DNA of 64,000 nt, from the NCBI GenBank assembly GCA_900323505.1, contig OOIN01000002.1, positions 496,001 through 560,000 on the forward strand, in the 5' to 3' direction. This DNA comes from Ustilago trichophora. Lineage: Eukaryota; Basidiomycota; Ustilaginomycetes; Ustilaginales; Ustilaginaceae. Of the stretch, positions 1 to 64,000 are shown piece by piece. A model generated the notes under the pieces. That model saw nothing but the letters and a program-made list of their open reading frames with translations. It did no database searches and was not told where the DNA came from. The position numbers and the translations under genes were made by a program. The number at the start of each line of letters is the position of its first letter. The first letter of the stretch is position 1.

Positions 1-861
1 TCTCTCAACGCGCGGTCTCACCCTTCAGAGAGAACGAGAGAATTCGTCGACGAACTACTCTCCGTCTTCCCCGGTGCCGAGTATCGCCCCCGATCCAAAG
101 CGCAAGGTGTTGGTCTTGGCAAAATCTGCGGATGGGCACGCGAACGTCGCTACGACGCCCTCCTCATCGTCAACGAATCCCGCAAAGAACCTTTTGCCCT
201 CACCATCATCTCCCTCCCCTACGGCCCCACCGCATTCTTCCGTCTCACATCCATCAGTACCGGTGCCGAGATCTACGGTAAGGCCCGCCCTACCCCACAC
301 ACGCCCGAGCTCATCCTCAACAACTTTACCACCGTTCTCGGTCACCGGGTTGGAAAAGTGCTGCAGAACTTGTTTCCTAAAATCCCCCAGTTGGAAGGAA
401 GACAGGTGGTCACGTGCCACAATCAACGAGACTACATTTTTTTCCGAAGACACAGGTACATGTTTAAGAGTGATCAGAAGACAGCCTTGCAAGAGATCGG
501 ACCTAGGTTCACGCTCAAGTTGCATTCGTTGAAGGAGAGCCTGCCCAAGGGTGCCGGAGTGTGGGATGGAAAATACTCGGAAGAGTATGCCGAGTTGGAA
601 CCGGAGGAGTTGGAGGCGTTGCAGAGACAGGCGGATGGCAATCAGGACGACCAGGAAGAGGCAGCTGCGGCGGCGGCGGAAGAAGATACCATGCAACAGG
701 GTGCACAGGCATCGGGAAGCAGCAGTGAACAAGCGGCAAAGGTGGCCGCCGAGACATCGAACAATAAAAAGAAGCGACAGCGCGGAGAGGAAGAAACTAC
801 GGGTCTCGACTTCCAATGGAAACCAAAGATGAGCGTATCGAGGCGCAACTTTTACCTCTAG
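1..861 (+). CDS. RPF1: RPF1 ribosome production factor 1 (Brix domain), 5' end missing
   Basis: The frame is open from base 1 to the TAG at 859-861 (286 residues), so the window cuts the gene and its N-terminus is absent. Rpf1 is a nucleolar Brix-domain protein of the pre-60S particle, needed for 27S pre-rRNA processing. The visible part is most of the Brix fold: SERTREFVDELLSVFPGAEY near the start, then a segment with LPYGPTAFFRLTS, a core with NNFTTVLGHRVGKVLQNLFP, and RDYIFFRRHRYMF. An acidic Ala/Gln-rich linker follows, and the conserved C-terminal signature DFQWKPKMSVSRRNFYL closes it. That tail separates Rpf1 from Imp4, Rpf2, Ssf1 and Brx1. No intron is needed in the visible part. The next gene is SWD1 on the same strand after 512 bp. 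Confidence 0.93.
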   Translation, partial: SLNARSHPSERTREFVDELLSVFPGAEYRPRSKAQGVGLGKICGWARERRYDALLIVNESRKEPFALTIISLPYGPTAFFRLTSISTGAEIYGKARPTPHTPELILNNFTTVLGHRVGKVLQNLFPKIPQLEGRQVVTCHNQRDYIFFRRHRYMFKSDQKTALQEIGPRFTLKLHSLKESLPKGAGVWDGKYSEEYAELEPEELEALQRQADGNQDDQEEAAAAAAEEDTMQQGAQASGSSSEQAAKVAAETSNNKKKRQRGEEETTGLDFQWKPKMSVSRRNFYL

Positions 862-883
862 ACAGTTCTGAAGCCAGCACTCT

Positions 884-934
<51 letters not shown>

Positions 935-1373
935 ATCTCTTCAAGAATTCTCATCATTCTCTCGTTGCGTCGTTTTTGCAATACATGTACTTTTAGATCC
1001 CCCCCCCCCCCCTTTGCACAGTTCAATCAGCCACAGATGCAAAGTTACTCTGCTTGAAACGGCTGTGATGTGCTGTGAAGCTGAGATCGGGATGGAATTC
1101 GTCTCGCAGCTGCACATTGAAGCTCCAGCCAGGCGGTTTGCAGGCAGATGGGTGTCGCTGGAAGCGTAAGAAATGGTGTAGAATAGCAACGCGCTCGTGT
1201 GTGCGCGTGCCACTATTGAGCGTTGGACCCTGAATTTCCACTCGACCGCGCTTCCAACTTCTTCTTGCGACTGTGCAACCTGTCCCATCGTTCACCACCA
1301 CCACCACCACCACCGCCACGTCAATCGTGCCCACATTCTTCATCGCACTTTGAAGTGGTGAGGGGAAGCAAGG
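862..1373. other. RPF1-SWD1 spacer with simple repeats
   Basis: This spacer holds the RPF1 3' region and the SWD1 promoter. It contains a (CT)19 run at 893-930, a 14-base C homopolymer at 999-1012 and an ACC triplet run at 1293-1313 just ahead of the SWD1 start. No coding potential that I would defend. Confidence 0.7.
893..930. repeat. (CT)19 microsatellite
   Basis: Uninterrupted CT dinucleotide run about 30 bp after the RPF1 stop codon, likely in its 3' UTR. Confidence 0.9.
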
Positions 1374-3059
1374 ATGAACGCTCAGCTTCTCAACCCATTC
1401 AGTATCGACATTCCCGACACAGTATCGAACACCCTCTCTTCCGCCGAGTGTAGCGTTCTCTCTTTCAACCATGGATTTTCCACTCTGGCCGGCCAATATC
1501 TTGCCATAGGTCGTTCCGATGGATATATTACCATATGGGATATTGAAACTAAATCTGTCCTTCGCTTGCTTGGTGGTCATGTTCGACCCGTAAAGAGCTT
1601 GGCGTGGAGTAGTTACAATAGGTATCTGGCGAGTTGTGCGGGGGATTGGAATGTGGTCATTTGGGATTTGGCGGCGAAAAGTGCTGCAGGTCCAAGTGTG
1701 AGAGAAGGAGAAAGGAGGAGAGGTGGTGATGAGGGAGAGGGTGAGGGAGAGGGTGAGGGTGAGGTGGATCCACGATTGCCTTTTGCTACTGAACGTAAAG
1801 TAACAATACGTTTCGATTGTGCTGTGGTTTCAGTACAGTTTGCTCCTGGGAATAGCAAAAGACTGGTGGTAGTGTTGGCTTCTAATGAGGCATACCTTGT
1901 CGATATCTCGCAAAAAATCCTGATACGTCGCCGTCAAAGATGTTCTTCATCCAATACACCGCTCTTTGAAGTGCAAGACATTAACCCATCCCCGCAACGC
2001 ATTCCCCTCCTCAACACCCTCCTGAACCCCGAAGAAGCCGAAACAACAAGCCCCAAACCGGGAATCACAGCAGCCCGTTTCACCCCAGACTCACGCCACA
2101 TCCTAGCCGGAACCACGAAAGGTACCCTCCTCATCTTTGACGCCCTCTCGGGTCAACTTGTTACCACCTCTTCCGTACTGGGCACAAGTTCAGCCGTTAA
2201 AGAATTATCGTTTGACATCAGTGGAAAATTCGTCGTTGTAAACTGTAACGATCGTTCGTTACGAATTCTTTCGGTCTCTACCACCTACGATTCTTGTTCC
2301 GCCTCTTCTTGGTTGCATTTGATCCAATTGCATAAAGTTCAAGACATGATTCAACGAACGCCTTGGGTTCATCCGAGTTTTACTCCTTCTTCCGATTACA
2401 TTTTCGCCGGAGCTTCGCACAAAGCAGCTCATAACGTTTACATTTGGGATCGAAGTTCGGGTACACTTTCCAAAATTCTAGAAGGTCCCAAGGATTGGGT
2501 AGTAGGTGTGGATTGGCATCCAACCAGACCGATGGTGGCCAGTGTGAGTAATACGGGTGCGGTTTATATCTGGTTTAGCCCGAGTGAGGAGATTTGGAGT
2601 GCGTATGCACCGGGCTTTGAAGAGTTGGAGGAAAATATTGAATATCAAGAGAGGGAGGATGAGTTTGATTTTGCCCACGAAGGCGAGGAAGAGGGAAGGA
2701 GAAGGAGAGGGGAGGTTGAAGCGGCAGATGTTAGAGTGGAAGCAGGCAAGCACGGGAATAGGGTGGTTACCAAACAGGTTGATGGAAATGTGGATGCTGA
2801 AACGGTGTGGCAGTTATTAGGTTTAGAAGAGGAGGAGAAAAATGGATGGGAAGGCAAGAGGTTTTGGATGGCATTACGGAGGATTGAGCCAGAGTTGTTG
2901 CTAATGAGTAGCGATTCAGGTTGGAAGAAAGAGCAAGGCAAAGAGGAACAAGTCAGAGCGTTGGAATATACTCTCAGAGACGACGATACCAGCGACGCTT
3001 TTGTCATTCCACCCCGATTAGAGGTCGACTATTCGGATTTCCACGACGACCATCTCTAA
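1374..3059 (+). CDS. SWD1: COMPASS subunit Swd1 (RBBP5 family), WD40 protein
   Basis: 561 residues, single exon, starting at ATG 1374. Swd1/RBBP5 is a WD40 propeller subunit of COMPASS, the Set1 histone H3-K4 methyltransferase complex, in the nucleus. The N-terminus MNAQLLNPF matches the family start (MN-x-LL). WD repeats are visible at residues about 40-70 (AIGRSDGYITIWDI), 75-102 (HVRPVKSLAWS..WNVVIWDL), about 220-250 (FTPDSRHILAGTTKGTLLIFD) and about 375-400 (DWVVGVDWHPTRPMVASVSNTGAVYIW). The end is acidic and disordered, as in RBBP5. Oddities are a Gly/Glu-rich insertion between early repeats, encoded by an imperfect GAGGGA minisatellite at about 1731-1765, and a longer acidic tail than in yeast Swd1 (about 426 residues). 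Confidence 0.92.
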   Translation: MNAQLLNPFSIDIPDTVSNTLSSAECSVLSFNHGFSTLAGQYLAIGRSDGYITIWDIETKSVLRLLGGHVRPVKSLAWSSYNRYLASCAGDWNVVIWDLAAKSAAGPSVREGERRRGGDEGEGEGEGEGEVDPRLPFATERKVTIRFDCAVVSVQFAPGNSKRLVVVLASNEAYLVDISQKILIRRRQRCSSSNTPLFEVQDINPSPQRIPLLNTLLNPEEAETTSPKPGITAARFTPDSRHILAGTTKGTLLIFDALSGQLVTTSSVLGTSSAVKELSFDISGKFVVVNCNDRSLRILSVSTTYDSCSASSWLHLIQLHKVQDMIQRTPWVHPSFTPSSDYIFAGASHKAAHNVYIWDRSSGTLSKILEGPKDWVVGVDWHPTRPMVASVSNTGAVYIWFSPSEEIWSAYAPGFEELEENIEYQEREDEFDFAHEGEEEGRRRRGEVEAADVRVEAGKHGNRVVTKQVDGNVDAETVWQLLGLEEEEKNGWEGKRFWMALRRIEPELLLMSSDSGWKKEQGKEEQVRALEYTLRDDDTSDAFVIPPRLEVDYSDFHDDHL

Positions 3060-3096
3060 ATTCACACACAGAACCATCTCTATTACATATACCACA

Positions 3097-3134
<38 letters not shown>

Positions 3135-3231
3135 CATCCATTCTGCTTGTGTCGAACAATCGATTCCTTTCATGATGAGCTGGTACAAGTGTCTTTTACT
3201 GGAACGGAGAGAGGGAGGGGGAGAGAGACGT
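3060..3231. other. Convergent SWD1 / lipase 3' spacer
   Basis: Short spacer between two converging genes. It contains an (AC)17 tract at about 3098-3132; both 3' UTRs must end here or overlap. Confidence 0.7.
3098..3132. repeat. (AC)17 microsatellite
   Basis: Pure AC dinucleotide run in the spacer between the converging SWD1 and lipase genes. Confidence 0.9.
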
Positions 3232-4971
3232 CTAGAAACCGAACACCTTGGCCGCCTTTTGGTTTGTCAAAGCGTTCATAGCTGCCTTCCTGTAAGTGTC
3301 TGGGATGACTGTGATGTTGTCTCCTTTGAGCTGAAGCAACTTTTTACCGTCTGTGTATTTTGGCCAGTCCAACCCGGATAAGACCGTGGGATCTTGGTAA
3401 TAGGTAAAGCTGATATAGGCCCTGGGCATTTTATCGGCTAGCACGGGGTCTTTGATCCTTCCATCTGGTCTGACAAAAAAGTATTTGAGTTCCGAGCCGT
3501 GGTAGGCACCGAATGGGCTTCCGGTGCCGTTGGCAAACTTGTCGTTCTGCTGAAATTCGAATGACCACACCTTGTCCTTGTTTTGCTTCCAGGGCAAAGT
3601 GGCAGCGGCGAGATAGGTTCGACGGTGGGCTTGGAAGGTGAAGTCGCCAAAGAAGGCTGCAGAGCGTTTGAATTGGTTGCTGGACAGCGGTGGATAGGTG
3701 CGGTTGTTGAGGCTGGTGGTTCCGGCAGAGGTGACGGTTTCGGCGTTGTAGTAAGGCGAGCCGGCAGAGGGGATGTCGGGGTAGTGCTTCAGAACTTCTT
3801 GCACTGCGGTCTCGGTGTAGGATGTGTTGTAGATAACAGCGGCAGAGCGAACCCAAGTCTCAAAATCGGCAGAGTTGTTGAGTTGTTTCTGGGCGAAAAG
3901 AGGTCCTTCGTCGAGGTTGTTACCCTGGATGATGGGGATGTCGGCCAACTTGCCTTGAGGGAAGTTGACGGAAGGGTAGTCGGTGATGAGCTTGTAGTCG
4001 ACCAGTGGAAGCCACGCAAGCGCACCAGGGATGGGGAAGGTGCCTCCAGCTTGACCGGTAAGGGCCATGCCGACATTTTGGACGGCTGTAGCATTGGCCT
4101 TACGAACACACTCGAGCAAAGAGCCACCCGTGCATCCCACACCGGCAGCGAGACTCTTGAAGCTCTTCTCGACGGTAGGATGCCAAGGTGTCAGCAAGGG
4201 ACCAGGAGCAACTCCACCGGAGTCCATGATTGCTCCACGCCAAAGCCCCTCATTGTTTCCATCATAGGCAAAGTTTTGGAGCGAGATACTCATCGAGCCG
4301 GCACTCTCACCAAAGAGAGTGACCTTGTTAGGGTCGCCTCCAAACTTGCGAATGTTCTTCTTGATCCACTTCATCGCCGACCTCTGGTCGTACAGACCGG
4401 CATTGCTGGTGGCCGAGTCACTGTTGGCGATCTCGGAACCACCGATGAAGCCAAAGGGTCCGACACGGTAGTTCATGGCGACGAACACAATAGGCTTGCC
4501 AATCTCGACACTCTTCTGCACGAGCTCGCTGGCGTTGTAGGCTGGGATGCTACCGGCGAAGAAGGCACCTCCGTAGATCCAGGTGAGGACGGGAAGCTTG
4601 TCGTGCTCCGTGGTGCCCTTGGGACGGACGACGTTGAGGTTGAGACAATTTTCACTCATGTTATAGAGAGGGGTTGAGGGGGGTCCAGGCTGCATGCAGA
4701 TATCACCGAAGCGGGTTGCATCGATCTCGCTGTTTTTGGAAAGTTCGACAGGTTGGGGCTTGGCGAATCGAAGCTCTCCGACGGGTGGCTTTGCAAACGG
4801 GATGCCAAAGAACTGTTCGAGGCCGTAGCTCTCATCAAGAAAGCCTTTGACTTTGCCCTGGTGGATCTGGACGGTGGGGTTTGCTACCGTGTTAGCGTTG
4901 TGCGGAAGTGCGGAAACAAAGCCGACAGCCGAAGCTGCCGACACAAGGGCTGCCAAGGAGGACAGCCTCAT
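3232..4971 (-). CDS. Secreted type-B carboxylesterase / Candida rugosa-like lipase
   Basis: 579 residues, single exon, ATG at 4971. An alpha/beta-hydrolase predicted to cleave ester bonds of lipids or other carboxylic esters outside the cell. Residues 1-21 form a signal peptide (hydrophobic core, cut after VSA). The oxyanion loop is GGAF at 134-137. The nucleophile elbow is GESAGS with Ser223, the acid is Glu355 in NNLDEG, and the base is His491 in AYHGSEL, so the triad is complete. Several N-x-S/T sites fit a glycoprotein. The order and spacing match the Candida rugosa/Geotrichum lipase family; acetylcholinesterase-like esterases are the alternative, and the substrate cannot be read from the sequence. 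A TATA-like box lies about 180 bp upstream, which suggests inducible expression. Confidence 0.93.
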
Positions 4972-5150
4972 GGTGAAAGCTCGGAGGCAAGACTGTTGAG
5001 GCCTCGAAGAAAGGAGTTGGGTGAAACGAGTCGTGTGTTGCCGAATGGAGGTGATGGGAGATTGGGCGAAGGCGAGGAAGGTGGTGATGGCGTAGGAGAG
5101 TGAAGGGAGGTTGATGGTCGTATCCTAGCTTACAAGGTCGTGGAAAGAAC

Positions 5151-5160
5151 TCCTTTTATC
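5151..5160 (-). promoter_or_regulatory. TATA-like box of the lipase gene
   Basis: On the minus strand this reads GATAAAAGGA, about 180 bp upstream of the lipase ATG. A plausible core promoter element, judged by sequence only. Confidence 0.4.
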
Positions 5161-5727
5161 CGTTTGTGACAAGGGTCGAGGTGTGAATCAGCTACAATTA
5201 GGATTGGCTAGGCTACAGGCGTGACATGGCGAAGACAAAGTGACTACACCATGCTTCTGTGTGATTGAAGGGTGACAGGAGCGAGATAGAGCGAGGTAGC
5301 GACCATCTTGAAAGAGCGGATGGGCGGAAGCCACGGCCAATTCGACCAAACCTCGCTTAAGCCAGCATGCACACCGACCATGTGCTCGAAATAATCCTGT
5401 ACCCCAAACAAGCTCGATGCCAGAAGGACAGAAGCCGCTTTTGACCTCTGTAGAAGGTGCCTATTCCTGCGGCTGTAGTACGAGGAAGAATGCTGTTCCG
5501 GCGGTATACAACCTTTACGAGGTGGCATCGCTCATTGGCACCATCCTCTGTCTCGCGGGGAAACATGGGATGGTCATCCTATCCACGAGGTGAAGATCAA
5601 GTAGCAGGAAGCTTCTCACGTCCATCACTACAGAGTGCAATCACCGTGCAATCAAAGAGTGCAACAGAGCTAAACCGAAGAGTGCCAACGAAAGGATAAT
5701 GTTGGGGCTCCGCAACATCTGCAGCTG

Positions 5728-5760
5728 CTGTCAGGGTGTCAGGGTGTCAGGGTGTCAGGG
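5728..5760. repeat. 8-bp tandem repeat (TGTCAGGG)x4
   Basis: Four consecutive copies of TGTCAGGG in the gene-poor region; a small minisatellite. Confidence 0.9.
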
Positions 5761-8182
5761 CTTGCTCTTTGGGCCCCCACAAAACCGTGCACAGCGGAAG
5801 TGGAGTTCTAGGACAGAGTCCTTGCATGGATTGCAATCAAACTACCATCATTTACTGCAGAGAGAGCAAAGATGTGCGGGGTAGAAGCATTGATGTGGGG
5901 AGGACGCACATGTCGGCGACAAGCATGACACTCGACTACAGCCTGTCAAAACGGAAGCGGAGTCTATAAGAAGGAATCTGCATGAACCAGAGAAGTACTG
6001 TTAAAAAGAAACATTGGCACGGACAACTCGGTTGCAGACGTTGCGGCCGAGTTGGTGAGGAAAGAAGAGGGGCAAATCGGCCGGTATGAAATGGAAATGA
6101 CGGCGCCGGCCAATTCTTGGGAGGGCACGCGAAGGAGAATGCTGCAAGAAGGATGTTACCCGAGGTTGCGCTTGGGCAAGAAAGTCAGAGACCCCGCGTT
6201 GCATTTGACGCGCATCAGCTCTACTCTACTGTACACTGTACTCGATCCGAATACGTTGTTGAGTGTCCACGAAGGCTTCAGTCTACGGGTGTCATTGCGA
6301 CGGTGTTGGTGTTGATGTGTTGAAGCGCGAGGTTCTGATGTTGCAGTGCGGCATTCGATGATTTGGAAAGAAGAGTGTTTAGGAGAGGGCGGATCTTTCC
6401 TCGCGGAGAGGCGGAACTCGATTCTCCTTTCCGTACCGTTTCGTGATGGTGTAAGGTAGGTAGTGTTAGCGGTGCCGTGACATGCGCCTCGGTAGATATT
6501 ACTGTATAGGGCTTGCTTGCGGTGTTGCAATGTGTCACGAGGCTGGGCATGGCCTGCACTACACCAGAAGACCCACCATCGAGAGATTGCAGCATATCAA
6601 GTTGCCCGATGGAATCTGATCTCAGCTACAGTTGTTCTGAAATGGCTGTAAGCGACATCAAGAGTTGTGGAACAATGACTGGTCACGCAGAATGCGGTCA
6701 ATCCCGGTCAAGTTGTTCAACGTTTTTGCAAGCGTCACCATTCGAGCGGCTATGCAGGGTCGATGGTGTTGCGAGATGGGCTGGAGGGGAATGAGCTATA
6801 CCTCACATCATCGATCGGGATCGGGAGCTTGGAGGGAAGCCATCGCGCTGTCAAGAAGAAGAAAGAAGAAGACGAACAAGTAGAAGGGTAAGGAGACCAA
6901 GCGACAAACAGGTGGATCGGCATGAATCAACAGATGCATCTGATAGCTGCCCATTTGGCGTGAAAAACAAAAGTACCAGAAGCGCTTCCGAAACAGTGGA
7001 AGCGACGTGTGGTTTGACTTGTGTCGGCCCGACTCGGCGGATGGAAGCATAAAGCCCTTTACCGAAGTGCAGGAATGGCAAGGCGCAAGATAATGGACAT
7101 TGCAGTTGGCAAATCCGAACGAATCATGATAGAGCATCCACAAGCATGGATGCATCGGGAAGCATAGGGAAACTGCAGACATGACAAAGCCGAAACAGCA
7201 AATGAAAACACTTGTTCGGAGATGTTGGAGCTGAGAATTCAGATGGTTTAGTTGAGACAGAAGTGAGCCGCCGCTGCAGTACCAGTATGGATCGTGCTTT
7301 GTCTTTGTTGTGCAAAGTACAGTACAGTACAGTACTGTACATGAGACATGTCTCTCAGCTGATTCGCCATGAAAAGTGCTACTGTAACTCGGTCAACATT
7401 TTCTCGGAAGCTGAGCCCGAAATCGCCGCTGAAGCGTGTGAACTTGGGGAGACTACTCTATCCTGTCTTGGTTCGGGATTGCCGATATTCGAGGTTTATT
7501 ATAAGTTGTTTCAAGCAAGCAGCAGCAATACTCAATTGTTATGTACCACCAAAAAGCAAGGTTAGAACGGCCTTTTTCTTTCAATCATCATTTACTCGTA
7601 TCGGTATGCATCCGATCATGATATGCTACAGCGACCTCGAACGAGAATCAATCGAGTTCTCCGAGACCATACACTGTCTACAGTAGTAATGTCTTGTTGT
7701 TCCTGCAGAGTGAGGTTTGTGACAAGAAGGACAAGAGGCGGGCACGGGCAGGCGACGGGCACGGGCTACTGTATGTGGAAAAGTCGTACCGAGATTTTGC
7801 CTTTCGTTCAATTTGGTTGACAATTGTGTCACATGCACGCACGCCCTGTCACCGCTGCTCATGTTCCTGGCCAGAGAGAGAAAAGAGAGAGTGAGATTCA
7901 GATTCACACGCGGTCAAACCGATTTTTAGCTCTCTGGCCTTCTCAACTGTGAACTGGAACTCCGCACCAATCACGATGGTCACGCCCCAATGCTGTGTGA
8001 TATCCTACCCGTCACCATTTGTACAGTACGTAAAAAAGCAGCAGCCCCAAGTGGCAAGCAAGCCATTTCAATTTAATATTTCTCCGCTCAAGGCATGAAC
8101 TTGTGAAACGTGTCTTGAACGACGCTGGCTGCTCTCTTGCCGCTGAATTGGCATGCTAGACCATAGTTCTTCTGCTTCTCCC

Positions 8183-8222
<40 letters not shown>

Positions 8223-8430
8223 TCTCTTTGGTGCTGCTGGTGCTGGTGCTGTTGATGTGTTTGGATGCGCGTTTTGATGCAAAGCGTTCGCATATCATGC
8301 CCCTCGACACGTCCTCCGTTCCGCACGGCGCTTCTTCGTTCATTTTACATTTCGCTTCATCCAACATTGACAGCCACACAGCACAGTTTAGCACTCCACT
8401 GTACTGCGAAGCTATGCGAAGCTATGCGAA

Positions 8431-8432
<2 letters not shown>

Positions 8433-8501
<69 letters not shown>
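8433..8501. repeat. (TG)n microsatellite, about 34 units
   Basis: An uninterrupted TG tract of about 69 bp, preceded by two copies of the 10-mer GCGAAGCTAT. It is the longest dinucleotide run in the window and lies about 630 bp upstream of the transcription factor start. Confidence 0.95.
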
Positions 8502-8503
<2 letters not shown>

Positions 8504-9135
8504 TGTGTGTGACTTCATCCCAACACCAAAAAAGTGTGAGTTTGAAACCAATCTCAAGCAGCACCACATCATCTTAGTCTCTTTTTCTTTTCCTTTTGCC
8601 CATCTCTTCCACAGCTGCAAGTTCATCATCCTTTTCTTTTCTTTCATCTCCTACCGCTACACCACATCTATCATCGTACCTCATCCTTCCTACGCACTAC
8701 GTCTTCTTCTTCTCCTTCTTCTACTTCTTTCACCCTCTTGCCAAAAGCTCTCCGAAGTTGGACTCGGTCCTTTGCTCCCATCTTCCCACGCGCGTCATTC
8801 CATCTTTTCCGTCATTATCGCTTTCTTGCCCCACTCAAGCGACCGCCGAACATCCAAACATACATCCCAAGTCCATCCTCACCCTACATCGGTTCAGCCT
8901 TTCCGGTCCTCCAACTCCACCAACAACCACCTCCTACTTCATATCTTCATCTTCTTATCTCCGGCAACCTAAGCCCTCCTCCGGCTCTCTGAGCTTAACC
9001 GTTATGCTTTGACCAACAACTTATTCGGCCACTGGTCCACGCTCCTTTCCTCTCATCTCGTATTAGCATGCCGTCACTTTAAATTGCTCCTTCTCTCCAT
9101 CATTCCCACCGCCAACGCTACCATCCACTCTCATC

Positions 9136-12100
9136 ATGTCTGAAGCGTCCAAACAAACCGTCAACACCCGCATGCCCAAGGGCGCAAAGCGTCCCAAAAC
9201 ATCTCGCGCCTGTCTCGCCTGTCGTAAGCTCAAAGCAAGATGCGAGCCAGCGGGAGGCACAAGAGCCATCCCCGCCGATGATCCTCAGCCATCCAACCCT
9301 TCCTTCACCATCTGTCATCGATGCAAGACCCTCTGTATCGACTGCCTCTACGAGACTCCCACCGGTCAAGTCGTCAAGGGTGAAGACTCTCAGCCTGTCA
9401 ACTCGTCTCCTTCGCCTGCCGAAGAACATAACAAGGCACCTCGCTACTCTAAGCGCTCCAGGCCCGATGATTCCAATGCCACTTCGGATCCGTTCAGCAA
9501 TGAGTAAGTGCAATCCTTCCCCAAAGCAGCTCAAGAGCCAAACTAGCTGTACTGACACCATATTCTCTCTCTCTCCCTCTCCCTCTTCTCGACTCTACTC
9601 CGATTTGCCATTTTTTCGTGCAGCCGAGCCGTCTTCCTTTCTCCAGCTATCTCACCCAGTGCTCTCACGCGCTCCATCTACCGAGATGTCGAGATCTGCT
9701 CTTTAAACATCATGTCCGCCACCTGCTTGGAGCGTCCGGTCTTGCCTGCCAACGCTTTCTCGCGCCTCATAGGTTCCGCTCCCGCACTCAAACATGACGC
9801 GCAAGAATACATCCTCAGCCTCTCTGGCGCATTCGGATCGGGCTCACCACAAAGTTGGAAACAGGCGCCACCAGATCTCTGTGCAGGCAAGGCAGCTGCA
9901 CGTCTCATGTCCGGACAGACGTCTTCGGCACCTTATCCGAAAGACGAACTCGACTTCCTCTGCCGCTTCCTTCAGCCCCACGAGCATCAGCTGAGAATCC
10001 TCTTTCAAGGCCTGTATGGTGCCTTTTCGCCCTTCCTCTCCACGCCTTTCGAGGACTCGCTGAATCTATCCACATGTCAGTCCGAAGCACAGTCCTTCCT
10101 GCTTCTCACCATCTATCTCGCCGCCTATCCACATCTCGAGTCCACTCAGCCCATAGGCCCTGCCAAGAAGCCGCTTCGCAAAGCCGTCAACGCTCTCCTT
10201 CGCCGCGCCGTTCATAGTCCGCTCAGCGACCATCTCAACATCTTTGCATTGCACAATTGCGCCTCCTTCTTGCTCTTGCCCGTTGATGGCCTTGTAGAGG
10301 ATCATCGTCCTGTCTCGACACCAGAGCAAGAGAATGACGGTTTGCTCGAATACGCCCTCGACCTCAACCCCAGAGCAGCCATCATTACAGCCCTCGTCGT
10401 AGCTCAGAGACTCGGTTACGCAAACCTTGCCGCCAAGTTGCCTTCCATTCGTCAGTCGTTCGAGGCCGACTCGCCTCCCAATGGCTACAACGGCGACTCG
10501 GCGCGCGACGAGTACGCCCATGCCGTCCTTTGCACCTTCACTTGGCTCACTTTGCTTCAATTCCGTGCCTCGATCGATGTCGCCGAGGACCGCATCGAAT
10601 GGGATTCACTCGCTCAATTTGAACTCGATGTCCCTCGCGTCCGCATCGATGCTCTCACCTCGGCACTTCTGCCGCCACCGCCCTTCTTGTCCCCTCGCGA
10701 ACAGAGTCGCTGCTGTTGGATGGCCCAACGTGCCGAACTCTATGGCATTGCCCGCGATCATCGCCATACAAAACGAGCCGCGGCTTCCTTTACCAAGAAA
10801 GAGGCAGAAGAGCAAGCCATGGGATACAAAAAGGCTCTCGACGAATGGCGCTACAAGTTCAACGAACAGATGCGCAGCATGAGTATCGAGTTCCGCAAAG
10901 ACCCTCGTGGACTTGGCTTGCATCGCTACTACTCGATCTTCTCCAACGCCGAAGCGCAATCGCTGCAAGTCTCCATCGGCTCCGTCTATCACAAGGAATT
11001 CGTCGCTGATATGCGCCAGCGACTCGCAGAGCCGTTCTACAGCGACAACCTTCCCTGGAAGTCAGCTGCAACCATCCTGCTCGGCCACGAAGAGGATCCG
11101 CTTACAAAAGCCATCCTCATCAACTTTGCCTTCACCGATGCTATGCTCAAAGCCATGGGCCTCATCTCGAGTTTGACACCCGTAATGCCCCAGCTCTACG
11201 ACTTTGTGTCATATGAGGAGACGGCAGGCAGCGAGATTCCCTCGTTATGCATTGTGGCTCCGCCCAACCTTCAAGCCGGCCTTTTTGCTGTTCCTCTGCT
11301 AGCAGCGGCTGATCTTCGTCTGTCGGTCATTGAGACATGGGGCGCAAGTGCCTCATACTTCAACCATCACCTATTGCCCCTGCTTACCAACTGTGTCAAG
11401 TCGTTGAGGGCGTGCCACGTCAATGTCGACCTTCCTGGTGTCCTCAAGATGCCATTCACAACCGCCAACCCGATCGCCGACTATTTGCAAGGACCATTCG
11501 AGATTTTGATGAGGAAGGTCGCATCAGCCGAGGAACGTTTACAGATCTCGCACGTCGAGAGCATTCTCACCAACGCTTTCCTGCTGTCAAGCAAGAAAAG
11601 GGAGATCGGATCGCTAGCGGAAGAGCTGGCACCCGACACACCCGAGATGGTGCAGGCCATTGCCGACAGTCAAAAGATCGAGGATGAGATATCGGCCAGC
11701 ATGATGGGCTCGTTGCACGTACAAGCAATTCAGGAGATCGAGGACAGCGAGTACGCAGTCAAGGTATTTGGCTCCGACATGCGCGAGGGAGACGTCAGGC
11801 CTATTCGCAAGCCAGGTCGCAACGCCGATAGCTCAGCCACTACTCCGGATGCGGAAGGCTCTCGCAAAGCAGTAAGCAATCTCAGATCCGGTAGCGTGGA
11901 AAGCGAGCAGACCGGAAGCCCATCCGTGATCACCAATTCGTCCAAGCAGAGAACGCCGATGCATCGTAGCGTGCGCTCCGTAGCCAATGCATCGCAGTTC
12001 TCCAGCCCAGGTTCTTCAACTCAGTCAGCTCCTTCGCTGCACCCAGAGCCCGCAATCCTCTCAAAAGAGGGTACTCAACCGGGACAGGGCTTCGACGGAC

Positions 12101-13092
12101 ATCACAATGAGCCGGTATACTCGTCTGCCGCAGCAGCCACCTATGCACCGCACACCGGGCCAGAATCCCATCAGCAACCGCTATCGTCCTACCAGGCTGG
12201 TCCACAGCATACGTCGCAGCCCGAGGTGGCTTATTCGTCATACTCAGATCGAACTGGTCCACTCGCCGCACCACCACATGGCTACACGCACGACGGCCAG
12301 GCACGCGATGACCGATCCGCGAACCCCGAGTTCGTGCCGCAGGGTGTTGCGGCCTACGCGCAGTACCCGCCTACCGAGCAGCGTTTCGCGTCTGATGGCA
12401 TGGTCGGGCCTTTTGGAAACGAGCCTGGCCACGCAGCATACATGGCTCCGCCTTCCGAGAGCTACGCATACCGTGCCAATTCGGATGTCCCGCCGCATCT
12501 ACAGATGCAAGGTGCGCCAGGATACGACGCTTTGCAGAGGCGACAGTCAGGCAACAAGGCCGGAAACATAGGGTACGGTGGTGGTCATCCTCAGGACGCT
12601 GCTCAGATGCCAGGCAATGTCCCTGTCGCCGGCTCAGAGCCATGGGCACAGTCGCATCCGCAGTACGGAGCATCGCCCTACCAAGCTACCAACGGCTACG
12701 ATCCCCAACCTGTGTCGGCGAAGTACGATCCCTACACGGATTCGTGTGTGCCACGCCAGGACATGGTCCCACCGGGCGGAGGAGCACCGTACTACGCACC
12801 CCATCAACCTGCGCAGGATGGAAGCTTTGTTGAGACACCGTACCATCATCAGTCTATTGGCTATACAACCGATGCAGATGGCCACCACCAGCAAATGCAT
12901 CCAGGTGGCCACGCTATCAATGACCAATACGCACCTCCACCGCCTCAACAGCAACAACCGGGCCCCTCCCAGAATTCAACCATTTGGGACGCTTGGAACT
13001 GGACACCTGCCCAACAGCAGCAGCATCAGCTCCACCAACAACAACAACAGCAACAGCAGCAGCAGCAGCCGCAGCAGCAATACCGCGGCTAA
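9136..13092 (+). CDS. Zn2Cys6 fungal transcription factor (two exons)
   Basis: Exons 9136-9503 and 9624-13092 give 1278 residues. The first exon runs into an in-frame stop inside a GTAAGT donor at 9504; splicing to the CAG acceptor at 9623 restores the frame. A basic segment at residues 15-35 leads into the zinc cluster with Cys26, Cys29, Cys36, Cys60, Cys63 and Cys70. The loop between the third and fourth ligands is 23 residues, unusually long for this family. The middle (about 150-650) resembles the helical fungal-specific regulatory region. The last 350 residues are rich in Pro, Gln, Tyr and Gly and end in a Gln tract coded by CAG/CAA, a likely activation domain. Predicted nuclear DNA-binding regulator; the target pathway is unknown. 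It is convergent with the CENP-P-like gene. Confidence 0.9.
9504..9623 (+). other. Intron of the Zn2Cys6 factor gene
   Basis: 120-nt intron with donor GTAAGT and acceptor CAG after a pyrimidine-rich stretch (CT runs, then a T run). Splicing joins GA to C to form an Asp codon and continues in the frame of the large second exon. Confidence 0.85.
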
Positions 13093-13352
13093 ATCATTTA
13101 TGTCAAAGCTGCATCCACGCTTGTACTTGTACCATTACACTTTCGCTCTACGTCGGTCAGATCAAAGGTTTGAAGCCCTTGCGTCTTGCGTCACCCATCG
13201 ATGACTTTTTTTTGGTGAAACAGAAACAGACTTTTGTGTGTGTATGTCTGAGTCAAGTTCAGATCCTAGAGGGATCAAAACGTTGGTTTGCTCTGATTTG
13301 TTTCGTAAGGCGACTTTACTAAAATTACACATGGTGCTGAAAGGTTTCGTCT

Positions 13353-14999
13353 TTATTCTGCATCCATTGAGCTTTCGTCTCCGAGCCTACTTTCGACGCT
13401 TTCTGCATCTCCATCACCGCCTAAACCGAAAAAGGCCCTTATGGTAGCATGTATCACGACCATGACACCCCATCTACCTGATTCTGGACCTAATTCGTCC
13501 TCTTCGTCGTCTTGGTCGATATCTGGTAAGCCTACCAATCCGTCTTGGGCAAGGGCGACTTTTAACATGTGATCAAATTCGGTTTGGAATGCCTGTAAAA
13601 AGGTTCTATTTGTCGCGTTTGTTAGTCTTTCTGGAACGTTTGGAATGGCAACGATATGCGGTGATGCGTGACCGAACCTATTCCACCTAATTGTGAATTG
13701 TAGGGTTAAGGAGGCGCCTTTTTTGTTTTTTAAGACCAGAGTTTCGGATAGATCTGGGATGATTAAGGATTTTGCCAGTGCTTCATCACCTTTTTGAGCG
13801 TGTCCGTTTCTCTTCCTAGCAGAAGAAGAAGAGGAGGAGGAAAACGAAGCAGAGGAAGAGGATGAAGGCGGGTGATAGGGAACGAAATCTATGCCTGTTT
13901 GCGTTTCCCACGCTCGAACGTGATCCCGTACCAAATCGGTATAACTCTCCATCAAATTGGTATACATATTCCTGCGCAATGCTACCAAAGGAATCATGGT
14001 ACGCAACATCAACAAGATCGCCGGTAGATCATTGCGTTTGATAAGCTTGCTATACAGCCCTGCATTGCGATTCAGAGTGGTTTCTAACCAGGTTGGGAGG
14101 GTAACTTGTAAGTTTTGGATTTGAGGAGATTGTAATGAAGAAGAATCTTCAAAAACGTCAAATTTGATGTTGAGGATGAAGAGGTGGGCGAAGGTTCCAC
14201 TGATTGTTATGTGTCGTTGTCGAATTTCGGCTGATTGAAGGTTGGTTGGGGAATCGGTTTGGGTAAGACTTTCGATCTCGAGCAAGGTAAACTTGACCAG
14301 AGAATCGATGAGAGAATTGGTTCTTCGTTGACGAACTTGCAACCAACTTTGAACATTTTTGGCATGTCTATGATGCGAAAGTTCTGCTTCTACACCTCCT
14401 CTTCTTTGTTTGCCGCCATCTCTACGGCTTTGAGCTTGAAGTAACAACCGTCGATCAATGTCACTTGCACTACCAACGCCTTCGACACCAACCGATTTGC
14501 TCGGTACCATGGTTGCTACATCTAGCACTGTCAATGCCAAATTTTCCTCCTTATGTTGGTTTTCCTTGTTATGACTCCCTCCCGAGGTTGCTATGAAGCC
14601 AGCGAGCCCGCCAACAGATCCAGTAAGGAGAGTTGTCAATGCTTCATCATCTATTCTTTTTAATTTTTCCATCAACTTTTCCTTGACAACATCTCCACTG
14701 CTGCTATTGGGATCGAAATATCTTAGCGCCAAAGAAGATCCACCATCCCTAGCAAACCGATCTCTCCGTGTACCGCTGCTGGAGGAAGAAGAAGAACTGG
14801 CGCGACGTCGTTCTCGCTCAGCAGCGATGGCACGGCGCAAATCGTGCGTTTCCAACTCGAGCTCTTCAACCCGATCGAGAAGGGTACCGCGATCAATGGT
14901 CGTGTTGGCGGAGGTGGTGGAACGAGCCGAGCCGGGCGTTTCGGGTAGTTGACCACGCCGAGAGCGCGATGGTGTTGCGCTTGGGGTGTTTTGCGACAT
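13353..14999 (-). CDS. Candidate kinetochore protein CENP-P / Ctf19-like
   Basis: 548 residues, single exon, ATG at 14999. After a Ser/Thr/Arg-rich start, a short coiled coil spans about 37-67 (DRVEELELETHDLRRAI), followed by a Ser/Asn-rich linker. The part I compare with the CENP-P family is about 240-350: a strand pair HITISGTFAHLFILNIKFDV, then IQNLQVTLPTWLE and a long helix LIKRNDLPAILLMLRTMIPL with an RRNMYTNLMESY end. A later LTLQFTIRWNRFGHASP matches the second RWD-like sheet, where vertebrate CENP-P has an FIHW strand. CENP-P/Ctf19 is in the CENP-O/COMA module of the inner kinetochore. This assignment rests on my recognition of the pattern, not on a search. A Ser-rich, Lys/Arg-flanked loop near 380-400 is lineage-specific. 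Confidence 0.55.
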   Translation of the reverse strand: MSQNTPSATPSRSRRGQLPETPGSARSTTSANTTIDRGTLLDRVEELELETHDLRRAIAAERERRRASSSSSSSSGTRRDRFARDGGSSLALRYFDPNSSSGDVVKEKLMEKLKRIDDEALTTLLTGSVGGLAGFIATSGGSHNKENQHKEENLALTVLDVATMVPSKSVGVEGVGSASDIDRRLLLQAQSRRDGGKQRRGGVEAELSHHRHAKNVQSWLQVRQRRTNSLIDSLVKFTLLEIESLTQTDSPTNLQSAEIRQRHITISGTFAHLFILNIKFDVFEDSSSLQSPQIQNLQVTLPTWLETTLNRNAGLYSKLIKRNDLPAILLMLRTMIPLVALRRNMYTNLMESYTDLVRDHVRAWETQTGIDFVPYHPPSSSSSASFSSSSSSSARKRNGHAQKGDEALAKSLIIPDLSETLVLKNKKGASLTLQFTIRWNRFGHASPHIVAIPNVPERLTNATNRTFLQAFQTEFDHMLKVALAQDGLVGLPDIDQDDEEDELGPESGRWGVMVVIHATIRAFFGLGGDGDAESVESRLGDESSMDAE

Positions 15000-15536
15000 T
15001 GTCTATACCCCTTCCCTTTTCGTTTGCTGTTGCCAAGTGGTGGTGGTGGTTGCTGTGATGGTCTCGCGCTGTGCTGTTATAAAAAGGTCGATGTGAAGCG
15101 GCGTAAAGTGGGGGTTGTTTCTTGCGAGAGTGCGGATGCGGTCGAATGTGATGGTATATATGGGCGATAGAAGATAATCGACTGGGTATATAGTACAGGA
15201 GGTCGTGAAGAGTTGGTGAGATGATGTAGAGATGGTTTGGGAATGTTTTGTGTTGCGAAAATATGGTGTTGCTTGGACGACTTAAGATGCAGGGTCGGAC
15301 GGTTGGACGGGCGCGTCGCGTCACGCAAACGAAAATCCACAGTTTGGTAAAGCTCCATCGATTTAACAAAGGTTAGGCGAAAATCCCCGCTGGTACAGTG
15401 AGTACATGCTCTTGTTGTAGCCATCAAGTACAAACATCACGGACACACGGTTGAAACTTGAACACGATGATGCCGATACTATGCTTCGGTGGTGTAGAAT
15501 TACATTGAGAAAACCAACATATGAGCAAGTTGAGCG
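15000..15536. other. Promoter spacer of the CENP-P-like gene
   Basis: Between the CENP-P-like start and the RRP36 stop, both on the minus strand. It holds the former's promoter and the latter's 3' region, with several A/T-rich segments and no coding signal. Confidence 0.6.
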
Positions 15537-16973
15537 TTAGAATCTGGTTCGCTTGTTGCCCTCTCCTCCACGGCCTGCCGCTTCGGGATTCCTCTTCCTC
15601 TTGGGAACCGCCGCATTCCCTTCCCTCGCAAATCCAATCCCCACGGGCATATCCCTCTTCTCCTTCTGCGCATTCTTCCGTCTCCTCCTCTCCAGCGCCT
15701 TTTTTAGCTGCTTCTTCTCCTGCCCACCCACCTTCTTTCCATCCACTCCACCCGCACCACCTGCCAATCTATCATATTTATCCTTCAACAGCATCTGCTT
15801 AACCTCGCTCTTCTTCGGGTAGAAAGGCAGCATACCCTTCTCCACCCTCTCCTTATTCTCCTTTTTGATCTTGCCCTTCACCGCCGACTCTCTGGCCCTC
15901 CTCTCCCTCTCCCCTGCCAAACCTTCAGCCCTTCGTAGAGCCGCTTCCACCTTTGCCCGCTCCTCCCTAATCGCTAGGGCAGCTTCGCTTTTCGCCTTGG
16001 GTCCGGCTTGATGCAATTCCTGCTTCTTCAACTTCGCCAAAGTCTTCTTCAGTGTGCTGAGTTCCGAAGAAAACATTTCGGGCAAGAACGAATAAGATTT
16101 GGAAAAGAGATCCTTGTTGACGCTTCCCGAGAGCGATTCGAAGCGAGGGTCGCGGATATGGGTTGTTGAAGGAGTGTCAACGACGTTGCGACGGCGAGAA
16201 ACGGGTCGCTTGGAAGAGACTTCGGTAGGTGCGTTTTTGTTGCTCCGCTTTGCAAGGTCGTGTTGACGTTGTGCGGCAGCTCGGGCATTACGAGATTCTG
16301 CCCAGGCGTTGTCGGTGCTATCGACTGTGGAGGTGGACGTGCTTGCCCCGCCGGAAAGCTGGCGTAGTCGTTCGCGAACCTCGCGACGTTTGGCCTCGAG
16401 GGCTTCATCAGTACTTGATGAAGCGCGAGATGATTTGCTAGACTTTGAAGAGGTGGAAGAGGAACGTTGGGGTTGCTTGCCAGCTCTGGCTTGGGCAAGT
16501 CGCATTCGATCCTGCGCAAATTCGTCCTCTTCCAGATCGCTGATGTCCACTTCGTCGTCGTCTTCATCATCATTGTCAGATGCGGATCCATCGAGCTGCT
16601 GTCGAGCCTTCATGAGCGCCGAAAAGGGGATCTGCTTCATCTGCTGTGCCAAATCTTCCTCTCCTACATCATCGCCGTCGCTACTGTAGGTGGATGCGTC
16701 TTCGTCCTCCTCCTCCTCGCCGTCCTCGCTGTCATCGTCGTCACCTTGAGAATCGTCACCAGAGTCAGATTCGAGATCAGAGTCGTCGAGAAACTGTGCA
16801 TACTTCGGTCGCTCTTCCTCCTCTTGCTCGGATTGGACGTCCTCGTCGCTAGAGACATCAGAATCCATCTCGCTCCCCGATCCGAGGTTCAAAGAGCCGC
16901 CATCTGATTCCTCAGAATCTTGCTCAAAGACTGCGGCCTTCTGAGGCTTTGATTTCGCTGGTCCCTTTGCCAT
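15537..16973 (-). CDS. RRP36: rRNA biogenesis protein Rrp36
   Basis: 478 residues. I start at ATG 16973 (MAKGPAKSKPQ), because upstream residues in the open frame look like translated leader and the acidic N-terminus fits the family. Rrp36 is a nucleolar SSU-processome component needed for early cleavages that yield 18S rRNA. The first 200 residues are Asp/Glu/Ser-rich. The family core follows RRRNVVDT: RDPRFESLSGSVNKDLFSKS, then YSFLPEMFSSELSTLKKTL, a long basic helix, and the block FYPKKSEVKQMLLKDKYDRL. The end is Lys/Arg-rich (LKKALERRRRKNAQKEKRDM). It is longer than yeast Rrp36 (about 300 residues) through the acidic part. It is divergently transcribed from UTP7, another SSU-processome gene. 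Confidence 0.93.
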   Translation of the reverse strand: MAKGPAKSKPQKAAVFEQDSEESDGGSLNLGSGSEMDSDVSSDEDVQSEQEEEERPKYAQFLDDSDLESDSGDDSQGDDDDSEDGEEEEDEDASTYSSDGDDVGEEDLAQQMKQIPFSALMKARQQLDGSASDNDDEDDDEVDISDLEEDEFAQDRMRLAQARAGKQPQRSSSTSSKSSKSSRASSSTDEALEAKRREVRERLRQLSGGASTSTSTVDSTDNAWAESRNARAAAQRQHDLAKRSNKNAPTEVSSKRPVSRRRNVVDTPSTTHIRDPRFESLSGSVNKDLFSKSYSFLPEMFSSELSTLKKTLAKLKKQELHQAGPKAKSEAALAIREERAKVEAALRRAEGLAGERERRARESAVKGKIKKENKERVEKGMLPFYPKKSEVKQMLLKDKYDRLAGGAGGVDGKKVGGQEKKQLKKALERRRRKNAQKEKRDMPVGIGFAREGNAAVPKRKRNPEAAGRGGEGNKRTRF

Positions 16974-17499
16974 TCTTGCTGGGTTCGAGGCTGTTGGGAT
17001 GGCAGCTATATGTGAAATGGTATGTGATGATGGTGCAACACGGCCAGGAGAGTGGAGGACATGATGAAGTTGATGCAGTTTTGCTAGAATTCCAAAGGTG
17101 GCAAGTGGGTTTGTATTGCTCGAGCAAATTTTGATTTCAAAAAAGTGGACGCTGTTCAGGGTTCGGTAATTCAAACCCTTTCTTTTTTTTTTCTTTTTTT
17201 TCCCTGTCCACTCACTGCATGGATTTTTTTCAAACAAGTTCTTCTCAGCGCTGTGTGGAGTACGAGGCCAGAAAGCTTCCTTCTCACCATCATTGATTCA
17301 TCTTGCTCGCTGCTTGCTTTCTTCAACGACCTTGACAGCGGCTTTGAGCGTAAAAGCAAAGTCTTCGCCATCATCGAAAGCGAAGCAGCAACGTGACCGA
17401 CGTCTCAGCGGATCATCGACAGCCGAACAGCTCCACCCTACCCCCAGCACAATCTCATCCAACAATTAGAGCTACTCCTTAGCTCATCCCTTGCCGACC
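16974..17499. promoter_or_regulatory. Shared divergent promoter of RRP36 and UTP7
   Basis: A 526-bp spacer separates the two start codons, which point away from each other. It includes T-rich tracts at about 17180-17205 and the T run near 17226. Both genes act in 18S rRNA maturation, so co-regulation from one region is likely. No known motif was confirmed. Confidence 0.55.
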
Positions 17500-19413
17500 A
17501 TGGAAGCTGGGCCGTCCAAACCCTCCCGCTCCACAAAGAGCAACAAAGAGAAGAAAGCCTATCACTCTCAAGAGGCCCTCGACAAGCAAGCCCACTCCAT
17601 TTCTGCCGCCACCTCCCTGCCACGCTCTCTCGACCGTTCCGCCCCTGCCTCCGTCCGCGATGCACCCATCCCCAAATCCGTCTCCAACATCAAGGACAAG
17701 AAGCTCAAGAGCAAGCTCACCCATCAGCATCTCTCTCAGAAGCGTGCTGCCGAATCGGCTCGTTTGGCAAATGAGTATCTCAACGCCGCGGCACCGGGTG
17801 AAGGCGCCGGGATGATCGAGACGGAAGGCGAGCTCGAGAGGACTTTCAAAGTTACACAAGCCCAGATCAAGGATAACGTCGGTATCGATACGGCAACCAA
17901 GGGCTTTGAGTTAAAGTTGGATGGTGGAAAGCAAGGCGTTGGATTGGGTCCTTACCGATGTGACTATACCAGAAATGGCAGACATTTGTTGATCGGCGGC
18001 AGGAAAGGTCACTTGGCGGCATTCGACTGGCAAACTGGAAAGCTGAGTTGCGAGATTCAGGTTCGAGAGACGGTCAGAGATGTCAAATGGTTGCATAACC
18101 ATAGCTTCTTCGCCGCGGCCCAGAAGAAGTACGTCTACATCTACGACGATGCCGGAATCGAAATTCACAAGCTCAAGAATCATACCGACGTAAACCGGCT
18201 CGAGTTCTTGCCGTACCACTTCCTCCTCGCCTCCGTCGGCGCAACAGGATGGCTCAAGTACCAAGACACCTCGACGGGAACCCTCATCTCTCAGCACCGT
18301 ACTGGATTGGGCAACTGCAACACTATGACCCAAAACCCGCTTACCGCCGTCCTCCACCTCGGCCATACTAACGGAACCGTCACCATGTGGACTCCCAACC
18401 TTTCCACCCCCGCCGTCAAACTTCTCGCCCATCGCGGCCCCGTAAGCGGCATCTCGATCGACTCGCGCAACGGCGGACGAGAGATGGCCACCTGTGGTAT
18501 GGACGGTACCATCAAAGTGTGGGATACTCGCATGCTCGGTAAAGGGCCCCGACGAGAATGGCAGGCCCGAAGACCCGCTTCTGACCTGCAATATTCCCAA
18601 CGGGGTCTCCTCGGCGTTGCATGGGGCCCTCACGTCTCCATCTACGACACAAACGCTGTCCTCGGAAACGCTCCTCCTGGACCGTACATCACCCAAGGCT
18701 TCCCCCGCTCCGAACCGCTCCAGGTCAAATTCTGCCCCTTTGAAGACGTTCTCGGTGTAGCGCACTCTGGCGGGTTTACTAGCTTGCTCGTCCCCGGTGC
18801 TGGAGAACCCAATTTCGACAGTAGCGAATTGGATCCCTTCGAAACGCGCAATGCCCGAAGGGAACGAGAGGTGCATCAGTTGCTGGACAAGATTTCTCCA
18901 GATCTCATCTCGATCGACCAGTCGATCTTGGGTTCGGTTCATATCAGCCAGACAAATGTCTCGGCGGCGGAACAGGATCGAATTTTGGCAGAGATCGGCA
19001 AACGAAACCCGAATGCGGTTGTGAGGAGTGCAGATGGAAGGGCATACTCGCAATTGAGCCGTGTGGAGAGGATGCAGTTGAACAATCCGGATGCTTCACC
19101 GCTGGCCGAGGAGGAGGAAGGTTTTGAAGGACAGAGTGGCGTCGGTTCGCTGGCGGCAAAGATCGCCGCTCACGAAGCACCGTCATCGCAGAAGAAGGAG
19201 AAGAACAGGATGAGGGGTAAGAATAAGGCTCTAAGCAGATACCTCAGGAAGAAGAGAGAGAACGTCGTCGATCCCAATAGGATCGCAGTCAAGGCGAGAA
19301 TGGAAAAGATGCGCAAAGAGGAACAACAGGAGAGAAAGAGGAAGGCTGCTGCGGGTTTAAGAGAGGATGATGAGAGCTTTTCTGCTCTGGACATGTTCAA
19401 AAAGCGTACCTAA
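17500..19413 (+). CDS. UTP7: U3 snoRNP protein Utp7 (WDR46/BING4), WD40
   Basis: 637 residues from ATG 17500, which has a good context (CGACCATGG); the in-frame codon 9 nt earlier is TTG. Utp7 is an SSU-processome WD40 protein required for 18S rRNA formation. The N-terminus is basic and ends in HLSQKRAAESARLANEYL, followed by GELERTFKVTQAQIK. WD repeats run from about 145 to 400 (CDYTRNGRHLLIGGRKGHLA, VKWLHNHSFFAAAQKKYVYI, MATCGMDGTIKVWDTR). After them comes the BING4 C-terminal domain (VKFCPFEDVLGVAHSGGFTS, LVPGAGEPNFDSSELDPFE, REREVHQLLDKISPDLI). The tail is Lys/Arg-rich. Both the propeller and BING4CT domains are complete. Confidence 0.95.
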   Translation: MEAGPSKPSRSTKSNKEKKAYHSQEALDKQAHSISAATSLPRSLDRSAPASVRDAPIPKSVSNIKDKKLKSKLTHQHLSQKRAAESARLANEYLNAAAPGEGAGMIETEGELERTFKVTQAQIKDNVGIDTATKGFELKLDGGKQGVGLGPYRCDYTRNGRHLLIGGRKGHLAAFDWQTGKLSCEIQVRETVRDVKWLHNHSFFAAAQKKYVYIYDDAGIEIHKLKNHTDVNRLEFLPYHFLLASVGATGWLKYQDTSTGTLISQHRTGLGNCNTMTQNPLTAVLHLGHTNGTVTMWTPNLSTPAVKLLAHRGPVSGISIDSRNGGREMATCGMDGTIKVWDTRMLGKGPRREWQARRPASDLQYSQRGLLGVAWGPHVSIYDTNAVLGNAPPGPYITQGFPRSEPLQVKFCPFEDVLGVAHSGGFTSLLVPGAGEPNFDSSELDPFETRNARREREVHQLLDKISPDLISIDQSILGSVHISQTNVSAAEQDRILAEIGKRNPNAVVRSADGRAYSQLSRVERMQLNNPDASPLAEEEEGFEGQSGVGSLAAKIAAHEAPSSQKKEKNRMRGKNKALSRYLRKKRENVVDPNRIAVKARMEKMRKEEQQERKRKAAAGLREDDESFSALDMFKKRT

Positions 19414-19670
19414 TTGTCTCACTTGTACTAATATCACAGCTTGTATGCAATTTTATCGCACACTTTGCATCATCATCACACAGTGTTGCTGTATCCGACA
19501 TGAATTGTTTGTGGATGTGATTCTTGGATTACAAGCTCAGGAGAACGAGGCAGCATGTACAGAGATCACACGAGTAGATTGTCAGAACGATCTCGAGACT
19601 GGTTTGAATTGTAACATGGCCTTTGAATCAAGCTACCGTTTTGCCAGTATCTTGACTAGTGTTATAAAAG
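19414..19670. other. Convergent UTP7 / oxidoreductase 3' spacer
   Basis: 257 bp between converging genes; no feature beyond probable 3' UTRs. Confidence 0.5.
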
Positions 19671-20960
19671 TTACTGGAGGTCAAACTCTCCATCCCTAAA
19701 CACGATCTCTACGCTCTTCTTTTCATTCAAACTTCTCCTACCAGCCTCTAGGATTGCCGTAGTCAAGACAGTATCCTTGATGGTTGGCAAGATGACGTCA
19801 AAGTCGTGTGCGTTTCTCTCTCCTTTATTGATCCTTGTACAGGCCACGACAAAGTTTTCCAACGAGATATAACCGTATCCATGCTGACCTGCAAAGTAAC
19901 CTTCGGCATCGGGAGTGTATCGCATGTAGAAAGGGTTGTAATCTGTGCAACTTCCACCGGTGACAGCTTGGGCTTGGTCTTCGACGGTGAATTGGTATCC
20001 ACGGCGGGCTTGGTTGATTCTAGTTTCTCCAGAGGTACCGACAAAGTGGAAATGTTGTTCAGAGTGAACACCGGCTCCTTGAGGGGCTGACCAAGAGGCG
20101 GTGAAGACGGCGGTTGCTCGTTTGCCCGATTCGGCGATTTGGGTGGTGGGGTTGAGGATGGAAAAATCGACAAGGAGGGTGATGGTATCTTCTGTACCTT
20201 GTACACATCCCTTGGAAGTGGCAATGCCCGCAGAAGCCGAAGCGGTGACCCTGGTGGGAACGGCTCGACCTTGCGTCATCCAAAGACAAATGTCGATATG
20301 ATGAGAATTGAGATAGTAAGAAATATCACTATCCCTACCAGCCCAAGCCTTGAACGTCTCCAACTGATTCTTGGGCTGACTCATGTACGAATAAAAGTAA
20401 TTCATATCTCCCAATTCATCCCTCGCTCTCTGTCTAGCATCGGCATAAGCAGGGTCGAATCTCTTATGATGTTCCACCATACACAATACACCTTGCTGTG
20501 CAGCTGCTTTGACGAGTTCTTGATGATGTTTGAGCGATTGTGTAGCGGGTTTTGTGACGAGGACGTGGATGCCCCTGTTGATGGCGTACATTGCGATATC
20601 GAAATGGGTAGAGTCTGGGGTGAAGATGGTGATTGCATCCCCTTTTTTGAGCGAATCAATGGCAGTTTTGTACGCATCCCCATCGCGAACACCTGCCTCA
20701 GGGTACGAGGTGAAGGTGGTATCCATGTCACGATACTTGGATTCAATGTTGGTCTTGAAATGGTTACGAATACCGGCGAATTTATCACCATTGGTACCCA
20801 CCATTTTAATCTCGGGTGCGATGAGGTTGCGTCGACGCAGGTCGAACATGACCAATCCGACGACGCCAAGTTTCTTGTCGGATGGCGAAGATCCTCCGCC
20901 GACAAAGCCGGTGGTGTATTCGCCGGTGCCGACGGCGAGGATTGTGGGGAGTCCAGACAT
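19671..20960 (-). CDS. Gfo/Idh/MocA-family NAD(P)-dependent oxidoreductase
   Basis: 429 residues from ATG 20960 (MSGLPTILAVGTGEYTTGF). The open frame extends further upstream, but that part would cover a TATA box. The N-terminal half is a Rossmann fold with nucleotide-binding segment VGTGEYTTG, followed by a strand-turn TIFTPDSTHFDIAMYAINRG and VLVTKPATQS, the equivalent of the family EKP motif. The C-terminal half is the alpha/beta sheet domain with YYLNSHHIDICLWMTQG, where the His pair may be catalytic. Predicted to reduce or oxidise a sugar, sugar acid or related polyol. A D-galacturonate reductase-like activity is one possibility from how such fungal proteins are often named, but the substrate is not readable here. 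No signal peptide; probably cytosolic. Confidence 0.88.
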   Translation of the reverse strand: MSGLPTILAVGTGEYTTGFVGGGSSPSDKKLGVVGLVMFDLRRRNLIAPEIKMVGTNGDKFAGIRNHFKTNIESKYRDMDTTFTSYPEAGVRDGDAYKTAIDSLKKGDAITIFTPDSTHFDIAMYAINRGIHVLVTKPATQSLKHHQELVKAAAQQGVLCMVEHHKRFDPAYADARQRARDELGDMNYFYSYMSQPKNQLETFKAWAGRDSDISYYLNSHHIDICLWMTQGRAVPTRVTASASAGIATSKGCVQGTEDTITLLVDFSILNPTTQIAESGKRATAVFTASWSAPQGAGVHSEQHFHFVGTSGETRINQARRGYQFTVEDQAQAVTGGSCTDYNPFYMRYTPDAEGYFAGQHGYGYISLENFVVACTRINKGERNAHDFDVILPTIKDTVLTTAILEAGRRSLNEKKSVEIVFRDGEFDLQ

Positions 20961-21687
20961 TGTTGTTGTGTTGCGCTTCTTCAGAAGAAGTTTTGAACAG
21001 GGAAATGGGCGTTGTAAAAGCAAAAGGTTGAAAAGCTCAAAGATGTACCCAGAAGGTCTTATATAGAGAGGGAAGATCGGAGGTAGAGGACACAGATCTC
21101 CAGGAAAGGGGAAGAAGCGCAACCGGTGGATTGACCGGCCACATAACCCCCAAGAAGCGGACCGTGGAGGACCGGCCTTGCATCTCTTTCGGAATTCTAC
21201 AAAACACTCACACAGGCTCAGACCCTATTTCTTTTTCCCGCCCACGCTCACGACACGCCAAAACAAGACATCACCCCACGCTCATCCCCAACCAACACTG
21301 ACACTGGGCCGTACCCAATGCCCCCACACTTTCCCCCACCGTCTCTCAAACCGCATCATGGCGAGGTTGCATCTGACAGATTCAAGCCACATGCTGGATA
21401 GGCGAGATGACACTGTACTGTCAGAATACACTGAGTGTGCGTGCGTGGTAGGTGTCGTTCATTCAGGCAAGGCGGGGATAGACGTATCCAAACGTACACG
21501 AGATGAGACTACTAGATCTAGGTATGAATTTCTACCGAACCTGGGGGAGCAAAACATTTTCTCGAATAGAGAGGGCTCAGCCGAGTCAGAGCATCCGACT
21601 TGAGCTAACTTGAGCCTCGTATAAAGAATCGCAACATGTCAAATACAGCTAAAAATGTACTGCAGCATGCTTGCATGGGATCGGCAC
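20961..21687. other. Spacer between oxidoreductase start and SAC1 stop
   Basis: 727 bp holding the oxidoreductase promoter and the SAC1 3' region. Apart from the TATA box and one CTGTACTG element at about 21413, I see nothing identifiable. Confidence 0.6.
21058..21065 (-). promoter_or_regulatory. TATA box of the oxidoreductase gene
   Basis: On the minus strand this reads TATATAAG, about 100 bp upstream of the chosen ATG at 20960. It also supports that start over the longer open frame. Confidence 0.5.
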
Positions 21688-23733
21688 CTAAGAAGGAATC
21701 GAGTAAGCCTGACCCCTCCTGCCGGCGCTCGCAATGGCAGGGGCGGCTTTCGCCTGTCCGTTACCATTTTGCGTAGCCTTCTGGCCCTTGAAAGGGTTCA
21801 CGACACCAGTCCTGCCTTTGGCACCGGACTTGAATCCTGGACCGTTGTAGAAAATCGTCTCGTCTGGTCGGTTGAGCGTTGGCCAAGCCACATAGTCCAA
21901 CCCTCTCGAGACCATAAAGTGGAGCGAGCCGATGGCGACCACGAGCCAGAGGGTGAAGAAGTAGACGTTCGAAGTGGTGGATGTCTGCTTGAGGGCGTCA
22001 GCGACATCAGATCCTCCAACGGAAGCCAAAGTCTGAGCTGCGGTGTGTCGAGGCAGTACAAGGCTGGCAAAGAGCATAGAGAGGGCGAAGAAAAAGACCC
22101 AGGGCATGGCACGGACCAACAACGCTCGCTGATCAGGGTGGGGCAAACCTTTCGATGGCTCCCATGCACCCGTGAACAGATCGTAGGCGTCTTGTCGTGC
22201 GCCGTCAAAGTAGTTGTTCTTGATGTAGCGCGTGACCGAGTTGACACCATCCTGCAAGGCTCCCTCCTTGGATCGCTTGCCGGTTCGTGTGAAATCAGTC
22301 TTGAGCGCACCAGTGCCACTGTACGCCTTCGAGATGACATCGGCATGGTCGGCCCAGACGTTGCGGTAGACATGCATGAACTCGGATTGTGTCTCGACCT
22401 TCTCACCCGACGAAAGGATGCCAATGGATCGCAGCTGCTCGTTGAGGATCCAGCGAGCGAGCGTGCCTTGCACAACGTTGGTGCGGTCGAGACAGTCCAT
22501 GCAGTTGGTACGCACAACAGAGCGCTGCTGGCTCGACATCTTGCCATCTTCAGCGGCAAAGTAGTCGTTGCTCTTGAGGCCCTTGGTCTGTAAACGGTCG
22601 ATGAGATCCATGACTCGCTCAAACTTCATGCCCTTGCACTCGTGGTGGAAGTCGTAGTAGGTGTAGTGCACCTGAGGATTGTGCAGCTTCTCGACGGCAC
22701 GCTCGTAGGCCTCTTTGACGGGCTTCTCGTATCCCTTTTGGTTGACGAGGTTGACGAGGTAGTTGTCGCCGTAGCGAGCCACCTGATCCTCAAAGTGTTT
22801 GCGTGTAGCTTCGGTGGTTTCGGGCTTCTCCATGATCTGGAGGTCAGGCTTGTAGCGCAAGTTGTTGATCTCAGCCCAAAAGACTGGAACGCTGCCTCGA
22901 GTTTGAACGTAGCTCTTGCGAATGCTGCCGTCGGCCTTGGTCATGGTCTTGCCACCCTTGGGGTTGGTAATGATAAACTGCTCGGTTTCGTTAAAGTTGG
23001 AGACATTGCCGTTGAGGTCGATACCTCGCGAGAAGTAGCGTGTACCGACACGGTGACGGGAGCGACGGGCGATCAAACCAAGCACAAAGGCATGGTTGTT
23101 GATCTTGACTTCCTTGACCTCAAGGAAACCAAAGACGCAAGGAAGCATGAATCGAGAGAGGTCCTGACCGGTCGACTCGGTGGTCTGGACAAACTTTTGC
23201 ATGAGGAAGCGGTTCCAGAAGAAGCGATCATCGGTCCGTTGCCAGAGAGGAGCCGACCTGTTGGAAATGCCGGCTTGGCGCTGCATGCTGCTGGTGAGAT
23301 CATACTCGTAGCTAAAGTAGAAAGGAGCACTGTAGAGGTGAGCCTTGAGCAAGCCAAGAAGCGTCTTTTCGACTGGATGCTTTAGCAATGAGGGGTTGGC
23401 CTCCTTGTCCAGAGGCAGAGTGCGGAATTCGGTGGCCATGAAGACATCTGCACCTGCGATTTCGGCAACCTTCTTTTTGCTAGTGATGACAACGAGGAAT
23501 TCGGAGCTGTGCAGCTTGATGATACCGACAATGCCCTGAACCGGCATGGTCTTGTCTCCACCAGGGGCGGATCCATCCTTGGCAAGACGGAGGCTACTGT
23601 CGTTGCGATCGATGACGAGCACTTCGGAGGCGGAAGAGTCAGATTTGGACGTAGGCTCAAAGACGTAAGCTTGAGGCGAGATGCGCATTCGGAAGCCATC
23701 CCACAGCTGGGGAAGGCCACTTGAAGACGACAT
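21688..23733 (-). CDS. SAC1: Phosphoinositide phosphatase Sac1
   Basis: 681 residues from ATG 23733 (MSSSSGLPQLWDGF). Upstream codons in the open frame include a repetitive Glu-Gln stretch from a hexanucleotide repeat and are taken as leader. Sac1 removes phosphate from PI4P (and PI3P) in ER and Golgi membranes. The N-terminal SacN part contains GIVGIIKLHSSEFLVVIT. The catalytic site is RTNCMDCLDRTN with Cys411 and Arg417 (CX5R). Motifs around it match yeast Sac1 (FWNRFLMQKF, YFSRGIDLNGNVSNFNETEQ, FDFHHECKGMKFERV-like). Two C-terminal membrane helices at about 543-561 and 590-608 anchor it in the ER. The last residues are Gly/Lys-rich rather than a clear KKXX signal. Length is close to the family norm. 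Confidence 0.97.
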   Translation of the reverse strand: MSSSSGLPQLWDGFRMRISPQAYVFEPTSKSDSSASEVLVIDRNDSSLRLAKDGSAPGGDKTMPVQGIVGIIKLHSSEFLVVITSKKKVAEIAGADVFMATEFRTLPLDKEANPSLLKHPVEKTLLGLLKAHLYSAPFYFSYEYDLTSSMQRQAGISNRSAPLWQRTDDRFFWNRFLMQKFVQTTESTGQDLSRFMLPCVFGFLEVKEVKINNHAFVLGLIARRSRHRVGTRYFSRGIDLNGNVSNFNETEQFIITNPKGGKTMTKADGSIRKSYVQTRGSVPVFWAEINNLRYKPDLQIMEKPETTEATRKHFEDQVARYGDNYLVNLVNQKGYEKPVKEAYERAVEKLHNPQVHYTYYDFHHECKGMKFERVMDLIDRLQTKGLKSNDYFAAEDGKMSSQQRSVVRTNCMDCLDRTNVVQGTLARWILNEQLRSIGILSSGEKVETQSEFMHVYRNVWADHADVISKAYSGTGALKTDFTRTGKRSKEGALQDGVNSVTRYIKNNYFDGARQDAYDLFTGAWEPSKGLPHPDQRALLVRAMPWVFFFALSMLFASLVLPRHTAAQTLASVGGSDVADALKQTSTTSNVYFFTLWLVVAIGSLHFMVSRGLDYVAWPTLNRPDETIFYNGPGFKSGAKGRTGVVNPFKGQKATQNGNGQAKAAPAIASAGRRGQAYSIPS

Positions 23734-24682
23734 GATGGTGGCTTGCTGGACTCGGTGCCAAGGATATGAGTCGATCGAAACTTGGTCCTGTTCCTGTTCC
23801 TGTTCCTGTTCCTGTTCCTGTTCCTGTTCTTGTTCCTTATCCTCGAAGGGTGATGTTAGTAAGAGTAAAGTCAAAGCAAGGGCAATTGATGCCTTGAAAG
23901 AAAGCAAGTGATGGTGTCCAAAAGGCAAGTAGGTCGCAGGGATGAACTGTGTCAGGAAAGGGCAAGTTCTTCTGAGTGTCTGGCTAAAGCTGGCAACACA
24001 AGGACAGCCACAGAAAAGGCGCAGCCGCTGTTCACAGGCTGCCACGAGCTGAGGTTGAAAGGGATTGAAATGACGCTCATCTGCCGCTCGTCCAAAAATT
24101 CGTCTAGAGTTGTGTGTGCGTGTGTGTGGAGAGAGAGAGCCCAAGCGCAGTCCGAGAAATGCTTTTTTGCTGCGTGAAAAAGGGGATCCGAGCGTCAACG
24201 TTGTTTGAATCGGCTGATTCGCCCGATGTAGAGACCCGATGATTTACATACCTAGATCCAAAGAGTAGGCTCTTATTCTGACCATGACGACCCTGTTTGG
24301 CAGTTGAGCCTGTGCTTCAGGATTCTGAGACAGAGCATAGGATTGCTTTGGGCATTCGAGTCGATGGACAAACAACTTCTTCGTGTCTCAAGGCAGATAA
24401 TAGCAGTGGAGTTCAAAGCTCGCATTTCCGAGACTCTCGTTCAAACTGTTGTGGCTCGATGTCAATGCAGAAAAAAAGGTGTTTTGGATATCGCAGTCTG
24501 GCTACATGTACAAGATAAAGACGGCAGAAAGAGGCTGGTGCCACTGAACCGTGACGAATCAGCCAACCATTTTTGGATTGGGATGGATTCAAGTGCAGGA
24601 CGATCATGTGGCATGCTAAAGTGGATGCGAGGGTGGTGCGTTCCAAAACAGCCACCAAAGAAGAGCGATGCAAGTCAACGGT
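23734..24682. other. SAC1 leader and eIF3f 3' spacer
   Basis: 949 bp between two minus-strand genes. The SAC1 5' leader contains a hexanucleotide repeat at 23786-23838. An A tract followed by GGTG is at about 24471. No coding signal beyond short overlapping open frames. Confidence 0.6.
23786..23838. repeat. Hexanucleotide repeat (TTCCTG)n in the SAC1 leader
   Basis: About eight copies of TTCCTG, the last ones degenerate, starting 53 bp upstream of the SAC1 ATG. On the SAC1 strand it is a purine-rich CAGGAA repeat, likely transcribed in the 5' UTR. Confidence 0.9.
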
Positions 24683-25588
24683 TCAAGTGAGGAGAGTGAG
24701 ACGCGAAGAAACCTCGGCCTGGGCACGAACAACGTTGGCGAGGTACGAGACCATGAGCACATCCTGGAGGTGAGCGTTGAACAAGGTCTCGAGCTTGTTG
24801 TCGTCCATGCCGGCGGGTACGACGCTGATGGTGTCGTTGAGGAAGCGGCCGACGGCCTTGTCGCCCTCCTTCTCTCCCGAGATGACGGCGCGCACGTAGG
24901 TAAGCACGCGGTCGAGCTGTGCCTGTACCTGCTTGAGGCTGACAGCAAGCGCATCGAGGTCGCTCAAGGGCGACGAGACGTTCTGAGATGCGAGCAGCGA
25001 AAGCGACGAGTGCTCTGGTGTCGAGTGGAGGAGGTTGGTGGGGAGAGGCAGGAAGACGCAGTTCTCGGCCTTGGGAGTAGCACCCAATGGCGAAGAAATG
25101 TACGACTTGATACCGAGACCCGAAGCTTTCGAGCCGTCGATCGAAGTGTCCATGGTCAAGTGAACAGCCTGGTGAGGCGCAGTCTCTCGCGAGTAAAAGT
25201 CCTGGATGAGTGCGCTGTAAGTGTTGAGTTCTGGCGAGGTTGCGTACCAACCAACGATGACCTCGTCCGGTCGAACCTTCTGGCAGAGCTCGTACATGTT
25301 CCTGTGATATTCCATGTCGACCTGGACCTGACCCTCCTCCTCATCCTCAAGGTGAGGAACCGCAAAGCAGTTCTTGATCTCGATCTCGGACTCGGTGCGG
25401 GTACCAAGCAAGGTACCGATGACACGGTGCTGGCCATCATTGCGTCGGAGATAGTGGTCGAGGATGGAGAAAAGTGCGACAGGGTGAACGTGGACACCAG
25501 TGACGGAGCGAGAGTGCATCACACCCGAGCCAGTGGAGGCTGGGAAATCGATGTGAAGGGCAGAAGAAGAAGATTCGGCGAGCGACAT
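24683..25588 (-). CDS. Translation initiation factor eIF3 subunit F (MPN protein)
   Basis: 301 residues from ATG 25588 (MSLAESSSSALHIDF). eIF3f is one of the two MPN subunits of eIF3 and contributes to 43S complex assembly in the cytosol. The MPN domain spans about 25-165: VTGVHVHPVALFSILDHYLR, RVIGTLLGTRTESEIEIKNC, VQVDMEYHRNMYELCQKVRP and VIVGWYATSPELNTYS. The JAMM metal ligands are absent (no HxH after GWY), so no peptidase activity is expected, as is normal for this subunit. The C-terminal helical part (LDALAVSLKQVQAQLDRVL, LQDVLMVSYLANVVRAQAE) fits the family. Budding yeast lacks this subunit. A 1075-bp divergent spacer separates it from SPT6. Confidence 0.95.
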   Translation of the reverse strand: MSLAESSSSALHIDFPASTGSGVMHSRSVTGVHVHPVALFSILDHYLRRNDGQHRVIGTLLGTRTESEIEIKNCFAVPHLEDEEEGQVQVDMEYHRNMYELCQKVRPDEVIVGWYATSPELNTYSALIQDFYSRETAPHQAVHLTMDTSIDGSKASGLGIKSYISSPLGATPKAENCVFLPLPTNLLHSTPEHSSLSLLASQNVSSPLSDLDALAVSLKQVQAQLDRVLTYVRAVISGEKEGDKAVGRFLNDTISVVPAGMDDNKLETLFNAHLQDVLMVSYLANVVRAQAEVSSRLTLLT

Positions 25589-26663
25589 GTTGGACGGATC
25601 AGTGCTCGGTATGGAGAATGCCGAGGGGTAGTTTGGGTGCGTGCGTGCGTGCGTGCGTGCGTGTGATGGAATCTGACAAAGCTTGTGTCGTCCAAAAGGT
25701 GTGCGAAAGTTGGTGCAGAGGTAGAATGCAGTGGTGTCTCTGTAGTCAGAGCGATTTCTAGGAAGGTATCTGACGCTGAGATGGTGACAAAGGTGATAAG
25801 GCAAAATGTTGATGGTGTCACAATGTCGTTGTCGTTACCCATAGCTCTTTGCGTGTGCTCTTCTTCTTGACACCACAAAAACGAAGAAAGCTGCACTTTG
25901 GCTTTGCTTTCTTCTCGCCCGCCAGTTTGGCACCAGCAGAGGCACAGCAAAAAATTCACATTTCTTCTCGATACAAATTGGATTCGTATTCAAAGGCTTC
26001 AAGGGAACGCGTCGCTCGAATACAAACGATTCCAGCTGATTCGTATTGGAGAGCAGCAGTGTCTGTATTCAGTTTCTTCGACTCTCCTTACTTCTTTAAC
26101 CAAGATTTTGTATTCTTTTGCGAGCAAGAGCTTGAAATGGGCAGCTCAGCCAGGCTCGTTTGTGGCTCCGCGCAAAGACAAGTCACAAGGCTTCTCTTCG
26201 CGTCAAATCTATTTTCCTTTAAGATGTTAGAAGCGTGCACTGTTGGGATTGGATTGGTCTGATCGAGAACTGTTGGTCCGAGTCGAGCGCACTCCAACTC
26301 ACCTCTCTGTGTGGACATCGTACAACTTGTTGCCTTGCTCTCCGACGCCTTCCTTGATCTTTTACAACCATCATCCCTCAGGCCGACGCTTCCTGCTTGG
26401 CCATTTCCACCGATTCACCATACTTCCCCTCCACCTCGACTTGTCACGGCCATAGGCGAGTGGTCGGTGCTCTTTCTGACCGGTCGCATCCTTCCAAACA
26501 ACATTGGACATCTTCCTGGTCTCGAGCGGAGACGCAGCCTGTCCGCCAGCATTCTCCAGCAAGGTTCCGCATCACCGCTTCGTCAGTCGCTACTCCAGCT
26601 TGCGATCCCACATACTTCCTTGACCCACATCAACTCGGCGTCTCGTCGTACCAGCCATCCACC
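25589..26663. promoter_or_regulatory. Divergent promoter region of eIF3f and SPT6
   Basis: 1075 bp between divergent start codons. It contains a (GTGC)n run at about 25637-25664 close to eIF3f. The last 300 bp before SPT6 are pyrimidine-rich on the plus strand, as expected for a leader. The SPT6 reading frame is open upstream to about 26397 but has no ATG there. Confidence 0.5.
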
Positions 26664-29600
26664 ATGGCTGACGAGGAGAAGGTCCCAGCCCCATACTTCC
26701 AAGATGATGAGGAAGGTGAACAATCCGATGAGGGCGAGGGTGTCGACCTCATGAGATCAGATGGCAACCTAGTCGGCTCCGGAGGTGAGGACAGCAGTGA
26801 CGAAGACGAAGATGACGACCCAGAAGAAGCACGCCGCATTGCAGAAGGTTTCATCGCAGAGGACGACGAGGAAGAGGAGGAAGACGAAGAAGCACGCAGA
26901 GAGCGTAGAAGGCGTAGGAAAAAGAAGAGAAAGCAGAATGAGGAAGACTTTGAAGTCGACGAGGATGATCTCGAGCTGCTCGCAGAAAACACCGGTCAGT
27001 CTCGCCGTAAGGAAGCCGGCCGTCTCAAGCGATTCCGACGAGGTTCTGCATCTCCTCCTGCAGACGACGAAGCTGCTGCCAGGCAAAAGACGCTCGACCA
27101 GATCTTTGAAGACGACGACGATGATGACCAAGATGACATTCGCACAGGTCGTCGTGGCGTCAATTACGATGATGATGACGAGGAGGACCTGCCATCCGTC
27201 GGCCAAGCACTCCGAGCCGGTGTTGCCCGCAAGCAGCGCGAGGCTGTCGGAGGTTACGAGGATGATGGTCTCGACGACTTCATCGAGGAGGACGAGGACG
27301 ACGAAGAGATGCAGGGTCTCGACGAGGAAGAGCGCGAGGCTAGACGCCAAGAGAGGCGCGAAGAGAAGCGTAGGGCACGCATGTCTGGATCCGCGGCCGA
27401 CCCAGCAAAGGCTGGCATTGACCGCGAAGCTTGGGACGAGATCCACGAGATCTTTGGCAACGGTGAGGACTACTTCTGGGCGCTCGAGGACGAGGACGAG
27501 GACGCTTTCGAGGAAGAAAAGAAGAACAAAATGGAGTACAAGGACATCTTCGAGCCCGCGCAGATCGCAGAGCGCATGTTGACCGAGGAAGACGAGCGTA
27601 TCAAGCGCGTCGACATTCCAGAACGTCTTCAGCTCGCATGTCCGGGTGACGAGGGTCTCAAACTCCTCGAGCGAAAACTTTCCGACGCAGAACTCTTCGA
27701 AGCTGCCAAGTGGGCCTCCACTCGCATTTCCACCAGAACTTCTGCCGAGTTCCTCGACGAAGCTGGCCTCTTCCACCGCTACCGCCCCGAGTTCCTCAAC
27801 GCTGTCCAGCTCATGCTCTCCTACATGCTCAACGATCTCCTCGAGGTGCCTTTCCTCTTTCAGCACCGATTCGACGAGCTCGAGCTTGTCAAGTTCGATG
27901 AAGTAGAGCAACGCTACCGAAACATTGACCTTCTCACCCGTCGAGAGCTCTACACTCTCAGCGGTCTCGGACTCAAGTTCAAGAACTTGCTCATGCGCAA
28001 AGATCAGCTGCGTGCCACCTTCAACAAGATTCACGTCGATGTCAAGCCCGAACCCGTCGAGGACAACGTGACCGGCGATGCTCAGCCAAAGGACGATGCT
28101 CATGCCGCCCGAGTCGAGGCCTCCCGTCAGCAAAGGGCGATCTTTGAGGACATGGTTGCATCCGCTGCCAGTCTCGAGGAGATTTCCGACATCACAGAGT
28201 ACCTCACCCTTCGCTATGGTCAGAAGATGCGTGACGCCCAAGCTCTCAATAGCAATGGCTCGGACGAAGCTGCCGAGGACATGGAGGGTCTCACCATCAA
28301 TGGAGAGCCTGTCGTGGGCGCTACGCCTGGCTTCAAGAAGCCTAGTCTGGTGGGCCAGTACGAGCGCACCAAGAACACTATCCTCTCGGAGCTCGCCAAG
28401 AAGTTTGGTATCTCGTCCGAAGAGCTTGCCATCAATGTCACGAGCAGTTCGCGTCAGTATTCTCCCCAGGATCCAGCCGAGTCGCCCTTCAAGTTCGCTG
28501 AACAGTTCACAGGAGCTGCATGGGGAGCGCACTCACCAGAGATTGCGCTTGCCAAGGTCAAGACCATGCTTAGCCAGGAGATCGGCAAGGATCCCATCCT
28601 CAAGCGAGAGATGCGTCAGCTCTTCAAGGACGCTGCCGAGATCAACATCGAGCCCACCGAGCGTGGTATGACTGCCATTGACGACCAGCACCCATACGCC
28701 AACTTCAAATTCCTTCTCAATAAGCCCGCCCGCCTTGTGCCCCAGCAACCCGCCCAGTACTTGCAGATGCTCCAGGCCGAGGAAGAGCTGATGATCAAGC
28801 TCGATATCAACCTCAAGGACGTGGTTTTGACGCGTTTCGAGCAGCGTCTCTACTCCCAGTACGCGAGCCAGGGTGTCGGCGACGTCAGCGAGGCATGGAA
28901 CGCACAGAGGCGTGAGGTGATCAAGGACGCGCTCAAAACGCACCTGGTTCCCAACGGACGCATCTGGCTCAAGGAGTGGCTCCGTGAAGAGTCGCGCGAG
29001 GTGCTCTTGCGACACGTCGACGTTCTTATGACCAAGCGTGTCCAAGATGGTCCTTTCATGTCGAGGAGCATGATCGCAAGGAACCGCGACCCCAAGATCG
29101 AAGAGGAGGACCGCATTCCACGTGTTCTTGCCGTTTCTCATGGTGGTGGTGACCCCAAGAAGGACGTGGTGCAGGCCGTGTATGTCGACGAGCGAAATCG
29201 CTTCCGCGAACACGCCACTTTCGATGACCTGCGTCCGCTCACCCCACGCCAGATGCAGGAGCGCGAACTCGAGATGGAGCGCAGCCGAGGCAAGGCCGAG
29301 TTCCCAGACTACCGCGCCGACTTTGTCAAGTTGCTCAAGCAACGAAGGCCTGACGTCGTCGTCGTCAGCGGATGGAGCGTTCGCACTGCCGAGCTCAAGA
29401 GGAATGTCAGGGAGCTCGTCGACATGGCTCACCAGGAGATCTGCGACGAGGACCGTCTGGATAGCGACCTCGAACGCGATCAGGCTCTTATCGACGTAGT
29501 CACTTGCCACGACGACGTTGCCCGCATCTATCAGCACAGCAGCCGTGCTGCTGAAGAGTTCCCCGAGCTCAGCGAGTTGGGACGCTATTGTCTGGCGTTG

Positions 29601-31844
29601 GCACGATACGCACAGTCACCCGTCAACGAGTTTGCTGCGCTTGGCAACGACTTGACAGCCGTCATTCTCGATCCCAACCAGCGATTGCTCCCGCAAGACC
29701 GTCTGCGACTTCACTTTGAGCGCTGCATCGGTGCCATTGTCAACGACATTGGTGTCGAGATCAACCAGGCCATGACCAGCACCTACTTGCAGACCATGCT
29801 GCCATTCGTTGCTGGTCTTGGTCCTAGGAAGGCGCATGCCCTCGTCAACGCCATCAGCACCAAGCTCGAAGGTACGCTCATCAACCGAACCCTGCTCCTC
29901 TCGCGAAACATCTTGACCTTCCAGGTCTTCCAGAATTGCGCATCCTTCCTCCGCATCGAACAAGATATGCTGCTCGAGGCCGATGAGGATGATGTGCCGG
30001 ACGTGCTTGACAGCACTCGTATCCACCCAGAGGACTACGACTTTCCCCGCAAGATGGCTGCCGATGCGCTTAACAAGCACGAGGAGGATCTCGAGGGCGA
30101 GCACCCAAGTCTGCCATGCAAGGAGCTCATGGAGGACGCGGATCCTGAAGACAAGCTCAACACTCTGGACTTGGACAACTACGCAACGATGCTGGAAGAG
30201 CGCAAGGGTGAACGCAAGCGTGCAACGCTGCACTCGTGCCGAACCGAGCTGATCAAGCCGTACGACGACCTGCGCGAGAAGCAGCGCGAGCCTTCACCTG
30301 ACGAGATTCTCACCATGTTTACTGGTGAGACACCCAAGACCTTGGCGAAAGGCTTTGTTGTCTCGGTCGAGGTCATGCGCGTCCAGGAGGGCAACCGCAT
30401 GCAGGAGGGCCACGTCAAGTGCCGACTCGACTCTGGTATCGAGGGCACAATCGAGGCCGAGCACACAGTCGACAACTATGCGCCCGGATCGGTTCGTCTT
30501 CGTGAACTGGTTCGACCTCAACAGACGCTGGATGCGCTGGTCACACAAATCGATCCCGAGAGGTGCACCGTTCAGCTCAGCATCCGGCCTTGGGATCTGC
30601 AGCACCGCGACCCGCATCAGGGCAAGACGCCACGCGACCCCAAGTTCTACGACCACCAGAAGGCTGAAAAGTGGAACGAGCAAGCCGCCAACAAGGCCAA
30701 AGCTCGTATTCAGGCCCGTCGACAGAACCGTGTCATCGACCATCCAAATTACCACAATTTCAATTACAAGCAAGCCGTAATCTTCCTGCGCAACCAGCCT
30801 CGTGGCTCTGTCGTGGTTCGACCCAGCAGCAAGGGTGACGACCATCTTGCGGTGACGTGGAAGGTCGACGACGATGTCTACCAAAACATCGACGTGATGG
30901 AGCTCGACAAGGAGAGCGAATACTCGCTTGGCCGCGTTCTACGTATCGAAGGTATGGGATCGTACTCGGATCTCGACGAATTGATTGTCAACCACGTCAA
31001 GCCGATGGTTCACATGGTGGAGATGATGATGAATCACGAAAAGTACAAGGGAGCTGACGAGGAGGATCTACATCGCTTCTTGACCAACTGGTCGCTTGCC
31101 AACCCTTCGCGATCCGTCTATGCGTTTGGTCTCAACAAGGACCGACCTGGCTACTTCAACCTTTCGTTCAAGGCGAATCGCGATGCTGCTATCCAGACTT
31201 GGCCCGTCAAAGTGCTTCCCAACGCCTTCAAGCTCGGCCCTGCCGATCAGCTCGCCGACGTCGCTGCGCTGTGCAACGCCTTCAAGACGCAATACACTAC
31301 CCAGGCCAGTATGGCTCGCGGTGCCAAGACTCCTTACGGCGGTGGACGAACACCAGCACCAGGTATGGGTGGTTCGACACCGATGGGTGGCCGCACGCCC
31401 TATGGTGGAGTGAGGAACGGCATGGCTGGCGGTGCTACGCCCGGTGCTGCCATGGGTGTGGCGGGAGGGTATGGAACTCCGATGATGAACATGGCTTCCG
31501 CCACGCCTAACCCTTATGGTGGTGGATATGGACGCAACGGTCCAGCTCCTGCTGCTGGTGGATATGGCGCACCTCCTCCTCCAGGTCGACCACCTTCGAT
31601 GCCAGGTGCACCGCCCATGATGCCCCCCGGAATGATGGGCGGCGCCTCCGCTCCACCACCCAACTACCCTCCGCCGTATGGTGCTGCCCCCGGCGGCGCT
31701 GGCGAACCGGGCCCCCCTCCCTCACGCCCGCAAGCCCCCCACGGAATGCACCCGGACCGCTTCGCACAGACCAACTACGGCGGCAACAACTCCTCCCAAC
31801 AACCATATGGTGGTGGTCAAGGTGGTTACCGTGGAGGATACTGA
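26664..31844 (+). CDS. SPT6: Transcription elongation factor and histone chaperone Spt6
   Basis: 1726 residues, single exon, from ATG 26664 (CACCATGGC context). Spt6 travels with RNA polymerase II, reassembles nucleosomes and promotes elongation. Order: very acidic N-terminus (about 1-330) with basic patches; helix-turn-helix core; YqgF-like domain near 880-1010 (FVKLLKQRRPDVVVVSGWSV); helix-hairpin-helix near 1050 (FVAGLGPRKAHALVNAIS); S1 domain from about 1222 (TLAKGFVVSVEVMRVQEGN); tandem SH2 from about 1360 (HPNYHNFNYKQAVIFLRNQP, RGSVVVRPSS). The last 170 residues are Gly/Pro/Ala-rich with several TPYGG and GGRTP motifs. Somewhat longer than yeast Spt6 (about 1450) because of the two ends. 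The gene is complete and shows no break. Confidence 0.98.
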   Translation: MADEEKVPAPYFQDDEEGEQSDEGEGVDLMRSDGNLVGSGGEDSSDEDEDDDPEEARRIAEGFIAEDDEEEEEDEEARRERRRRRKKKRKQNEEDFEVDEDDLELLAENTGQSRRKEAGRLKRFRRGSASPPADDEAAARQKTLDQIFEDDDDDDQDDIRTGRRGVNYDDDDEEDLPSVGQALRAGVARKQREAVGGYEDDGLDDFIEEDEDDEEMQGLDEEEREARRQERREEKRRARMSGSAADPAKAGIDREAWDEIHEIFGNGEDYFWALEDEDEDAFEEEKKNKMEYKDIFEPAQIAERMLTEEDERIKRVDIPERLQLACPGDEGLKLLERKLSDAELFEAAKWASTRISTRTSAEFLDEAGLFHRYRPEFLNAVQLMLSYMLNDLLEVPFLFQHRFDELELVKFDEVEQRYRNIDLLTRRELYTLSGLGLKFKNLLMRKDQLRATFNKIHVDVKPEPVEDNVTGDAQPKDDAHAARVEASRQQRAIFEDMVASAASLEEISDITEYLTLRYGQKMRDAQALNSNGSDEAAEDMEGLTINGEPVVGATPGFKKPSLVGQYERTKNTILSELAKKFGISSEELAINVTSSSRQYSPQDPAESPFKFAEQFTGAAWGAHSPEIALAKVKTMLSQEIGKDPILKREMRQLFKDAAEINIEPTERGMTAIDDQHPYANFKFLLNKPARLVPQQPAQYLQMLQAEEELMIKLDINLKDVVLTRFEQRLYSQYASQGVGDVSEAWNAQRREVIKDALKTHLVPNGRIWLKEWLREESREVLLRHVDVLMTKRVQDGPFMSRSMIARNRDPKIEEEDRIPRVLAVSHGGGDPKKDVVQAVYVDERNRFREHATFDDLRPLTPRQMQERELEMERSRGKAEFPDYRADFVKLLKQRRPDVVVVSGWSVRTAELKRNVRELVDMAHQEICDEDRLDSDLERDQALIDVVTCHDDVARIYQHSSRAAEEFPELSELGRYCLALARYAQSPVNEFAALGNDLTAVILDPNQRLLPQDRLRLHFERCIGAIVNDIGVEINQAMTSTYLQTMLPFVAGLGPRKAHALVNAISTKLEGTLINRTLLLSRNILTFQVFQNCASFLRIEQDMLLEADEDDVPDVLDSTRIHPEDYDFPRKMAADALNKHEEDLEGEHPSLPCKELMEDADPEDKLNTLDLDNYATMLEERKGERKRATLHSCRTELIKPYDDLREKQREPSPDEILTMFTGETPKTLAKGFVVSVEVMRVQEGNRMQEGHVKCRLDSGIEGTIEAEHTVDNYAPGSVRLRELVRPQQTLDALVTQIDPERCTVQLSIRPWDLQHRDPHQGKTPRDPKFYDHQKAEKWNEQAANKAKARIQARRQNRVIDHPNYHNFNYKQAVIFLRNQPRGSVVVRPSSKGDDHLAVTWKVDDDVYQNIDVMELDKESEYSLGRVLRIEGMGSYSDLDELIVNHVKPMVHMVEMMMNHEKYKGADEEDLHRFLTNWSLANPSRSVYAFGLNKDRPGYFNLSFKANRDAAIQTWPVKVLPNAFKLGPADQLADVAALCNAFKTQYTTQASMARGAKTPYGGGRTPAPGMGGSTPMGGRTPYGGVRNGMAGGATPGAAMGVAGGYGTPMMNMASATPNPYGGGYGRNGPAPAAGGYGAPPPPGRPPSMPGAPPMMPPGMMGGASAPPPNYPPPYGAAPGGAGEPGPPPSRPQAPHGMHPDRFAQTNYGGNNSSQQPYGGGQGGYRGGY

Positions 31845-32388
31845 CCAGATCTTCCTAACCTTTAAAAACAAAAGAACCAAAACCGTTACAAGAGGAAGTG
31901 CTGCAGATAATTTTGTGCTTTTCGTTTGCTCATGGCTGTATTGATATTCACTTGAACGCAAAATTGACGACGCATTGATCCGCTCTTACTTTGCACGATG
32001 TTTGAGTTATGTGAGCAGAATTAGTTAGATGTGGTGGTGTGAAAAGGATGAAATAGGTCGGCGGTGGATGTTCCTCCACTTCCCGATTTCAAGGGTTCAC
32101 GTGCGGCCGCCCGACTTTTGATGGCCGGCAAGGTATCGCGCGCTCGAGCCTTGTCGTAATGCTTTAACTTTTCACCATCATCTTCACGATCTTGTGCTCC
32201 TTTGTCAACCTCTCCGCTTTGTCTCGAGACGCGCGTATTGTCCCATACGATCGTGCTTTGGTTGATGCTCTGTTCTGTGGTCGATCCAGAATCACGATCT
32301 ACAGCATTCACTTTTGGTACATCTCAAGACAAGAGGTTGTTTACGTTGTCTTCGAATTTGCTTGCCGTCAACATCATCGCTCGCAAAT
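31845..32388. other. SPT6-MIM2 spacer
   Basis: 544 bp holding the SPT6 3' region and the promoter of the next gene. No additional feature recognised. Confidence 0.5.
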
Positions 32389-32943
32389 ATGGACAGTAGT
32401 GGTGGATATCTAGATGATGCAAACTCGGCATCGACTTCTAGGGCTGGTGTTGAAACTATGGCGCCAACCACACTATTCGCCACTTTGGCACAACGCCAGT
32501 TTGACCTCCGTCAACAACAAATGTCTCAGGCTCAATATGATGATCCCACTTCCTGGTCCTCGTCCCCTTCCTTTCACCTCCACCAATCTGACAATCAGCG
32601 CCATCGTCGTCGCTCTCCAAAGCACCGCAAATCAACATCACACAATACCAGACAAAGCGACACTGACAGCATACCAACCACCTTAACTTGCAGAAGCAGC
32701 CAAACCAGCTATAATGATTCCGACACAGACTCGGAAATCGACTCACTCGCCCTACAAAGAGAATGGGAAGAACAGCTGGATCAGTTGAAACTCATGTTTC
32801 AGATCATCATTTTTCCGTTTGTGGGTAAATTTTTCGGTCGAAAATTTGGATACTTTCGTAAGTACCATTCCCCCCCCTTAACTTTGCGAATCTTGCATTC
32901 AGTTCTGAACATGCTTCTCGCAAAAGGGAGATTGAGAGCTTGA
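32389..32943 (+). CDS. Probable mitochondrial outer-membrane import protein Mim2
   Basis: ATG at 32389. The protein has a polar, Ser/His/Gln-rich N-terminus, an acidic stretch (DSDTDSEIDS), then REWEEQLDQLKLMFQIIIFP with FVGKFFGRKFGYF. This pattern of acidic patch, E-W-E-E-x-L-x-Q-L, one membrane helix and GK-x-x-GR-x-F-x-Y is the Mim2 signature I know from fungi. Mim2 forms the MIM complex with Mim1 and inserts alpha-helical proteins into the outer mitochondrial membrane. A possible intron at 32858-32902 (GTAAGT..CAG, 45 nt) keeps the frame: spliced 169 residues, unspliced 184, same TGA. Splicing would remove KYHSPPLTLRILHSV-type residues just after the helix. Longer at the N-terminus than yeast Mim2 (about 87 residues). 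Assignment from memory of the motif. Confidence 0.55.
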   Translation: MDSSGGYLDDANSASTSRAGVETMAPTTLFATLAQRQFDLRQQQMSQAQYDDPTSWSSSPSFHLHQSDNQRHRRRSPKHRKSTSHNTRQSDTDSIPTTLTCRSSQTSYNDSDTDSEIDSLALQREWEEQLDQLKLMFQIIIFPFVGKFFGRKFGYFRKYHSPPLTLRILHSVLNMLLAKGRLRA

Positions 32944-33458
32944 TAAGAAGCTAGACAGCGTCAGACAGTGTCGATGCTGGGGCAAGGATGAGAGAGAGAG
33001 AGAGAGTAAGAGAAAGGGAAGGAAGGATGAGGGATGAGGTGTAAAAAGAAAGTGAATGCTGGAAAAAGAAAGGATGTGTTGCTGACCGGGAATAAACGAT
33101 TTGCTTTGTTTTTGTGGTAGTTTTCAACCGATACAAGATGCTAGGTTCTCCCTTTAGGACTGGATTTTGGAGAGGGATGGCTGTCTGATCCCTCTCCGGT
33201 TTATCAAGTTCACAATGCAATGCGTGATATCACACAAAGATCAAAACCATCACATTTTAAAAACCAACGGTCTACTGCATGTTGCGCTGTGAAAAACGTC
33301 CAATCCGATTCAAGAGTCAAAATCAATATGATGATTGTATTGCGTCACAACAACAGTAAGAAAAAAACGACCAACGTAAAACTAAACCCCCAAGTGAACG
33401 ACTATCAAACGATAACTTGTCAAGTCGGTCTAAACTTCTTTGCAATTCCCAACCCAAG
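32944..33458. other. Convergent MIM2 / MFS 3' spacer
   Basis: 515 bp between converging genes. It has a (GA)n run at about 32990-33006 and A-rich sequence near 33360; otherwise nothing recognised. Confidence 0.5.
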
Positions 33459-35360
33459 TCAACGTCGCAACAAGTCGGGAAGCTTACTTGCCCGTCTAAC
33501 GATCAAAACCAAACTAAGCAACATCGCCACACCACATCCAATCGACGTAACAACAAATACTTGACGATAACACTCCTCGCCATCCATACAAAGATGTCTC
33601 TTGACAGAATGATCAGTATCCTCCCCACCCTTTTTCAACGTCTCTAATACGACTTTTATAATAGCCGTCTCATCGCCAGAGTTAGAAATGGGAACGTGAG
33701 AATCATAAATCCGTCCAAAAAGCAGATTAAACACGTTCCCCGCTACTACGGGGGATAAGCTTACAAAGCCGTAATTTTGAGAAAAGTGCTTCATACCAAA
33801 CCACTCAAAGACGAGTGTAGGACAAACACCAAATAGTGTACCATACGCCAAACCGGTTAGAGTGGAGATGGCGAACAAATCATCGACGGTGGAGATCGCA
33901 CCTGGGAACGCTGCCAGTAGCTGAGATGCAAACGCCAAGGTGGTCACGACGATAAGGAGCCATACTCTATTGGCAGCTGAACAAGTCTTGTTGACGAGGA
34001 AATCGGATAAGAGACCAATGATGATTCGTCCAGAGAAATTGCACAGCGAGATGGCCGAGACTTGTTGTGCTTGCAATTGCTGAACGTTTTGTTTGGCGGT
34101 GAGTTTCATTGATTCAAAGTCTACTGTCGAATTGGTGGAGCGACGACGATGGAGGAGGAAGAGGTCGGAGTTGTCAGCAGCAACCCATAGTGGCTGTTGA
34201 CGATGGTTGTAGTCCCACAGCGTCTTGGTGATCGTTCCGACGTTGTTGATGAGGAGTAGACCGGCACCAGAGACGAGGGTCATGACGAAAAAGATGAGGT
34301 AGAAATCGATTTGGGTGAACAGACGGCGGCCAGAGATGTCGATGTGGGCTGGGTCGATTTCGACGCCACCGCGAGCAGAGGTGCGTTTGGATTCGTCTCG
34401 ACCAGAGAGGAGTCCTTGCGATTCGGGGTCAATATTCTCATCATCAGAGTGTACTGCTGCGGTGATGTCGCGAGAGCTAGAGGCAAGGGCGGCGGAGGAG
34501 TGAGGATCAAGGTGGCTTGCTTCTTGGTCTTGTTCTTCGTCGTCGGTGGCGTCGGCGGAGAGCGCTTCGGGTTCTTGCCAGATGGTAGCACGTGCTCCGA
34601 TGTCTGAGGATGTTCTGCGACGCAGATATCCTCCTCCTCCTACTCCTCCTCCTCCTCCTACACGTGCCCTTGCGGCTCGGGGAGCTTCCTCTCGCTCATC
34701 ACTGCTTTCGATGGGTGGGATGATCTTGATCAACCCCAACCCGATCAACATACTCGCCATGCTCCCAAACGCCAGTAACAACAGATAGTCACCCGTGTTT
34801 CCCGGAAACAGCAAATGGCTCAAACTCGAGTAGAAGAACGCACTCAGCCCAAAGCCTGACAACACCAACGCCGTCGCCGTACCTCTCCTACTCCCACCCC
34901 AACTTTTCGCCTGAGCATTCATCGCAGCCGTGAACCCACCGCTGTTTCCCAGACCCGTCAACAGGTTCAACCCAAACAGCATCGAGGTAGAGTGCATCCC
35001 CCAATCACCCGTATAGCTCATCGACAATCCAGCGTAGCCGATGGGTACCAAGATGGCAGCGACGATCAGGGCGGTTTGGGGCCCACGCTTGTCGATGAAT
35101 CGTCCCCAGAGTGGCGAAGAGAGATAGACGCCAGCATTACCAGCGATGCCGATGAGGTTGATCTGGGTGGATGTGAGGTGGAGGGATTCTTGAAGTTGTG
35201 GGGCAAAGGAGGAAAAGGCGTAATTGGAGCCGGCGGAGAGGGCGACGCAAACGGAACCGGCGAGAGAGATGATTTTGCGCTGGAGAAGGCGGTGTCTCTC
35301 ATCGGGGGTGAGGTGGCGGTGGTGCGGTGCGCCCAGAGATGGTGGTGTGGTGAGGGCCAT
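33459..35360 (-). CDS. MFS permease of the Mch1 / nodulin-like type
   Basis: 633 residues, single exon, ATG at 35360. Twelve hydrophobic segments fit a major facilitator. The first is SLAGSVCVALSAGSNYAFSS, followed by FAPQLQESLHLTSTQINLIG, a typical start for the Mch1/nodulin-like branch, and LWGRFIDKRGPQTALIVAAI, the A-like loop. After six helices there is a long cytosolic loop (about 225-360) rich in Asp, Glu and Arg, with a run of Gly codons. The second half starts at QIDFYLIFFVMTLVSGAGLL, includes NFSGRIIIGLLSDF, and ends with VVTSIGCGVAMLLSLVLIV. Yeast Mch1 is monocarboxylate transporter-like by sequence but the substrate is unknown, and so it is here. The membrane is not readable; vacuolar is possible. 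A TATA box lies 80 bp upstream. Confidence 0.92.
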   Translation of the reverse strand: MALTTPPSLGAPHHRHLTPDERHRLLQRKIISLAGSVCVALSAGSNYAFSSFAPQLQESLHLTSTQINLIGIAGNAGVYLSSPLWGRFIDKRGPQTALIVAAILVPIGYAGLSMSYTGDWGMHSTSMLFGLNLLTGLGNSGGFTAAMNAQAKSWGGSRRGTATALVLSGFGLSAFFYSSLSHLLFPGNTGDYLLLLAFGSMASMLIGLGLIKIIPPIESSDEREEAPRAARARVGGGGGVGGGGYLRRRTSSDIGARATIWQEPEALSADATDDEEQDQEASHLDPHSSAALASSSRDITAAVHSDDENIDPESQGLLSGRDESKRTSARGGVEIDPAHIDISGRRLFTQIDFYLIFFVMTLVSGAGLLLINNVGTITKTLWDYNHRQQPLWVAADNSDLFLLHRRRSTNSTVDFESMKLTAKQNVQQLQAQQVSAISLCNFSGRIIIGLLSDFLVNKTCSAANRVWLLIVVTTLAFASQLLAAFPGAISTVDDLFAISTLTGLAYGTLFGVCPTLVFEWFGMKHFSQNYGFVSLSPVVAGNVFNLLFGRIYDSHVPISNSGDETAIIKVVLETLKKGGEDTDHSVKRHLCMDGEECYRQVFVVTSIGCGVAMLLSLVLIVRRASKLPDLLRR

Positions 35361-35989
35361 CTGGGCGAAATCAAGAGGCTTGAAGCTGCTTTGGCCGCTG
35401 GAGGGTCGATCTGATATGAGGAGGGAATGGAGGTGAGACCTATATAGTGTATGTAGAGGAGAGAGTTGGAGCAGATGTCACGGCGAGAACTGCGAAAGTC
35501 TGTGTGCGAAACAGGAACTTGCTGCGACGTCGATAGTTAGGCTCTCGACACCAGTCTCTTTTGACCGCCGGGAGTATCGAGCTTATATGTATGCTGTATA
35601 TGCGGTGAAAAGGAAAGGCCGTTGGGTTGGGTTGGGTTGGTTGTGACAAGCCAACATGTGGATAATCTGACGTCGCTGGTTGGATCAATTTGGCGTGCAT
35701 TTTGTGATACAGATAGCACATATGAAATCGCTATTGCTGTAGCACAGAATTGCACTGTATCTGAGCACAAGTTTGCCGGCACCGCCAATTCCGTGTCTGC
35801 CTGTACAATGCTGTAGCGTGGAACGTGCAGCCCCCGCTCAAACATGCATTGCATGTCAAAGCCCGCCCTACACGCACGATACCCTCCTCCAACCCTTTCT
35901 CCACTCACAGCAAACAACCCACATCTCTCTTCTCATCAACGCTGCGCCACTAAGTATGTTGCTGTCTAATTGAACATTGTGTATGGACA
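35361..35989. other. MFS promoter and REC8 3' spacer
   Basis: 629 bp. It holds the TATA box and a (GTTGG)4 repeat at about 35621-35642; nothing else identified. Confidence 0.55.
35440..35447 (-). promoter_or_regulatory. TATA box of the MFS gene
   Basis: Palindromic CTATATAG about 80 bp upstream of the MFS start codon; position fits a core promoter. Confidence 0.45.
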
Positions 35990-37906
35990 CTAAGTGGCAA
36001 CGAGGGTGATCCGAATCTGCTGATACGCCTCTTGCTGGTTGACCCTGATCCTGCCTTTACTTGCGAGCGCCAACGTGTGATAGAAAGCCTGAGCAGCTAC
36101 CGCCGGAGTGCTGCTTGCTACGGGAGCCAGATCGCTAAAGAACAAAAAGGTAGGATCTTCCAGCTCGTCCCTGACTGCATGGGCGTATTCGAAAAAGTTG
36201 CGTGTTTCTTCTTCCATCTCTTCCTCAAAGATTTGGGCAGGTGGAGTGGGAGATCTCTCCTCCTCTGCCACCAGACCTTCTTCTTCGAGAGGAGGCGCTG
36301 TGGGGAGGCCCAATCGCAATCGCTCCATGGAAGGCGTTTCAGGCAGAGGAGGCTGGTAGAACTCTTCCAGGGGCGCAACGGTGGAAGGGGTTGCGGGGGT
36401 TGGGGGCAAGAGTGGGGATGGGAGACGGCGAAGACCGGTAGGTGTTTCGATCGAGACCTCACGCGGTCGTAAAGGTGTAGTTTCACGTTCGAACATAGGC
36501 CGCTCGTAAGAGATGGATGGCATCATGGACGATCGTCTGCGATGCTCCATAAAGACGTTCCATGGTAGAGATTCTCGTGCACCGCGAAGGGCTGTTGGGA
36601 TCTCGACTTGTGCTTCTGCAGTTGCAGCGCGAGCTAACCCGACCTCTGCCTCTTCCTCTACGATCGGTGTCGGCGGTGGTGGTGTTGGCGGAACTTCAGC
36701 GAGGGGTACCAAACCAGCCTCGGTTCGCATGGCGCGGAATCGGGCCCGTTGAGAGAGCAAATGCATGCCCACCGTCATCTCCCACATGTCTGAGAGCAAC
36801 GGGTTGAGGGAAAGACTTTCGGGTGGGCCAAAAATCATTCGATGAACAGTGGCGTCGGCCGCTCGTGCTTGACGCCGACGCTGAAAGGCTGCTCGTTCGG
36901 AGGCCATACGCTCAGGATAGTCGGTGCGGGCGGTGCGTAATAGGTCCTCGCTCAGCTCTGTTTCGCGGTCTTCATAGGGGAGAGGCACTATCCGGGGTCT
37001 TTGCGCGGGACGGGCGAGAAGCGCTGCTTCCTCTTCGTCTCGTGGTCTACGGGCAGGTGTGACGGTGGGGACACCTTCGATGACGGGGCCAAGTTGCATA
37101 CGTGCAGCTTCTTCAGCAAGTCGTTCTTCCAATTCTGGCCATTCAACAAGCGGTCCTGTTTCCGTAGTATCCTCTCCAACTCCACGAAGTTGAAAACCCT
37201 CCAGTGCACCCGGTGTGAGTGGTTCCAACCTGGCTGGTTCAAGTCCCAAATCGAGCCCTTCGAACCCTTCCTCTTCCTCGTAACCCTCTCCAAACACGGG
37301 CGCGAACTCTTCTCCTTCTTCTCCATATCCTCTGGGCAATCCCAATTCCTCCTCCTCCAACGCTTTCCTTGGCAACGTGATCCTCTCTTCCTCTTCGACA
37401 AACCTTACTGGCGTCGGAGTTCTAAACCCATCCTCCACCTTTTCCACCCACACCCTCCTCTCCTCTGGCGGCTCGACACTCCACCGAAATCCAATCCTAC
37501 TTGCAAGCTCATCAAAGTCCAGTGCGAAGAAAGTCAAATCGAGCGGCAAAGTGATCGCCTCAACATTGGCCTTTACTGCTTTAAGCATTTCGATTTCGCG
37601 TGTCCCCATCACCGTCGAGGCAGCATATCGCCTCACATCGCTTTGGACGTTGGCTGTATCCTGGTAGAGAATCTCCATCTGATGGCCGTACAGTTTGACC
37701 ACTCCATACATAAGTTGGCTGGAAAGGCGCAGGGCGAGTGGTTCGGTTGGACGCAAGACAGAGGCACAGGTGCGGCTAATATTGACAGAGAGAATATCGC
37801 GACGGGTCAGGCGTCGGATGATGCTCCTATCTCCCAAAGTGGCAGCTAACCAGACGATGCCAAGGCCAGTCTTGCGGCGAGAGAGGATGTCGTTGTTGTA
37901 GAACAT
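35990..37906 (-). CDS. REC8: Meiotic cohesin kleisin subunit Rec8
   Basis: 638 residues from ATG 37906 (MFYNNDILSRRKTGLGIVWL). The 66 upstream residues in the open frame are taken as leader because kleisins begin with MFY/MFF. Rec8 replaces Rad21/Scc1 in meiotic cohesin and bridges the Smc1-Smc3 heads. The N-terminal kleisin domain has AATLGDRSIIRRLTRRDILS, then PLALRLSSQLMYGVVKLYGH. The GIVWLAATLG version points to Rec8 rather than Rad21 (which has ARIWLAAHWD). The middle is acidic and Pro-rich with several E-x-x-R sites where separase could cut; none is proven. The C-terminus is the winged-helix domain (PAVAAQAFYHTLALASKGRI, ending QQEAYQQIRITLVAT). No intron needed. Confidence 0.9.
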   Translation of the reverse strand: MFYNNDILSRRKTGLGIVWLAATLGDRSIIRRLTRRDILSVNISRTCASVLRPTEPLALRLSSQLMYGVVKLYGHQMEILYQDTANVQSDVRRYAASTVMGTREIEMLKAVKANVEAITLPLDLTFFALDFDELASRIGFRWSVEPPEERRVWVEKVEDGFRTPTPVRFVEEEERITLPRKALEEEELGLPRGYGEEGEEFAPVFGEGYEEEEGFEGLDLGLEPARLEPLTPGALEGFQLRGVGEDTTETGPLVEWPELEERLAEEAARMQLGPVIEGVPTVTPARRPRDEEEAALLARPAQRPRIVPLPYEDRETELSEDLLRTARTDYPERMASERAAFQRRRQARAADATVHRMIFGPPESLSLNPLLSDMWEMTVGMHLLSQRARFRAMRTEAGLVPLAEVPPTPPPPTPIVEEEAEVGLARAATAEAQVEIPTALRGARESLPWNVFMEHRRRSSMMPSISYERPMFERETTPLRPREVSIETPTGLRRLPSPLLPPTPATPSTVAPLEEFYQPPLPETPSMERLRLGLPTAPPLEEEGLVAEEERSPTPPAQIFEEEMEEETRNFFEYAHAVRDELEDPTFLFFSDLAPVASSTPAVAAQAFYHTLALASKGRIRVNQQEAYQQIRITLVAT

Positions 37907-38473
37907 GTCGCTGCGACTTTTAGAAGCGGATGGTTGGAGTTCTTCATTGCAGACGCAAGGAAAGCTGTCAAGTAAGGGGAGAGTGACATTGACAGAGTAG
38001 TGGCGAATATATAAATTACACACAGAGAGGTGCACAGAAAGACAAACGACAGACGAACAAGACAAGACAGGACAAGATGCGGTGCGAATGCGAATAAACT
38101 GCAAACCGCTTCCCAGCGACCAGACTCTGAGAAGTGGCGAGGGTATCGTCGAGCCCCTATTTCAAACCAATCTTGCAAAGGTTCGAAGTGAGGATAAGAG
38201 GGGGCAGCGATGAGTATATGTTGCAGCGACAGAGACGACGGCGTTGTTTGCGAACCAAAAAGACTTGGTCAAGAGGAGTATGAACTCGGTTGCCGGACGG
38301 ACATTTGGAGGGGAAAGAGATGAAAAAGAGTGGCGGAAAGAAGTGTCCATATAGAAGTTGAAATCGACAGATGATGATGCGCGAGCTTAACGCTAATGCC
38401 CAACCTTGTTGTCCTTACAACAGCCGGAGGAATAGGCTCACATACTGATCAGGTGAATGGCAGCTGGAAGCGT
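37907..38473. other. REC8 promoter spacer
   Basis: 567 bp upstream of REC8 and downstream of the small predicted gene. No element recognised with confidence. Confidence 0.5.
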
Positions 38474-39100
38474 CTAGTAAGGTCGAAGCTGAGCAGCAGG
38501 AAAGTGTGCGGTCCAGATCGTGGGTGTGCTGGCTCCACTGGCACTCAGAGTGTCAAACTGAGGAAGAGTGTGCACGTTCATGGATTTCTGCAGCTGTCTT
38601 TGTTGCAAAAGGTTGTCGATACTCGCTTCAGCATCTTCCGAGACAGCCCCGCGGGCGTGATGCATGGCCGCCCAGTCTTCATAGGCCTCATCCACTTCAG
38701 AACCGTCAAAGCTGGGTGGTATGGAGGCTGAGGAGAGGATGTGCGAAGAGCTCTGGCTGGGGACAGTGTCGGCCAAGAAGGGGGCAAAACGAGGAGGTTG
38801 GTCGTGCAGCACGGATACTGCCTCGCTGACTTGACCGCTCGAAGTGTTGGTGCTGCGTGGTCGTCGAGCGTCATCGCAAAGTTGGGATGTGTGGATGCGG
38901 AGTCGGTGCAGGGGTGCTGCAGCCTTTTGGTTGGATGGAGAAGGAGCTTGGTCGTTCTGAAGTTGACTGAAGCGAGAAGACCAAAAGTGAACCTCGTCTT
39001 CCTTTTCGCCGTTGGCAGTGCGGATGTAGGTGCGGATGAGGCAGCCAATGAGAGCTAGGCTCACAAAGATGATTGCTCTAGCTGTCTCTGAGCTTGGCAT
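38474..39100 (-). CDS. Uncharacterised small signal-anchor protein
   Basis: 208 residues from ATG 39100 (MPSSETARAIIFVSL); the upstream in-frame codon that would extend it is TTG. One hydrophobic segment at residues 6-25 could be a signal anchor or an uncleaved signal, followed by a polar, Ser/Gln/Ala-rich region without a domain I recognise. SVLHDQPPRFAPFLADTVPS and VDEAYEDWAAMHHARG are the most structured-looking parts. I cannot assign a function. Support for it being a gene is moderate: a membrane segment right at the start, a length well above the noise frames of the spacers, and a promoter-sized space upstream. The reading frames overlapping it on other frames are not better. Confidence 0.5.
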   Translation of the reverse strand: MPSSETARAIIFVSLALIGCLIRTYIRTANGEKEDEVHFWSSRFSQLQNDQAPSPSNQKAAAPLHRLRIHTSQLCDDARRPRSTNTSSGQVSEAVSVLHDQPPRFAPFLADTVPSQSSSHILSSASIPPSFDGSEVDEAYEDWAAMHHARGAVSEDAEASIDNLLQQRQLQKSMNVHTLPQFDTLSASGASTPTIWTAHFPAAQLRPY

Positions 39101-40615
39101 GTTGGGTTGCGGTTGAGCTTGTTGATCTTGATGGAGGAGCAAAGAGCTGGCTGCAAGGTTTGAGTTGTTGACGTGAAAAGGAAGCTGGCCAGAAATTGAA
39201 TGTGCGGGTCAGGGCAAGGATGAGAACTGGCCAGCAAATCGACGAGCTATAAGTAGGTTTGTATGTACCAAGATAGGCCAGCTTAGACTGAGTTAGGATG
39301 CCGAGCTTGATTGCGAGAGAGAAAGAGAAGTGGTAATATGAATGAGGGTGGTCGGTATCCGTCAGCAGCTCCGGCAGAGACCAAAAAAGGTCGAGGGTGG
39401 TGGATATCGTGGGAATAAGGAAAGAGGAGAGGAGAGCAAGCGATTATGAAGGCTTAAAGGTGGTTGCCCACCCAATGCTATGTCGAAGCTGTAAGTTGCT
39501 GTATAATTGGTGGGGCCATGGGAAGGTTGTGCTGTATGCTCAGCGAAGGGGCGAGTCTTGAAAGTAAGCTCAGCTTTCCAGTTTCGCTTTTCCAGTCAAA
39601 AACAGAGGTTGAAAGCTCTCTCTTTGGAAAAAAGAAATAAAACAGAATAGAAAAGAAAAAGAAGAACCAACTAACTCTCTCTCTCTCCTCCGAGATCACA
39701 CATGACAGCAAACGACTGGACCCTGAGAGCAGAGGAGGACGACGAAGGGGACGGGGACGGGGAAAGCACTCGGAGAGGTGATGATGGACAAGTACATCTT
39801 TCTCAAGATCAAGCTCATCTAGGCGAGCAGATGAGATGGGCAGCCGAGTTGGCTGACTGACCAGCAGAAAAGTGCTAAGCGAGACTCATGACAGGCTCTA
39901 TGCAGCAGCAGCAAGTGTACCACTGATAGAGTTGTATGCACGCCCGCACATATCGAGCTCCTATTCGGCTGGCCGCTTCATCTGCTGTCTTGCATCCACA
40001 GGCTTTCCCACTTCACCCCTGAGTATCCGATCTGACCGCTTTGGGAACGCCAACCATCGGCTGCGGAGACATGGTCTGGCATTGCCGCTCACGCGAGACA
40101 TTCTCTTGGATAGTGGTTACCAGATCGAGGGAGCATTGCGTTCCTACACCTCCTTCTACCCCACAATGGAAGCGCCGAGCAAAACTCATTTAGATGCGCT
40201 GCGATCGTTAGACCTGAGACCTTAAGCCGCAGTCAGTGACTCTTCGTTGACACTCGGCATCTTCAGCCCCTTTGACTGGTTGGTGGTGCAAACAGTGCTT
40301 TCTTTCAAGTCGCTGAGCTTGAAACTTATTTTTCGTCGTCTACAAATGTGAGATCGACATTTCCTGTCTGCTTGTTCCTCCAGAATTCAATCCGGCCGAC
40401 ATTGGCTTGCTGTGATGCAGCCACAGAAAAAAAAAGGTGCAGAAAACGCCGGGACCATGTCATCCGACACAATCACACACTTTGTGTCGTTGCGCGGCCT
40501 CATCTTGTTACCAGACGCAAGAGCCCTCGTTCATCTCCGCCCTTCCACCATCATTCTTCATTTTCCGTGCTAGACGCATCAAGCCTCCAAGCAGTATCGA
40601 CGCTTGGTTTCTTTC
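39101..40615. other. 1.5-kb spacer upstream of the aminopeptidase gene
   Basis: Divergent spacer between the small minus-strand gene and the aminopeptidase. It holds scattered CT/GA runs (about 39668-39690) and an A tract followed by GGTGC at about 40430, next to ACATTGGCTTGC (also found near 46706). No supported gene. Confidence 0.55.
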
Positions 40616-42927
40616 ATGGTGCTCATTGCTCGTCTTTCCCTCGCCAAGTCGTTTCCTGCTTCCGCTGTCTCTCGTTCTCTTCGCTCGTTCTCTTCAAAGC
40701 TGGATCCCGGTTCCCTGGCTTCGTTTGCTGCTCTTACAACGCCCGCAGCTCCCTCTCCAAGCACTCGACCTTCGAGTCCCAACTCTACCTCCTTTTTCAC
40801 GTCCCGGCGCTTTTTCAGCAGCACATCTGCTACACATCTCGCTACCATGACCTGGACCCCACCCAACCCTACCTCGGTCGGCGCACCGGCCCCTCGTGTG
40901 CCCGAGGACAATCACACCCACTCCAAGGTCGCACAGTACAAGCCTGTCCACCTCCATCTCGACTGGAACATCGACTGGGACGCCCGCATCATCTCGGGTC
41001 GTGTCTCTCACATTATCGAGTTGATCCAGCCCGGTCTGACCTCGATCACTTTGGACGCCAGCTATCTCAAGATCAACTCGGTTCAGGTGGAAGGCAACAA
41101 CGTCGACTATACTCTTGGCACCCAGCGAGGTACTCTCGGTGCTCCTCTTCACATTCCCATCCCGTCTTCGCTCAACAACAAGGGTGACAAGCTGCACGTC
41201 GACATTGACTATACCACCACCCAGCAGTGCACCGCCCTTGGATGGCTCACAAAGGAGCAAACTGCGGGCAAGACCAACCCTTTCCTTTACTCGCAGTGCC
41301 AGGCTATCCACTGCCGATCCCTCGTTCCTTGCATCGACTCGCCTTCGCACAAGATCACCTACACTGCCACCGTCAACTCGCGCATCCCCGTCCTCATGTC
41401 GGCCCTCAAGGACGACTCCAAGCCTAGCCAGACGGGCACTTACCACTTCAAACAGCCTGTTGGTATCCCCTCCTACCTCATCGCTATCGTCGGTGGTGAT
41501 CTCGAGTTCCGCAAGTTGGGTGAGCGAACCGGTATCTGGGCTGAGCCTCCCAACGCCGATGCTGTCCAGTGGGAGTTTGAGGCGGATGCAGAGCGATTCC
41601 TCGAGCATGCTGAGAAGGTCATCTCGCCTTACTCGTGGACTCGTTACGACTCGGTTGTTCTTCCTCCCTCGTTCCCTTACGGTGGTATGGAGAACGCCAA
41701 CTTGACCACTTTGACCCCTTCGCTCGTCTGCGGTGACCGCAGCTTGACCGACGTTTTGCTTCACGAGTTGTGCCACTCTTGGTCTGGAAACTTGACATCG
41801 TGCGCAAACTGGACTCACTTCTGGCTCAACGAGGGCTGGACTGTCTACCTCGAGCGCCTCTTGCTTCAGGACGTCCACGGTCCCAACCAAGGTCCTGCCC
41901 ATCGTGGCTTCTCCTACATCATCGGTTCCAAGGCCCTCAAGGACGCCCTCGAGCAGTTCACCGACAACCCTCGATTCCAGCGTCTCATCCCCGCCTTCAA
42001 GGACGGCGAGGACCCCGATGATGCCTTCTCCTCCATCCCTTACGAGAAGGGCTCCAACTTCCTCCTCTACCTCGAGCGCACCGTTGGAGGCCTCGACAAC
42101 TTTCTCCCTTACGCCAAAAGCTACTTCCACGCCTTTTACAATCGATCCGTCACCACGCAAGAATGGCGCGAGCATCTCTTCACTTTCTACAAGGACAACG
42201 CCGAGGCTACTGCTTCACTCAACAAGGTCGACTGGGATGCCTGGTTCCATGGCGAAGGTTTGGAACTTCCCGTCAAGATGGAGTACGACACTACGCTTGC
42301 CGAGCAGGCTTTCACCCTGGCCAACCGCTGGATTCAGGTGATTGACGGTCAAACTTCGCCCGAGAAGGCCGGTTTCAAGCGCGAAGATATTCAGGGGTGG
42401 AACGCCAACCAGGTCGTAGTGTTTTTGGAGCGTCTGCACTCGGGACCCAAAGTTCCGCTCGCGGTCACTCAGAAGCTGGATGAGGTGTATGAGTTTAGCA
42501 AAGCTACCAACGGCGAAGTGCTGCTTCGATTCTTTGAGGTCGCACTCGAAGTGAAAGGTGGCAAGTACGCACAGCAGGCTGCTGAGTGGGTCAAAGGTCA
42601 AGGAAGGATGAAGTTCTGCAGAACCGTTTACAGGGCTTTGAACAAGGTCGAGCCCGAATTGGCCAAAAAGACTTTCCTCGACAACAAGAGCTTCTACCAC
42701 CCCATTGCTGCTGCGCAGATTGAAAAGGTAAGTTTCACTTCTCTTCCTCTTCCACATTCTTCGTCTCTCCACAACTTTTCCTTCGCTTGTTTCTTCTCTT
42801 TCAACGCGCGACAGCAATTCGCTGTGTGCAGATGGCCATGGCGGACCGTGATGCTGACCCCCGCATCAACGATCATTGCCTCCCCTCTTTCTCTCTCTCC
42901 ACCCTTCTTCAGGACCTTGGACTTTAA
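40616..42927 (+). CDS. Leukotriene-A4-hydrolase-type zinc aminopeptidase, stand-alone splice form
   Basis: Exons 40616-42727 and 42913-42927 give 708 residues ending QIEK-DLGL. M1-family bifunctional enzyme: cytosolic aminopeptidase and epoxide hydrolase. Active-site parts are PYGGMEN (about 355-360) and HELCHS with His383, Glu384, His387 and downstream Glu406 in the zinc motif HEXXH-x18-E. The C-terminal helical repeat domain ends in the conserved FYHPIAAAQIEKDLGL. The first 77 residues before a second in-frame ATG at 40847 (MTWTPPNPTSV) are rich in Arg, Ser and Leu without acids, a mitochondrial-type leader. Initiation at 40616 or 40847 could give mitochondrial and cytosolic forms. The last five codons lie in a tiny exon; a second acceptor at 43038 replaces it and fuses the protein to the next enzyme. 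Confidence 0.93.
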
Positions 42928-43037
42928 TTCTAGCCAGAGAGAAGAAAGCACATTTTTAACTCAATTACAAATCTTATTTGCTTCTCCTCCTTTGTTTGCT
43001 TGATCATCGCTCTTTGTGTCTGTTCCCTCTACTATAG
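42728..43037 (+). other. Alternatively spliced intron with two DLGL-coding acceptors
   Basis: Donor GTAAGT at 42728 follows a complete Lys codon (phase 0). Acceptor 1 (..CTTCTTCAG, exon from 42913) reads GAC CTT GGA CTT TAA. Acceptor 2 (..CTACTATAG, exon from 43038) reads GAT CTT GGC TTG ACC and stays open. Both therefore encode DLGL in the same phase. The intron is 185 nt or 310 nt. The stretch 42928-43037 is intronic in one form and 3' UTR in the other. Confidence 0.8.
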
Positions 43038-44765
43038 GATCTTGGCTTGACCGTTGCGAGGAGACAAACCGGCGATGTAGTGACAATCTTCGGCAGCACC
43101 GGTACAGGCAAAACCAAGCTCTCTGTTGAACTTGCGCTTGCGATCTCTAGCGACCCTGCGCGTTTTGGTGGGTATACAGGGGCGGAAGTCATCTCTTGTG
43201 ACAGTATGCAGATCTATAAAGGTCTGGATATTATTACGAACAAGGCGACTGATGAAGAGATGTCAGGGGTCAAGCATCATTTGTTGGGATTTCTTGATCC
43301 GGCACAGAGCGGCGAAAAGGAGAGTACTTATGATGTGACCAAGTTCGTCGAGGATACAGACCGTATTGCGGGGGAATTGGTGGGGGAAGGGAAAGTTCCG
43401 ATTGTATGTGGTGGAACGACGTATTACTGTCAACATTTGCTGTTTCCTGGACGGCTGATTACCACTTCAGGAGGGGGAGGCGAGGGTGAAGCTGCGGAAA
43501 AAGAGGTGGATCTGGGCAGCGATCCAGCGTATCAGAAGCTGAGTGAGGAGGAGAAGGGGTTGCTGGCTCAGGTGTCGACAGGAAACAGCGCCAAAATGGA
43601 TTTGGCGACGAGAGCGGCGAACGATCCAGAGCTAGGCATGCAACTGTGGAAGTTGCTCAACAAGATCGATCCAGCCATGGCCGCCAGATGGCATTACAAG
43701 GATACAAGAAAAGTGGGCAACTCCCTCCGGGTATTCAAGGAGACCGGTCGTCCGCATTCGCTGTGGATTGCCGAACAAGATGCCCAACAGCAACAGCAAC
43801 AAGACGAGACGCAACAAGACAATGTTGCAGGTGGAGCAAGTGGGGTGCAAGGCGTTTCCAACTATCGAAAATTGCTCCTCTGGCTATGGTGTGATCCACC
43901 GATCCTGCGAAAGCGACTCGACGACCGAGTGGATGAAATGGTACGACGAGGTTTGGAAGCAGAAGTACGCCAGATGCGCAACATAGCCAAACGTATTCTG
44001 GACGATATTGTTTCCACCTCTGCTTGTGCGAATTATCAATCGGGTATCTTTCAAACCATTGGATATCGACAATTTGCCGAATACCTGGATCGTCTCGAAA
44101 TTCTCTCTACCATCAATGGCATCACGACAAAGCAACAGCAACAGTGGTTTGACAAGGCAACTGAAGATACCAAAACCGCGACACGACAATATGCCAAATC
44201 GCAGCTGAAATGGGTTCGAAACAAGTTGATTCCGGAAGTTAGACGTTTACAAGCAGCTAGTCTTTCGTCGGATGTAGAGTTATATCTGCTAGATACTTCC
44301 AATGTGGAACAGTGGGAGGAAAAGGTTGTTGAACCAGCCTTGCGAGTAGTTTCTACCTTTTTGAACAAGGAAAAGCTACCGGATCCGGTTGAGATTTCGA
44401 ACCCAAGCGCAGTTCAACAGTACCTCTATTCGGGTAGAACGCCAAATCAGGCTTTGTCCAAGCTGCAAAACCACCCAACTTACTCGGATCCAAATGGAGG
44501 GGAAGGATTGCGCACAATACAAGCAAACAAAATGTTCACTTGCAAAGTATGCACCTTCAACCCCTCCCATCCAGTCCTCGTACGTGAAATCGACAGAGAA
44601 TCCCACCAAAAAGCCAGACATCACAGAAACAACATCATCAGAAAAATCTCCCCTCAAGAAAAGGAACTCAGAATCAAACTCAAAATCGCTCAAGGCCAAA
44701 AATTAACAGCCCAAAGACAACAATCAAAACACTTGCCAAAAAACGACGACCGACAGCAGAATTAA
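43038..44765 (+). CDS. tRNA dimethylallyltransferase (Mod5/TRIT1 type), probably expressed as C-terminal half of a fusion
   Basis: 575 codons, open from the acceptor at 43038 to the TAA at 44763-44765. An in-frame TAG sits immediately before the acceptor, and the first in-frame ATG is the Met of CDSMQIYKG, which lies after the P-loop. A stand-alone start would thus lose the ATP site, so I take this exon as joined to the aminopeptidase (1279 residues in all). The enzyme adds a dimethylallyl group to A37 of tRNAs reading UNN codons. Visible motifs: P-loop TIFGSTGTGKTKLS, VISCDSMQIYKGLDI-ITNK, VCGGTTYYCQHLLFPGR, DPAMAARWHYKDTRKVGNSL, and the C-terminal zinc finger CKVC-x18-H-x5-H near 500-530. 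A Gln-rich insert at about 43785-43830 is lineage-specific. Confidence 0.92.
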   Translation, partial: DLGLTVARRQTGDVVTIFGSTGTGKTKLSVELALAISSDPARFGGYTGAEVISCDSMQIYKGLDIITNKATDEEMSGVKHHLLGFLDPAQSGEKESTYDVTKFVEDTDRIAGELVGEGKVPIVCGGTTYYCQHLLFPGRLITTSGGGGEGEAAEKEVDLGSDPAYQKLSEEEKGLLAQVSTGNSAKMDLATRAANDPELGMQLWKLLNKIDPAMAARWHYKDTRKVGNSLRVFKETGRPHSLWIAEQDAQQQQQQDETQQDNVAGGASGVQGVSNYRKLLLWLWCDPPILRKRLDDRVDEMVRRGLEAEVRQMRNIAKRILDDIVSTSACANYQSGIFQTIGYRQFAEYLDRLEILSTINGITTKQQQQWFDKATEDTKTATRQYAKSQLKWVRNKLIPEVRRLQAASLSSDVELYLLDTSNVEQWEEKVVEPALRVVSTFLNKEKLPDPVEISNPSAVQQYLYSGRTPNQALSKLQNHPTYSDPNGGEGLRTIQANKMFTCKVCTFNPSHPVLVREIDRESHQKARHHRNNIIRKISPQEKELRIKLKIAQGQKLTAQRQQSKHLPKNDDRQQN

Positions 44766-44968
44766 AAACGTTTCACATGCTCATACATTCGTGATCTCTT
44801 GTTGAATAGTATAACCCTCGAAGCGTACGAGCGATTCTTCCTTTTTTTCCAGCGCGTGCGTCGAGGACATACTAAGCTCACTTCTTGAGATGCAACAAAG
44901 ATGCATATTACCATCAAACATGCAAACAAGGATTCTACATGCAACTAGTTTCCGACAGATTGGACTCA

Positions 44969-45131
44969 TCATACCGCCTGAGTGGCATCTATCTCGATAG
45001 CGGGCACGATCGAAGCCATAAACTTGAGAAAGATGATCATGTACTGATCTACGCGCAATCCTTCCACTTCTTCGTCTGCCGTCTCTGCGCCTCCTTCTGC
45101 TGGTGTGGCAGCTGCTCCATCTTTTGCCTCC

Positions 45132-45163
<32 letters not shown>

Positions 45164-46409
45164 GCTTGCCTCCGCACCCGCACCACCACCACCTGTAACA
45201 CGCTTGACCGCACTACTCAAACCCCAGCCCTTCTTCTTCTTCTTCTCGCCCACCGGCGCGGCCCCTGATGCAGCAGCAGCCTTCTTCTGCTCCTCAATCA
45301 CCGATGCGTTCATACGTTCAATAACCTTTTTCATCACACTGGCGTGCTTGCAAGGATGAATGCTGGCGGTTGCTACACCGACGGTGGATGCTGATGAGGT
45401 GGCGGAGCTGTCTGGTCCGGCATGGCCGTGGGGGAATGGCTCGATGGTGACCGTCTTCTGCGCATAGTCTGATGAAACGTCTTCAAAGATCTGTGCGGGC
45501 TTGAGGGGGACTCCATGCTCGTCGTAGCCTACGAGCCACATGCGTGGTGTTTGGTAGTACTTGTCGTAGGTGATGATGCAGTCGTATTTGCGGACGGAGA
45601 GGAGTTTTCCATTGTCGCCGACGGTGGAAGTGGAGGTAGGCAGGGTGGGAGGAGCGGCCGTGGCTGGGTCATCTTCTTCTTCGATACCACCGGCGAGGTC
45701 GTCCATCTCGTCGTCCATATCTGGGATATCAGGGATGTCGGGAATATCGCCGATGTCGTTGGCGGATGAAGAAGGTTCGAGTGAAGAGCCTGCTTGACCA
45801 ACACTGATGCCGGCAACGCGAGCAGCAAGATCATCTTCCTGACCCTCTGTCAGCTGGTGCTCTGGTGCAGACTGATCCTCTCCGATGTCTGGAATGTCGA
45901 GCATTTCGGCTGTGCGACTGCTGGGTCCGCCTTGCTGGTCAAAGTGAGTTGCGACCCACTGATCATCCTCGCCCGCATCTTCGCCACTCTCGTCAAAGCT
46001 CATGAGCTTTTCATCGTCCTCCTTGAGCCCAACGCCGACGCCCTTTTCAATCTGACCAACACGGCGCAAGGATGGGACACCGCAAGAGATGAGGAATTGC
46101 TTGTCCTTGGGCAGATAATCGCGTGCTTTCGATGGGCTGCCGGCACACCACTGCCATGTGGGGAATTTGTATGAAAGAAAGTCACCAGCCGCTACGAACT
46201 CGTCTGTCATAATACAGATCAGGCACAAACAGCAAGAAAGAGAAGCAAGTTTACATGTCAGCTACCTCTTCATACAAAGCAGAGATGAGCTAGCGATAAC
46301 GGAGCTACATACCTGGTGTGATCCTGCCATGCTCCTTGAACTTGGATTCTCTCAGTACAGGAGAGAGGTATTCTCGCACAGCCCAAAAGTGGGTCTGCAG
46401 TGTGTTCAT
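44969..46409 (-). CDS. ATG3: Autophagy E2-like enzyme Atg3
   Basis: Two exons, 46313-46409 and 44969-46203, give 443 residues. Exon 1 encodes [20 protein letters not shown] and [12 protein letters not shown]; the 109-nt intron (GTATGT..CAG) splits an Asp codon before [18 protein letters not shown]. Atg3 passes Atg8 from Atg7 to phosphatidylethanolamine. Visible are the N-terminal amphipathic helix, the flexible acidic region with tandem IPD triplets, the E2 core ([35 protein letters not shown]), the catalytic Cys in HPCKHASV, and the family end [20 protein letters not shown]. Between catalytic Cys and the C-terminus there is a 60-70 residue insert rich in Lys, Gly and Ala with a poly-Ala run coded by a GCN repeat (about 45136-45165). 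It is therefore longer than yeast Atg3 (about 310). The 3' end is 203 bp from the converging transferase gene. Confidence 0.96.
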
Positions 46410-49400
46410 GTTGTTGTGCTCTGCGACCAGTCGAGATCGACAAAGTAAAGAATTGCTGTGTCGAGATGAGTCTGTATAGTTGGCAAACGAGCTGAGTTGA
46501 TGGTGTGAATAGTGTGGGGTTGAAAAGGCTGGTTGCGCAGCACAGGTTGTTGCGTGTGTGTGCGGGCGTGAAGCAAGCGCCTCAGCTGAGCTTTAGATGG
46601 TCCGTGTTCCGGCAGTGTGTGAAATGTTTATGGATTGCGACTTTTTAGACCCTGAACGACACGCCGGCTTTTTCGGACTCAGAGTGTTAGATGCAAACTC
46701 AAAAACATTGGCTTGCAGAAAAAAAAAGAAAAAAAGGTGCTAAATTGAGGTTGTGAAAATAGGCTGATAAGTAGAACGTCGCTCCAACGCCTACATTCCT
46801 GGCCACAGCCATCAGCAGTGTCCCCGCTGTCCGCCGTCCAAATCAGCTTGCACGAGATCTAGCGGTTAGACGAGCAAAATCATTCCATCGCCCAGTGCAT
46901 AGTAAGGCCACGTACCGCAGTGTCGGGTTTCCAAACTTCGATGGTGCGTGAGGCGCAACATCTGAGCCAAAAAAAAACCCATCTACCGGCCAACAGGAGG
47001 GTCTCTTTCAAGGCAATCGTTTCAGGTACCGGAAGTGTAGCCTCGGAAAAAGCTGCTGTACAACAATCCATCATTATCCGGAATCTGGACTGGCGGTTTC
47101 CCGATGCCAGCAGATATCACAAGGTGTGTGTTACAGTATCACCAGCATCGACCTATCAACCAAAACATGGAGTCGCTACCCGTGTGAGACTCAAAACGCG
47201 ATAGCCCCCACATACTTAAGATCGAGAGGCCATACCATATCATGTGAGCATGCGCGCGCTTTCAGTGCACAGCTGGCCAAATGGTCCCGACAGGGTTGGC
47301 CGACGATTTCGGAGCTTGTTGCCGTGTGTGTGTGTGCGTGTGTGCGTGTGTGCATGTGTGCTATGCTCGTTTAGACAGAGAGCGGACACTGAATGCTAGT
47401 CGAAAGAGCATGAGTGAGCGCAAAAAGCAGAACGCATGATGGTCTGGACTCGTGGCACGGCCAAGTGGAACTGACTCTGAAAGGTGGACCCCACAACCAA
47501 GATGTGGATTGCGCAGCTTTGTTCACACAAGGCGGCAGCAGGCGGTTGCAGGGTTGCTTGTGTGCTACCGTGCGAGCAAATATGCAGCACAGCGGGAAAG
47601 GAAAGGTCGCCTGCGTACGCTTGGAAATTTTGACGTTTGCATTTCATAGGCGGTCACAAAAAAAAGTGCGTCGCTGAAATACGGCAATAGGCAGTGTTCA
47701 TCACTGCAAGCGAGGCTCCAACCGACGCTCCGATCCGCACGTCAAAAATAAAAGCGACGCAGTGAGGTCATGACGATCGAAGAGTGCCTCGGTCAAGCGC
47801 CTAAAATGCGCCTATGTCCGGGTCTTTGCATTGAGCCACACTCAAGTTCTACCGCTCCACCCCTTACTTAGTTTTGTGTTCACAAATTGACTCCATCACG
47901 CAGCTGAATCCTCTCCACATCCTCGTTTTGTCTTCGGCGATCCATCCTTTAAGCGAGCTTCCGGGATCCATGTCCCGCCCCTCGATTCCTGACAAGACGT
48001 TGCCCAAGTGTCTGGGCAGTGCCGTGTATGAGATAGGGCTCGGAGTGCAAGACCGTATCCGACCCCGAAAAAAAAATGAGATTCTCTTCTGCGAGCCCCT
48101 AAATCAAGCAAGCTAGACACAGATTGATCTAGCCTCGGCTAGGTTCGTTCACATTGCCGCTGTTCGGTTGGCCGATGGATCAGAAGCAGCGTGGAACTCG
48201 CAGTAAGGCTGTGCGATTTCAGCGAAAGCAAACGCCGTGGTGACCCATGAGGTTCTGCATTCAGTACCCTGCTACCCTGTTGCTCTCATTCGGCCGATGT
48301 TGGCACCGAGGACAGCCAAGAAAAAAAGAGGTGCAACAAATATTAGGTAAGTGTAGCAGCGATGCTCGCTGGTCTACACATGACAAACACGGAGAAGGGC
48401 AGAGATTAAGATGGACAGCCGGAGCTTGGCGAGGCGTAGGTGACGCTTGGATTCCTATGTACGGCGTGATTGTTCGAAAGAGAATCCTCAGAATTCCGCT
48501 GCAGTGCACAGTGTCTGTATGGCAAGCTGACTATGCAAGAATTTCTAGAATACCAAAAACATGGTTGTGGCTGCGTCACAACACGCCAATGCAACTATCG
48601 GATGCCGGTCATTCGACCTTTTTTTTTTCTCTCGAGCGTATTCACAGACTTGAGCCGCTCATGTGAACATCGAAAGCTGCTCATTCGTGGAGGCTCTGCA
48701 TTGCCGAGTTACTGGCGACTGAAAAACGAGGACGGGCGAGGTACAGAGAAAGTAGCGCAAGCAGTTCACACGGAACTCGGACGGCCCCACGGAAACAAAC
48801 AACGGTAGATTGAATGGGCTTTGGAGGCCAACAATAGTACATCGATCCTGAAGGAAATGCGAAACGGTCGAGCCGAGGAAATTTCCAACGCGAACTAGCT
48901 TACTGTACATAACTTCTGCCTGTGGAAAGTGTATGTTGATACACTGTAGCTCAAAATAAGAGGCACAATGGAGGGCAGGGAAGGAAAGAGGAGGAGGAAA
49001 GAGGAGGAAGGCAAACAAGGCTTGGCCATCTGTCTGGGCATTGCCAAATTTCAAAACCCGGGACGCCGAAAGGATACGCGCACAGTTGCACTCCGCGGCT
49101 GTCAATGTGCTTGTGGTGGGCTGGACTTGGTTGAGAACAGGGATTTGTGTACCACTCAACTGAGACACAGAGGCAGTCAAGGTCAAGGTGGGATGTTTGG
49201 AACGGACGCCCTCTTCAGGGAACTCGACTCGAGTCGAGAAGCATCCTGCTCCCAGCCGTATTGATTCGCAGCAGCTGAGTGCAGCGCATTGCCTTTTCGG
49301 TGCCACGCCTGTCAACCGCTAGCAACCGCTAGCAACCGCAATTTCGATCCGCGTGGATTCTGGACTTGGCCAGCCGCTGCGCTTCTTGAACTTCTTTCTC

Positions 49401-50364
49401 TTTTACTTTCCTCTGTCTTATTGTGCCTCGTCCGCACGTTCGAGACTCTTTCTTTTCAATAATTTTATGGCCGCTCTCACGATTATTCAATTTGTCCCAG
49501 TCAGCAGCCTCACAAAACGCTCCTGTGCCGGCTTTTGCGTCTCAATTTTTTTTTTAATGCCCCTTATCATGCGGACCAGTATAAACCTTGCTTCGACGAC
49601 GTGCCTTTTGTCAAACATCTCTCTCTCTCACACTCTCTGCTTGTGCTGCTTGCCATGTTTGACATTTTCTTTTTCCTTTTTCCTTTTTTTTTTCTTTTTT
49701 TTTTTTTTTTTGGGCTAGAACTTGCAGAGGTGCAGTTGGCTGTCCAATTTGTCGGGTCGCGCCCGTTGCAGCTGCGGGTGAATCAAGGCCTCTGTCTCGC
49801 TCAAGCACAGTTCCGTGGTCTTGTCCGCTCTTCTGCTGCCAAAGTGGCTGACCTGGTGGCGAAACAGACGGCTTCACCTTGTGAGCTGAGGCAAGAAAGA
49901 AGCGGTACCGCCGCCTTCTAGTATCTCGCTTTCTCGCTCGCGATGAAAGCGGACCCCGAGACTCTGGCGTTCCTATCTCTTCCCATTGTTCTGCGTATGT
50001 GTGAGAGCGAGTGGCTGTATGACTGGGTTCCTCCATCCATTGCTGCCTCTTCTCTCTCGACCACATCATACCATTTCTCTACACTCGCACACGCCAACGA
50101 GCTCTTGGCGACAAGCTATTGCTTCTCGAGTCGATCCAAGAACAGCTCCATTCAGCTGAGGGTACGCTTCTCGACATCATCATTATCCCAGCTCTCTACC
50201 CTCACTTCATCTACACCATATCGTTTGCAGCCTAATCATTGCTTCGCTCTCTGCACCGTCACTCTCTCGAGCAGCCTATTCTAGCGCCTCCAACGTCATC
50301 GCTTGCGGTTTCATTCCGACTCACATCCACACCAGCATTATTTGAAGCATCACCTAGGATCAAC
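46410..50364. other. 4-kb gene-poor region between ATG3 and the BLUF gene
   Basis: Contains the divergent promoters of ATG3 and the BLUF gene. In between I find only short, motif-less open frames. Landmarks are A tracts followed by GGTGC (about 46728 and 48318), a TG/CG-rich run at about 47325-47362, a 10-bp tandem repeat at 49313-49339, CT-rich sequence around 49615-49640 and a T-rich tract at about 49665-49712. A possible 5'-UTR intron of the BLUF gene lies at 50162-50230 (GTACGC..TTGCAG), and an upstream ATG at 49943 opens a short frame ending at 50284. Confidence 0.55.
49313..49339. repeat. 10-bp tandem repeat (CAACCGCTAG)x2.7
   Basis: Three head-to-tail copies of CAACCGCTAG, the last truncated, in the gene-poor region about 1 kb upstream of the BLUF gene. 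Confidence 0.85.
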
Positions 50365-51243
50365 ATGCTGCACCCACGCAGCACATCTGTTGGGCCTCTG
50401 CACGCTCAGAGGCCCACAGTGCATCACGAGCACCCACCCTCCATCCCTCGCTCTGCCATCCACACAGCCAATGCCTTTGATGGCTTTGGCCACCTTTCTT
50501 CACCAACTCGGCCACCGGCATCATTCACACGCAGCGCCTCTTCTCGCAGTGCTGATGCGATCACACCAGCCAAGCGACCTTCTTCGGGCCACTCTTCACG
50601 CCAGTCGTCTTCCGACTCGATCAACTCGGTCACCACCGCCTCCTCATTCACCCGCGCCTCTCCAACTGGTAGCCTTGACGCCGGAACCCCTGAAGAGGAA
50701 GACTTGATCCAGGTCGTCTACACCTCGTCAGCACGTTCGCGTCACATGCCCATTGAAGAGGTCAAGTCGATCCTGCGTGCATCTCGCAACAATAACATGA
50801 GCAAGGGCATCACTGGTCTCCTTCTCTACCGTGACGGCTCTTTTGCACAGTTTCTTGAGGGACCTGCTGATGCGGTGGACTCGCTGTATGATAAGATCGA
50901 GCGCGATCCCCGCCATCACGGTGTGATTCGAGTCGTTAGGCAGCCCGTAACCAAGCGTGACTTCCGCCAGTGGAGCATGGCCTTCCGCGACCTTGATATG
51001 ATCCGCAAGCGCTCCCCATCAGCAGGCTCGGACGAGGTCGGCGACGAAATGGCTCCTGAAGACCACGTCAACGAAGGCTTTAGCCAGCTCATGAACTTCG
51101 GTCTTCGCGTCGGAGACTCGACAGACAACGAGTACAGACCAGATGCGATGGGCAATGCCAAGCTCGACTTGCCCGCAGACATGTCTGCGCCGATGCGAAA
51201 GCTGGTCACCACCTTCTACCGTCTTATGGATAGACCTCTATAA
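50365..51243 (+). CDS. BLUF-domain blue-light photoreceptor protein
   Basis: 292 residues from ATG 50365 (MLHPRSTSVGP); the more upstream in-frame start-like codon is TTG. BLUF domains bind FAD and sense blue light through a hydrogen-bond switch around the flavin. The domain covers about 113-212: LIQVVYTSSARS with Tyr119, SRNNNMSKGITGLLLYRDGS with Asn143/Asn144, FAQFLEG with Gln162, a helix with ERDPRHHGVIRV, and FRQWSMAFRDL with Trp203 and Met205. All residues of the photocycle pocket known from PixD and AppA are present. Residues 1-110 are Ser/Pro/His-rich and disordered. The end (about 230-292) forms a helical extension (EGFSQLMNFGLRV, MRKLVTTFYRLMDRPL) with no enzymatic output domain, as in short BLUF proteins that signal by protein contact. 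Its partner is unknown. No signal peptide or membrane segment. Confidence 0.93.
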   Translation: MLHPRSTSVGPLHAQRPTVHHEHPPSIPRSAIHTANAFDGFGHLSSPTRPPASFTRSASSRSADAITPAKRPSSGHSSRQSSSDSINSVTTASSFTRASPTGSLDAGTPEEEDLIQVVYTSSARSRHMPIEEVKSILRASRNNNMSKGITGLLLYRDGSFAQFLEGPADAVDSLYDKIERDPRHHGVIRVVRQPVTKRDFRQWSMAFRDLDMIRKRSPSAGSDEVGDEMAPEDHVNEGFSQLMNFGLRVGDSTDNEYRPDAMGNAKLDLPADMSAPMRKLVTTFYRLMDRPL

Positions 51244-51942
51244 TTACCTTGTCCCTCCATCTCCTTGTTGTTTTCGTCCTTCCTTAGGTATATACCCCCA
51301 CGGCCACTGTCTTCAACGTCGTTGTAACTCAGCTTTTGGTCACGTTGCGTCTCTTTCTCTTCTGGGTAGATTTCTGTGATCACATTGGTATCCTCTATTT
51401 GGGCTTTCACTCTAGTCTTCTTTAACCAAGCTTGCGGTACATGGGTTATATAGTCACCAAATTTTCTCTCTCACACACCTTCCCATCTTTATTCGTAATG
51501 TGTCTCTGATTTTGAGTCTCGAAAAACAAAAGGCATGGAAAGGACTGATGTACTGCTGACTGAATTGGTTTTTTGGCGAACAGCAGCTTCTTGAGACATG
51601 TCTTCTAAGCAAGAAGAGTGATTGACCGATCAAGGCTCAAGTGGAGCTGCGTAACTTTTCCCCTTAGACGCCGCGTTCTATGAGGTAAGGTCAAGCTCGA
51701 CCCGAGGGTCCAAGTCAGTCAGCCATCATCGCGCCTTCAATATTCTTAATTTTGGTATGTTAGGCTATCGCTCAGCCCCATCTTCGGATTTCGGGCTTCG
51801 AATGCAGCACCCTTTTTTGGAAAAAATTTGGGAAATGCGCACAAACAAAGCTTCTTGGACTCCAAAATCCTTCAAGTTGGTGCCAACCTTCCTGACGCTT
51901 CACCACACCATCACAACCGCCAAAGTGCAATCAGCAGCAACA
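51244..51942. other. BLUF-ESF1 spacer
   Basis: 699 bp. The ESF1 frame is open with an ATG at 51757, but I take 51943 as start, so the last 186 bp are most likely leader. No other feature seen. Confidence 0.5.
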
Positions 51943-54645
51943 ATGGCCAAAGGCGGAAAGACTTCCGGCCGTGCGCCGCAGACTTTCACCGATGCGCCAG
52001 TCACCACCGACCCGCGTTTCTCCAAAGTCCACACCGACCCTCGATTCTTGAAGCCCAAACGCGACGACACCAAGGTCGTAGTCGATGACCGTTTCAAGAG
52101 TCTCTTCGAAGACGACAAGGGCAAGAGGAAGAAGACGGACAAGTACGGGCGGAAGATCACCAAGGGTCAGAGCGATGCGGATCAGATGAAGCGATTCTAT
52201 CGCCTCGAAGAGGATGATTTGGATCCTAGCAGGGCGGAGGAGGACGAGGACGAGGATGAGGATGCGGACAAGGACAGCAGCGATGCCGGTGCCCCCGTGG
52301 ATTATGCTCGTGGTGAGGGCGACCTGGAGAGTAGTTCCGAAGAAGAGTCGTCAGACGAGTCGGAAGATGATGATGACGAGGACTCCGATTCCGAGGGTGA
52401 AGACGAGGATAGCGAGGATGACGATGTTATGATTGGACCCTCCAGTGTCATCGACAGGGAGAGGAGGAAGAAGGCCGCACGCAACGCTCGCTTCGAGGAA
52501 GAGGACGACGATGACGATGGACTTGGATCCGACATCGGCGAGATTGATCTGGACGAAGACGTCGATGAAGCCGTCTACGCTCAGCTCGACGCACAGGCCG
52601 AGCGAGCCATCGCCCAAGGCGGTATCGAAGACGACTCGGACTCGGACGCTGAACCCTCTTCTTCGCGCAAAAAGGGCAAGGGCAAGGAGAAGGCACGCAA
52701 GACCAAGCCCAAATCTTCCAAAAACAAGATTCCCCGAGGTGACGACACCTGCCGCCTCGCCGCCGTCAACCTCGACTGGGACCACGTCCGAGCCAAAGAC
52801 ATCTACAAAGTCTTTAGTAGCATCGTCTCCCCCACCGCCGCCATTTCTGCCGCTGATGCGCTGCAAGCACATCGCCGAGCAGCCGCAGAGGGCGCCTCTG
52901 GCTCCTCATCATCGCGCGCCAAGGCAGCTCCTGCCATCTCGCAGGTGCGAGGCAAGCTCCTCAACGTCCGCGTCTACCCCAGTGACTTTGGAAAAGAGCG
53001 CATGGCAAAGGAGGACCTCGAAGGCCCGCCTCCTCAGATCTTCAAAGGCTCCAAGAACCGTGGCAACGATTCCGACTCTGAAGACGAAAAGGAGATCACT
53101 GCCAAGAGCATCATACAAGTTGACGAGGGCGGAGAATTCGACGAGGAAGCTTTGCGCAAGTATCAGCTCGACCGCCTTCGCTACTACTATGCAGTCGCCA
53201 CGTTTGACAGCAAAGAGACCGCTCGCCACGTCTACAACGAGATTGACGGCACCGAGATGGAGCGCACTGCCAACGTCTTTGATCTGCGTTTCGTGCCCGA
53301 TGGCATGGAGTTCCCTGATGGTGAAGAAGGCCGCGATGTCGAATTCCGTGACGAAGCTACCGAAGATGTGGCCAATTACAAGGGTGTCGATTTCAAGACT
53401 GACGCACTGCGACACTCCCGCGTCAAGCTCACTTGGGATCAGGACGATCCGGAGCGCTCCAAGCTCACCCGTATGGTTGCACGTGGTGGTTTGACCAAAG
53501 AACAGCTCCGTGATGATGATTTCAAGGCCTACCTGGCATCGGATACAGAATCTGAGCCGGACGAGGACGAGATCGCAGCCAAGAATGGACGTGACCGTTT
53601 ACGTGCACTTCTCAACCTCGATGGTCGAGGAGAGGACGGCAGCGGATTTGGCAAGAAAGGCAAGCGCAACGGTGGAGTGTTTGACGACCCACGCCACGAT
53701 GATGACGAGGAGCAGGGAGAGATGCAGATCACATTCATGCCTGGTCTGTCTGAGGCAGCGGCGAAGAAGGCGGCGAATGGTGCCAAGAAGGCCGGTGAGG
53801 ACGAAACCACGCTCGAGAAGTACCTGCGCAAGCAAAAGGAGAAGAAGGAACGCCGTAAAGCCCAGCGCTCTGGTGCTGCTGCGGACGAGGACGGCGAAGA
53901 TGAAGCAGAGCAACCCGTCGACGGAGCAATCGGTAGCACCGAAGCAGGCTTCGACGATCCCTTCTTCAATGAGGATATGGATATGGAAGCTGCGCTTGCT
54001 GCCGAGTTTGGGGAAGGTGGTCCTGCCTCTAAATCCTCCTTCAAGAAGTCTTCTTCCAAGAAGTCCGCCTTGAAGAAATCTACCGCCGACGACGACGAGA
54101 TGGATCCAGCCGAAGCAGCGCGTCAACGCGCCCACCTAACCACTTTGATAGGCGACACCAACGACGAGCTGACCCAAGATGGTCGACAACATTTCGACAT
54201 GAAGGACATTCTTCGTGTCGAGAGCGGCAAAGATGCCAAACGTGCCAAACTCCTCAAGCGGCTGAGCAAGAAGAAGCAGCGCGAGGAGGAAGCGTTCCAG
54301 GAACGCAAAGGTGCGCCTCTGGTTCAAGACTCGTTTGAGATTGATGCAAAGGATGACAGATTTAGTGCGCTTATGGATGACCACAGGTTTGCGATTGACC
54401 CGACGCATCCTGGATTTGCAAAGACAAAGGCGATGCAGACGATCATGGATGAGCGTAGGAAGAGGCTTGATCGTGTGGATGCTGATGGTCAGCCGTTGGA
54501 GAAAGAGAAGGGAGATAAGAAGGCCAGTGCAGGAAAGAAGGACGATGGAGAACTGTCTGCTTTGGTCGAGAAGCTCAAGAGGCGCAACGGTGCGAACAAT
54601 GGCGAGGTTGATCAGCCATCAAAGAGGAGAAAGCGAAGATCGTAG
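51943..54645 (+). CDS. ESF1: Pre-rRNA processing protein Esf1
   Basis: 900 residues from ATG 51943 (ACAATGGCC; MAKGGKTSGRAPQTF). An in-frame ATG at 51757 would add 62 unconserved residues. Esf1 is a nucleolar SSU-processome-associated protein needed for 18S rRNA. Conserved blocks: VTTDPRFSKVHTDPRFLKPK and VVVDDRFKSLFEDDKGKRKK at the start, KRFYRLEEDDLDPSRAEE, the RNA-binding-like core TCRLAAVNLDWDHVRAKDIY with KLLNVRVYPSDFGKERMAKE, LDRLRYYYAVATFDSKETAR, and the NUC153 motif near the end (DDRFSALMDDHRFAIDPTHP with FAKTKAMQTIMDERRKR). Long acidic stretches (about 90-170) and a Lys-rich segment separate them. Longer than yeast Esf1 (about 630) through low-complexity insertions. Single exon. Confidence 0.95.
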   Translation: MAKGGKTSGRAPQTFTDAPVTTDPRFSKVHTDPRFLKPKRDDTKVVVDDRFKSLFEDDKGKRKKTDKYGRKITKGQSDADQMKRFYRLEEDDLDPSRAEEDEDEDEDADKDSSDAGAPVDYARGEGDLESSSEEESSDESEDDDDEDSDSEGEDEDSEDDDVMIGPSSVIDRERRKKAARNARFEEEDDDDDGLGSDIGEIDLDEDVDEAVYAQLDAQAERAIAQGGIEDDSDSDAEPSSSRKKGKGKEKARKTKPKSSKNKIPRGDDTCRLAAVNLDWDHVRAKDIYKVFSSIVSPTAAISAADALQAHRRAAAEGASGSSSSRAKAAPAISQVRGKLLNVRVYPSDFGKERMAKEDLEGPPPQIFKGSKNRGNDSDSEDEKEITAKSIIQVDEGGEFDEEALRKYQLDRLRYYYAVATFDSKETARHVYNEIDGTEMERTANVFDLRFVPDGMEFPDGEEGRDVEFRDEATEDVANYKGVDFKTDALRHSRVKLTWDQDDPERSKLTRMVARGGLTKEQLRDDDFKAYLASDTESEPDEDEIAAKNGRDRLRALLNLDGRGEDGSGFGKKGKRNGGVFDDPRHDDDEEQGEMQITFMPGLSEAAAKKAANGAKKAGEDETTLEKYLRKQKEKKERRKAQRSGAAADEDGEDEAEQPVDGAIGSTEAGFDDPFFNEDMDMEAALAAEFGEGGPASKSSFKKSSSKKSALKKSTADDDEMDPAEAARQRAHLTTLIGDTNDELTQDGRQHFDMKDILRVESGKDAKRAKLLKRLSKKKQREEEAFQERKGAPLVQDSFEIDAKDDRFSALMDDHRFAIDPTHPGFAKTKAMQTIMDERRKRLDRVDADGQPLEKEKGDKKASAGKKDDGELSALVEKLKRRNGANNGEVDQPSKRRKRRS

Positions 54646-55049
54646 CCACAAAATCATCCTTATCCAATATAAACTTTTGTCACGATGCGAATCATTCAGT
54701 GCTCTTCAAATCGCTTTCTTTAGACGTCTTCAAACTTGAGGCAAATGCTGATTTTGTTGTTGATCCAGAGAGATTGTCACGCATGCTCCGAGACGAACAA
54801 ACGGCACACTTTAAGCGCAAACGTGCACCTCTTGAGCGTGAGCAGAAGCGATGAGCACCTTCAACATGTCAGCTGGCGAAAGAGGCATTCTTTCCAAAGT
54901 CGTTTTAATTTAATAGAACCTTCACGGTGGAGCCTGCAAAACTCGCGGTCGAGCGTCATGGGCGATTGATTTGCTTTTTGAGGTTGTGTTTGTCGAAAAA
55001 ATACAAGTACAGAGCTGGCGATGCCGTTTCACCCACAGGGTGTGATCTT
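54646..55049. other. Convergent ESF1 / LSM5 3' spacer
   Basis: 404 bp between the ESF1 stop and the last LSM5 exon; probably both 3' UTRs. Nothing else seen. Confidence 0.5.
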
Positions 55050-55688
55050 TTAGGAGTCTTCAGGACCTTCCGAGCCGGGGATGAGCTGCGAATCACGAGC
55101 AAATACGAAATAGTCATCGTCAGCACACTGAACTTTTGCATCGTCCTCATTGTTGCAAGAACAAAACGTGTTAGAAGGTTTGGAAGATAGTGCTTACCAT
55201 GCAGATGTTGTTACCGTTGAGCAAGGTTTGGCCGAGCTTGGTCTTTTTCTTCTTGCCGTCTGGGGAAGTTTCACTGTTGAAAAAGCGTGCAGAGTGTGAC
55301 AGATGGTCAGATTTTGCTCATATGTATGACAGAGGTGAGGGTTGGTGCATTGATGATGGAGACTTACTACTCTGTAACGTCCTCAAGGACCATGTCTATT
55401 AGCAACGCGACCAGCAACAGAAATGAATGAAGGCAATGTGTCGTCAATATACTTTGTTCTAGCTTTCAAAGAATGTTGCAGCTGTAAGCATGGGAGGCTG
55501 ACAAGATGCTACTCACTGACATAGTCGTCGAAACCCAACAGAGTCCCGCTGAACTCTCGATCAGTCTTCATGATGACCCAGATGCTTGATCCGATACACT
55601 TGTCGATGAGCTCCAAAGGCAGGATTGTAGGCAGAGCTGCTGCAGCTGCGGCGGATCCTGCTGCTGTTGGTTCTCCTGGAGGTGCCAT
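55050..55688 (-). CDS. LSM5: Sm-like protein Lsm5 (four exons)
   Basis: Four exons, in gene order 55517-55688, 55368-55395, 55198-55273 and 55050-55085, give 103 residues. All introns have GT..AG ends (GTGAGT, GTAAGT, GTAAGC donors) and phases 1, 2 and 0 fit together. Lsm5 is part of the Lsm1-7 ring in mRNA decay and the Lsm2-8 ring on U6 snRNA. After an Ala-rich start the Sm1 motif is [19 protein letters not shown], then [20 protein letters not shown] and EDVTEYE, and Sm2 is [15 protein letters not shown]. Exon 2 is only 28 nt. Exon 3 begins with the second part of the Tyr codon. Each exon alone is too short to stand out, and only splicing yields a recognisable protein. Divergent with BUD13. 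Confidence 0.95.
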
Positions 55689-56044
55689 GTTGGAGTGTGT
55701 GTGCTATGGTGGTTGTGTTGAGTGGAAGAAGTGTAGGAAGAGAGATTCTCAAATGGTATTGAAAGAGTAGCGAGTGTTGGTGAGGCGCGTGCGATGTTGC
55801 TTTTCCGACTTCCGGAGATTTTTTCACAGTTGAGCTTGACACCTCCTGATGGCTCTCCACTTGTAGCTCTGTCCTGTACAGTACTCAACGCATAGCTGAT
55901 AGTCTTGAGCCCGTCACTCGACCAGCTTGACGACCGCCAAAGCTACCCCTTAACAAGCCTGTACACCAACTCTGACTTGTTCTACAACAACCAGTAGCAT
56001 CCAACCTCGCAATCGCCTTACTGAAGGCGAACATTGGCAGCAGC
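55689..56044. promoter_or_regulatory. Divergent promoter of LSM5 and BUD13
   Basis: 356 bp between the divergent ATGs of two splicing genes. It contains TGTACAGTACTC at about 55875-55886, a near-palindrome seen elsewhere in the window. Confidence 0.5.
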
Positions 56045-57061
56045 ATGCCAGATCCAAACTTGCAAGCCTACCTAGCTACGCACTACCTTTCTGGCCCAAA
56101 AGCCGATGCAATCCTCGCACGTACCTCTGACTCTGAGGTCAAAGTGAAGCGGAAGAAGAAGCGACCCAAGACGGATGCCTCTGAATCTGCCTCCTCGTCA
56201 TCTGGGATAGTGTTTAAGGACGATTCGGAGTCATGGATGACCACAGCGCCTGAGGAGGAGGAGGAAGACGGGCTGACGCCTCAAGTCATTGGCAGTGCTT
56301 CCGTGGAAGCCGGGAAGAAGGGCTTTCGAAAGGTTGGCGGGTCAGGATTTAACCAGAAAGAGGAGGATATACCCGTTGAAGCGGGTTCGTCAACACAACC
56401 AACAGCAGCAGCGGCAGGTGACGAGCCAACAACAGAATTTCGGGCAGGCTTACGGACAAAGGAAGAGATGAAAGCGGCTCGTTTGGCCAGAGAGGAGCGG
56501 AAGAAGCGCGAAGCAATCTCCTCTTCCTCGTCATCTCACCTCACACCACATGCGGGCTCCGACGATGATGAGGAAGCAGCTAGACTAGCCCAAACCACCG
56601 TCTATCGCGACAACTCGGGCCGAGTCATCGATATTGCCGCCTTCGAAGCCGAACAAGCCGCTCTCGAGCGCTCTCGTCAGCTCAAAGAAGCCGAACGCAA
56701 AACATGGTCTCAAGGTCTAGTCCAAAAACAACAACAACAAGCGGCACGCTCCCAACTCCAATCCGTTCAATCCCAAGGCATCGCTCGTCGCGCCACCGAT
56801 GAAGACTACATTTCCCATTTTAAACAGCAGGAGAGAGCCGATGATCCCGCACTCGCTTTCCTAACCAAGAAAAGGGTAAAGGGTCCACAGAAGCCAAAGT
56901 ATAAGGGTCCCTATCCACCAAATCGATTCAATATCGCTCCTGGATACAGATGGGATGGTGTGGATAGGGGGAATGGGTTTGAAAAAAAGTTGTTCGAGAG
57001 GAAGAGTGCCCTACAAAGGAGAGAACAGGAGGCTAGGGCTTGGGGCCAGTCCGATATGTGA
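56045..57061 (+). CDS. BUD13: Pre-mRNA-splicing factor Bud13 / Cwc26 (RES complex)
   Basis: 338 residues, single exon, ATG at 56045. Bud13 with Ist3 and Pml1 forms the RES complex, which binds the activated spliceosome and aids splicing and nuclear retention of pre-mRNA. The N-terminus has LQAYLATHYLSGPKADAIL and a Lys/Arg-rich patch (KVKRKKKRPKTD). An acidic Ser/Gln-rich middle with coil-forming segments follows (TVYRDNSGRVIDIAAFEAEQ). The conserved C-terminal block is LAFLTKKRVKGPQKPKYKGP, then YPPNRFNIAPGYRWDGVDRG and NGFEKKLFERKSALQRREQE, the segment that holds Ist3 in yeast. Complete. Convergent with the membrane protein gene. Confidence 0.93.
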   Translation: MPDPNLQAYLATHYLSGPKADAILARTSDSEVKVKRKKKRPKTDASESASSSSGIVFKDDSESWMTTAPEEEEEDGLTPQVIGSASVEAGKKGFRKVGGSGFNQKEEDIPVEAGSSTQPTAAAAGDEPTTEFRAGLRTKEEMKAARLAREERKKREAISSSSSSHLTPHAGSDDDEEAARLAQTTVYRDNSGRVIDIAAFEAEQAALERSRQLKEAERKTWSQGLVQKQQQQAARSQLQSVQSQGIARRATDEDYISHFKQQERADDPALAFLTKKRVKGPQKPKYKGPYPPNRFNIAPGYRWDGVDRGNGFEKKLFERKSALQRREQEARAWGQSDM

Positions 57062-57390
57062 TGCCCTCTCACCCCCTTACCTCTGCACTGCATCGTCCGC
57101 CCGGTTCTGAGAATACATGTCATCGTTCCGCACTCCGTCTATATACCCTAGCCTAACTCAATAAAATGCACAAGTTCGCAAACGAAGAAGACATCGAAAT
57201 CAAAAGAAATGATTGTGTGCGGTGTGAGATACAAATACAGATGAGGACTCGGCCTCGAACATATAGGATTCCGCCTCGTAGGGCGACAAATCCTTGCAAC
57301 TGCCAATGTCGTGCGACGAGGGCAAATATGAGTAGAAATACAGAGTAGTCTCAGCTGAATGAAGACCAAAGAGATGGTGTGCTTGTGTGT
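57062..57390. other. Convergent BUD13 / membrane protein 3' spacer
   Basis: 329 bp; probable 3' UTRs, nothing further recognised. Confidence 0.5.
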
Positions 57391-59031
57391 TCAGGCCTCG
57401 CTCGACTTGGCAGGCGAGGAGGCAGCAGTCCCCTCTTCGACCTCTTGCAAGCTTCCATCCCGTGGAACCGACCTGCTGGAGCCGAGGCGGTGGATACGTC
57501 CCGTGCCGCTGCTGCCTGGGCGACTGCCTGGACGGCTTGCATTGGGGGTTGGCGAATTGCCGTCGAGCAACGAGGCACTAGCTTTGCGAGTAGGACCATC
57601 GTGCTTGTCCATGCCATTGGTGGGGGCAAAGAGAGTGGCGTCCGAGGAGCGCCGAGACTCGTACTGTTGCAAGGCGTAAGCGACAGGAAACTCGAGCGAG
57701 ATGCCGTCGACAGTGCCGGGTGTACCGGTGTTGTACTTGACATCGGCGTGTTTGTCGGCGTCGCTGGCGTGATGTGCCGACGACTTCGGAGAGATGTCGC
57801 CGGAATGTCTACCGTGGGTGACGACACCGATACTATCAGTGACAATGGGAGCGACACCTGGTGCGGGGGAACTCATTTCGGTAGCAGGACTGCCGAGATG
57901 ATTGGCACCGCGGCGTCTGGAGTCTATCGAAGGCAGGCGTGACGTGAGAAAGTTGGGCCTCGACGGTGTGCTCGTCTCCGACATGATGGACTCGAGGGCA
58001 GGTACATGGCGAGTATCGCGTGTCGGCGTGGCGCCGGTTGCAAAGGGATCGTTGGCGTCTCGCATGCCAGGAAGCACGGCATTGTCGGGGGCAAGGTCGT
58101 CGGTGAAGCGGTCTTCTCTCCACTTGTAGGCACTGGATAAGGAGGCGAGGACGGCGCCGAAAGCCTGAACATACACATTGGCGACGAGCATGAAGCCCAT
58201 GTCGACGGCTGATAGCGAGAGCGCTTTGGAAAGCACAAGCGCCAGAGCGTAGATGGTGGGCAGAACGTAGCCAAAGGCAATAGCGAACATGATCTGTTTG
58301 GACCATCGCGCTGCGGGGTGGGACTTTTTGCTCATCAACTCATTGTCGCGACGACCGAGATGCCAGTAGCGCCATAGGAGGAAGACGGATGCGTAGACGG
58401 TGTCGACGAGCTGGAAGATGAGAGTAAAGAGGTTGCTCGTGTCGTTGGCGGCTTTGGAGACAGTGTAGCCAAAGCCACTTGCCTGATAGGCCACTGACGA
58501 GTTGTGGAGGGTGATGCTAATGGTGGTGAGCCGCGCGATCTTCATGAGGGTGGGCAGAATACTGATGACTATGCGCTTCTGTCTGCTGGCCAGTGTTGGT
58601 GGGTAGAAAGAAAGCAAACGAAGCTGGATGGCAAAGTGGGTGATGAGAGGCACAATGTAGAGCATGGCTGTTGAGGACATCCAGAGGCGGAACATGGTGT
58701 CTTCGGAGACATTGCCGAAGAGTTGGTAAGCCCAGAAGACTGTGTTGAGGGTGGAGCCGAGCAAGCCTCCGAGCATAGCAAAACCGAGCACCCAGACAAA
58801 GGGGAGACGGCGCTTTTGCGGACTGAGACCATTCTTGAAAAGAACGGCACAGAGAAGGACAAAGAGAAGCGTGGCAAACATGGAGTAGAGAATGATGTAG
58901 GTGACGCCATTGCGGACGAGTTCAACCGGGACATATTGAGCCGCTGAGGTCTGGTTGTTGGCTGCGTTCTCGACGACGAGCAAGATGCGATGTCGCCAGG
59001 CGATATCCTGCTTCCACGTCGAGTCGGACAT
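57391..59031 (-). CDS. Seven-helix membrane protein with long Ser-rich tail, function unknown
   Basis: 546 residues from ATG 59031 (MSDSTWKQDIAWRHR); the codon six residues upstream is TTG. Seven hydrophobic segments are visible at about 40-62, 75-97, 110-132, 145-165, 195-217, 245-267 and 272-295, for example GVTYIILYSMFATLLFVLLC and FGYVLPTIYALALVLSKALS. The N-terminus is short and carries NQTS (possible glycosylation). The C-terminal 250 residues are hydrophilic and rich in Ser, Thr, Pro and Asp (SRPGSRPGSSGTGRIHRLGS), a likely phosphorylated cytosolic tail. This is a GPCR-like layout, but I do not recognise an opsin (no Lys in helix 7 context), pheromone receptor, Pth11 or cAMP-receptor signature. 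Uncharacterised fungal membrane protein; receptor role is inference only. Confidence 0.83.
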   Translation of the reverse strand: MSDSTWKQDIAWRHRILLVVENAANNQTSAAQYVPVELVRNGVTYIILYSMFATLLFVLLCAVLFKNGLSPQKRRLPFVWVLGFAMLGGLLGSTLNTVFWAYQLFGNVSEDTMFRLWMSSTAMLYIVPLITHFAIQLRLLSFYPPTLASRQKRIVISILPTLMKIARLTTISITLHNSSVAYQASGFGYTVSKAANDTSNLFTLIFQLVDTVYASVFLLWRYWHLGRRDNELMSKKSHPAARWSKQIMFAIAFGYVLPTIYALALVLSKALSLSAVDMGFMLVANVYVQAFGAVLASLSSAYKWREDRFTDDLAPDNAVLPGMRDANDPFATGATPTRDTRHVPALESIMSETSTPSRPNFLTSRLPSIDSRRRGANHLGSPATEMSSPAPGVAPIVTDSIGVVTHGRHSGDISPKSSAHHASDADKHADVKYNTGTPGTVDGISLEFPVAYALQQYESRRSSDATLFAPTNGMDKHDGPTRKASASLLDGNSPTPNASRPGSRPGSSGTGRIHRLGSSRSVPRDGSLQEVEEGTAASSPAKSSEA

Positions 59032-62000
59032 GGTGGATGAGCAAGACAAGCCTCGCTGGAGATTAAGCTGAAACGACGTTGAAGATCAAGCGAAAGACGG
59101 TTGCCGTGTTGTGGTCTACAGAAGGTGATGCGGCATGAGGTGGTAACTGCGTAGCGATGGAGAGATGAGAGTATGAGAACAAGTCGCTGGTGGATCAAGT
59201 TGGTTGAGTGTTGTCGGTGCAAAGTATGTCGAAATGATATGGAATAGAAGGTAGGCGAGGGTTGAGATGATGGGTGTAGGGAAGGTTTAGAGTCACGACA
59301 CTGTCAAAAGATGAAGACGATGGGAGAGGAGAGTTGGTGGAAGCAGGTTGTATAAAGGTCTAGAAAGGCATGTGCTGCTGGTCGGAGAAATCAAGGCTGT
59401 GGGATGGGAGCGCTGCAGGGATTGGCAGTTGGGTGTGGACGCCTCTACTGTAAAGCGGTCGGGATGCAGGCGGGTATGAGGAGAGACTGCCGAAGGGTTA
59501 GGAATGGGGTGCGAGGTGTTGCAAGCGAAAGATGAGAGAGTAGAGATGTGTGAGGTGAAGGAAGATGGCGTTGGGGAGACGAGGGGAGAAGCCACCCAAA
59601 AACGTAGGCTGAGAGGTCCAGGAGGGAAGCGGCGGCTAGGTTTGACGCAGCTGCGGAGAGGTGTCGCCTGTCAAGAGCGGAGAACGCGAGTAGAGCAACT
59701 CTAGCGGCGAGGCTTGGCTTGGTCGGTTGCATTGACGGGAAGGCTGGCAAAGCAAGAGGTCGAGGCAAGGGCCAGTAAGAGCGCAAGCTAAGAGAACTAA
59801 CTTAGCCTGGAATCCCCAAAGAGAGAGGCCGAGTCTGAGGCTTGTGCGCCTTTGAACAAAGCGGCAGAAAAAACAAGAAAAAAAGGGGGGGAGGAGCGGC
59901 GAATGCAATCCTCCGAGTCTAGTTCAATTAGCGGTGGTGGCGGCTGCAGGTGCTGCAAGATTGTTGAGCCAGGTCGACAAGGGCATGGAACATTGAGTGG
60001 ATGTACGATTGAGGCGTAGAATGCTGCAATGGAAGCGTCGTCTGCAGAAAGTCAGAAACCAAATCAGACGGGATAGCGCAGCTGCTTTAAGGAAAATGAG
60101 CTCTTTGCAGTTGACCAACACACAAAAGTCACACTTTTTCTTTCTCTTTTTTTGTTTCCCCTCCCTCCGGTGAGACACCATGGCAGATGAGTTGGGAGAA
60201 GAGGACGAGGCGAACACTGTGTGACGCCGAATAGGGCCTAGGACGAGAGCGAGGACCATGGTGCCAAGCGAGGAGACTAAGCAGCCAGCATCAAAAAGGG
60301 CGCACAGCCGAGACTTGACTGAAATCAATTTAATTTCACTCGAGAAAGAAAATAAAAGGAAACAGAAAGGTACACAGAGTGACAAAACTCTCATTCTGGT
60401 CCAGAGTCGAAAGGGTGCGAGCGCTTGTCATGAGTGCAAGAAAAACGCACCGAGCCAGCGCCTGATTTGTCTCAGAGTTCATCATTAACGAGGCCAGCAA
60501 CTGGTGAGTCCAAGCCTTTGTTTTTTTTTTTTACCAAAAAAGAAAACTACGGCTGAAATCGCCTCGCCGTCGAAGCGAGATGGGCTTTGGAATCTCTGCA
60601 TGTTAGCGATAATTTGACTAGTTACTGTGAACTTCACAACAGAGTGCTTGCGACGAAATCAACCGAACGACCCAAAGGGGATGCAAGTTGGGCTTGTAGA
60701 CCAATCTGGTGCTGTGTTGGCGCTTCATCAATGCAACCAAGAAGACGTTCCCGTTGAATTGTTGCTTGCTTGTTCAATAAGTTTGCATCGATTCATCTTT
60801 TCATGTGGGTCGGCCAGCTTTCGTATTGGCAGCAGAACGTCATGTTGACCAAGTCCCACCGTTTCTCGCCTTTGCTATGTGATGGGACCGAGCTACGGTA
60901 CGAGGTGCATAAAGCTTGGATCGCACCGTCGGAAGCGCTTCATCGACAATCCAGCATCATGCTACTTTGGGCCAAACCAAGAAAACAAGGTTCCCATGCA
61001 CCCTCTTGGGCCTTTGGTTTTCTGGCTGCAGTTCGGGTCTTGGAACCATCGCTTGATTGCAACCTTTGCCAAGCTGCATTAGCAACAAGTGGCGCTCAGG
61101 ACGCAGCCAACGCGATGCAGCGTCAAGCTGCCTCAATGATAGCTTCTGCATTCTGTAGTACAGTACAACACAATATGTAGATCGATGCTGTCATGTACAT
61201 ACAATTCGGCAAAATAGATGCACTGCTCTGGACCACAAAATACGTTTCACATCCTTCTCTCACACTCTGTTCAGCAGCAGCAGCAGCAGCATCAAATCGT
61301 GTGGATGGGAGCTTATGTCGATGCCGACGGCGTGTATGATTTTGCTTAGGAAGCTATTGTGCTCACGAGCTGACACGGCAAGAGTGATGCAGAGAGTTAG
61401 TCCAATTGACCGGCGGACGGCCAAAGAAGCGCACAGGGATGACTTTTCGCTGTCAGAGCGCTTACGCTTTCGGACGAGGCTCTTTTGAATTCGAGATTTG
61501 CGCTTCATCAAGATTCTTATTGAGGGCCGAGATTCCAAAAATTCGGCTGGTAATTGAAAATTTTCATACGGCAGCGCCTTTCTCCCTCTGTCTCTGCGGG
61601 GCATCAGTTACAGTCATTCCCATTTAGCACTGCCCGGGCGCCCGCGGAGAGAGAGAGAGGGTGAGAGAAGTGCGAGTGAGAGTGAGAGAGCGTTTTTCGA
61701 TTCAGATCAAAATTCACCCCCTTGCAGTCGAATACTCTCACAGAGGTCTGCCTCTTTTTTTCTCTTTCTTCCCAGGATTTCCGAGCCCACCACTCTGTGA
61801 ATAACTCTACAGGAAAAACATCTGCAGCCCACCATCAGCGGAGTTCCATTCTGTCGGAAATCGGTTAGGAATTGCAAAATCCCGCCCCTGACAAGCCTAT
61901 TGTGTCACCTCCGGATTCGTTCAACCCGAGCGAAATATAACGATGTCTGTGGACCCTGCCTGCCTGCCTGCCTGCTCGCCTGCCTACCTGCCTCGAAAGA

Positions 62001-63426
62001 CAACTTTTAAAGTCTCAAACAGCTGATAAGGCTGCACATCTTGTCCATTCATGATCCCTCTTACAGTATACAGTTCTGCCAAGCGGCCAACTCCGATCTA
62101 GAGCCAGAGCTTTGCCGTTCCGTACGCGATTGAGCGAGTCTCTAAACATGACTCTTTGGATCCTACTTGGGCGTCACGCGGTCAACAATCATGGCAGCAG
62201 ACGGAAGCCGCTTGCCCGTCAAAGACAAGCGAAGCTCTCCTCCAATTGATTCCTGTCGAGCAGCGTAAGCGAAAGCATCATTCGTGATTCTCGTCTCGAT
62301 GCGATGGACGCCGACCATGCAGTATGGATGTCGCGAATGTACTGTACCAGTCTCTGTATGAGCTTTCAGCTGTCTTTCAAGAAGCCGTCGATCCATTTGA
62401 AGCTTCTCTTTCCGCAATGCTCGTGCGGACAAACCAGGTACTGTAACCCATGATTGCACTGATCACGACGTGAAAGAAACTGTTCCCACGGTTCGAGGTT
62501 TGCATTGTACCCTTGCCAGACTCCTGGTCGCTACCACAATCTCGCACAGTCGGCAACATCACACCAAACCCTTGTCGGCGAATCAACTTGACCCTTGCAG
62601 CCTCTCCGGCCGGCGGAAGCGTGCCTTCACAGCTCGGTCATCAACAGCTCCTGGATCGATATACAGTAGCTATTGCTTATGCAGGTCTGTTCTGTCAACG
62701 CCACTTTGGAACCACCACCTTCCACATCGTGGCATGCTTCGACGTCACATCGTGCGTGGGAATGCAGTGCTGTGGGAGGACTCGGCGCAGAGAGAGAGAG
62801 AAAAAAAAAACAAAAAAACAAAAAACAAAAAAAGGTACGCCGAAGAATGTAGCGCATGATGGATGTAGTCGTGGATCCTTGCTGCAAGGACTCTTCAAAA
62901 TTACCCACACTTGACTGCGATGTCGCCCCGATCTGACTTCTGGGAGCCTCTACTCTGGCTGGCTTTCTCACGCCAAATCATGTATGAGATCGAGGCTGGA
63001 TCGGTCTTGATGCCAGACGGGCAGCTCGGTCCACCGCAGAATAAGTGCTGCTGCTGGTGTAGTAAGCCTCTCTCACGTCTTGCACATGCCTGCAGTTGAT
63101 CGACATCGACGTTTCATGTGGCTTCTGCATAGCAGTCGAGAATGTTGAGGTGTAAACCTCATTGGCTTAACAGTTGAAACATAACTCAAATCGCCAGTCA
63201 GAAACGTAAAGACCCGATATGATGCTGATCGGGTGATGCCTCCACCAGCAAGCCGTCCAGCTTCGCTGTCAGACCCTGAATTGACAGCTGTGGGACAGGA
63301 AGTTCCCTTGCATTCGCTCTCCTATCCTCAATTATCCTTCTCCATCCTCTGAGAAGTCACGGGATCACCACAGAAAGCCCAGTGATTGGGCAAACAGTAG
63401 TCACGATCGTCCAAAAGTCCATCCGA
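59032..63426. other. 4.4-kb gene-poor region before the last gene
   Basis: Holds the promoter of the seven-helix protein and the upstream region of the last MFS gene. No supported gene between. Landmarks are T tracts at about 60145-60155 and 60520-60530, GTACAGTAC-type motifs at about 61157 and 62340, a GC-rich patch plus GA run at about 61627-61695, a (CCTG)n run at about 61958-61994, and an A-rich tract at about 62800-62834. The open frames here are short, without known motifs. Confidence 0.55.
61958..61994. repeat. (CCTG)n tetranucleotide repeat
   Basis: Imperfect CCTG/CCTA run in the gene-poor region before the last gene. Confidence 0.85.
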
Positions 63427-64000
63427 TGGACATTCGAACACGGCGCGAAGCCCGCTCAGGGCGCATGGGTCGACACTCATCCTCCGCATCCACATCATGG
63501 CTCATCATCCTCGGCTTCAAGCCCCAAGTGACATGGCGGAACGCGATAGCATTCCTCATCCACTGCTCCGCATCTATCCTCTTCTTGGTCTTCCTGAATG
63601 CCTCTCAGCCCTTCCTGATCCATCAGCTCGAGTCAAACACGAACAAGAAAGGCAGTCACCCATCGAGTAGAGCCGGCTCGCTCAGTGGCTCCCTCATCTT
63701 CTATGATGAGCTGCTCTCCGCATTTGCATCTCTGGTCTGGGGAGCACTCGCCGAGATTGTTGGTTTGGCCGTGGTCACGTCGATTTCTTACCTCTTCATC
63801 GCCATGGGGTTGGTGTCCTACACATTCCCGACGAGGCCATGGCCGGATCTAATTCCAGCTCGACTTGTCTTTGCGATCGGAGGAAGCGGTGCAACAGCCA
63901 TGCTTTCGGGAATCCTGTCCGAATATTCGAGCTCAAGCAAAAAGCAATCACTTGGTATGGGTGCTGAGGTGGCAGTACAGCCAAATTCAGACCAGGATCC
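63427..64000 (+). CDS. MFS transporter, 3' part outside the window
   Basis: Open from ATG 63427 to the window end (191 codons, no stop). After a basic N-terminus the sequence has LLIILGFKPQVTWRNA-type start, a first membrane helix (about 40-60, FLIHCSASILFLVFLNASQP), a Ser-rich loop, then SLVWGALAEIVGLAVVTSIS with YLFIAMGLVSYTFPTRPWPD and LIPARLVFAIGGSGATAMLS. This resembles a group of fungal major facilitators whose second helix is followed by WG-x-L-[SA]-[DE] and whose third runs into ARL-x-FA-x-G. Substrate unknown. A second in-frame Met at 63466 is an alternative start. Identification is from membrane pattern and partial motif only. Confidence 0.72.

What the first reader, a model, noticed from the sequence alone, without database searches (positions are those of the whole stretch)
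42728..43060. Splice switch predicted to fuse an LTA4-hydrolase-type aminopeptidase to a tRNA dimethylallyltransferase
Seen in sequence: one donor (42728, phase 0) and two acceptors, 125 nt apart, which both begin with codons for Asp-Leu-Gly-Leu. That is exactly the end expected for this aminopeptidase family after QIEK. The first is followed by TAA. The second continues into the full dimethylallyltransferase. The transferase has an in-frame TAG directly before its acceptor and no ATG until after the P-loop. I also checked the ATGs inside the intron (42832, 42838, 42851) and found no GT donor that would give a correct frame. Known: such transferases need the N-terminal P-loop. Inference: one locus makes a normal aminopeptidase and a bifunctional 1279-residue fusion, and the duplicated DLGL lets both forms keep the same aminopeptidase end. 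I know of no description of such a switch.
Basis: partly seen in the sequence, partly recalled or inferred. Interest (0 to 1): 0.9.

Follow-up and report, generated by a model that had tools for sequence, protein, structure and literature searches.

The report
Splice switch fusing two unrelated enzymes
In a smut fungus, one intron ends at two alternative splice points that both encode the last four amino acids of a leukotriene-A4-hydrolase-type aminopeptidase, so the gene is predicted to make either that enzyme alone or the same enzyme fused to a tRNA-modifying enzyme that appears to have no usable start of its own, and protein sequences from related fungi carry traces of the same arrangement.

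Summary
The window is Ustilago trichophora. One phase-0 donor (42728) faces two acceptors 125 nt apart; both open with DLGL, the first followed by TAA, the second by the whole tRNA dimethylallyltransferase (IPT) exon. The diverged second copy of the locus in the same genome keeps all of this. No further IPT was found in the genome. IPT residues 1-56, upstream of its first in-frame ATG, are under strong protein-level constraint (Ka 0.05, Ks 0.74), so translation must enter from upstream. Fourteen fused database entries were found (capped lists); 8 join at the splice point, 6 read through intron-like residues. The 8 include named species of three Ustilaginomycotina classes. In one unnamed smut the fused frame occurs with a 129-codon intron and with it removed exactly at IEK|DLGL, which I read as spliced RNA. 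Introns of 15 of 31 relatives permit a hidden DLGL-stop acceptor, far above shuffled controls. Best reading: an ancient alternative 3' splice-site switch making the aminopeptidase alone or fused to IPT. No RNA from U. trichophora was available. Closest precedent: MOCS1/nit-7. My open-access searches listed no description of this locus.

The parts
40616..42727 (+). Aminopeptidase (LTA4H/M1 family) coding exon, 704 codons, ends ...HPIAAAQIEK in phase 0
   Evidence: solved LTA4H structures align along the close relative P0140
40616..40843 (+). Predicted mitochondrial presequence (76 codons) between a first ATG with T at -3 and a second in-frame ATG at 40844 with A at -3 (MTWTPP, where the homeolog's public model P0139 starts)
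   Evidence: 8 R/K and 1 D/E in 76 residues here, 12 and 0 in the homeolog, no other ATG between; no targeting predictor was run
42608..42610 (+). Nested in-frame ATG; the only ATG from about 42560 on that reaches the P-loop through a good GT donor, and it uses the same donor and acceptor 2
   Evidence: GT donors, one intron only
42728..42733 (+). Shared 5' splice site GTAAGT
   Evidence: first 10 nt of the intron identical in the homeolog
42821..42899 (+). Conserved intron block (72 of 82 alignment columns identical between homeologs; 41 of 98 in the intron part before it)
42843..42859 (+). GGACCGTGATGCTGACC, containing the branch-point-like CTGAC (42854-42858) about 55 nt upstream of acceptor 1
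   Evidence: two exact matches, one per copy of this locus, and 13 places with 2 mismatches
42913..42927 (+). Acceptor 1 micro-exon: DLGL + TAA, would end the stand-alone aminopeptidase
   Evidence: relatives annotated as QIEKDLGL-stop (P0140, P0143)
42956..42960 (+). TTAAC, branch-point-like site for acceptor 2, kept in the homeolog, with no AG between it and acceptor 2
43038..44765 (+). Acceptor 2 exon: DLGL + complete tRNA dimethylallyltransferase (575 codons and stop), preceded by in-frame TAG
   Evidence: residues 1-56 Ka 0.046, Ks 0.742
43206..43208 (+). First in-frame ATG of the IPT exon, inside DSMQ and after the P-loop; several public models start at this position
   Evidence: P0023, P0025, P0029, P0035 start MQIYKGLD and P0037 MQIYQGLD

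Best explanation
The locus has one splice donor and two splice acceptors that each begin with the codons for Asp-Leu-Gly-Leu, and choosing between them is predicted to yield either a normal LTA4H-type aminopeptidase or the same aminopeptidase joined through its natural C-terminus to a tRNA dimethylallyltransferase. Each acceptor has its own branch-point-like site, pyrimidine-rich stretch and AG. Acceptor 1 adds DLGL and a stop. Acceptor 2 skips that stop, adds a second DLGL and runs into the transferase, which appears to have no usable start of its own. The fusion therefore likely supplies the transferase with its start codon. It probably also supplies its address: a first AUG in weak context would give a form with a mitochondrial presequence, and leaky scanning to the second AUG a cytosolic form. 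This matches the need of this enzyme family to reach both mitochondrial and cytosolic tRNAs. The duplicated DLGL would let the aminopeptidase keep its ancestral C-terminus in both products. Shown directly: sequence anatomy, its conservation, fused entries in relatives, and the fused frame with and without the intron in one relative. Inferred: usage in U. trichophora, the ratio (codon bias suggests the fusion is the minor product), the targeting, and whether the fusion is later cleaved.
For: Homeolog keeps donor, both acceptors, both DLGLs and the TAA; the micro-exon with its stop is 14/15 identical while other intron stretches are at 42-54%. IPT was found only at this locus, once per copy (PF01715 at E<=10; protein search). 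IPT residues 1-56, before any in-frame ATG, have Ka 0.046 and Ks 0.742, and the first 15 residues after acceptor 2 are identical in both copies. TRIT1 begun at the matching DSMQ methionine was inactive in one study (PMC7200024, passages). Fused entries: 12 of 20 hits carry all aminopeptidase and IPT domains, adds P0158 and P0161; of these 14, 8 join directly after the exon end (7 with D-L next, P0012 with SLTQDIAV). P0004 equals P0006 minus a 129-codon intron (beginning VS, ending LQ, compatible with GTNAGY...CAG) except for 3 of 1176 residues, and P0005 contains P0004 whole. Hidden DLGL-stop in read-through introns: strict 16 of 33 (15 of 31 without the U. trichophora copies) against 0.41 expected (max 2 in 200 shuffles); relaxed 27 of 33 against 2.5 (max 7 in 30). 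Acceptor-2 motif upstream of the P-loop in 16 of 26 proteins, one discounted, against 2.6 in shuffles (max 7 in 1000). LTA4H structure 2xpy (yeast, organism recalled) ends DLGL. The one well-formed splice route from an ATG at or after about 42560 uses junction 42727^43038, in both copies. ENC 39.8 for the aminopeptidase and 55.3 for IPT. A model of fused relative P0004 has two mostly confident domains with a low-confidence linker at 633-638.
Against: No transcript or peptide from U. trichophora was available. Public models for this species end the homeologous aminopeptidase inside the intron (P0139) and start IPT after the P-loop (P0025); neither uses the switch. Six of 14 fused entries (P0006, P0007, P0009, P0014, P0017, P0019) read through V-S or V-R residues and are no evidence of splicing by themselves. 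The source label of P0004-P0007 and others ('lgn') is not explained by the tool, so reading P0004/P0005 as RNA assemblies is inference. In one search the rows are related and not independent, the pattern was first seen by eye in three of them (P0006, P0007, P0019), and the relaxed motif was set after looking at the tails. Seventeen of 33 introns lack the strict motif; six lack the relaxed one (four of these are peptides of 6-14 residues, of which the homeolog shows DLGL-TAA in its DNA and P0152 ends QDIGL in frame). P0009, left out, has no strict match and no D-L-x-L before the P-loop; P0014 and P0017 have neither. Tilletia IPTs (P0038, P0046) have ATGs upstream of the P-loop, so not every member of the subphylum needs a fusion. 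An earlier study cited in PMC7200024 had reported the TRIT1 form starting at that methionine as active in suppression. ATGs lie 159-270 nt upstream of the first start (158-239 in the homeolog), which could disturb simple leaky scanning if transcribed. Low codon bias in IPT may have other causes than low output.
Confidence: 0.83

Rival explanations
1. The IPT is made from a separate, shorter transcript started inside the aminopeptidase gene, beginning at the nested ATG 42608 (MKFCRTVYRALNK...) and using the same donor and acceptor 2, so the product is IPT with a 40-residue leader and not a full fusion.
For: It is the only ATG from about 42560 on with a well-formed route to the P-loop, in both copies; the leader starts with basic residues.
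Against: That ATG lies in the LTA4H motif GRMKF, which 2xpy shares, so its conservation needs no second role. P0005 carries the complete fused frame from MVLSAH... without the intron. No promoter evidence was sought.
Confidence: 0.1
2. Acceptor 2 is used constitutively or nearly so (simple gene fusion), and acceptor 1 is a minor or relic site.
For: Several relatives are annotated as plain fusions.
Against: Acceptor 1 with its stop is kept in both homeologs and traceable in relatives; the S. scitamineum and U. nuda models end QIEKDLGL; pyrimidine content is higher at acceptor 1 (0.95 and 0.82 against 0.77); codon bias differs sharply between the parts.
Confidence: 0.06
3. Two ordinary neighbouring genes; the second DLGL is coincidence and IPT starts at a non-AUG codon or at the annotated ATG.
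For: Public annotation of this species treats them as two genes (P0025, P0139).
Against: The annotated start removes the P-loop, and the matching human truncation was inactive. DLGL-like residues before the P-loop recur in relatives above shuffled controls. A fused frame without the intron exists. Non-AUG initiation was not excluded by any test here.
Confidence: 0.05

Closest known systems
MOCS1 locus of animals (MOCS1A / MOCS1AB)
   Same: Alternative splicing at the end of the first enzyme gives that enzyme alone or a fusion to the second; active second enzyme comes out of the fusion; alternative forms go to mitochondria or cytosol (PMC9607355, passages).
   Different: MOCS1A and MOCS1B catalyse consecutive steps of one pathway; here the two enzymes have no metabolic link known to me. 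Here a doubled micro-exon preserves the first enzyme's C-terminus in both forms.
nit-7 of Neurospora crassa
   Same: A fungal two-enzyme locus with one intron; mitochondrial import of the second enzyme requires fusion to the first (PMC7232280, passages).
   Different: There the unspliced transcript gives the short form and splicing the fusion; here the choice is between two acceptors. Cleavage after import was shown there, nothing is known here.
MOD5 / TRIT1 tRNA isopentenyltransferases
   Same: Same enzyme family; MOD5 serves mitochondria and cytosol from two AUGs, the second in better context (PMC7200024, passages).
   Different: They carry their own start and targeting signal; here both likely come from the fused aminopeptidase.
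Alternatively spliced GAPDH of Ustilago maydis
   Same: Smut fungus; alternative splicing yields a C-terminally extended isoform (PMC3798809, passages).
   Different: There the extension serves peroxisomal targeting; here it is a complete second enzyme.
CSB-PGBD3 in primates
   Same: Full-length protein and fusion co-expressed by alternative splicing to a downstream coding exon (PMC3459987, start of abstract in the listing).
   Different: A transposon inserted in an intron, so the fusion has only CSB exons 1-5; here both parts are complete enzymes.

Membership tests
LTA4 hydrolase / M1 aminopeptidase (LTA4H type) | M1 N-terminal, catalytic and LTA4H C-terminal domains | tested here: met
   PF17900, PF01433, PF09127 all above cut-off
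LTA4 hydrolase / M1 aminopeptidase (LTA4H type) | Zinc motif HExxH followed by NEGW...E (recalled), and family C-terminus DLGL | tested here: met
   HELCH and NEGWTVYLE in the translation; 2xpy ends DLGL; 24 of 41 usable rows from outside the subphylum have DLGL at this place
LTA4 hydrolase / M1 aminopeptidase (LTA4H type) | Peptidase or epoxide hydrolase activity | not testable with these tools
   Needs an assay
tRNA dimethylallyltransferase (MiaA/Mod5/TRIT1) | IPPT domain, P-loop, DSMQ motif | tested here: met
   (PF01715, 186.5 bits); alignment to 3eph over P-loop, DSMQ and core
tRNA dimethylallyltransferase (MiaA/Mod5/TRIT1) | C-terminal zinc finger of eukaryotic members | tested here: inconclusive
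   CxxC...H pattern in the translation, but the 3eph alignment there is below threshold (-1.9 bits)
tRNA dimethylallyltransferase (MiaA/Mod5/TRIT1) | Own start codon upstream of the P-loop | tested here: not met
   In-frame TAG at the acceptor and first ATG at 43206; no own ATG route with a good GT donor; non-AUG starts not tested
Splice-switched two-enzyme locus (MOCS1/nit-7 kind) | One transcript unit gives enzyme A or A-B fusion by alternative splicing | tested here: inconclusive
   Anatomy and conservation fit; fused frame with and without intron in a relative; no RNA from this species
Splice-switched two-enzyme locus (MOCS1/nit-7 kind) | Both enzymes act in one pathway | tested here: not met
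   Domain assignments are an aminopeptidase and a tRNA modifier; no shared pathway is known to me
Splice-switched two-enzyme locus (MOCS1/nit-7 kind) | Fusion cleaved after mitochondrial import | not testable with these tools
   Needs protein blots or proteomics

The most novel reading that the evidence does not exclude
Across much of Ustilaginomycotina the tRNA dimethylallyltransferase has lost independent existence: it is born only as the C-terminal half of an unrelated aminopeptidase, whose leaky-scanned presequence delivers it to mitochondria and cytosol. A single 3' splice choice, kept harmless to the aminopeptidase by a duplicated four-codon exon, sets how much tRNA-i6A37 (and the cytokinins derived from it) the fungus makes. 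A 17-nt intron element holding the branch point may tune that choice.
Probability: 0.45. Interest if true: 0.85.

Novelty: new variant of a known kind. Interest (0 to 1): 0.73.

Why it matters
It is a predicted splice-switched fusion of two metabolically unrelated enzymes with traces in three classes of a subphylum, and a duplicated terminal micro-exon solves the problem of keeping the first enzyme's C-terminus. It explains why several smut IPT models in public databases start after the P-loop. It also bears on studies of fungal tRNA-IPTs as a source of cytokinins: removing or measuring IPT in these fungi touches a locus shared with an aminopeptidase, so both products should be followed. It gives a clean, testable case of a start codon, and perhaps targeting, borrowed through alternative splicing.

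Tried and rejected
Own start for IPT: all ATGs from about 42560 to the P-loop were combined with every GT donor and AG acceptor (intron at least 40 nt, one intron); 19 open routes in the window and 12 in the homeolog, but one each with a donor matching 3 or more of 4 consensus positions, and that one uses junction 42727^43038. GC donors, two-intron routes and non-AUG starts were not tested.

A coding or RNA reason for the conserved intron block: the ATG frames in it do not stay open into the IPT in both copies (sequences, read by eye); no Rfam family at E<=1 in 42600-43200; the 17-mer has exact matches only at the two copies of this locus. I keep it as a likely branch-point region with unknown extra constraint.

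A second IPT elsewhere in the genome: none found (six-frame search, which could miss a gene cut by many introns). Assembly error between the genes: unlikely, since the other copy on another contig has the same order and spacing. Among rows that I picked by hand (24 IPT, 20 aminopeptidase), 9 IPT rows share an identical longest-contig length with an aminopeptidase row, one pair being the homeolog itself; this is not a random sample.

Seven aimed at this locus or its surroundings; no title or abstract start in their listings describes this fusion or switch., among others, listed only part of the papers found, and the ranking was swamped by a common word. Subscription journals were not searched. 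The passages of PMC8951962 that I saw did not explain the doubled genome of this strain; those of PMC8199642 and PMC10077639 did not touch the locus structure.

Rows dropped: one search used 31 relatives' tails plus the two U. trichophora copies. Left out: near-identical rows P0151, P0153, P0155, P0157 (represented by P0152), P0139 (the homeolog), P0009, and the out-of-subphylum P0201 and P0239; later found no strict match in any of these eight. Rows already spliced at the exon end, or without a recognisable exon end, could not be used. In some searches the motif match of P0050 was discounted as part of the P-loop strand, and P0040's QDLSL lies outside the stretch searched.

Full report
What is there. 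The window is part of a 38.8-Mb, 45-contig assembly. The names and contig length (2,679,685 bases, the length of contig C1) of database proteins P0025 and P0139 identify it as Ustilago trichophora, a smut of Ustilaginaceae. A 704-codon exon of an LTA4-hydrolase-type M1 aminopeptidase ends in phase 0 at QIEK, 42727. After the donor GTAAGT come two acceptors: CAG|GAC CTT GGA CTT TAA at 42913, and ATAG|GAT CTT GGC TTG ACC at 43038, the latter opening a 575-codon tRNA dimethylallyltransferase (IPT) exon. An in-frame TAG sits at acceptor 2, and the first ATG of the IPT frame is at 43206, behind the P-loop.

The homeolog. The same assembly holds a second, diverged copy of the locus on another contig (C1) with the same order and spacing. 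The aminopeptidases are 94% and the IPTs 82% identical. The second copy keeps the donor, acceptor 1 with DLGL and TAA, and acceptor 2 with DLGL and IPT. Between the copies the last 60 nt of the aminopeptidase exon are 60/60 identical, the first 10 nt of the intron 10/10, the DLGL-stop micro-exon 14/15 and the last 22 nt of the intron 19/22. The early intron is 41/98, a block around the first branch-like site 72/82, the tract before acceptor 1 23/30, and the stretch between the stop and acceptor 2 48/89.

IPT must be entered from upstream. Residues 1-56 of the IPT exon, all upstream of its first ATG, show Ka 0.046 and Ks 0.742 between the copies, and the first 15 residues are identical. Public models nevertheless start IPT at that ATG in U. 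trichophora, U. esculenta, S. reilianum and Thecaphora frezii (P0025, P0029, P0035, P0037). Human TRIT1 cut to start at the matching methionine of DSMQ was inactive in PMC7200024 (passages); the same passages mention an earlier report of activity for that form. No further IPT was found in the genome. Among ATGs from about 42560 on, the only route to the P-loop with a well-formed GT donor uses junction 42727^43038, in both copies.

The fusion in relatives. A search drawn from the IPT half of the fusion and limited to long proteins scored the 7994 best candidates and returned 20 proteins; 12 carry all aminopeptidase and IPT domains, and two more (P0158, P0161) appear among the 120 listed. These are lower bounds, and P0004-P0006 are one species. 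Eight of the 14 join directly after the exon end: P0003 DLAL, P0004 and P0005 DLGL, P0008 DLGL, P0013 DLNL, P0158 DLAL, P0161 DLAP, and P0012 SLTQDIAV. The other six (P0006, P0007, P0009, P0014, P0017, P0019) continue with V-S or V-R, i.e. through intron-like residues. The named entries among the eight are Pseudozyma hubeiensis, Melanopsichium pennsylvanicum, Sympodiomycopsis kandeliae, Exobasidium rhododendri, Malassezia cuniculi and M. vespertilionis. Lookups put the first two in Ustilaginomycetes, the next two in Exobasidiomycetes and M. cuniculi in Malasseziomycetes. These are gene models or ORF calls, not measured proteins.

Trace of splicing. P0006 (30 member sequences, longest contig 17.8 kb) reads straight through a 129-codon intron, QIEK-VSRPVG...VGGLQ-DLGL. 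P0004 has exactly that stretch absent and otherwise differs at 3 of 1176 residues; P0005 contains P0004 plus 72 residues at the N-terminus. The ends VS and LQ are compatible with a GTNAGY...CAG intron. The source label 'lgn' is unexplained by the tool. Its entries look like intron-blind ORF calls: P0024 puts Met where the window has a TTG codon. I therefore read P0004/P0005 as assembled spliced RNA; this is inference.

Acceptor 1 in relatives. When an intron is read through in the aminopeptidase frame, an acceptor AG|GAY-Leu-GGN-Leu-stop in another frame leaves a signature such as RILV[SF][ED] or GSWSL. Scanning 33 read-through tails (31 relatives and both U. trichophora copies) for peptides that permit such DNA gave 16 strict matches, 15 of them in relatives, against 0.41 in shuffled tails (maximum 2 in 200), and 27 relaxed matches against 2.5 (maximum 7 in 30). 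P0006, from the species with the intron-free fusion, is among the strict matches. The rows are related and not independent; I first saw the pattern by eye in P0006, P0007 and P0019; and the relaxed motif was set after looking. Of the six without a relaxed match, the U. trichophora homeolog shows DLGL-TAA in its DNA, P0152 ends QDIGL in frame, P0176 and P0181 are 13 and 10 residues long, and P0014 and P0017 show nothing. Stand-alone models from S. scitamineum and U. nuda end QIEKDLGL (P0140, P0143).

Acceptor 2 in relatives. A D-[LI]-x-[LIVP] or TLGL motif in the 70 residues before the P-loop was found in 16 of 26 proteins examined (the window's own included), against 2.6 in shuffles (maximum 7 in 1000); one, P0050, I discount. 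Variants are DLGL, DLAL, DLNL, DLNI, DLSL, DLAP, DIAV and TLGL. Several of the rest begin downstream of the site; P0009, P0014 and P0017 do not show it; Tilletia P0038 and P0046 have ATGs of their own upstream of the P-loop. In rows from outside the subphylum (P0197-P0250, 41 usable), 24 have DLGL and 38 have D-[LIM] right after the same exon-end position, and LTA4H structure 2xpy ends exactly DLGL (that it is yeast is recalled). Two other basidiomycete models (P0201, P0239) run into V-S or V-R there, hinting that an intron before a tiny last exon is older than the fusion.

Mechanism. Each acceptor has a branch-like site (CTGAC at 42854, TTAAC at 42956, both kept in the homeolog), no AG between that site and its acceptor, and a pyrimidine-rich stretch, stronger at acceptor 1. 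The CTGAC lies in GGACCGTGATGCTGACC, which occurs exactly twice in the genome, once per copy of this locus, with 13 further places at two mismatches. Codon usage differs sharply: ENC 39.8 in the aminopeptidase and 55.3 in IPT (38.5 and 55.5 in the homeolog), consistent with the short form being the main product; this is indirect. The aminopeptidase frame begins at an ATG with T at -3, followed by a presequence-like stretch (8 basic and 1 acidic of 76 residues; 12 and 0 in the homeolog) and a second in-frame ATG with A at -3 and no ATG between; other ATGs lie 159-270 nt upstream. MOD5 uses two AUGs in a similar manner to reach mitochondria and cytosol (PMC7200024, passages). I infer that the fusion gives IPT its start and probably its double address. 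A predicted structure of the fused relative P0004 (mean pLDDT 84, pTM 0.57) has two mostly confident domains joined by a low-confidence linker (633-638), between the helix ending at residue 628 and the first strand before the P-loop. The fusion is thus plausible; whether the domains touch was not assessed.

Known or new. The closest precedents are MOCS1 (PMC9607355) and nit-7 (PMC7232280), read as passages. This locus would work like them, but joins unrelated enzymes and uses a duplicated micro-exon. Database names show that fused models exist, yet seven open-access searches aimed at the locus listed no description (titles and abstract starts only). I rate it a new variant of a known kind.

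Limits. No RNA or protein from this species was seen. Targeting, ratio, regulation and cleavage are untested.

Noticed in passing
G000 contigs C1 and C2; window 40616-46775: The 38.8-Mb assembly holds two diverged, collinear copies of this region (about 80% DNA identity over 44001-46775; Ks 0.28 in the aminopeptidase), and a more distant M1 peptidase is paired the same way; it looks like a hybrid or diverged diploid genome.
   Followed up: partly
window 42843-42859: GGACCGTGATGCTGACC inside the intron is identical in both copies and has no other exact match in the genome; by eye, read-through peptides of P0006, P0141 and P0142 permit a similar sequence.
   Followed up: partly
window 42668-42727: The last 60 nt of the aminopeptidase exon are 60/60 identical between homeologs although Ks over the exon is about 0.28, possibly an exonic splicing signal.
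   Followed up: no
window 40616-42727 and 43038-44762: Synonymous divergence differs more than twofold between the two halves of the locus (Ks 0.28 and 0.69), matching their codon-bias difference.
   Followed up: partly
window 44972-46207 (minus): Downstream neighbour on the opposite strand matches the Autophagy_act_C domain (PF03987), as in Atg3-type proteins.
   Followed up: no
P0040 (Meira miltonrushii): The region before the P-loop holds three similar repeats of about 24 residues (MGQDxxLxxAGDVT...), the first beginning with QDLSL, like a multiplied acceptor segment.
   Followed up: no
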